From the IMG/VR virus record IMGVR_UViG_3300020472_000119, positions 1 to 29,519 of that record: a stretch of 29,519 nucleotides of DNA. One strand, 5' to 3'. The notes beneath the pieces were generated by a model. That model worked only from the letters and a program-made list of their open reading frames with translations. It did not search any database and was not told where the DNA came from. This DNA comes from a virus. This document shows, piece after piece, positions 1-29,519 of the stretch. How positions within the stretch are numbered: the first letter of the stretch is position 1; every line of letters begins with the position of its first letter. A program made the position numbers and the translations under genes.

Positions 1-232
1 CTACATCTGCTTGACTTGGTAAACCACCTAGACCTGGTATAGGCAGTGGTCCTTGATGATACTCTTGTTCTTTAAGTGCTTCTTCTGCTGCCTCTACCTT
101 TGCTGAGTTTGCAACAGGTGAAATAATTACATTGCCTTCGGGACACTCTATTACGAATGGTGTTCCTCTAGCAGCAAGTTTCAATGTAAAAGCAATATTC
201 TCTATTGCTTCATCATAAGTTAATCGGTTCAT
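1..232 (-). CDS. Hypothetical protein, C-terminus cut by window edge
   Basis: An open frame from an ATG at 232 runs off the left edge, so only the first 77 residues are seen. The ATG overlaps the stop of the upstream 82-aa gene as ATGA, which fixes this start and indicates translational coupling. The visible part begins MNRLTYDEAI, is rich in Ala and Glu, and has a Pro/Gly-rich stretch near residues 63-71 (GPLPIPGLGG). No signal peptide, membrane segment or catalytic motif is visible. It is the third gene of a small operon read through the leader at 630-845. I do not recognise the family. Confidence 0.7.
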   Translation of the reverse strand, partial: MNRLTYDEAIENIAFTLKLAARGTPFVIECPEGNVIISPVANSAKVEAAEEALKEQEYHQGPLPIPGLGGLPSQADV

Positions 233-477
233 TGTGTAATAAAACAACGTTGGTCTTCTGGCACAGACTCACATATCTGTGCTATGGTCTCTTGAAATCC
301 TTCTGCACCTTCTTTGTCCCACTTAAAGCGAATCTTCTCAATGTTTCCATCAGAGGCTTGAAGGGACACTGATCGTTGAGGGACGTTGATCCAGACATAA
401 TCTAACCATAAATCTTGGGAATCCATAAGCAAATCAAGGTACTCAAAAAGTATGTAGTTGAGTTCGTCGTTATCCAT
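229..477 (-). CDS. Hypothetical 82-aa acidic protein
   Basis: The protein starts MDNDELNYIL and is acidic, with an aromatic-rich middle (residues around LWLDYVWINV). I choose the ATG at 477 rather than upstream in-frame codons because it overlaps the TAA of the preceding 50-aa gene as TAATG, the junction style used throughout this genome. Its own stop overlaps the next gene as ATGA. The three genes therefore form a tightly coupled set, probably expressed from the promoter at 851-879. No recognisable domain; function unknown. Confidence 0.7.
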   Translation of the reverse strand: MDNDELNYILFEYLDLLMDSQDLWLDYVWINVPQRSVSLQASDGNIEKIRFKWDKEGAEGFQETIAQICESVPEDQRCFITQ

Positions 478-629
478 TATGATGGCCACGCTACCATACA
501 TTTGCATCCAGTACGTGATTCAGCACGAATGATTGCTTCTTGCATCGTAACACAGTTGTCAACAACTTCCTCGAAAGGTACAGAGGAATTTGGTCTCTTT
601 AATTTAACTGTGTACTTTCTTGTGGACAT
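477..629 (-). CDS. Small hypothetical protein, 50 aa
   Basis: A 50-residue frame begins MSTRKYTVKLKR and ends CKCMVAWPS. A Shine-Dalgarno-like GAGGT lies about 5 nt before the ATG, and its TAA is shared with the next ATG (TAATG), so it is very likely translated despite its size. The first part is basic, and there is a CKC pair near the C-terminus (residues 43-45). It is the first gene after the structured leader at 630-845 and so the first gene that leader could control. Function unknown. Confidence 0.7.
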   Translation of the reverse strand: MSTRKYTVKLKRPNSSVPFEEVVDNCVTMQEAIIRAESRTGCKCMVAWPS

Positions 630-845
630 AATGACCTCGAAAATAGTGGGGTGGGAGATTGGATTTCTGGTTTTACCAATAAAGGACGGGCATTACTACA
701 GTAGTAAATTTTACATCCTTGCCTGAGACCCGACTGGTAAGTCGATTCTGCTTTCGCAGCAGCACCACCTGTGTCTCATCACCTTATCCAGCTATATGCC
801 AGAAAGATTATTCAGTCACTCCCGTGTCAGGCGATCAACCCAACA
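630..845 (-). ncRNA. Candidate structured leader RNA between gp5 and small operon
   Basis: This 216-nt stretch holds no convincing gene but has dense pairing on the minus strand. TGAGAC (773-778) pairs with GTCTCA (724-729) and encloses two perfect hairpins: CTGC-GAAA-GCAG (748-759, a GNRA tetraloop) and CGACT-TACC-AGTCG (731-744). GCCTGA (827-832) could pair with TCAGGC (721-726) as an alternative that competes with the outer stem. Nearer the operon is a 7-bp perfect inverted repeat, TTACTAC-T-GTAGTAA (693-707). A good promoter sits immediately upstream. It could be a riboswitch-like leader, an mRNA-stabilising leader or a separate small RNA. I could not match it to a known riboswitch or ribozyme. 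The longest ATG frame seen in the sense direction is 22 codons. Confidence 0.5.
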
Positions 846-850
846 AATAT

Positions 851-879
851 ATTATACACTAGTTTAGGAGAACTGGCAA
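851..879 (-). promoter_or_regulatory. Sigma70-type promoter at end of gp5
   Basis: Minus-strand TTGCCA (874-879), a 17-bp spacer and a consensus TATAAT (851-856). The -35 lies in the last codons of gp5 and the gp5 TAG is in the spacer. Initiation would fall near 844, at the start of the structured leader, giving the small operon at 1-629 its own transcript. Confidence 0.65.
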
Positions 880-3273
880 CCCATAGAACTGAGCAGGACC
901 AGCACCGCATCCAGCAGTGAAAACTCCAGTGTTTACGTTATATACTGCTACACCGTTCTCAACCTGATTCATTATCGCACCACCCTTGGCAGTATTGAAT
1001 TCTCCGATACCACCTGCCTTTGTGTTCACTAGGGTCAAACGACCTCCCATCTTACCGTTCACAACATCAATGATTCCACCAGGTACGGTGCATTCACAAA
1101 TATTAATCTGTGCTGCTGGCATTGGACTTGGACCTACACCTGTAGCATTGATTGAAATCGTTGGACCTTTAATCAAATTGACCACACCTGTTATAGCAGG
1201 AATAGGATTAAGCATACCAACGTTCTTAAAGTGAACATTGTTAATAAATTCTGTCTTCCAAGCACACTCATTAATGATCTCACCAGAAATGGAGTTCATT
1301 AGTGAAGATGCTTTCACTGACATTGCAGAAGTGTTAACAGCAAACTCATTAAGGGCATTAAACGTGATATTAGGAGCCTGTATTTTGTAATCTCCTTCAT
1401 AACTCACATCATAGTCAGATGCAAACGTTTGTGCTGCTTTAGATTGCTTAGTACCATCGGGGCCGACACCCTGTGATACGTGTAGGTTCTGTGTACCTCC
1501 AACTTCTATGTTGAAATTACCCATTACCTTCAGAGTATAATCACCTTCTACTGTAAGTGTCTTGTTACCTTTAACTGTCTTACAGTCGTCACGACCTAAG
1601 ATCTTAGTTTCATTACCAGGAATATTGGTATGTTGATCACCGTGAGCAGTTGCAATAACAGTCTGACCACCAGCGTGTGAAACGATTGTCTTCTCTTTGC
1701 CTGGTGTATTATCCTGTATGGTTGTAGCACCATTCATTGATGTAACTGCTTGAACCTTGAAAGGATCAATAGCTTGCATCAAGCTAGAGAAATAATCACC
1801 TTTAGTTTGATGATTACCACTACCACCACCAGAGGTATCAATCTCAATCTCTTGTTGTAGAAATTCTGGTACTGATTCACAAGTACTCGTACCTAACAAT
1901 GGTAACCAGAACGTTTGTTTAGGCGGTCGATGACTTCTACCACAATCCTTATTACCAAACAATGCTTTCAATAGACCCATTATGATGCTGATCAATGAAG
2001 ACCAGTTCATCTTAGAGAAATCAAATGAGAATAATGATGTAAGTTTAGATATTGCACTCAATCCACCTTTTGCAACGTTAATTGCAGCCATTACCTTCTG
2101 ACCCATCGCAGAAACCTTACCCATTGCTCCTTGAACCTTGCTTAGAACACCATTAACTGTGTCATCTACCTTACTAGCAAGACCACCAACTACCTTGTCA
2201 ACAATATTTGCAGAGATACTATCAGCAAAACCACTGATATCACTCATAGCACCACTAATGGCACCTAATATATAATTTCCTTCAAATCCACAGAATAGAC
2301 CTGTGATAAAACTGGATAATTTGGTTAATGTTTGAATGATACCCAATGGTATAACATTAGTCAGTGCACCCATCAAACTACTAATCATACCTTCCAAGGC
2401 TTTGGCTAGTACGTTCTTTAATGCGCTCATAACACCACTAATGGCATTAGAAACATTTGTCTTTATACCCTCGAATGATGATTCAAGTACATCATTCCTC
2501 AATTTCTTACCAGTAATGATAGAAATTAAGTTACCATTGCTATCCTTAGCAATAGAACCCGATAACTGACCAAATTCGTTAAGCATCCTCTTGAGATCCT
2601 TCTCGAATCCTTTACCTGCTGGTCCTGATAGTCCATCTGCTATGCCTTGAGCATCAGCAGGAACTTTCATTGGGTTTGTGTATACGTTGCCTGGTGCTCT
2701 TTGTTCTGCTACAGAAATGATACCACGGGACTTCTCTTCTCCTCCGTTCTCATCTCCTCGCTGTGATCCACCTACAACGTTAAAGGGGGCTCCTCCGTGA
2801 ACTACGTCTCCTTGTAAAGACTTAGACTGAGGTGACATCTCACTGTCTGGTACTGCTTTCTTATTATCAGCAACGACTGTTGCTCCAGCACCTGCCTCTG
2901 AATCTGCTGCTCCGTCTTTACTGTTGTTCTTGAATCCACGTAGTGAACCCATAACAACTGGTAGTTGTGCTTCCTCACCATCAAGGAAGAAACCCAAAAC
3001 CTGAGCACCGACCTGAAGTTCACACTTCGTCCCAGAGTTTTTAATACCTGCCTGATCCGTTGGGAGCATTGTAACTGCCCAAGGTAGGTCTTCTGTGGGC
3101 ATTTCTTTCGTATACGCTACCTCACCCGCACCAGTGTACCACCCTATAATACGTACCTTAGTACGTCCTAGGTTCTGAGGATCCTCAATGTCTTCGACTT
3201 CACCTACCCACCAGGTGAAACCATCACGTCCCATTACATCGGATCTTCCTATAGCGTCAAGTGTTGCTGGCAT
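859..3273 (-). CDS. gp5: Baseplate hub / central spike protein (gp5-like), no lysozyme domain seen
   Basis: An 804-aa protein with the gp5/VgrG layout. Residues about 20-112 look like an OB-fold (WWVGEVEDIEDPQNLGR, then GFFLDGEEAQLPVVMG). A Gly/Ala-rich linker follows to about 210. Residues 215-440 are helical and hydrophobic, with many short repeats. The C-terminal half is beta-rich and contains T4 gp5-type VxG octapeptides at about 551-600 (VKGNKTLT, VEGDYTLK, VMGNFNIE), the signature of the triple beta-helix needle. The T4 lysozyme insert is not apparent; the helical segment sits in its place. It follows the 2OG oxygenase and gp27-like genes, as expected for hub genes, and has a late-promoter-like GATAAATA 32 nt upstream. 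The start is an ATG just after the oxygenase stop. Confidence 0.82.
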   Translation of the reverse strand: MPATLDAIGRSDVMGRDGFTWWVGEVEDIEDPQNLGRTKVRIIGWYTGAGEVAYTKEMPTEDLPWAVTMLPTDQAGIKNSGTKCELQVGAQVLGFFLDGEEAQLPVVMGSLRGFKNNSKDGAADSEAGAGATVVADNKKAVPDSEMSPQSKSLQGDVVHGGAPFNVVGGSQRGDENGGEEKSRGIISVAEQRAPGNVYTNPMKVPADAQGIADGLSGPAGKGFEKDLKRMLNEFGQLSGSIAKDSNGNLISIITGKKLRNDVLESSFEGIKTNVSNAISGVMSALKNVLAKALEGMISSLMGALTNVIPLGIIQTLTKLSSFITGLFCGFEGNYILGAISGAMSDISGFADSISANIVDKVVGGLASKVDDTVNGVLSKVQGAMGKVSAMGQKVMAAINVAKGGLSAISKLTSLFSFDFSKMNWSSLISIIMGLLKALFGNKDCGRSHRPPKQTFWLPLLGTSTCESVPEFLQQEIEIDTSGGGSGNHQTKGDYFSSLMQAIDPFKVQAVTSMNGATTIQDNTPGKEKTIVSHAGGQTVIATAHGDQHTNIPGNETKILGRDDCKTVKGNKTLTVEGDYTLKVMGNFNIEVGGTQNLHVSQGVGPDGTKQSKAAQTFASDYDVSYEGDYKIQAPNITFNALNEFAVNTSAMSVKASSLMNSISGEIINECAWKTEFINNVHFKNVGMLNPIPAITGVVNLIKGPTISINATGVGPSPMPAAQINICECTVPGGIIDVVNGKMGGRLTLVNTKAGGIGEFNTAKGGAIMNQVENGVAVYNVNTGVFTAGCGAGPAQFYGLPVLLN

Positions 3274-3855
3274 TTATGCGTATGAAATCCATCCCGTTAC
3301 TATATATTTATCTTCTTTTGGTGCAGGAATACCGTGATGCACGTGTGTCCAATCACAGGGCCATATCATAGTAAGTCCTTTCTTAGGTTCTAACTGTATA
3401 TCTTGATGTACAAAGTTAGTACCACCACCCTCTTCTATATCGTTCAGATAGGTCATCCAGACTAGGTGTCTGAAGGAACTTGTCTTATTAGATCCTACAC
3501 GTTCAGTGTGAGGTTGAGAGAAGCAAGCACCAGGAATATAGTGTTGAATATTAAAAGGTTCTAGTACCTCTAGGTCTGACATAGCTGCCCAAGGATACTG
3601 TTCTGTATATAATGAGACTCCACCTTGTACAGCATCAAGATACTTAACGATACGCTTATCCTTCAACCAAGAAGGAACTGCCATATCCATTGATTGCTTG
3701 ATAACCTTATCCACCCCTTGTGATGTTTCACCAGGGGTTTTCTCTAGGTAGTCACAGGTCTCGTAAAAATCAAGTACACCGTCACAAATATCTGCATCTA
3801 TGGTTCCTCCTGCTATAAAGGATTGAACCACTCTAGTAGGTGTTTCTTCAGTCAT
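3274..3855 (-). CDS. 2OG-Fe(II) oxygenase, prolyl-4-hydroxylase-like
   Basis: A 193-aa protein with the double-stranded beta-helix oxygenase pattern. An iron-binding HxE is at H116/E118 (in QPHTERVG). Then come a region typical of the fold (MTYLNDIEEGGGTNFVHQD), the distal histidine in HVHHG (H171-H174), and a basic residue for 2-oxoglutarate in KYIVTGW (K183). The family hydroxylates protein or small-molecule substrates using O2 and 2-oxoglutarate. The first carboxylate ligand is Glu rather than the commoner Asp. It sits inside the baseplate block between a small acidic gene and gp5, only 1 nt from gp5, so it is probably expressed late with the virion genes. Its target is unknown; modification of a structural protein is a reasonable inference only. 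Confidence 0.8.
   Translation of the reverse strand: MTEETPTRVVQSFIAGGTIDADICDGVLDFYETCDYLEKTPGETSQGVDKVIKQSMDMAVPSWLKDKRIVKYLDAVQGGVSLYTEQYPWAAMSDLEVLEPFNIQHYIPGACFSQPHTERVGSNKTSSFRHLVWMTYLNDIEEGGGTNFVHQDIQLEPKKGLTMIWPCDWTHVHHGIPAPKEDKYIVTGWISYA
3305..3312 (-). promoter_or_regulatory. T4-type late promoter (GATAAATA) for gp5
   Basis: Minus-strand GATAAATA lies inside the 3' end of the oxygenase gene, about 32 nt before the gp5 ATG. It matches the T4-like late consensus NATAAATA and would give a leader of roughly 25 nt. Confidence 0.5.
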
Positions 3856-3861
3856 AATTAA

Positions 3862-4089
3862 TTAGTCGTCATAAACTAAGCATTCTGGTTCGTCTGGATG
3901 CTGATCGCAGAATAGTTCTAAGCAGTTAGGATCGTGATGATCTCCTGCTACGATCTCATCGTGATGATGCTCTTCATATTCTATCAAATCGTGTAGCTCT
4001 TCCTCAGTGTGTCTTCGTGCTTGAGGTGATGTCTGAGGATCATCAAGGATCTCTTTGTCGTGTTGGATATGTTGTTCTATAGTAGTCAT
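3862..4089 (-). CDS. Acidic, His-rich 75-aa protein of unknown function
   Basis: The protein starts MTTIEQHIQHDKE and is strongly acidic with many histidines (EYEEHHHDEIVAGDHHD near residues 37-53). It has two cysteines close together (NCLELFCDQH) and a third near the end. The first half should be helical. Histidine and acidic clusters could bind metal, which is notable because the next gene encodes an iron-dependent oxygenase, but this is only a suggestion. It lies 6 nt from both neighbours, within the late baseplate operon. No catalytic motif is visible, and the function is not known. Confidence 0.7.
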   Translation of the reverse strand: MTTIEQHIQHDKEILDDPQTSPQARRHTEEELHDLIEYEEHHHDEIVAGDHHDPNCLELFCDQHPDEPECLVYDD

Positions 4090-4095
4090 AATTGA

Positions 4096-5511
4096 TTAAC
4101 TTGGAGTAGTGATACTATCTTTGGATAGGTTTAGTATAGTAGTGACCCCTTCTGGATTGTACTTATGTGTCAGTCCTGTAATAAGGTATATACCTGAGTA
4201 AACAGGATCTGGCATAGTTCTCTCCTCTTCTTTTGTTGAAGCAGGGATAACACATTCTAACTGTTGACCTACTGCTAAGGCTACATTACCTGGTACTGTT
4301 ATGTCAAGGGATATTGCTCTCAGTAACTGCCAACGGCTGAAACTGTAAGCAGATGCCCATATTGTATCGAAGTCCATATTACCAGCACCACCAGTAGAAT
4401 TTTGGGCGTTGGCACTGTTCTTCATACCAGGAAGAGCACGTATCTTAGTACGTGTAGGTCTCTTGTTGTCAAAGTATATAGTCTTGACTTTGGGATATGG
4501 GAACTGATCGTTCAAAATTCCCTCTGCTTTTTTAGCAACTCCAAACACTTTGCTCAATCCCATATGCAATGGTGGTTGGATAGAACCAGATGCACCTTGT
4601 TGATCACTAGGATCATCAGCAGGAGCATCACCATCACCAGCAGCAGGTAAATTGCCACTAGTCAAGGCAGGTAACTTCAGTCCCAGAACAGTGTTGCTAT
4701 AAGCACCAGACCTCATCTTCTCTAGATGATTTGCTCTGTCTGGGAAGTTTAAAGTCTCAATCTTATATGCGTTTAGATCTGATCCACCTACGTTTGCCTG
4801 TTCATAGGTGTACTTAGCTGGTCTCTTAGAGCTTGGGTTCCTATTGGAACAAAGCCAGTCTATAGTATGGAAATAATATCCATCTCTGTTCTCATAGAAC
4901 AGGTATCCAGCAGTATTAGTAACAGAACTAACCACCTTGTCTGAGATATATGCTATACAATCAAATGGTCTCCAAGTCGGAGCTAAGAAGTTGAAATTAC
5001 CTTTAGATGGTTCATAAGAATACTTCTTACCTGATGACATAAGTTTTTCTTCCACTAGGGTCTTAACGTGGGCTGATCCTATATCATCTTTGAATGACTT
5101 GAAGACTTTATTGGTTTCATTATTAATAGTCTCAGGTGACACAGTATAGATTACATACAACTGTGCACGTTCAGACTTAGTAATAGCACCAATCTTAAAT
5201 ATTTTCTGAGTTATTTCTAACTCAACTCCAGGTGAGGAGTCAGTCTCTATGGTTATTTGAATGATCTCATTACCACTGAGACTACTAATAAGGTCAATAG
5301 TATCAAAGATTGCTATCTCCATTCTAATAGAAGGAGAATCTATTGACTCAATATAATTCCAACCAGAACAAACCTTCCTAATATCAACAACAGAACCCTT
5401 CTTAGGGTTCACTTGATCAGTCTTGGTTGTAGGATCTGAATCATCCTGTGTTACAAGGTTAAATCTAGTTAACTTATAACCTTTTGGTTGTGATGGTAAG
5501 TTATCGGTCAT
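4096..5511 (-). CDS. Baseplate hub protein, gp27-like
   Basis: A 471-aa protein. The N-terminal part (about 45-140) is beta-rich. A central stretch around residues 175-215 (FLAPTWRPFDCIAYIS, then GYLFYENRDGYYF) resembles the gp27/VgrG hub fold, where a similar F-x-P-x-x-x-P-F-x-x-I pattern precedes the second barrel. The C-terminal end (VGQQLECVIP, YSGIYLITGLTHKYN) also fits a hub or tube adaptor. In T4 gp27 trimerises with gp5; here gp5 lies two genes downstream in the same operon. T4 gp27 is about 390 aa, so this is longer, with a low-complexity Gly/Ala/Asp insert near 285-310. The start ATG overlaps the upstream stop as ATGA. The gp27 assignment rests on pattern and position. Confidence 0.6.
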   Translation of the reverse strand: MTDNLPSQPKGYKLTRFNLVTQDDSDPTTKTDQVNPKKGSVVDIRKVCSGWNYIESIDSPSIRMEIAIFDTIDLISSLSGNEIIQITIETDSSPGVELEITQKIFKIGAITKSERAQLYVIYTVSPETINNETNKVFKSFKDDIGSAHVKTLVEEKLMSSGKKYSYEPSKGNFNFLAPTWRPFDCIAYISDKVVSSVTNTAGYLFYENRDGYYFHTIDWLCSNRNPSSKRPAKYTYEQANVGGSDLNAYKIETLNFPDRANHLEKMRSGAYSNTVLGLKLPALTSGNLPAAGDGDAPADDPSDQQGASGSIQPPLHMGLSKVFGVAKKAEGILNDQFPYPKVKTIYFDNKRPTRTKIRALPGMKNSANAQNSTGGAGNMDFDTIWASAYSFSRWQLLRAISLDITVPGNVALAVGQQLECVIPASTKEEERTMPDPVYSGIYLITGLTHKYNPEGVTTILNLSKDSITTPS

Positions 5512-7499
5512 AAGAAGTTGCTAACAGGGTTATTAGACTCAGCAGTACGACCAAATCTACTTACTAGGAACTCAGATGCTGGATTACGTATTCCATCACT
5601 AACAATAGGTATATCAATAGATTCTCCAGGTGTCTCTGTTGGTGGCAAGACTAATGCTTGTTGAATCATTGCCTCCATCTGTTGACCTAGATTACTACTT
5701 CTAACTTGACCAGCAGCAGTCTTAACACTAGCCATCATATTCTGTAAGTTTCTACCCACACCTTTAGCAGCAGGAATAGCAACGTGCTTAGCTGCTAGTG
5801 CAGCAGGTGCGTTGTTTATGTAAGCACTTGCAGCAGATTGAGCAGTATTTTGCATTAGATTTACAATTCCACCCATACTTCTCTCTGGTTTACCAACCGA
5901 TAGTGGCATACTAGCACGTGCATTAACAAAATTAGATACATTAACCTGTCCACCAGTAGAGAAGCCAGGAACCTTGTATCCGTGTGCCTTTGCTTGAACT
6001 GCTTGTCTCTTAGTTAAACCAGGATCTCGACGGGTGTGTGGTGTGTCAACGGGTATGACAAAGCCACCTGACGATCTCTTTGCAACATACTCTGTACCGT
6101 GACCTATAAAGTCAACACCCTTACCAGTCAATGATACTGGATAACCAGACTGAGGACCGTGTATCCAACCACCCTTACTCTTCTCAGGTAGTTTGAAATC
6201 CATATTAAATGGAACTATACCACCAATAGATCTCCAAGGTACTATCCCACCTTTACTCTTCTCAGGTTTATTCTTATTCTCTTCAGCGTTTTTCTTCAAT
6301 TCATCCATCTCACCGCCTTTAGGCACTAGCTTAAGGAGAGCTGTAAGACCTTTAAGCATTAATATTAAAGGACCAAAGACAAGTTTACCCATAATACCAG
6401 CAACCTTTTCAATGAAAGGCATATTCGCTTTCAACCCATCAACAACTTTCTGCATAACAGGTCCAAGTGCTTCAAATACCTCCTTCACTGCATCCTTCAA
6501 TGGTTCCATAAGTTTATTAAACCATTCCATAACAACACCAAATACATCCTTGATTCCATTGAGGAAATCACCAGCGATAGGTCCTAAGAACTTACCAACG
6601 TTCTCACCTAAGAAACCACCAAGTGCAGATCCAATGATACCACCTAGGGGTCCTAGGAACTTAGCACCAATCTCACCACCTGCTAATGCACCAGTTGTCT
6701 TACCTAATGCACCACCACGTGCTGCTGACTCACGATCCTCTTCTGGTATTGACTCATCATTCTTAATTCTTTGATATGCTTCAGCACCTTGTCCTAATGC
6801 TAGTGATGCTCTACCCAGTACAGTTCCACCAAGGAACTTACCTAGGTTCATAATACCACCACCAACCATCTGGAAGACACCAGTGATACTCTTAATAAAC
6901 CCTACAGGATTCAGTAAGAAGGCTAAACCAGCTAAAGCACCACCTAAACCAGCGATACCTTGCAGTTTCTCCATAGCAGAGTTACCTTCACCAAACGTCT
7001 TCTCCCAGTTCTCACCAACCCAGTTGGCAAGCTTAGTGAATATATTAACTAAACCATCCCAAATCTTTTGTATTCGTTCAAATGTCTTAGCAATATTCTC
7101 TCTATTCTTAGGATCACTCAACCAATCCAAAGCCTTGTACATCACAAGACTCTTGAAGAACTTCATAAGATTCCCTAAGAATCCCATTCCTCCTCCAACA
7201 ATCTTCGCTACTGTCTTACTATCATCCTTACCACCCTTATCTGCTTCTAACTTATTCTCTCTACTAGCATCTGATGCTAGACCTTGTGCTCTCTTTGCTC
7301 GTTCAGCAGCATTCTTTTGTTGATTCTTTATCTCCTTTAAAGCTACACCAATACTATTAACTGTAGCACCTAGGGAATTAATTGCTGAGATAGTCGTAGA
7401 AAAACTTGTCCCTGCAATGGTTTTATTACCAACAGTCGTCTTGGTATCTCCGTCGGGTGGAGTTACCATCTTAAAAAATCTGATCTTATCTACTGCCAT
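5508..7499 (-). CDS. Tape-measure-like tail protein, paralogue of the upstream gene
   Basis: A 663-aa protein rich in Gly, Ala, Leu and Lys with long hydrophobic helical segments, as in tape-measure proteins. Residues about 118-150 (LDWLSDPKNRENIAKTF) match residues 118-145 of the 747-aa neighbour (LDFVSNPKNKEFLGKTL). A second stretch at about 280-355 (GSALGGFLGENVGKFLG) also aligns with it at the same relative position, so the two genes are tandem duplicates. The N-terminus carries a short coiled-coil-like segment (residues 54-90). The C-terminal third is a Gly-rich repeat region (KGGIVPW, GGIVPF, GGWIHGP) with no peptidase motif. It directly abuts the upstream gene, and its stop overlaps the hub gene as ATGA. 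Probably the second length-determining or internal tail protein. Confidence 0.6.
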   Translation of the reverse strand: MAVDKIRFFKMVTPPDGDTKTTVGNKTIAGTSFSTTISAINSLGATVNSIGVALKEIKNQQKNAAERAKRAQGLASDASRENKLEADKGGKDDSKTVAKIVGGGMGFLGNLMKFFKSLVMYKALDWLSDPKNRENIAKTFERIQKIWDGLVNIFTKLANWVGENWEKTFGEGNSAMEKLQGIAGLGGALAGLAFLLNPVGFIKSITGVFQMVGGGIMNLGKFLGGTVLGRASLALGQGAEAYQRIKNDESIPEEDRESAARGGALGKTTGALAGGEIGAKFLGPLGGIIGSALGGFLGENVGKFLGPIAGDFLNGIKDVFGVVMEWFNKLMEPLKDAVKEVFEALGPVMQKVVDGLKANMPFIEKVAGIMGKLVFGPLILMLKGLTALLKLVPKGGEMDELKKNAEENKNKPEKSKGGIVPWRSIGGIVPFNMDFKLPEKSKGGWIHGPQSGYPVSLTGKGVDFIGHGTEYVAKRSSGGFVIPVDTPHTRRDPGLTKRQAVQAKAHGYKVPGFSTGGQVNVSNFVNARASMPLSVGKPERSMGGIVNLMQNTAQSAASAYINNAPAALAAKHVAIPAAKGVGRNLQNMMASVKTAAGQVRSSNLGQQMEAMIQQALVLPPTETPGESIDIPIVSDGIRNPASEFLVSRFGRTAESNNPVSNFL

Positions 7500-9743
7500 T
7501 TAAGATAAACCCACCTTAGCTGGTTTTGTAATGTGGTGAACAGTTGCACCTTGACCCGTCTTATGAATCTCTTTGATCATAGGTTGAATAACAAAGGTCT
7601 CAGTTGTGCCAGGTCCAGCGAATTGTCCAGAAGCGTCTTGTATAGACCTATCCTTCAATTCACTATTTATCCCTCCACCTTGTCCTCCTTCTGAAGGTGT
7701 AATTGCTGCTGAAGGTTCTGCTACACCTGTGAATGGTGACTCTTTACCATACTTACTTAAAGGATTGATCCTACTTAGAGGATTATCTTTTGGTCTACCA
7801 ACATCATTAGGATTAGTTGATGTTTCCCAATGCAAATGAGGTCCAGTAGATTGACCAGTGTTACCAAGTAAACCTAATACAGCTCCAGCAGAGAATGTAT
7901 CACCTGCCTTGAACTTGGACATCTCCTTCATATGAGCGAAGAATTGTCCCATACCATCACTACTTGTCCACGCAATATAGTTACCAAATCCCTTATCAAA
8001 CCCTGTTTGTTGTACTGTACCACCAAGGAATGCTTTAAGTTCTTCTCCAACTGCACCAGCAATATCAACACCCATATGCATACCAGGTGACAACTTCAAG
8101 GATCTCTCCTTCATTGCCTCCGAAGTAACAACGTGTCCTCTATTACCTTCACCACCTGTACCAGACTCAGCAGCAGCCAACTCTTCTGCTTGCCTCTCTT
8201 TGTCTAGTTCTTTCTCACGTTCCCACTTCTCCTTAGCCTTAACTACACGTTTCTCACGTTCGATCAATTCATCAGCAAGATCTTGGATATGCTCTTCTTC
8301 GAATTGGATTCTCTCACCAATAGTATATCTCCAAGACCTATTCTTACCATCAGGATCACCATCAAACTTCTGATCACGCATAATTATAAGTTGACCTAAC
8401 TTCTTCTTAGCATCTTTCTGTGCTCTCTTATGTTTCTCAACTTCCCTTTCCCTATCTCTAAACTCTTGACCTGCTTTCTTAACATCAGATGTCCACACTC
8501 CTGCCATATCAATTCTAGAACCTAAATCCTCAGCACCTTCAACGAAATCTGCTATAGCTCTAGCACCAGTCTTGATAATCCATATCAACCCTGTAAATAG
8601 TGGTTCCATACCCTCACCAAGGAACTTACCTATCGCTTGAACTGCTGGTCCCATCAATGGACCTAAGAACTCAGCAATACCTTTTAATATTGGTGACAAC
8701 TCTTCGAATAGATCCATCACTGGACCTACTACTGGATCGATAAATGCTTTAAACGCAGGCCAAAAAACATCAACAAAGTAATCTTTAATAGGTCCAAAGA
8801 TAGGTGTCATTGCATCACCTAAGAATGCACCAATCTTATCTCCTATAAATCCACCTACTAAACTACCAACCAAAGGTGCAAACGGACCTAAGATCGGTGT
8901 TAAAAATGCTGTTAGTGCCATACTACCAACAGTAGCACCAATACCACCACCTACAGCATTCTGTACTGTCTCACCTGCTGCTAATCTACTAGTTGTTGAT
9001 ACAACACCAGCAGTTAGTGACATTGCCATTGGGTTGGTGGCAAAAGCTTTTGCACCACTCAATCCTTTAGTAGCTAACTTCTTAGTACCTTGAGATAAGA
9101 CTTGACCAAGTTTCTTAATGCCAGGTCCAAGGAACTTACTTAATTTTTGAAAGTCTCCAAGTAATTTCCAAGGTTTGAGTATCCTATCTGCTACAAATAA
9201 TGCTGCTAAACCACCTAATATCTTCAGACCACCCATTATAGGTGACTTCTCACCAAATGCTTCTAATAGCCAACCAACACCTGTAGAAAATACCTTCCAG
9301 AATGTCCCTAACCACTTACCTATAACATTAAGTGTCTTACCTAAAAATTCTTTATTCTTTGGATTGGATACAAAGTCAAGAGTAAACCAAATAGCTGCTT
9401 TCTCTAGTATCCATACAAATGGTGATAATAACTTCTCTATCCAGGTAGCTGCTTTCTTATCTGAGTTACCAGTCTCTTTCTCTGCTTGCTTCTTAACTTC
9501 TGGTGCTATTCTCTTCTCAATCTTACCTTCCCTAGCCTTATCCTTGGATAATGTTCTACCTCTCCGTGCATTCTTTACCGTGTCTATCTTATCTTGGTAC
9601 ATATCAACGATAAGATTACCAATATCAGATACAACGAATCCTATGCGATTCATAGAAGTCGTCATTGCGGCAACAGGATCCGTCCGAATGTCTCCTGAGA
9701 CTCTCGCTGGTAGAAAATTCCTTATCCTTAATTGTCCTGCCAT
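7500..9743 (-). CDS. Tape-measure-like tail protein with M23 peptidase domain
   Basis: A 747-aa protein. Residues 1-100 are charged. About 100-400 consists of hydrophobic helical segments shared with the 663-aa paralogue. About 425-525 is a long charged coiled coil. About 550-650 is an M23 (LytM-type) metallopeptidase: HMGVD gives H556 and D560, FFAHM gives H604, and HLHWE gives H636 and H638, the complete zinc and catalytic set. Such domains cut peptidoglycan cross-links, so the protein probably opens the cell wall during DNA injection. It lies directly after the gp26 frameshift region, the position of the tape-measure gene in tailed phages, and its ATG shares bases with the stop of the frameshift extension (TAATG). 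T4 gp29 is the functional counterpart by position; I do not claim sequence similarity. Confidence 0.72.
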   Translation of the reverse strand: MAGQLRIRNFLPARVSGDIRTDPVAAMTTSMNRIGFVVSDIGNLIVDMYQDKIDTVKNARRGRTLSKDKAREGKIEKRIAPEVKKQAEKETGNSDKKAATWIEKLLSPFVWILEKAAIWFTLDFVSNPKNKEFLGKTLNVIGKWLGTFWKVFSTGVGWLLEAFGEKSPIMGGLKILGGLAALFVADRILKPWKLLGDFQKLSKFLGPGIKKLGQVLSQGTKKLATKGLSGAKAFATNPMAMSLTAGVVSTTSRLAAGETVQNAVGGGIGATVGSMALTAFLTPILGPFAPLVGSLVGGFIGDKIGAFLGDAMTPIFGPIKDYFVDVFWPAFKAFIDPVVGPVMDLFEELSPILKGIAEFLGPLMGPAVQAIGKFLGEGMEPLFTGLIWIIKTGARAIADFVEGAEDLGSRIDMAGVWTSDVKKAGQEFRDREREVEKHKRAQKDAKKKLGQLIIMRDQKFDGDPDGKNRSWRYTIGERIQFEEEHIQDLADELIEREKRVVKAKEKWEREKELDKERQAEELAAAESGTGGEGNRGHVVTSEAMKERSLKLSPGMHMGVDIAGAVGEELKAFLGGTVQQTGFDKGFGNYIAWTSSDGMGQFFAHMKEMSKFKAGDTFSAGAVLGLLGNTGQSTGPHLHWETSTNPNDVGRPKDNPLSRINPLSKYGKESPFTGVAEPSAAITPSEGGQGGGINSELKDRSIQDASGQFAGPGTTETFVIQPMIKEIHKTGQGATVHHITKPAKVGLS

Positions 9744-9913
9744 TAAAGTGATGGGTTACTTGTCGTAGCTTTCTGTCTCTGCTCCTCCTCTCGGAGATAG
9801 CGTAGAAGCATATTGACATATACATCCCTTTCCCACGGAATCATATCTTCCAGTTCGGTGATACTCCACTTGTGATGTTGCATCATCGCAAAGTTCACCT
9901 CATAGAGGTTCAT
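9743..9913 (-). CDS. Tail assembly chaperone extension, -1 frame of gp26
   Basis: As a stand-alone frame this encodes 56 aa starting MNLYEVNFAMMQHHKW, helical, with a Trp/Pro motif (MIPWERDVYVNMLLRYL) like the second domain of tail assembly chaperones. No Shine-Dalgarno precedes its ATG. The frame is open upstream without a stop to the slippery site at 9940-9946 near the end of gp26. A -1 shift there would add 65 residues to gp26 (...SFF then RVALAHDSLMNLYE). Its TAA overlaps the tape-measure start as TAATG. Position and layout match the G/GT frameshift pair of lambda-like tails. I consider translation by frameshift more likely than independent initiation. Confidence 0.7.
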   Translation of the reverse strand: MNLYEVNFAMMQHHKWSITELEDMIPWERDVYVNMLLRYLREEEQRQKATTSNPSL

Positions 9914-9933
9914 CAAAGAGTCGTGGGCTAGGG

Positions 9934-10638
9934 CTACGCGAAAAAAGAGGCGAGACCCTCAAGCATTACGGTACTTTTAACTTCAGTCTTAGGATTGAAT
10001 ACTTCAATCTCTTTCTGAAGCTTAGGCATAGTTTCAAAGAACTTTTGTACGTCCTGAAACTGTCCTGAGTTCATACCTTCAAAGAAAGCAACTAATTCTG
10101 CCTTCTTATAGTCTTTGGCTTCGTGTAGTTCATCACCATCAGCAATAGTATCAGTACAATCTGCTGCTAGTTTGAATACATCATCGATGCCAGGATTATC
10201 TGTCAAATTATTCTTAACGAACACATCCAGTGATGGATACTTCATCGTTAGAGTAATTGTTTCATCAAGTTTAATGATATTAGTATGTTCTTTTGGAATA
10301 ACAACTTCAACTTCATCCAAGTTAACTTCAGCATCAACTTGAGTCTCATCGTCATCAGGGCAAGTGACTTTAAATTCACTCACTTCTCCAACAGACTTAC
10401 CACGTATTCTCAGGAAGAGATATTCTATTTCAAAGGTTGCTAAATCATTAACATTCTTGATACTAGTACAAGCTTTAATGATATCCTTAACAGCTTTGAT
10501 CATCTCCTTCTGATTCTGCGTTTCCATTGCCATATAGAGAAGTTTTTCTTCTCTCACTAGAAATGGACGATAGGTAACTTTCGTACCTCTCGGTAACACG
10601 CATTCATAATCTGGAATGCTCAGCTTGGGTAAAGGCAT
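9934..10638 (-). CDS. gp26: Baseplate hub assembly protein gp26-like (tail assembly chaperone)
   Basis: A 234-aa protein beginning MPLPKLSIPDYECVLPRGTKVTYRPFLVREEKLLYMAME, the characteristic start of the T4 gp26 baseplate family. A helical region follows (about 40-85), then an acidic beta region (about 86-125, CPDDDETQVDAEV). In T4, gp26 is needed for baseplate hub assembly. Here it lies immediately before the tape-measure gene and carries a slippery site near its end, so it also behaves like the short form of a tail assembly chaperone pair. A late-promoter-like CTAAATA lies about 31 nt upstream of the ATG. No strong Shine-Dalgarno is visible. Family assignment is good; the chaperone role is inferred. 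Confidence 0.75.
   Translation of the reverse strand: MPLPKLSIPDYECVLPRGTKVTYRPFLVREEKLLYMAMETQNQKEMIKAVKDIIKACTSIKNVNDLATFEIEYLFLRIRGKSVGEVSEFKVTCPDDDETQVDAEVNLDEVEVVIPKEHTNIIKLDETITLTMKYPSLDVFVKNNLTDNPGIDDVFKLAADCTDTIADGDELHEAKDYKKAELVAFFEGMNSGQFQDVQKFFETMPKLQKEIEVFNPKTEVKSTVMLEGLASFFA
9940..9946 (-). other. Slippery heptamer U UUU UUC for -1 frameshift
   Basis: The minus strand reads T TTT TTC in the gp26 frame, a textbook X XXY YYZ site, one sense codon (GCG) before the gp26 TAG at 9934-9936. The -1 frame beyond it is open to 9743. I see no strong hairpin just downstream. Confidence 0.65.
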
Positions 10639-10668
10639 TTTGTAAGGGGGTTACAATTCAGTTATATC

Positions 10669-10675
10669 TATTTAG
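10669..10675 (-). promoter_or_regulatory. Late-promoter-like CTAAATA before gp26
   Basis: Minus-strand CTAAATA in the 40-nt gap between the tube-like gene and gp26, about 31 nt before the gp26 ATG. The same heptamer precedes gp32, the 78-aa membrane protein and the 1186-aa protein in this window. Confidence 0.45.
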
Positions 10676-10678
10676 CTA

Positions 10679-11413
10679 CTACGTACCGAACTGTGTATCC
10701 TCGTGTTTTGACCCACCTAGTACTTGTATGCCTAGTATCTCAGCAACGGAACTCCTCTCACTAACCACGTGATCTTGTGTCCAATCCTTATTCTTCTCTA
10801 CCTTAGTAGTAAATCTATATCTCTCGTACTTAAATGTTATTGTGAGCTTCATAACGTCACCATTAGCGTTACCAAACTCCAGTGTACCCATATTATATGG
10901 ATATACTCCAACGAATCTATAAACACCAACTGCTTTATTCAACCTACCATAGTAATCTATACCTGCCTTTCTAGTCTTAGATAATAGATTAGAACCACGT
11001 TCCCACTTTCTTACAAATACATCAGTAGTATAGTCATCATAGAAACCAACTCTATTCTCACTATCAGGTGCCATAGTATTCATCCACTTCTCATAGAAGT
11101 TTCTATGCCACTGATCCTTAGTTACTAAGAAGGTAATAGTCAATTCATTCTGAGTCTGTCCTGTAGCATATGTCCTCTGAATACCAAAATTCTTAACCTC
11201 ACCAGTAGTTACATTACGTGATGGTATGGTTACATTGTCTGCATAGTAGTTAATCGCTTCATAATATTCACCTGGGTTATGTTGATACCCTTCCATTCTC
11301 GTGAATATCCTTGGCACCCCAAACTCAACCGAGTACAGATTACCTAATGCAGGTTCCTTAGCACCAGTTGCTACGATGTCTTGAAATCGTCTAAATGAAT
11401 TTGGAATTACCAT
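10679..11413 (-). CDS. Tail-tube-like baseplate protein (gp19/gp54 type)
   Basis: A 244-aa protein with the tail-tube fold pattern: an N-terminal LGNLYSVEFGVPRIF strand pair, YADNVTIPSRNV, a paired beta region (NELTITFLVTKDQWHRNFYEKWMN), and a closing YNMGTLEFGNANGDVMKLTITFKYERYRF. This resembles the T4 gp19 tube family, whose baseplate relatives gp48 and gp54 initiate tube assembly. Because gp48 is found nearby on the other strand, gp54 (tube initiator) is the likely role, but a tube paralogue is possible. Its ATG overlaps the upstream stop as TGATG, linking it to the 148-aa gene and gp4. Confidence 0.6.
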   Translation of the reverse strand: MVIPNSFRRFQDIVATGAKEPALGNLYSVEFGVPRIFTRMEGYQHNPGEYYEAINYYADNVTIPSRNVTTGEVKNFGIQRTYATGQTQNELTITFLVTKDQWHRNFYEKWMNTMAPDSENRVGFYDDYTTDVFVRKWERGSNLLSKTRKAGIDYYGRLNKAVGVYRFVGVYPYNMGTLEFGNANGDVMKLTITFKYERYRFTTKVEKNKDWTQDHVVSERSSVAEILGIQVLGGSKHEDTQFGT

Positions 11414-11859
11414 CAGAATATGATTTTAGTTGGTATTGGGATGTTTCTACCGTTGACTGTGACAACAAATTGTTCAGAAGGAACAAGACCAATGTCATCC
11501 CATTCTGTTTCGGGAACGTTGTAGAAAGGACTTAATACATTACTCCTCAAGTATTTATGGAAAGTTTGAGGCGGTGCTTGTGGAGAGAAACCTATCCTTC
11601 TAGTGGCAGGTTGTAAATAATGGACATTTGATCCCCAAAAATGATGCGTACTCTCTCCTAAGATGTACACCATTGGATATTTATCCCATTTTTGCATCTT
11701 TTCACCAAATTCAGCATCATATTGGAAAGTTATAGCACTACCTACCAGTGGACCATCTACTCCACGTCCTTGAAGACCAAAAAATAGCTGACTCCTCCAC
11801 CAAGATGGTGATTGTGGTTTACCATCAGATAGATCTTTAATATCTTCGAATAGGCTCAT
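11413..11859 (-). CDS. Conserved structural protein, 148 aa
   Basis: Starts MSLFEDIKDLSDGKPQSPSWW. A central pattern, YDAEFGEKMQKWDKYPMVYIL followed by HHFWGSNVHYLQPATR (residues about 70-87), resembles a motif found in small myovirus virion proteins, where a tyrosine-rich strand and an F-x-G-x-N-x-HYL element precede a basic residue. I do not recognise a T4 numbered gene with certainty. It is coupled to gp4 upstream (ATGA) and to the tube-like gene downstream (TGATG), so a role in head completion or at the tail terminus or baseplate is likely from context only. Confidence 0.55.
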   Translation of the reverse strand: MSLFEDIKDLSDGKPQSPSWWRSQLFFGLQGRGVDGPLVGSAITFQYDAEFGEKMQKWDKYPMVYILGESTHHFWGSNVHYLQPATRRIGFSPQAPPQTFHKYLRSNVLSPFYNVPETEWDDIGLVPSEQFVVTVNGRNIPIPTKIIF

Positions 11860-12296
11860 ACCTTTAACTCGTGTTCTGTTAATATCACAAATTCCATACC
11901 TCGATCCTTAGCATACGTTCTAGCAGCCTTCCATTTCGCTTGGTTAACACCATACGTTGCTATCTCTTTCAAAAGTTTCTTAGTTTTCCTCCCGCGTTTC
12001 GGTGGTTGAGTCTGAGCATAAGGTTTGACCTCAATGAGTCTCTTCGCGAATCCTCCCTCTCTGTTCCTCGACTTAACATAAAAATCGGGAAAATAACGAT
12101 GGATACGACGATCCACGGGACTGCGATATGGAACAATAATTTCTTCACTTCCCCACTCCATAACGTTTAGATTTCTATCGCACCAGACCATAAATTTCCT
12201 CTCCCACAAAGATCTATAAATAATGTTTGTGGGATCCCCTTTATATTTGCCAGGATTGCTTGGTTTGAACCTACCCTGATAACTTTTATAGGTCAT
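11856..12296 (-). CDS. gp4: Head completion protein gp4 (nuclease-like)
   Basis: A 146-aa protein starting MTYKSYQGRFKPSNPGKYKG. It carries the gp4 signature IIYRSLWERKFMVWCDRN, then EWGSEEIIVPYRSPVD and RIHRYFPDFYVK, with an E...D...E-x-K arrangement (IEVKPYAQ) like TnsA/PD-(D/E)XK nucleases. In T4, gp4 (gp50/gp65) completes heads before tail joining. Length matches T4 gp4 (about 150 aa). A longer frame from a TTG at 12311 exists, but the ATG at 12296 fits the family N-terminus and leaves a single base before the divergent gp48 ATG at 12298. The gene also contains the plus-strand late promoter of gp48. Confidence 0.8.
   Translation of the reverse strand: MTYKSYQGRFKPSNPGKYKGDPTNIIYRSLWERKFMVWCDRNLNVMEWGSEEIIVPYRSPVDRRIHRYFPDFYVKSRNREGGFAKRLIEVKPYAQTQPPKRGRKTKKLLKEIATYGVNQAKWKAARTYAKDRGMEFVILTEHELKV
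12215..12222 (+). promoter_or_regulatory. T4-type late promoter TATAAATA for gp48-gp53
   Basis: A perfect TATAAATA on the plus strand inside gp4, about 76 nt upstream of the gp48 ATG. It is the only obvious promoter for the two plus-strand genes. The leader it produces would be antisense to the start of gp4. Confidence 0.6.
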
Positions 12297-12297
12297 A

Positions 12298-13413
12298 ATG
12301 GTCAGACTCAACTTAAATGATATTTGGTCTAAGTTCGGACTAGGAAAAAACCCCAGTGAATTTGGCGATACAAGATCACCTTTGGTTTACCCAAGAGAGC
12401 TACCTGCTCAGGTGCCAGTAAGTCGTGATGGAATCAGATCCGAAGACGAAGGTGAAACCAAATACTTAGACTATTTAAGGATTCAGGTTTATAAAACACA
12501 AGGTGCCAATGGTGCTAATCCATACACGTGGGTAGGATCAGGTGGTGGCGGTGGTGGTTTTCAAGAACCTTTTAAAGGATTGAATCAAAGTGCGTTAGCT
12601 AAGACTATTTATCTTTACCTCCCTAGCGGCTTAAAAGAAGAGTATGGAGCCAATTATAATCAGACTACTTTAGGTGCTGCTGGTGTAGGTTTAGCAAAAG
12701 CAGGTGGTGCCGCATTAAGTGGAGAAACAATCGATGCAGTCGGAACAGCACAAAAAACTGCTGGTACTGCTAAACCAGAATTTCTTATGAATACTGCTGC
12801 TTCAGCACTTGGTGCTGTTAATAGTGCAGCAGGTACTGGTGGAAGTATGGATGCTAATGATCTATTAGCAGTAACAACTAAAAAGGTATTCAATCCATAC
12901 CAAGAAACAACATTTAAAGGTGTGAACTATAGAAGTCACGCTTTTAACTTCAAGATGGCACCTCGTAATGCTAAAGAAGCGTTAGAGTGCTATAGAATCA
13001 TATCAACATTAAGACAAGCAATGCTTCCTTCTGCTAGTAGTGGAGAGGATACATTCGGTGATATTGGTAATAACGTCCAACAACTATTAAATAGTAAAGT
13101 TGGGAGTCACGGTGGAGCAAGATTCTTAAACATACCTGATATCTTTAAACTATCACTTGTAAGGGTTGAAACTAATGATATTGGTGGTGCAAATTTCACT
13201 GCTAATAACTCACCAAGTAGACTTGCACAAATTGTAAGGTATCCAACTAAGTGCGTACTAGCAAGTCTGAGTGTCGATGTGTCACCAGATGGACAGTACA
13301 ATTCTTTGAAGAGTGTAATGGATGATCAGTGGGATCACGGTCCTGCTGCTATGACACTTGCACTTAATTTCCAAGAAACACAATTCATTACAAGGGAGAT
13401 GGTAAGAGGCTAA
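12298..13413 (+). CDS. gp48: Baseplate tail tube cap, gp48-like
   Basis: A 371-aa protein. A Gly-rich segment lies near 80-87, an Ala-rich low-complexity part at about 120-185, then a conserved C-terminal half: NPYQETTFKGVNYRSHAFNF, MAPRNAKEALECYRIISTLRQAMLP, GGARFLNIPDIFKLSLVRV, KCVLASLSVDVSP and LALNFQETQFITREM. The FKG...F-x-F-x-x-x-PRN pattern is shared by gp48 and gp54, the tube-fold proteins that cap the baseplate; length is close to T4 gp48 (364 aa). AGGT lies 8 nt before the ATG. Its TAA overlaps the gp53 ATG (TAATG). gp54 is the alternative. Confidence 0.68.
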   Translation: MVRLNLNDIWSKFGLGKNPSEFGDTRSPLVYPRELPAQVPVSRDGIRSEDEGETKYLDYLRIQVYKTQGANGANPYTWVGSGGGGGGFQEPFKGLNQSALAKTIYLYLPSGLKEEYGANYNQTTLGAAGVGLAKAGGAALSGETIDAVGTAQKTAGTAKPEFLMNTAASALGAVNSAAGTGGSMDANDLLAVTTKKVFNPYQETTFKGVNYRSHAFNFKMAPRNAKEALECYRIISTLRQAMLPSASSGEDTFGDIGNNVQQLLNSKVGSHGGARFLNIPDIFKLSLVRVETNDIGGANFTANNSPSRLAQIVRYPTKCVLASLSVDVSPDGQYNSLKSVMDDQWDHGPAAMTLALNFQETQFITREMVRG

Positions 13414-14165
13414 TGGCATACTTCAGATACCTACCAAAAGTTTATGTACGAAATAGAACCATCAAAGATGGTGTACATCCTTATGAACTGACACGTAATA
13501 TCTTTCGTAGAATCAAAATTAAAGACAACCTACAGGGTAGTCTCTTAGGATTTACTCAATATGAGATACAGGAAGGTGAAAGACCAGACCAAATCGCTCG
13601 TAAATTCTATGGTGATTCAGGTCTTGACTGGATTGTATTAATAGTCAACAATATAATCAATGTGAATGAAGACTGGCCAATGACACGTGCTGACCTATTC
13701 AAATTTGTTGAAGAGAGACACGGTAACGTTGATGCTGTCAGTCACTATGAATCTAATGAAATATTCGCTACTGATGGAACTAAGGTATTTGAGTCAGGTA
13801 TAACTGTCAATGAGAATTTCCAATACATTAGACCTGATGGAACAGTAGTACCCAAATCAGAATGTCGTCACGGAGTGACCTATTATGATGTATATGCTGG
13901 TAAGAACGAACAAAAAAGGAACATATATTTACTACGTGAAGAGTATATAACTGACTTTATCAATGAGTTCAAGAGACTCGCTAAGTACCTTCCTCACGGT
14001 GAAATTGATGATAACGGTGATAAGAAGACAGAAACTACAATCGCTGAAGAATTTATAGGAATATCAAGCTACAGAAAACCCAGTCAAAGCACTGCTTCAA
14101 CTGGGTCTGCACAGGGAAGTGGTTCTTCCACTGCTTTAATTAGTTCTGGTTCGCAATCTGTTTAG
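13413..14165 (+). CDS. gp53: Baseplate wedge subunit gp53
   Basis: A 250-aa protein starting MAYFRYLPKVYVRNR. A LysM-like element lies at about residues 48-78 (YEIQEGERPDQIARKFYG then DWIVLIVNNIINVNEDWP), the hallmark of gp53 wedge proteins. The middle is charged (FVEERHGN). The C-terminal 40 residues are Ser/Gly/Thr-rich low complexity and look like an extension beyond T4 gp53 (196 aa). It overlaps gp48 by the TAATG junction. Its TAG overlaps the TAA of the convergent minus-strand gene by 4 bases, and no terminator is visible between them. Confidence 0.78.
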   Translation: MAYFRYLPKVYVRNRTIKDGVHPYELTRNIFRRIKIKDNLQGSLLGFTQYEIQEGERPDQIARKFYGDSGLDWIVLIVNNIINVNEDWPMTRADLFKFVEERHGNVDAVSHYESNEIFATDGTKVFESGITVNENFQYIRPDGTVVPKSECRHGVTYYDVYAGKNEQKRNIYLLREEYITDFINEFKRLAKYLPHGEIDDNGDKKTETTIAEEFIGISSYRKPSQSTASTGSAQGSGSSTALISSGSQSV

Positions 14166-14467
14166 AAGCACCAGTTATCGTCTTTATAGAAGTAACACGG
14201 TACACCGTGATTATTGTGTCTGTTTGGGACGAAATATCGTCTATATTGTGGAACGTGGTAATGATCGTTATATTCAGGCCAAGCTCGTCTCCGACGCTTT
14301 CTTCTGACTGGGGAGTACCAACAATTCCAACTATCGAACACGGCATCGTGTACACAGTGTGATGGTTCTACTTCGAATCCATCACCTGAATGTAGTCTAT
14401 GACGTGCCATCGCTGCATTAGGTGCAGCAAGTACAAGTGCTAAGGCAGCAACAGCAAATCGTTTCAT
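14162..14467 (-). CDS. Secreted Cys/Tyr/Arg-rich small protein
   Basis: A 101-aa protein with a clear signal peptide: MKR, hydrophobic Ala/Leu/Val run, then AMA before the mature start at residue 22 (RHRLHS). The mature part has four cysteines (C38, C49, C91, C100), a basic cluster RRKRRRR at 55-61, and many Tyr, His and Trp. Four cysteines could form two disulfides in the periplasm. AAAGGAG precedes the ATG at good spacing. It follows gp32 after 15 nt and ends by overlapping gp53 from the other side. I do not recognise the family. A role in the host envelope or in the released virion is possible. Confidence 0.65.
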   Translation of the reverse strand: MKRFAVAALALVLAAPNAAMARHRLHSGDGFEVEPSHCVHDAVFDSWNCWYSPVRRKRRRRAWPEYNDHYHVPQYRRYFVPNRHNNHGVPCYFYKDDNWCF

Positions 14468-14482
14468 AATAAAGTTTCTCCT

Positions 14483-15388
14483 TTAACCTTCATTAGCTAG
14501 TTTAGCAAAATAAGACAGCGTGTCATCATCTTCTGTGACAGAAGGTGTATTGTCCACTGTTTCTGTCCAATTCTTAGCAGTAACGGTAGAAGTATCCACT
14601 GTTCCTGTAGGAACATCGATCTCAATCTCAGTAGTTTCACGATCTACACGAGACCCTAAAACTGACTTGAGACGTGCTTCAAGTTCCTCATAGGACTTGA
14701 ATTGATCTGGTGCAGTAAACTGTGCCAAGTCATATGCTTGGTTATACACTTCCTCTAGCTTGGTATCATCATACCCACCGAGAACTCCTGGTGTGGTAAA
14801 GACGGAATCGTCATAATTCCAAAAACCTGCAACCTGCTTGATCTTCAGTTTGAAGTCAGCACCCTTCCATAAATCGAAAGGATTGAATGCGGGTTCTGGA
14901 TCGTAATCGTTCTCGTTAGGCTGCATTTTAGCCATAATCTTGTCGAAGATACGCTTGCCATATTTGTACAAGAATACTCGACCCTCATTTTCAGGGTTGA
15001 TAGGATCCTTAACAACAAGGATATTGCTGTAATAGGAAAGCTTACGCTTCTGCTTACGTGCAGTGTCCTTATCTGATTCAGCACCTGTATTCCATAAAGA
15101 GGAATTCAGAGCAGAAACTGGATCTTTCTGACCAAGTGTAGTCAGACTGTTTTCGATGTACCAACCTCCTGGTCCTTGGAATGCGTGACTCCATACCTGA
15201 GCCCAAGGAAGTTCAGACCCCTCTGTCTCTGGTAGGAAGCGAATAACGGCAAAACCGTTACCTGCCTTGTCAACTGCTGGTTTCCAAAATCGTTCATCGA
15301 CTTTGCGACCACCGCTGGTCATCTTTTCTATCTCTTTGGTAAGATTTTGAAACTTACCAGACTTTTTCTTTAAGCTTGAAAAAGACAT
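14483..15388 (-). CDS. gp32: Single-stranded DNA-binding protein gp32
   Basis: A 301-aa protein collinear with T4 gp32: a basic N-terminal SLKKKSGKF like the LAST motif, then DKAGNGFAVIRFLP, GPGGWYIENS, YYSNILVVKDP, ENEGRVFLYKYGKRIFDKI and a C-terminal acidic tail (TEDDDTLSYF). gp32 coats ssDNA in replication, recombination and repair. The T4 zinc-binding cysteines (in WYIETCSST and the CPVC after it) are replaced here (WYIENSLTTLGQ), and the whole protein has no cysteine. I choose the ATG at 15388 (MSFSSLKKK) rather than upstream codons because it matches the family start and has AGGT about 11 nt before it. The leader at 15389-15444 may be an autoregulatory site. Confidence 0.88.
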   Translation of the reverse strand: MSFSSLKKKSGKFQNLTKEIEKMTSGGRKVDERFWKPAVDKAGNGFAVIRFLPETEGSELPWAQVWSHAFQGPGGWYIENSLTTLGQKDPVSALNSSLWNTGAESDKDTARKQKRKLSYYSNILVVKDPINPENEGRVFLYKYGKRIFDKIMAKMQPNENDYDPEPAFNPFDLWKGADFKLKIKQVAGFWNYDDSVFTTPGVLGGYDDTKLEEVYNQAYDLAQFTAPDQFKSYEELEARLKSVLGSRVDRETTEIEIDVPTGTVDTSTVTAKNWTETVDNTPSVTEDDDTLSYFAKLANEG

Positions 15389-15423
15389 AAATGTGTACCT
15401 GTATTTTGTAAGTGTGATTTTAC

Positions 15424-15438
15424 TACCCATTAAGGGTA
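15424..15438 (-). promoter_or_regulatory. Leader hairpin, possible gp32 autogenous operator
   Basis: A perfect 5-bp stem with a 5-nt loop (TACCC-TTAAT-GGGTA on the minus strand) sits near the 5' end of the gp32 leader. An unstructured A-rich stretch follows up to the ribosome binding site. T4 gene 32 has the same order: a 5' folded nucleation element, then an unstructured AU-rich operator. Confidence 0.4.
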
Positions 15439-15444
15439 ACATAC

Positions 15445-15451
15445 TATTTAG
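15445..15451 (-). promoter_or_regulatory. Late-promoter-like CTAAATA before gp32
   Basis: Minus-strand CTAAATA, in which the TAA is the stop codon of the upstream 112-aa gene. Initiation near 15438 would give gp32 a leader of about 50 nt beginning with the hairpin. Confidence 0.45.
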
Positions 15452-15786
15452 GCGTTGTCAAGTTGCTTTTTGAAGGCACGTAACTTGTCCTCCATCTCCT
15501 GTAACACGTCATTAATAGTGCGTCCTTGAGAATAAACCTTAGACATTTCATCAAGTTTTACCTTGACTGCCATTGCCTCTTCATCCTCGTGGGACATTAA
15601 ACATATTCTAGCATAGAACACCTTTTGCTTTGCAATAAGCATAAGGGTCTTTTCAAGGTGGTCAATTTTATCCTCTTCTGTAAGAGTATTGAACTTAATG
15701 GAGAGACGGGCTAAATCCGTGTATAATCTCTCCATATCCTTGATCTCGTCAATCACTGGTTGGGATTCGTAGAATCTATCGGTCAT
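15448..15786 (-). CDS. Hypothetical coiled-coil protein between gp33 and gp32
   Basis: A 112-aa protein, almost wholly helical and charged (MTDRFYESQPVIDEIKDMERLY; DEMSKVYSQGRTINDVLQEMEDKLRAF). It starts by an ATGA overlap with gp33 and ends in the stop/promoter overlap before gp32. In T4 the neighbourhood of gp33 and gp32 contains gene 59 (helicase loader, 217 aa) and dsbA (89 aa), but length and sequence do not clearly match either, and it does not look like UvsY. A DNA-replication or recombination partner of gp32 is a fair inference from position. Confidence 0.6.
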   Translation of the reverse strand: MTDRFYESQPVIDEIKDMERLYTDLARLSIKFNTLTEEDKIDHLEKTLMLIAKQKVFYARICLMSHEDEEAMAVKVKLDEMSKVYSQGRTINDVLQEMEDKLRAFKKQLDNA

Positions 15787-16031
15787 ATTGGTAAAACTCC
15801 TCTACTAGTGCGTTTGACATAATTTAACTCTTGGGCATTAAACTTAATTTTGTCCTTCAGCGGTTTGCTGATCAACTTATTTACAGTGTCAACCTCGATG
15901 TCCAGCTCGTCGCAGACTACGATGACAGCATCAATGTAGTTCACCAATCCATCACTGTTTTTGACCACTTCCTCCACCATCGTGGAGAATTTAGATTGTG
16001 TCATAAACTTTTCTTTAAATTCTTTTGTCAT
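15783..16031 (-). CDS. gp33: Late transcription co-activator gp33-like
   Basis: An 82-aa protein with NYIDAVIVVCDELDIEVDTV then KLISKPLKDKIKFNAQELNYV and a final KRTSRGVLPI, the pattern I associate with cyanophage gp33. In T4, gp33 bridges RNA polymerase and the sliding clamp to activate late promoters, and late motifs are common in this window. It is shorter than T4 gp33 (112 aa). The start at 16031 overlaps the exonuclease stop (ATGA), and its stop overlaps the next start (ATGA). An internal ATG ten codons in is an alternative start. Confidence 0.7.
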   Translation of the reverse strand: MTKEFKEKFMTQSKFSTMVEEVVKNSDGLVNYIDAVIVVCDELDIEVDTVNKLISKPLKDKIKFNAQELNYVKRTSRGVLPI

Positions 16032-16693
16032 TTAAGAGTTGCCATAAATTCTGAGATGTACTCCAGCAAGAGTTCGTAATAATAATCCAAGTCAGTTTTC
16101 TCAACAACCTGAATCATACCTTCCTCTGTAGCAATGAGTGTAACGATCTTATCGACCTTTACACCACAACGTTCATAGTACATTGCAGCATAAGCAGTCT
16201 CTTGAACGAAATAGTTTTCAATCCACTCAATCTTCTTCTCCTTGGTTGATGTCTTAAAGTCAATGACAGCGAGTTCACCATCAAATTCTGCTATACAGTC
16301 AACCCTACCAGCAAGACATAACTTATCTGAGTAGAGAGGAGATTCAAGAAGGTGTATGTTATCGATACGATTAATAGTATCCTTAGCAGATTTAAATAGG
16401 AAACTGGCAAGGGGGTGCTTCGCATCAAAGACAACTTCTTCGTTCTTCAGGTAACATTCTACCATAGAATGAAATTTATTGCCACGTGCTGTTGCACGGT
16501 TGCAAATTTTGTTTGCCTCAGCCTCACCAACTCGCTTCCTCCACTTGAGGATGCCATCCTTATTCCGTGATCCTGTCACTGTAGTAACAGACGGATACCA
16601 TTTGCCTTCCTGTACTTGGTACAAACGCCCTACATCCTTAGTAATGGCATTCATCTCAGTCAATGGAACAGGTGGTCCCACAGTCTTAAACAT
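16028..16693 (-). CDS. PD-(D/E)XK exonuclease, RecB/MGME1-like
   Basis: A 221-aa protein with the RecB-family nuclease motifs: GNKFHSMVE (H75), GRVDCIAEF (D132), VIDFKTS (D145 and K147) and QETAYAAMY. These give the HxxxE-D-DxK-Q(xxx)Y pattern of single-strand-acting nucleases such as MGME1 and RecB. It probably processes DNA ends in replication, recombination or host DNA degradation. It sits between phoH and gp33, with an ATGA overlap to gp33, in the replication block. It is full length for the small phage versions. Confidence 0.82.
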   Translation of the reverse strand: MFKTVGPPVPLTEMNAITKDVGRLYQVQEGKWYPSVTTVTGSRNKDGILKWRKRVGEAEANKICNRATARGNKFHSMVECYLKNEEVVFDAKHPLASFLFKSAKDTINRIDNIHLLESPLYSDKLCLAGRVDCIAEFDGELAVIDFKTSTKEKKIEWIENYFVQETAYAAMYYERCGVKVDKIVTLIATEEGMIQVVEKTDLDYYYELLLEYISEFMATLK

Positions 16694-16695
16694 AA

Positions 16696-17445
16696 TTAGA
16701 GTTGAGCGTTCATTTTAGCGATAAGGTACTCTCTGACTAATCCAGAGCGTACGATGTCGTCAATACCAAACTCAACACTGTCAAAAGACGGCATTGACTG
16801 AATAATCTGTAAAAAGTCCAGAATACCAGTACGTTCATTATTTTTGACGAGATCTGACTGTGCTACATCACCTGAGAAGATGATTCGACAGTTTTGTCCT
16901 ATCCTCGTAATTATACTATCTAACTCGTGAAAATTCAAGTTGCTAAACTCGTCTACGATGATAACAGAGTTATCAAAGGTAGTTCCTCTTATAAATGACG
17001 TAGACCAGAAAGAGATAGTCTCTTGAGTCCGTAGATTGTCATATAAGAAGTCAAATGCTGTATCATCGGGCATTTCGAACATATACTTAACCATATTCTT
17101 GTATGGTATCTGGTATAGGTTAGATTTGTCCTCGTGGTCACCTGGTAAGAATCCAATCTCTCTTGTAGGTACGAGAGACCTTACCATATAAACTTTATCA
17201 TATGGGTTGCCTTCATCTAACACCTGTTGTAGTGCTAAGTAAAGACTAATAAATGTTTTACCTGTACCTGCTGCACCGTGTAATACGAGATGCTTACCCT
17301 CACTATAAGACTTGAACACCCTCTCTTGATTGCTAGTGAGGGGTTCTATAGTCTTAAGGTGATCAATATTAATGGGCTTTTTGCGTCTCATCTGCTTTGC
17401 AGTTTGTTTAGCAGCAGGGAAAGTTTTGCGTCTTTTAACAGCCAT
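16696..17445 (-). CDS. phoH: PhoH-like P-loop ATPase
   Basis: A 249-aa protein. Walker A GAAGTGKT at residues 57-64, then VYMVRSLVPTREIGFLPGD, the typical PhoH sequence, Walker B IIVDEFSNL at about 161-169, and a sensor-like IIFSGDVAQ. The N-terminus is very basic (MAVKRRKTFP). PhoH proteins are ATPases with homology to the N-terminal half of RecD-like helicases; their role in phages is unresolved, though the gene is common in marine phages. Its ATG directly follows the TAG of the FmdB-like gene, and only 2 nt separate it from the nuclease. Confidence 0.9.
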   Translation of the reverse strand: MAVKRRKTFPAAKQTAKQMRRKKPINIDHLKTIEPLTSNQERVFKSYSEGKHLVLHGAAGTGKTFISLYLALQQVLDEGNPYDKVYMVRSLVPTREIGFLPGDHEDKSNLYQIPYKNMVKYMFEMPDDTAFDFLYDNLRTQETISFWSTSFIRGTTFDNSVIIVDEFSNLNFHELDSIITRIGQNCRIIFSGDVAQSDLVKNNERTGILDFLQIIQSMPSFDSVEFGIDDIVRSGLVREYLIAKMNAQL

Positions 17446-17676
17446 CTAGGTAAAACGTGATAGGTTTGCAGCAGGGTGATCCTTTTGGATCTTGGACATT
17501 ACTTCTTTGAATCCATCCGACTGCTTAGGTTTACCGTAGGTAGTTCTTGGAATTTGGTTGCCAAAATAGCGTTCTAACTCAGGGTGGTCTTCTTTATATT
17601 TATCCAGGGCAAGCATAGACATACTAACCTCGATAATTTCACCCGTTTCTTTGTTTTTAAAATCGTAGTTTGGCAT
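17446..17676 (-). CDS. FmdB-like small protein lacking zinc cysteines
   Basis: A 76-aa protein starting MPNYDFKNKETGEIIEVSMSM, which matches the opening of FmdB zinc-ribbon proteins (MPxYDYxCxxCGxxFE). Both cysteine positions are replaced (N8-K-E-T) and no cysteine occurs anywhere, so the metal site is gone. The C-terminal half is charged (DGFKEVMSKIQKDHPAANL). It is coupled by TAATG to the upstream oxygenase and abuts phoH. The function of FmdB proteins in phages is unknown; a regulatory role was proposed for bacterial members. Confidence 0.6.
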   Translation of the reverse strand: MPNYDFKNKETGEIIEVSMSMLALDKYKEDHPELERYFGNQIPRTTYGKPKQSDGFKEVMSKIQKDHPAANLSRFT

Positions 17677-18284
17677 TAGATTTTTAATAGTTTTGTATGT
17701 ACACCATATTCGCCTCTACATATCACATTGAATGAGAGACTAATACGTGCTTCCTTGGGATTTACAAGGTTGCAAGGTGTAACTGAGTGTACCACATCTG
17801 AAGGAAAGATGACAATCATCCCTGTTTCAGGTGTTATTGCATATTCACTTGCATTATACAGGTTCGGATGCTGTAAATGTGGTTCCAGTGCCTTATATTT
17901 AGACTGATGGAAAATAATGTTACCCGAACCTTTAGGTGAATAGAGATAGCATACACCAGAAAACTGTGAATTGCAATGGTCGTGACCGTGTGCACTATCA
18001 CCCTTGTACATAAAATTTATCCAAGAGTTAGTTACTTCTGCTGTATGCCTCTTAGGATCTATACCGTGAACACCATACACATACTCTTCAATATGACCCA
18101 TAACCCACGTCTGTAATTGAGGTAACTCCCTCAAGGCGTGTCTAGCACTGGTCATATTACCAGTATTATTGTATGGTTCGTCTGCTATCTCCATCTCTGT
18201 AATTACATCAGTAACTTCAGGCATCTTGCCATCGTTACTAACGTATACAGGAGTAGAGAACAGTGGGATTACTTCAGAGGGCAT
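17676..18284 (-). CDS. Putative 2OG-Fe(II) oxygenase (TIGR02466 type)
   Basis: A 202-aa protein starting MPSEVIPLFSTPVYVS, the usual start of this family. Key elements are NSWINFMYKGDSAHGHDHCNS (metal ligands likely H101 to H103), SGVCYLYSP, MIVIFPSDVVHSVTP (H166) and RISLSFN (R180). The ATG at 18284 is chosen because it overlaps the thyX TAA as TAATG; upstream in-frame codons would lie inside thyX. The substrate is unknown. It is the second oxygenase of this type in the window, but the two differ in sequence and belong to different subfamilies. Confidence 0.75.
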   Translation of the reverse strand: MPSEVIPLFSTPVYVSNDGKMPEVTDVITEMEIADEPYNNTGNMTSARHALRELPQLQTWVMGHIEEYVYGVHGIDPKRHTAEVTNSWINFMYKGDSAHGHDHCNSQFSGVCYLYSPKGSGNIIFHQSKYKALEPHLQHPNLYNASEYAITPETGMIVIFPSDVVHSVTPCNLVNPKEARISLSFNVICRGEYGVHTKLLKI

Positions 18285-19024
18285 TAATCTATTCTTAGGC
18301 AGGGCTGCGTTTCTCCCCACCCATCATCGTAACGACAATCGCAATCCTCCTCAGCATCTGGACACCAGTCCAGAGCCTTGGCAATGATTGGGAAGTTACA
18401 GATGAAATGGTCACGGCATAGGTTTGCTATGTCCATATGCTCCTTCTGTGTACCGTGTCCTGTCCTTAGAGTGATGTAATGCATCCAACTACGTGCACTA
18501 CCAGTCATATAAATTCGAGTTGGTGTTGCTAACGGGAGAACAAATCTCGCACATTCCTTCGCAACACCCTCACGTATGAGTTCATCGTAGAGATCCACGC
18601 CCTCGGCGAAAAACTGTGAGATCCTACCTTGTAGGAACGATACTTGTTTTTCATCTAAGTCATCTATAGAGTTCTGTCTGTTCTTTGTATCTTGTCTTCT
18701 CAGTTCAGGCAAATCAATTGATTGTCCTAGTAGTTCAGTGTTAGCGTACCTTTGACTGAACTCTTGGAAGGTAAAACTTCTGTGTCTTAAGATCTGTGCT
18801 GCTAGTCCTCTAGTAGTGTTGATCTCAAGTGTCATATGTGCCTGTTCAAATACAGACCAATGACCGTGTTCAATACAATATCCAAGGAGTTTTTCTACCT
18901 TTGGATTCTCTTGGTTCTTAGGGTTAGATACCCTAGCGATATATCCTATAGTTTTCTCAGCATCAGGTGTAACGCTGACGAGACATACTTTAGGCTTATG
19001 CAATTCAATCGGTGCTTTGGTCAT
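18284..19024 (-). CDS. thyX: Flavin-dependent thymidylate synthase
   Basis: A 246-aa protein with the ThyX motif at residues 80-93 (RHRSFTFQEFSQRY), preceded by HGHWSVFEQA, which is also typical of the family. ThyX methylates dUMP to dTMP using methylene-tetrahydrofolate and FAD, supplying thymidine for phage DNA. The C-terminal end (RSWMHYITLRTG, EHMDIANLC) fits the family. The last 25 residues are Cys/Asp-rich (WCPDAEEDCDCRYDDGW), an acidic tail I do not see as part of the usual core. The start overlaps the membrane-protein gene by 20 nt; the stop overlaps the oxygenase start. Confidence 0.92.
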   Translation of the reverse strand: MTKAPIELHKPKVCLVSVTPDAEKTIGYIARVSNPKNQENPKVEKLLGYCIEHGHWSVFEQAHMTLEINTTRGLAAQILRHRSFTFQEFSQRYANTELLGQSIDLPELRRQDTKNRQNSIDDLDEKQVSFLQGRISQFFAEGVDLYDELIREGVAKECARFVLPLATPTRIYMTGSARSWMHYITLRTGHGTQKEHMDIANLCRDHFICNFPIIAKALDWCPDAEEDCDCRYDDGWGETQPCLRID

Positions 19025-19253
19025 TTTGTAGAAATCTAATCATAGTAATGAAACAAAATGCGTGAAGGTAATTAATACTCTTCAATGCAAATATGTATGG
19101 CATCGTGTAGTTCCAACAGAACATCCACAATACAGGTCCTAACAGGTAAACCCCAATGAATTTACCGACCATTGCAGAGGTAACTAATTGTTCCTTAAGA
19201 TCTTCAGGAACCTCTGCTGTCTTTTTCTTTAAGTTATAGAATGTATTAGTCAT
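19005..19253 (-). CDS. Small two-helix membrane protein upstream of thyX
   Basis: An 82-aa protein with two likely membrane segments (about 28-48, MVGKFIGVYLLGPVLWMFCW, and 50-74, MPYIFALKSI to FCFITMI) and a charged N-terminus. It overlaps the upstream 55-aa frame by 8 nt and thyX by 20 nt, so it is translated in series with them. No family is recognised. Its position next to thyX says nothing definite about function, since these phages pack unrelated small genes together. Confidence 0.6.
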   Translation of the reverse strand: MTNTFYNLKKKTAEVPEDLKEQLVTSAMVGKFIGVYLLGPVLWMFCWNYTMPYIFALKSINYLHAFCFITMIRFLQNDQSTD

Positions 19254-19413
19254 AACCTTTCAGTTTTTTCCAGTTACTATACATCCCACCAAAGAGCATA
19301 CCTTCGTGGGATTTTATTTCATCTCCCTCTAGTATAGCACGTTGTCTCTTAGTTAGAGACACATCCATAGTAAGGTACTCCTTTTCCCAGTTCTGGATCT
19401 CTTCAACCTTCAT
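19246..19413 (-). CDS. Small hypothetical protein, 55 aa
   Basis: A frame from the ATG at 19413 encodes 55 residues starting MKVEEIQNWEKEYL and ending NWKKLKGYD. It fills exactly the space between the 103-aa gene and the membrane-protein gene, overlapping both (11 nt upstream, 8 nt downstream), which is how neighbours here are joined. The composition is charged and probably helical (TKRQRAILEGDEIKSHEG). Function unknown. Confidence 0.65.
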   Translation of the reverse strand: MKVEEIQNWEKEYLTMDVSLTKRQRAILEGDEIKSHEGMLFGGMYSNWKKLKGYD

Positions 19414-19714
19414 CTTCATCAGACTTCCTCCTCTTACGCTTCTTACGTGGTGGAGTGGGTTGAGTATTCCATTCTTGAGGTCTGAGTCTACCTTCAGATT
19501 GCTTCAACCACTTGAAACCTTTCTTATACTTGTCATAGTAATAATCAAACAGTTCAACTGCTTGAGAACCCATAGCAATATCGTGTCGAGTCTGAAGAAC
19601 ATTGTTCTCTTCGATCTGATACTGTATCAAGTATGCAGTGTAAGGTAACTTCTTATCCTCTGCTAGTTTAGGATCGCAGTTCTCGTGGATAATATTCAAC
19701 TTCTGCCACCCCAA
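19403..19714 (-). CDS. Hypothetical protein, basic tail, TTG start
   Basis: A 103-aa protein reading MGWQKLNIIHENCDPKL. The start codon is TTG with a GAG-type Shine-Dalgarno nearby; no ATG occurs early enough to serve. The core (LPYTAYLIQYQIEENNV, MGSQAVELFDYYYDKYKKGF) looks like a compact alpha/beta fold, and the end is a basic stretch (PPRKKRKRRKSDEDEG) that could bind nucleic acid. It overlaps the gene upstream by 19 nt and the 55-aa gene downstream by 11 nt. Not recognised beyond that. Confidence 0.6.
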   Translation of the reverse strand: MGWQKLNIIHENCDPKLAEDKKLPYTAYLIQYQIEENNVLQTRHDIAMGSQAVELFDYYYDKYKKGFKWLKQSEGRLRPQEWNTQPTPPRKKRKRRKSDEDEG

Positions 19715-20130
19715 TTAATCTCAGGGAATGCTTCAGTAACCACTGCCTTAGTGATTCTAAACTTCTTACCGAGTTGCTTGTCCTTGACAAGACATAGGAT
19801 TGCTGCTTCATCCTTGTGTAATCCCTCACACATTTGGATAAACATATTCTCCTTCTTGACACCAGGTAATTGATCCGCACCACCCTTAACAAAGTAGTAC
19901 AACTTCCTTGCTTCTAACTCAAGAGAAGTATGTTCAGTACCTTGTGGTGCTTCATTAGCTCTGTAAGGTACTTCACCTTCAGGTATAACAGACACAACAC
20001 TATCATCATAGTTCCAGATGAACAATGACCTTAGTGATTGACTATTATTCGCCTTCAAGATCTTAACCTTCTCAGCCTTAGTCTTGGCGTTGTGTGCCTT
20101 CTGAATAATTTCAGAGATCATCAGTTTCAT
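19696..20130 (-). CDS. Conserved phage protein (DUF6433-like)
   Basis: A 144-aa protein with MISEIIQKAHNAKTKAEKVKIL, then NNSQSLRSLFIWNYDDSVV, PEGEVPYRANEAP, LYYFVKGG and a final EAFPEINWGGR. This order matches a small protein widespread in T4-like phages that I associate with the DUF6433 name; I am moderately sure of the family and know of no assigned function. The N-terminal helix and the proline-rich VPEGEVPY element are visible. It could start at 20130 or at the ATG three codons later. Confidence 0.6.
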   Translation of the reverse strand: MKLMISEIIQKAHNAKTKAEKVKILKANNSQSLRSLFIWNYDDSVVSVIPEGEVPYRANEAPQGTEHTSLELEARKLYYFVKGGADQLPGVKKENMFIQMCEGLHKDEAAILCLVKDKQLGKKFRITKAVVTEAFPEINWGGRS

Positions 20131-20149
20131 AGTTAATTGTCCAGATTAA

Positions 20150-20386
20150 TCAGTCATCGTCGTCCTCTATTATAGCATCATCATCTACGAGATGCAAATA
20201 GAGTAGTTCTGACTGGTCTACGTTACCATTCTCATCCAGCATTTCTGGATGGGTGATGGCTTTAGCATAAGCAGCGTTATCAATGTAAGCATCTAGGTAT
20301 CCTTTAAAGATAAAGGTTACCAAACTACCTAATATAAATGCTCCGAAGAGCGAAAAAGTATACAGTGAAGCTGTTACCTGTTCCAT
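20150..20386 (-). CDS. Small single-span membrane protein with acidic tail
   Basis: A 78-aa protein starting MEQVTASLYTFSLFGAF with one membrane segment (about residues 8-28) and an acidic C-terminus ending in DDD repeats (DDDAIIEDDDD). An upstream ATG at 20428 is in frame, but I prefer 20386 because a strong GGAGAG lies just before it and because the late motif at 20440-20446 would leave the longer form almost no leader. The first helix should sit in the inner or thylakoid membrane. Function unknown. Confidence 0.6.
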   Translation of the reverse strand: MEQVTASLYTFSLFGAFILGSLVTFIFKGYLDAYIDNAAYAKAITHPEMLDENGNVDQSELLYLHLVDDDAIIEDDDD

Positions 20387-20439
20387 TGGTCTCTCCAAAT
20401 AATGTTTGCAACTAAGGGAAACCTCCATTGAACTGCCTC

Positions 20440-20446
20440 TATTTAG
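20440..20446 (-). promoter_or_regulatory. Late-promoter-like CTAAATA inside a dyad
   Basis: Minus-strand CTAAATA whose TAA is the glutaredoxin stop. The motif sits in a perfect 5-bp inverted repeat, CCTCT-AAAT-AGAGG (20436-20449). It would give the small membrane protein a leader of about 48 nt. Confidence 0.4.
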
Positions 20447-20691
20447 AGGAAACCTTGCTGCCTAAATTGCTGGATGCTTTCATTGCATCCTCCGATGTTC
20501 TTGCCATCGACTTTTAATTGAGGGAATGTGGAAGCGTGTCCAAACTCTCCATAGAATTGATCACGTGTAAAATTTACGTCCAGTTTATACTCTTGGAAGT
20601 TCCATCCCTTCTCATTATACACTCTCTTTATCTTGGTGCAAAAAGGGCAACCTTCTTTAGTATAAATTGCTGTGTTCTTAGGTGATGCCAT
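20443..20691 (-). CDS. Glutaredoxin
   Basis: An 82-aa protein with the CPFC dithiol active site (C15-C18), the cis-proline loop TFPQ (55-58) and the closing GGC (67-69), all at glutaredoxin spacing and length. Glutaredoxins pass electrons from glutathione to substrates such as ribonucleotide reductase, which fits T4-like phages that carry such proteins (T4 NrdC). It is read from a promoter at 20734-20762 whose start site lies in a terminator stem. No Shine-Dalgarno is seen before the ATG. Confidence 0.88.
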   Translation of the reverse strand: MASPKNTAIYTKEGCPFCTKIKRVYNEKGWNFQEYKLDVNFTRDQFYGEFGHASTFPQLKVDGKNIGGCNESIQQFRQQGFL

Positions 20692-20705
20692 AGGGTATTA
20701 AAGCA

Positions 20706-20733
20706 ATAAAAAGGGTGGGGAAAAACCCCACCC
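20706..20733 (-). terminator. Rho-independent terminator after the beta-barrel gene
   Basis: An 8-bp GC-rich stem, GGGTGGGG with CCCCACCC, loop of five (TTTTT on the minus strand; 20713-20733), followed by five Ts (20708-20712). It ends transcription of the 126-aa gene. It immediately follows the -10 of the glutaredoxin promoter. Confidence 0.8.
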
Positions 20734-20762
20734 AGTATATATTATCTGTTGACTTGAGTCAA
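20734..20762 (-). promoter_or_regulatory. Sigma70-type promoter overlapping a terminator
   Basis: Minus-strand TTGACT (20757-20762), 17-bp spacer, TATACT (20734-20739). The -35 begins directly after the TGA of the 126-aa gene. Initiation near 20727 falls at the end of the 5' arm of the terminator, so transcripts started here would lack most of the stem. Confidence 0.65.
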
Positions 20763-21143
20763 TCAGAATGTGAACTTACCACCGAGCTTAGCAGCCCAGT
20801 CAACGATGCCGTCGCCACTTGAATCTTCATTAGTGATTCCAGCGAGTTCGCCGTAAACACCGAAGCTTTCTGTAGCAGCGATAGAAACTCCTACCTTTCC
20901 AGATAGTTCAGTTGTTGTATCCTCACCTTCTGTAGCAACGATAGCAGGGCCACCTTGAATGTAGTATCCAAACTTACCTTCTCCACCTTCGTAACCCACG
21001 TGAGCGTCGGTTGTTGCTGTAGAGTAGTCTCCATCAGGATATGAGACGTTTGCTTCTACGTTCACGTAAGGACCAGCAAAAGCGGCTCCAGCGAGTAGAA
21101 AAGGGCTTGCTGCGATAGCAGCGATTGTTGATTTAATAGACAT
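20763..21143 (-). CDS. Secreted beta-barrel-like protein, porin/OMP type
   Basis: A 126-aa protein with a signal peptide (residues 1-23, ending AGAAFA). The mature part is beta-strand-like with alternating patterns, many Gly/Tyr/Thr/Glu, acidic loops, and a C-terminal phenylalanine after LGGKFTF, the classic outer-membrane insertion signal. At about 100 mature residues it could form a small barrel of about eight strands (YVNVEANVSYP, KFGYYIQGGPAIV, ELSGKVGVSIA, FGVYGELAGI, WAAKLGGKFTF). It has its own promoters at 21274-21308, a long hairpin-containing leader and a terminator. Its function is unknown; modifying the host outer membrane is possible. Confidence 0.65.
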   Translation of the reverse strand: MSIKSTIAAIAASPFLLAGAAFAGPYVNVEANVSYPDGDYSTATTDAHVGYEGGEGKFGYYIQGGPAIVATEGEDTTTELSGKVGVSIAATESFGVYGELAGITNEDSSGDGIVDWAAKLGGKFTF

Positions 21144-21189
21144 TTTAGTAGTTAGTGTCTCGCAAGCATAAAAAAAGCCTGCGGATGAT

Positions 21190-21210
21190 AAGACCCTCGA
21201 CTAGGGTCTT
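21190..21210 (-). repeat. Strong hairpin in the leader of the beta-barrel gene
   Basis: Perfect 8-bp inverted repeat AAGACCCT / AGGGTCTT with a 5-nt loop, about 50 nt upstream of the ATG at 21143. No T-run follows directly on the minus strand, so it is more likely a leader structure than a terminator. Confidence 0.6.
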
Positions 21211-21253
21211 GTATTCTTTCCACAGGGTTACGATAATTTCGAGTCCTGTCTAA

Positions 21254-21270
21254 CGTAACATAACGTTACG
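21254..21270 (-). repeat. Inverted repeat CGTAAC / GTTACG in leader
   Basis: A 6-bp perfect stem with a 5-nt loop just downstream of the promoter pair at 21274-21308. It would form at the extreme 5' end of the leader, or could be a protein-binding dyad. Confidence 0.5.
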
Positions 21271-21273
21271 AGA

Positions 21274-21308
21274 TATTTATAATAGTTTAGGGGTACGGTT
21301 TTAGTCAA
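21274..21308 (-). promoter_or_regulatory. Overlapping sigma70 and late promoter
   Basis: Minus-strand TTGACT (21303-21308), 18-bp spacer, TATTAT (21279-21284). The T4-type late motif TATAAATA (21274-21281) overlaps the -10. This would allow expression of the beta-barrel gene both early and late. The leader to 21143 is about 125 nt. Confidence 0.55.
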
Positions 21309-21339
21309 CCCCCCTTGTGACAGTTATAGAACTGGCACA

Positions 21340-21576
21340 CTATGCTTCGACTTTTGTGGGCAATTCACTGCACTCACGGATTGGAATCATCTTAATGAAC
21401 TGTTCGTTCATATTGTAGAACAACTTATAGTTATCAGTGGACACATAGTATCCAGTGATCTCGTTGCCATCACAGTGCCAACCGTATGCTGTGACTCTTT
21501 CTTTACACCCATCAATGAGTAACCTCTTGTTGGGGTCAGTCAAGTATGAATGGTAACGATCATCTAAATTAATCAT
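21340..21576 (-). CDS. Hypothetical protein, 78 aa
   Basis: The protein starts MINLDDRYHSYLTDPNKRLL, with several aromatic residues and a mix of short helix and strand (YYVSTDNYKLFYNMNEQF). An excellent Shine-Dalgarno, AAAGGAGGT, lies 5 nt before the ATG, the best in the window. The ATG overlaps the stop of the 45-aa gene by 8 nt. After its stop a 197-bp gap holds promoters and leader hairpins for the next gene. No family recognised. Confidence 0.65.
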   Translation of the reverse strand: MINLDDRYHSYLTDPNKRLLIDGCKERVTAYGWHCDGNEITGYYVSTDNYKLFYNMNEQFIKMIPIRECSELPTKVEA

Positions 21577-21706
21577 CGTGGACCTCCTTTAGACGTGTCT
21601 GACAGTACTGAATTACTTCTTCACGATACTGTAATAGTTCATCATAGCATTCTTGATTGCGAGCACAATTCCTGAGTCGGTTATCAGGTTTGTGTAGGCT
21701 CTCCAT
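21569..21706 (-). CDS. Small hypothetical protein, 45 aa
   Basis: A frame from the ATG at 21706 encodes 45 residues (MESLHKPDNRLRNCARNQ ... LKEVHDD), charged and likely helical, with three cysteines. It overlaps the end of the 88-aa gene and the start of the 78-aa gene by short stretches, matching the local style. Its final codons contain the strong ribosome binding site of the next gene. Function unknown. Confidence 0.6.
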   Translation of the reverse strand: MESLHKPDNRLRNCARNQECYDELLQYREEVIQYCQTRLKEVHDD

Positions 21707-21950
21707 CAGGAGTGTCCACCCCGCTTGCTTCTGATCCTTGGTTGACATCTACCTCGTGTGTTGTTTCCTTAACATTATATATGCTATTGTCCAATCTTGC
21801 AACCTCTGCTAAGGGACTCTTAAAATATCGTCGTATTTTCTTGAGTTCCTTGGTCATTTTCTTCTGATCACCGTCTGCTCTCTTCAATCCACGATTGATT
21901 GCTTTCAGTTCCATATGAGACTTCATCAGTCTACGATCAGCAGCATCCAT
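21684..21950 (-). CDS. Small basic helical protein
   Basis: An 88-aa protein starting MDAADRRLMKSHMELKAI. It is basic and helical over residues 1-50 (NRGLKRADGDQKKMTKELKKIRRYF), then becomes acidic and Gly/Thr-rich. I choose the ATG at 21950 because it overlaps the TAA of the 1186-aa gene as TAATG; an in-frame extension upstream would lie inside that gene. It might be an accessory or assembly partner of that large protein, by position only. Confidence 0.6.
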   Translation of the reverse strand: MDAADRRLMKSHMELKAINRGLKRADGDQKKMTKELKKIRRYFKSPLAEVARLDNSIYNVKETTHEVDVNQGSEASGVDTPDGEPTQT

Positions 21951-24900
21951 TAATCTACCTCCTTGGCTAGGATATCTATCCATCTCTGTTGAGTTGGAAT
22001 GTAACTGTTTTGATTACTATACCACACCTGAGAGTTTTTGTCGTGCATTGACTGGTAGATAGCATACCTTGCATTACGTGTGAACCTAGCGTTAGTAGCA
22101 TCTCTTACCTGTACCTTCTTAGGTAGGTTAGTCTGCTTAGGATAGTAAGGTGACTGTGGTTCCTTACCATTAGTATACTGTAACTGTTGAGGTGGCCATT
22201 GGATCTGCATTGCTTGTCCTTCTGGATATCTCTTACCGTAATTGAAGACAGAAGATAACTTTATGTTACCGAACCAACCATACTTTCTAAACTTATAAGT
22301 ATCACCATTCACATAGTAGTCCTGCCTGGTGACCCTTATACGGAGTCTGAAGTGCAGTCCTTTCTCATCCCTATAATCTGTATAGAAAAGGACATCATTA
22401 CCTAACAGAGACTGTTGTAGATAGTACTGATGGAACGACTCAGCCTTACCTGTTTTATATCTAAAGAAACTACCAAAGATTGAGTCCATATTCATTACAA
22501 ACTCAGCACTCTGTATGACCTGCTGATCTACCACCAAGATATTCAACTGTCTAGGTGTTGATTGATCTCTCTCGTGAGTAGATTGTAATGCAATGTCTTG
22601 TATCCTACCTTGTGTACTGCCAGCAGCAGGACATTCAATGTCATTGATAGCAGTAACTTTATATCCTAAGTAGAATGATCCATAGTTATCATCGTCATCA
22701 TCAGGATACTTACCAACAAAGATCTTACCCTCATCGTTAAGATCAAATCCACCTTGACCCCAGTCAAGTACATCACTCAACTCCCAATCAGTCTCTTCAG
22801 ATTCAGCATCGTGTACTGTCCACTTAAGTTTGACTGAGAAACCATAGTCACCAGACGTATTAATATATCCTGTATCACCATCACTCATATATCTTACTGG
22901 TTTACGTCCAATCACTTTGACTTCACTAGTCTGATTAGCACCACGTATCTGTAAGGTATTAGATTGTACAACCTTATTAGTAAGTACAGTAGTGTAATTC
23001 TCCTTAGTTATATCATCGTCACCATCATCTTCAAAGTTAAACAACTGTAAACTAACTGGTAGACCACAAGGTTCTGTTGGTTCTTGTGAACCTAAGTTAC
23101 CATCGTTCTGTGCAGGGTTAGAATTTCTATAGGTACCTGACTGTGTAATCAATAGCAACTCCCAAGTGTTTAGGAACTTCTTAGTAGTAGCATCTCGTAA
23201 GGACATAGCAGGTGTCACCCTACCATTGTAGTGTCCTGTGTCTATAGAATCTAACTTCCAAGTGATCTGATCATCCTTAACAACACTGAATGATAATAAA
23301 GGTGTACCAATCTTCTTCCACTTACCTACGTCCTCTTGTTTCGAATGTATTTGTACACCATTCTTCCATAGAGACCAAGTAAATTTAGTACAGTCACCCC
23401 AACCACCTGTCATACCACCGTGTGATCTGATCTCTAAGCTTCCTGCCTTAAGTGCTGTGACATTCTGTACTAAGTTTGAACTGAATGCAACAGTACCAGT
23501 ACAGCTAGCACATCCATAGTCATTCTCAGCATCAACACGACCACACTCAGTCATTGTCATTGCTACATTATTAAATTGATCATCGAATATTCTGTCCTCA
23601 CACTTATCAATAGATGTAATGTCCTCATAGACTGGGTTAGCACCCTTAGAGAACACATAACATTGTATTCCTTCGTAAAGATACTCACTGTCTCCATAAC
23701 GCAGGTGGTATGACTGTTTCATATCATCATAGTCATCATCACCATTCAATAAGTCTTCCCAGTATTGCCACGTTCTATCAGGCCACTTAGTCATATCCTT
23801 ATCACCTGAATTCAAATGTTTCTGAGAGAAGAACGTATAGTTTGACTGTGCAGATGTACTCTGATCTATTCTCCACCCATCATTGAGGGGGCTAAAAGTC
23901 ACTGCATCACCGTGAGAAGTTCCACGCCCCTGTCCGTCAGGTATCATAAAGAATCCTAATTTGCAAGGGATGTATTGATTCAACTCATCTGCTGGTACTT
24001 TGTATGTGTACGTACCACTAGCATCAGTTGCGTTCTCTAGTATAACTCTACCGTGTACAGGTTCATTGTTTTCATTAGTCAAATAGAATCCCATCGTGTT
24101 GTCATATGATGCTGATCCTTGACGACAGTTGAAAGTAAAGTTTAAATATGTTTCTGCTTTAGTTGTCAGTTGATAGTATCCCTCTTCTAGGTTCGCTTCG
24201 ATAGGTATCCCACCAATAGGAGTGATGGTATACATATGATCCTTACTCTCAGGGGAGTAATACCTATAAAGGGCCACAGGGGATTCTCCATCCATCAATT
24301 CTGATATCATATCCTGTTTGTCTATGAACCCATAGAACAATACTTCATCCCGTGCTCCAAACCCTTGAGCATCCATCGTTGCTTTCTCACCAGCAGGATC
24401 AGTGGTGAGCATAGTATCTGGTTGAATAGATGAGTATGATCTGTACACAGGAACAGAACCACGTGATTGTTGTACAGTATGTGCATAGAACATTGGTCCA
24501 GTACCTTGTACTGAATACCCTGCTTTGTATTGCACACTGGTTAAAGAATATGCGTGGTCAGATGCTATGTTACTAGATAAGATTGAGAACCTACCGTTAA
24601 CATCAGATCCGTGACCATCTCTGAATACGATAGTCTTGTTAGTACCATACTCTTGATTCACCTCAATATTATATCCACCTGTGGGGTGTAAACCTGTATA
24701 AGTTATGGCGTAAGTTCCAGCCGTTAGTGCTACTGTCTGAGTTGTTTTACCTCTAGTACCTGAACGTGTGAATGTAGCACCACCTACTGCAATAGTATCT
24801 ACAGCAGTACCAGCAGTCCACTGTTGATCCTTCCATCGATGTTCCAATGTAAGAAGACAAGTACCACTACCACTAACAGTAATAGTATCCTTGTCACTAA

Positions 24901-25510
24901 AGGTAGCAGTAGCTGTAGGAGTATCACCTAAGATGTGCTCATATATTCCCACTCTCTCTTGAACACAGTCTGCAACACATATCTTTTTAGTTGTACCGTA
25001 CATTCCTTTAGGTACAAACGAATCACAGTCTGCTTTAGGTGGCTTCCAAGCACCACCAACATAAGGTTTGAACAGACAGTCAAGATGATTCTTAATACAA
25101 TCTTCTAGGTCTGGATTCTTTTCTTTGTCACAAGATATCTCCTCACCATTCTCTCCGAAACATATATCTCCACCACCAGGTTTACCAACTCTAGGTATCT
25201 TATACTTTAACTTATCAATCTTAGGTACTGGCCAACCGTGACCTATCAATTCATCTAATAGGAAACTCCAATCCATTATCCATTCATCAAGATCATCATC
25301 GATCTCTTCATCTCTAAAGTTAGGTCTCTGTATTGTCTGAGTACCGTAACACTGACCAATAAGATCTTCTAGTACAGCGTTGACAGTATTGGGTGACGGA
25401 GCTCCTCCAGGCGCACCAACAGGACCACCACCTGACGCAACTTGTTCTTCTTGTTGATCTACATCAGATGGATCGCAATTCTGTTCGAACCAGGCATTAT
25501 TACTTGACAA
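21950..25510 (-). CDS. Very large mosaic virion-type protein, 1186 aa
   Basis: The start is TTG at 25510: an in-frame TAA lies immediately before it and no ATG occurs until about residue 73. The N-terminus is acidic and Gly/Pro-rich. About 195-285 looks like a bacterial pre-peptidase C-terminal type beta-sandwich. About 340-435 has two repeats of the kind seen in DUF5648 (VPVYRSYSS ... LFYGF and VALYRYYSPESKDHMYTI). The rest is beta-rich with scattered cysteines and aspartates. This fits a tail fibre, whisker or adhesin-like structural protein. A late-type motif lies about 30 nt upstream. Not assignable to a T4 gene. Confidence 0.6.
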   Translation of the reverse strand: MSSNNAWFEQNCDPSDVDQQEEQVASGGGPVGAPGGAPSPNTVNAVLEDLIGQCYGTQTIQRPNFRDEEIDDDLDEWIMDWSFLLDELIGHGWPVPKIDKLKYKIPRVGKPGGGDICFGENGEEISCDKEKNPDLEDCIKNHLDCLFKPYVGGAWKPPKADCDSFVPKGMYGTTKKICVADCVQERVGIYEHILGDTPTATATFSDKDTITVSGSGTCLLTLEHRWKDQQWTAGTAVDTIAVGGATFTRSGTRGKTTQTVALTAGTYAITYTGLHPTGGYNIEVNQEYGTNKTIVFRDGHGSDVNGRFSILSSNIASDHAYSLTSVQYKAGYSVQGTGPMFYAHTVQQSRGSVPVYRSYSSIQPDTMLTTDPAGEKATMDAQGFGARDEVLFYGFIDKQDMISELMDGESPVALYRYYSPESKDHMYTITPIGGIPIEANLEEGYYQLTTKAETYLNFTFNCRQGSASYDNTMGFYLTNENNEPVHGRVILENATDASGTYTYKVPADELNQYIPCKLGFFMIPDGQGRGTSHGDAVTFSPLNDGWRIDQSTSAQSNYTFFSQKHLNSGDKDMTKWPDRTWQYWEDLLNGDDDYDDMKQSYHLRYGDSEYLYEGIQCYVFSKGANPVYEDITSIDKCEDRIFDDQFNNVAMTMTECGRVDAENDYGCASCTGTVAFSSNLVQNVTALKAGSLEIRSHGGMTGGWGDCTKFTWSLWKNGVQIHSKQEDVGKWKKIGTPLLSFSVVKDDQITWKLDSIDTGHYNGRVTPAMSLRDATTKKFLNTWELLLITQSGTYRNSNPAQNDGNLGSQEPTEPCGLPVSLQLFNFEDDGDDDITKENYTTVLTNKVVQSNTLQIRGANQTSEVKVIGRKPVRYMSDGDTGYINTSGDYGFSVKLKWTVHDAESEETDWELSDVLDWGQGGFDLNDEGKIFVGKYPDDDDDNYGSFYLGYKVTAINDIECPAAGSTQGRIQDIALQSTHERDQSTPRQLNILVVDQQVIQSAEFVMNMDSIFGSFFRYKTGKAESFHQYYLQQSLLGNDVLFYTDYRDEKGLHFRLRIRVTRQDYYVNGDTYKFRKYGWFGNIKLSSVFNYGKRYPEGQAMQIQWPPQQLQYTNGKEPQSPYYPKQTNLPKKVQVRDATNARFTRNARYAIYQSMHDKNSQVWYSNQNSYIPTQQRWIDILAKEVD

Positions 25511-25534
25511 TTAATTAGAACGCAGGTCTCCGTC

Positions 25535-26209
25535 CTATTTAGGACAATCAAATAAGATATTATCTATGTAATCTCTTGCCCACTGGGTATCAAACCATCT
25601 AGATAGCACGGCAATTGTTTTCTCATTCTTTTGCTGCTGTTTACAGTACCAAATTTGATCATCCATCCTTTTCATTTCATTGATCCAGTCAGTGTCTAGT
25701 TCAATCTGTTCTACTAGACCACAGTATACTGTCAGGATCTGTGACAGTAGTGAACAATAGTCAACCCTCTCTTGTATGGTGGTCAACCTCATAAACTTAC
25801 AGTGAGGTGAGAAGATCTCGTCACCCCACAGTGGTAGTGCTCTACGGTTAGTAAACCTAAATCGATTACAGATCTTAGCGATCGCTGGATAGATATCTAT
25901 CTGATTCAGATGGGCAACTGGAGATACATCAATAATTGCAGCAGTAACCGTCTTGTCGTTCGCAACAATGTCGCATCCGAAAATAGGCAAAGGATAAGCA
26001 GGATCAGGAAAGAAGACACAGTGTAAAACCTCAAGGTAATCAGTCTTCCCTGTCTCTAAATGGAGCTTGCGAAGACCAGGACATCTCCACATCTCATTGA
26101 AGATGTGGACATCATCTTTGTGGACTTCAGGGAACTCATTTTCCAATGGTGAAATTGGAAGTGTGTTCACTGCACCACGAATTATATCAGCAACATCATT
26201 AACTATCAT
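25535..26209 (-). CDS. pcyA: Phycocyanobilin:ferredoxin oxidoreductase
   Basis: A 224-aa ferredoxin-dependent bilin reductase. The PcyA block is clear: RKLHLE (H50, E52), VLHCVFFPDP (H63), LPIFGCDIV (D80), AAIIDVSPV, ALPLWGDEIFSPHC and IWYCKQQQKNEK (N195). H50, E52, H63 and D80 correspond by alignment to H74, E76, H88 and D105 of Synechocystis PcyA, with one residue missing between E52 and H63. Retaining the glutamate argues for PcyA (four-electron reduction of biliverdin to phycocyanobilin) rather than PebS or PcyX. It needs reduced ferredoxin; no haem oxygenase gene is in the window. It overlaps the 70-aa gene by 11 nt and ends in a late-type promoter motif. Confidence 0.85.
   Translation of the reverse strand: MIVNDVADIIRGAVNTLPISPLENEFPEVHKDDVHIFNEMWRCPGLRKLHLETGKTDYLEVLHCVFFPDPAYPLPIFGCDIVANDKTVTAAIIDVSPVAHLNQIDIYPAIAKICNRFRFTNRRALPLWGDEIFSPHCKFMRLTTIQERVDYCSLLSQILTVYCGLVEQIELDTDWINEMKRMDDQIWYCKQQQKNEKTIAVLSRWFDTQWARDYIDNILFDCPK
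25536..25542 (-). promoter_or_regulatory. Late-promoter-like CTAAATA inside a dyad
   Basis: Minus-strand CTAAATA covering the last codons and stop of pcyA, in a 5-bp inverted repeat GTCCT-AAAT-AGGAC (25532-25545). It lies about 30 nt before the TTG start of the 1186-aa gene. Confidence 0.45.
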
Positions 26210-26411
26210 CTTCAGTGAACTTCGTTAGTTCATAGTACTTAGTATAGAGTTCACCCATATGTTTTTCAGTGGAACGTGACTTCCACATCTGTCTAAGGAT
26301 GAGTTTCATATCGTCCATTGGTACCACTACTGACAGTGATCCATTGGTATAAGGTGGCTTGTGAAGGGGATCATCATCGTAGATACCACCATCAGGATCA
26401 TTATCAATCAT
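26199..26411 (-). CDS. Hypothetical protein, 70 aa
   Basis: The protein starts MIDNDPDGGIYDDDP, acidic at the N-terminus, then PPYTNGSLSVVVPMDDMKLILRQMW and a charged helix (STEKHMGELYTKYYEL). Its start overlaps the purC stop (ATGA) and its end overlaps pcyA by 11 nt, so it is translated between them. No catalytic motif is visible. Function unknown. Confidence 0.6.
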   Translation of the reverse strand: MIDNDPDGGIYDDDPLHKPPYTNGSLSVVVPMDDMKLILRQMWKSRSTEKHMGELYTKYYELTKFTEDDS

Positions 26412-27103
26412 ACGAACTGTCTCAGTTGAGTGAGGATGTGCTTGTAGGCTTCTACTATAGCACCTTCTCCCTTTCTGAACAAGTCCTTGTCATATCTTTC
26501 TCTGGTTCCCTTCTTCCAGAGTCGCATATTGTCAGGTGATAGTTCATCAGCCAGGAATAAATCGCCGTGAGCATCGTAACCAAACTCCAGTTTAAAATCT
26601 ACGAGGTCGATACCACATAGAGTGAACAGTGATTGTAATTGGAAGTTAATATCCTGTGTAAGTACAATCAAAGGTGTAGGATCGTGACCCATTAATCTAA
26701 CCCTATCCATAGTAAGTAATGGATCATCCTTACTGTCATCCTTTAAGAAGAACTCAACGATAGGTGGTTGTATCAATGTACCTTCAGTAATAGTAGTAGT
26801 CCTAACAATAGAACCTGCTGCTATGTTCCTACAGATAACCTCAAGAGGAATGATAGTGAGCTTCTTACACTCCATCGTATCCAATGATGGCAATCCTATG
26901 TAGTGTGACTTGATACCATTCTTAGCTAGCATCTCAAATAATAATGCTGATATCAACGCACAAGTCTTACCCTTATCTTCAGGGAACTCCACCTTCCTAC
27001 CGTTGCCAGCAGTTACTTTGTCGTGGAACAACATCATCACCTTCTCAGGTTCACCGTCGATCTCATAAACCGACTTGACTTTTCCCTCGTGTAAGAGATT
27101 CAT
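26408..27103 (-). CDS. purC: SAICAR synthetase
   Basis: A 231-aa protein with the PurC sequence pattern: LLHEGKVKSVYEIDGEPEKV (ATP loop), FHDKVTAGNGRK, DKGKTCALISALLFEML, EVICRNIAAGS (R-N substrate site), DPLLTMDRVR, LVDFKLEFG and LADELSPDNMRLW. It catalyses ATP-dependent joining of aspartate to CAIR in de novo purine synthesis. Length (about 235) is full. It is coupled to purN upstream and the 70-aa gene downstream by ATGA overlaps. Making purines would supply nucleotides for phage DNA. Confidence 0.93.
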   Translation of the reverse strand: MNLLHEGKVKSVYEIDGEPEKVMMLFHDKVTAGNGRKVEFPEDKGKTCALISALLFEMLAKNGIKSHYIGLPSLDTMECKKLTIIPLEVICRNIAAGSIVRTTTITEGTLIQPPIVEFFLKDDSKDDPLLTMDRVRLMGHDPTPLIVLTQDINFQLQSLFTLCGIDLVDFKLEFGYDAHGDLFLADELSPDNMRLWKKGTRERYDKDLFRKGEGAIVEAYKHILTQLRQFV

Positions 27104-27615
27104 AATGCATTAATAACTAACGGTAAAAGGGTGTGCTCTGCTTGTTGTACTGCTCTAGTGACAGTCTCTACAGTATCACCTGGAAGAATAGGAACCACCT
27201 GCTGTTTGATAACAGCACCTGAGTCTAGTTCTTCAGTTACAAAGTGAACAGAGCATCCTGTCTCTGATTCACCTGCTTTGATTGCTTGCTCTATAGCGTG
27301 CAATCCTTTGTACTTTGGTAGTAAAGAGGGGTGTAAATTAATTATTCGTCCTGGAAAAGCTTCAACAAACTTCTTCGAGACTACTCTCATCCACCCTGCC
27401 ATTACTATCAGGTCAACGTTGTAAGCATCAAAGAGAGCAATGATTTCATCTTCATCCTTACTGTAACAGGATGCGATGTCTAATCTATCTGCTCTCTTCT
27501 TTGCCTTTGCTTTCTTCTTGTTGTACACCATCACCACAACGTCGTGGTTGGGACAAGAGTGTACTACATTCTCGAAGTTGCTCCCGTTGCCAGAGCACAT
27601 TACTCCTAATCTCAT
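27100..27615 (-). CDS. purN: Phosphoribosylglycinamide formyltransferase
   Basis: A 171-aa protein with CSGNGSNFENV (phosphate binding), VMAGWMRVVS, INLHPSLLPKYKG (N93, H95, S97) and GCSVHFVTEELDSG (D131), which give the N-H-D catalytic set of GAR transformylase. It transfers formyl from 10-formyl-THF to GAR in purine synthesis, two enzymes before the PurC step. It is slightly shorter than bacterial PurN (about 190-210), at the C-terminal end. Its stop overlaps purC (ATGA). Confidence 0.93.
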   Translation of the reverse strand: MRLGVMCSGNGSNFENVVHSCPNHDVVVMVYNKKKAKAKKRADRLDIASCYSKDEDEIIALFDAYNVDLIVMAGWMRVVSKKFVEAFPGRIINLHPSLLPKYKGLHAIEQAIKAGESETGCSVHFVTEELDSGAVIKQQVVPILPGDTVETVTRAVQQAEHTLLPLVINAL

Positions 27616-27616
27616 T

Positions 27617-27706
27617 TTAAGAATGGGGATCGTAACGATGGATTACTGAATATACTATCACCAAAACGATCAAAGCGATACAGATGATAGGTAGAATTAA
27701 ATGCAT
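27617..27706 (-). CDS. 29-aa single-span membrane peptide before purN
   Basis: A short frame in the gap upstream of purN reads MHLILPIICIALIVLVIVYSVIHRYDPHS. Residues 2-22 form one very hydrophobic membrane segment with a short His/Arg/Asp tail. The TAA lies one base from the purN ATG, the spacing of a real neighbour here. No clear Shine-Dalgarno is seen. An extended -10 promoter (27730-27738) lies just upstream. I think it is probably translated; a chance frame of this composition is possible. Confidence 0.5.
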   Translation of the reverse strand: MHLILPIICIALIVLVIVYSVIHRYDPHS

Positions 27707-27729
27707 TGGTGTGCTTGATTAACTGTACC

Positions 27730-27738
27730 AGTATAGCA
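27730..27738 (-). promoter_or_regulatory. Possible extended -10 promoter for purN-purC-pcyA
   Basis: Minus-strand TGCTATACT, an extended -10 (TG-N-TATACT), just after the upstream gene's TGA, which is itself written within TTGACT. No good -35 sits at 17 bp, so this rests on the extended -10 alone. Confidence 0.35.
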
Positions 27739-27744
27739 CTTGAG

Positions 27745-28038
27745 TCAACCCACTAGGTCAGATTGATAACCTTCGTAAGGTGGCTCCTCCTCTTCTACAC
27801 TGTGCTTGAACGGTTCAGTGTCAAAGTAAGTCTGATAATCCATCTTACCTTCACGTTCATCTAGCACCTCATTGATTAGAATCTTCATCTCTCTTGCATA
27901 GGATGGGGTGAAGAGTCTTCGAGGTTTGATGATAGCAGGTTTGTATTCCTGTTTTCCTTGGGGTTTATAGTTTGGATCTGCTGGTGCACCCATTCCCTGA
28001 GTGTCGATATAGGATCCTGGTATTGGTTTGTCACCCAT
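27745..28038 (-). CDS. Hypothetical protein, 97 aa, proline-rich N-terminus
   Basis: The protein starts MGDKPIPGSYIDTQGMG, Pro/Gly/Lys-rich for about 45 residues (likely disordered), then has a helical charged section (SYAREMKILINEVLDEREGKM) and an acidic C-terminus. It overlaps the deformylase gene by 8 nt. Its TGA stop is written inside TTGACT. I do not recognise it and see no motif suggesting a role. Confidence 0.6.
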   Translation of the reverse strand: MGDKPIPGSYIDTQGMGAPADPNYKPQGKQEYKPAIIKPRRLFTPSYAREMKILINEVLDEREGKMDYQTYFDTEPFKHSVEEEEPPYEGYQSDLVG

Positions 28039-28477
28039 TTGCTCTTTGTGTAAAGTCTATGCCTTCCATATGATCATACTCGTGTAAGAATATACGAGCA
28101 GTCAGTCCAGACAATTTAACCTTATGTATATTCTTTTCTTCATCCTCATATTTAATGGTGACAGCAAAGGGTCTCGTGATTTTTAATGTTAGATCAGGAT
28201 ATGATAAGCACCCTTCATCCATAGCGTGTTCTACTACAGACATCTTTAAGATCCTAGGGTTGAATAAAGTAAGAGTAGCACCTGATTCTATGTCACTAAC
28301 CATTACAAAGGCACGTTCCTTTATACCAATCTGATTAGCAGAGAGACCTATACCATTATGGTATAACATATTCTCATTCAATGTCAGTGATAAGTCTTTG
28401 CGATCCAAATTATAACTACACTTCTTGATACGTTTGTGTAGTAGAGGATTCTCAGATGGTATTAAATCGTAGATCAT
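28031..28477 (-). CDS. def: Peptide deformylase
   Basis: A 148-aa protein with all three PDF motifs: GIGLSANQ (42-49), EGCLSYP (88-94, the metal ligand C90) and HEYDH (132-136, HExxH). It removes the formyl group from nascent proteins using Fe2+ or Zn2+. The bacterial C-terminal extension is absent, as in phage versions. D1, encoded two genes upstream by psbA, is a chloroplast-type protein whose assembly needs deformylation, so the proximity is suggestive. The ATG overlaps the preceding stop as ATGA. Confidence 0.92.
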   Translation of the reverse strand: MIYDLIPSENPLLHKRIKKCSYNLDRKDLSLTLNENMLYHNGIGLSANQIGIKERAFVMVSDIESGATLTLFNPRILKMSVVEHAMDEGCLSYPDLTLKITRPFAVTIKYEDEEKNIHKVKLSGLTARIFLHEYDHMEGIDFTQRANG

Positions 28478-28677
28478 TTTCGTAGTACCCAGTCCTCAGC
28501 ATAGTTTTCTGCGTCACTGAGGTATGTAAAATTTTTAGTGCTTGTTGTAGCAACACGTTCAAAGTATTGCTTAGTGGTCTTAGGTTCTGGTCCATTATAT
28601 TCTACACATAGAACATTATATTTTGGAATGATCCTCGCTTCCCTCAGACCATCGTTGCTGTAGTAGTTTGATTCCAT
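28474..28677 (-). CDS. Small hypothetical protein after psbA, 67 aa
   Basis: The protein starts MESNYYSNDGLREARI and ends LSDAENYAEDWVLRK. Open frame extends upstream to a TTG at 28731, but that stretch is translated from the psbA terminator hairpin, so the ATG at 28677, directly after the U-run, is the real start. No Shine-Dalgarno precedes it. If the promoter at 28703-28731 is used, the leader is only about 20 nt. Small alpha/beta fold likely; function unknown. It overlaps def by ATGA. Confidence 0.65.
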   Translation of the reverse strand: MESNYYSNDGLREARIIPKYNVLCVEYNGPEPKTTKQYFERVATTSTKNFTYLSDAENYAEDWVLRK

Positions 28678-28705
28678 AAAAAAAAGGGACTGTAGCAGTC
28701 CCTTT
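28678..28705 (-). terminator. Rho-independent terminator after psbA
   Basis: A perfect stem AAAGGGACTG / CAGTCCCTTT with a 3-nt loop (28683-28705), continuing into a run of Ts (28678-28685 on the complement). The hairpin lies about 22 bp past the psbA stop. Confidence 0.85.
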
Positions 28706-28731
28706 ATATATTGAGTTTGAAGTGGTGTCAA
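28703..28731 (-). promoter_or_regulatory. Sigma70 promoter fused to the psbA stop and terminator
   Basis: Minus-strand TTGACA (28726-28731, full -35 consensus) contains the psbA TGA. A 17-bp spacer leads to TATAAA (28703-28708). Initiation near 28696 falls at the tip of the terminator hairpin. Confidence 0.65.
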
Positions 28732-29519
28732 CCAATAGCGGGTGCAAGTAGTGCAACCTCAGAGGTCTCAGCAGCAGCAAGATCAAGAGGGAAGTTGTGA
28801 GCGTTACGCTCGTGCATCACTTCCATACCTAAGTTTGCTCTGTTCAGTACGTCACCCCAAGTTGGAACGACCTTCCCATTTGCATCCAGAATTGATTGGT
28901 TAAAATTAAATCCATTCAAGTTGAATGCCATCGTACATATACCCATTGATGTCAGCCATATACAGACGACTGGGAATGTAGCAAGGAAGAAGTGTAATGA
29001 TCGTGAGTTGTTGAAAGAAGCATACTGGAATATTAGTCTACCAAAGTACCCGTGGGCGGCGACGATGTTGTATGTTTCTTCTTCTTGACCGAACTTGTAT
29101 CCGTAGTTTTGTGATTCATTCTCGGTGGTCTCTCTAATTAGAGACGACGTAACAAGTGAACCGTGCATAGCACTGAACAATGAACCACCGAACATACCTG
29201 CGACACCTGCCATATGGAAGGGGTGCATCAGAATATTATGTTCAGCCTGGAACACAAACATAAAGTTAAATGTTCCTGATATACCTAATGGCATTCCGTC
29301 TGAGAATGATCCTTGTCCGAAAGGATACACTAGGAAGACTGCGAAAGCAGCAGATACTGGTGCAGAATATGCAACACAGATCCAAGGACGCATACCTAAA
29401 CGGTATGATAACTCCCACTGTCTACCCATATAGGCAGAGATTCCAATAAGGAAGTGGAAGATAACCAACTGATAAGGACCACCATTATACAACCACTCAT
29501 CAAGAGTAGCAGCTTCCCA
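28728..29519 (-). CDS. psbA: Photosystem II D1 protein, N-terminal part outside window
   Basis: The window holds the last 263 codons, beginning at W97 in standard D1 numbering and ending at G359. All key residues are present: H118, Y161 (TyrZ), D170, E189, H190, H198, H215, S264, H272, H332, E333, H337, D342 and A344 (processing after A344). Position 130 is Gln (MGRQWEL). D1 binds the Mn cluster and QB in photosystem II and turns over fast in light, so phage-made D1 keeps photosynthesis running during infection. The gene enters from beyond the right edge and ends with a clear terminator. No intron is seen in this part. Confidence 0.98.

Follow-up and report, generated by a model that had tools for sequence, protein, structure and literature searches.

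How can the transcript of one gene be ended and that of the next be begun within the few bases between two phage genes? This question is raised by an intergenic stretch in the window (the whole stretch of DNA analysed here, a 29.5-kb virus record), which belongs to a marine T4-like cyanophage whose closest named matches are Kyanoviridae phages of Prochlorococcus and Synechococcus. All genes around the stretch are carried by the minus strand, where 71 bases separate a Phage_OMP beta-barrel gene (PF24653, 20763-21143), whose transcript would be terminated, from the glutaredoxin gene nrdC (PF00462, 20443-20691), whose transcription would be restarted. Read along the minus strand, the stop codon of the OMP gene (TGA, 20765-20763) is followed directly by TTGACT, 17 nt, TATACT, GGGTGGGGTTTTTCCCCACCC, TTTTT, 16 bases and the ATG of the glutaredoxin gene.

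Two signals can be recognized in this order. TTGACT (20757-20762) and TATACT (20734-20739), separated by a 17-nt spacer (20740-20756), match the promoter consensus at 10 of 12 positions and fit the 16-18-nt spacing of sigma70-type promoters; the -35 assignment is based on the sequence, a consensus scan and conservation in homologues. The -10 hexamer abuts, with zero gap, the hairpin GGGTGGGG-TTTTT-CCCCACCC (20713-20733), which is composed of a 5' arm (20733-20726), a loop (20725-20721) and a 3' arm (20720-20713) and is followed by a TTTTT tract (20708-20712). With 8 pairs, 7 of them G-C, a folding energy of -17.9 kcal/mol (z -3.3) and T5, the hairpin fits the GC-rich stem and T-tract of an intrinsic terminator, and the 3' ends of upstream transcripts are predicted to fall within the T-tract or up to 2 nt past it. 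Placed at the conventional distance of 7 nt from the -10 hexamer, the start would be position 20727 (predicted range 20726-20728), which is base 7 of the 8 in the 5' arm. The preliminary description, which had TTGACT-17-TATACT running without a gap into an 8-bp terminator and the start near the end of the 5' arm, was therefore exact on both points.

We propose that this stretch is probably a compact terminate-and-restart element. A polymerase coming from the OMP gene would transcribe the whole hairpin and, as expected from standard intrinsic-terminator anatomy, stop at the T5 tract, while a host sigma70-type polymerase would start a new RNA at about 20727 from TTGACT-17-TATACT. According to the computed folding, that RNA would lack nearly all of the 5' arm and be unable to form the hairpin, so that it may continue into the glutaredoxin gene. 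Compared with the full hairpin, a transcript from 20727 retains only -0.9 kcal/mol and one from 20726 retains 0, whereas transcripts from 20728 and 20729 retain -4.6 and -7.5 kcal/mol, respectively. Escape therefore depends on the exact start, since initiation 1-2 nt early would leave a stem of 3-4 bp. The earlier idea that upstream RNAs stop and new RNAs escape is supported by this loss of folding energy and by the conserved architecture described below, with the qualification that it hinges on the exact start. Its companion, that one short sequence both insulates and restarts, would hold for the downstream gene but not for the promoter itself. Because a polymerase from upstream terminates only after it has passed both hexamers and the start, upstream activity should occlude the restart promoter, which predicts mutual exclusion between upstream transcription and restart.

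We examined whether the single site in the window exceeds chance expectation, using simple consensus rules to call terminators and promoters. Terminator-like sites were in excess (21 versus 8.5 in shuffles), and promoter-like sites occurred at the level of the shuffles (43 versus 39.4 and 28 versus 37.7), so a lone promoter match in the window proves little. The significance of the promoter-hairpin fusion rests on relatives and other cyanophages rather than on the window alone.

From IMG/VR, 80 loci with glutaredoxin genes and 80 with OMP genes were taken, and their junctions were read as a set of homologues. Eight distinct close homologues carry a -35 of TTGACT, TTGACA or TTGCAA, a spacer of 17 or 18 nt, a -10 that is TATACT in all eight and a stem with zero gap; the T run is invariant in homologues. 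Mean column conservation among them is 0.92 in the -35 versus 0.60 in the ten adjoining spacer columns. The stem pairs, which were counted by script from hand-set arms as some stem columns of the MAFFT alignment were out of register, show compensating changes from T-A to C-G at pair 4, from G-C to A-T at pairs 5, 6 and 7, and from G-C to C-G at pair 8. Since the two hexamers and their spacing are conserved and the stem pairs change in a compensating manner, selection appears to maintain the promoter as well as the hairpin, as judged from sequence comparison. TTGACT was also considered as a mere part of a TTGACTCAAGTCAA inverted repeat; this was rejected, as homologues retain TTGAC and not the repeat. 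Distant homologues (the L033, L030 and L014 groups) retain the stem, but their -35 is poor or their -10 altered.

A survey was then made of every strong intergenic terminator in 12 cyanophage genomes or large contigs, with 4 further cyanophage genomes as a held-out set, giving 172 non-redundant terminators in total. Promoters were taken as sigma70-like if they had 10 or more of 12 matches and a spacing of 16-18, and were scored by their position relative to the stem. In the first 12 genomes or contigs they already showed a peak at zero gap. Ten promoters had a gap of 0, with 1, 1 and 2 at gaps 1-3 and 8 spread over the 31 positions of gaps 4-34. Dinucleotide shuffles gave 0.43 promoters (maximum 3 in 200) at gaps 0-3, where the survey has 14; these 14 are not fully independent, since they include at least two homologous pairs (the window and contig G004; Syn9 and S-PM2). 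In the held-out genomes alone, 2 of 41 terminators had such a promoter versus 0.10 in shuffles (maximum 2 in 200). Abutting sigma70-like promoters were absent from the 88 terminators of other phages, namely 38 in mixed IMG/VR phages and 50 in T4 and KVP40, the latter being a weaker control than it looks because the -35 of T4 early promoters is GTTTAC-like (PMC1524935). When the transcript begins at the predicted start, the median hairpin energy of the 14 survey elements changes from -12.0 to -1.1 kcal/mol, and folding showed that promoters moved 6 nt or more upstream of the stem would produce transcripts carrying the complete hairpin. Direct abutment of the -10 and the stem is thus what would allow self-escape, and the gaps observed in the survey are distributed as self-escape predicts.

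The whole of IMG/VR was scanned for a module pattern of TTGAC, 16-18 spacing, TATA[AC]T, GGG...CCC and T5. The pattern matched 97 contigs, whereas otherwise identical patterns in which 10-12 or 22-24 nt separate the hexamers matched 0 and 0 contigs. Among 80 of the 97 contigs that were examined, 77 show a full stem, although the pattern itself demanded just three G-C pairs, and these 80 contigs contain 44 distinct element sequences that differ strongly from one another. A G run after the -10 may aid promoter opening, and we considered whether TATACT followed by GGG is kept solely for this. This was rejected, because the stem is not brought by GGG alone: terminator stems were found at 3 of 82 TTGAC-TATACT-GGG sites in mixed IMG/VR phages and at 0 of 80 TTGACA-16..18-TATAAT-GGG sites in bacterial genomes.

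These data bear on two other explanations of the junction. TTGACT-17-TATACT might be a chance match in AT-rich DNA before a real terminator, and glutaredoxin expression might depend on read-through or on a different promoter. The shuffle-level frequency of promoter-like sites in the window and the loss of the -35 in some distant homologues agree with this, but the zero-gap peak relative to shuffles, its recurrence in the held-out genomes, the absence of matches in the wrong-spacing scans and the retention of the -35 in close homologues make it unlikely. Alternatively, the hairpin might serve mainly as a 3'-end stabilizer, or as an attenuator of its own promoter through initiation a few nucleotides earlier. 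Intrinsic terminators often protect 3' ends as well, and a transcript from 20729 would retain -7.5 kcal/mol; however, a GC stem with a T-tract is a canonical terminator, and attenuation requires initiation upstream of the stem, whereas few promoters were found at gaps 4-34 (8 in 31 positions). We regard this second explanation as quite improbable.

It is also conceivable that gp55, the late sigma factor of the phage, uses the AT-rich box abutting the stem instead of the host sigma70-type polymerase doing so, in which case restart would occur only late. At the OMP junctions of L083, L090, L093, L111, L121, L144 and L150, a late-like TAAATA abuts the stem in place of the sigma70-type promoter; in these and other lineages, CTAAATA or AATAAATA lies beside the stem at this same junction (8 of 135 versus 1.06 in shuffles, the junctions being largely homologous). 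The cyanophage late motif is NATAAATA (PMC2984593), which these AT-rich boxes resemble. The window element, in contrast, has TATATACT rather than NATAAATA, as well as a spaced and conserved -35, an element absent from T4 late promoters (PMC2988020). A T4-type late promoter, that is, a TATAAATA/NATAAATA box with no -35, was accordingly rejected for the window element. In addition, late-like abutment was not significant over the general terminator set (5 versus 1.33 in shuffles). Use by gp55 is, on this evidence, very improbable, and the terminate-and-restart element with a sigma70-type promoter is the reading that we prefer.

Composite promoter-terminators are already known. Promoter-early stem-loops (PeSLs) are described, in the passages of PMC4503421 that cite Arbiol 2010 and Comeau 2014, as composite promoter-terminator motifs of T4-like phages, and the same passages give the PeSL density in the ORFanage region of S-PM2 as much lower than in other T4-like phages. 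Like PeSLs, the window element occupies a short intergenic region in a T4-like phage genome and joins a stem-loop to a strong sigma70-like promoter. Serving as a recombination point in modular gene shuffling is a further attribute of PeSLs; the present elements differ strongly in sequence. However, the RB49 and phi1 copies examined here have the stem between the -35 and the -10 and no T-tract (TTGACAGGGGATCGGTGATCCCCTATAAT), an arrangement that is not found in the window element, where the stem follows the -10, a T-tract is present and the predicted start lies inside the 5' arm. At one RB49 promoter (15781) the -10 is directly followed by a stem, but a T-tract is absent. What appears to be new is therefore that transcription would begin within the 5' arm of a terminator with a T-tract, a feature deduced from sequence and set apart from PeSLs by the RB49 and phi1 copies; descriptions of PeSLs may include such a geometry. 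T4 likewise terminates and then restarts for the next gene, but there the GTTTAC-type early promoter begins well past the T-tract and the two signals do not overlap. Apart from this comparison, we observed that the hairpins of some RB49 and phi1 promoters contain GATC and lie exactly in the -35/-10 spacer, without a T-tract (AY343333, 117357-117413 and 121684-121740; EF437941, 123203-123260).

Another kind of fused unit, here called type B, was found in the same cyanophage genomes. In these units the hairpin loop or the 3' arm contains the -35 TTGACA, and the T-tract is followed directly by the -10, often TATGCTATAAT, as in GAGGGTGC-TTGACA-CCCTC-TTTTTTTATGC-TATAAT. They form a peak at 16-18 nt comprising 22 of the 172 cyanophage terminators and include sites L387:1830, L342:5704 and L339:12759. 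Type-B units are also a terminator fused to a sigma70-like promoter, but their start is downstream of the whole terminator, so that escape would involve no truncation of the stem. When all intergenic promoters were screened for stems, 7 of 306 were counted as type A, but the coding mask used was crude and lost known cases, so that no conclusion is based on this count.

The genes that precede such elements include the following. The element lies downstream of psbA in P-SSM7 and L605, of psbD in Syn9, S-PM2 and L669, of pstS (phrog_5385) in L603, of a class-I fructose-bisphosphate aldolase gene in L629, and of OMP genes in the window, Syn1 and the homologues of the window junction. A second candidate was found in the window itself (28678-28731, minus strand): TTGACA (28731-28726), which overlaps the psbA stop codon, is followed by 17 nt, TATAAA (28708-28703), the stem GGGACTG-CTA-CAGTCCC (28702-28686) and T8 (28685-28678), directly after which comes the ATG of the next gene. 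The evidence for this element is weaker, its -10 being TATAAA without the last T; contig G004 (locus L384) carries a comparable, psbA-end-like element.

For us, the balance is even as to whether cyanophages in general use a start inside a terminator, under a strict zero-gap rule, as a regulatory device that marks where auxiliary metabolic genes (psbA, psbD, pstS and aldolase) and OMP genes end, with a late-type box having replaced the sigma70-type promoter at the OMP junction while the abutment stays the same. If so, host-like metabolic genes would be cut off from phage operons by fewer than 60 bases, and a sequence rule that combines zero gap with a start in the 5' arm would allow so short a stretch both to end and to begin a transcript. 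This offers a candidate answer to how photosynthesis and phosphate genes are separated from their neighbours in dense cyanophage genomes, and the simplicity of the design suggests that it could be reused as a compact genetic part.

Two further observations concern the region upstream of the OMP gene in the window. On the minus strand, TTGACT-18-TATTAT (21274-21308) overlaps an exact TATAAATA late motif (21281-21274), making a double early/late promoter possible at this site. The OMP leader that follows (21140-21280, minus strand) contains several hairpins in a row before the start codon, for example at 21212-21188.
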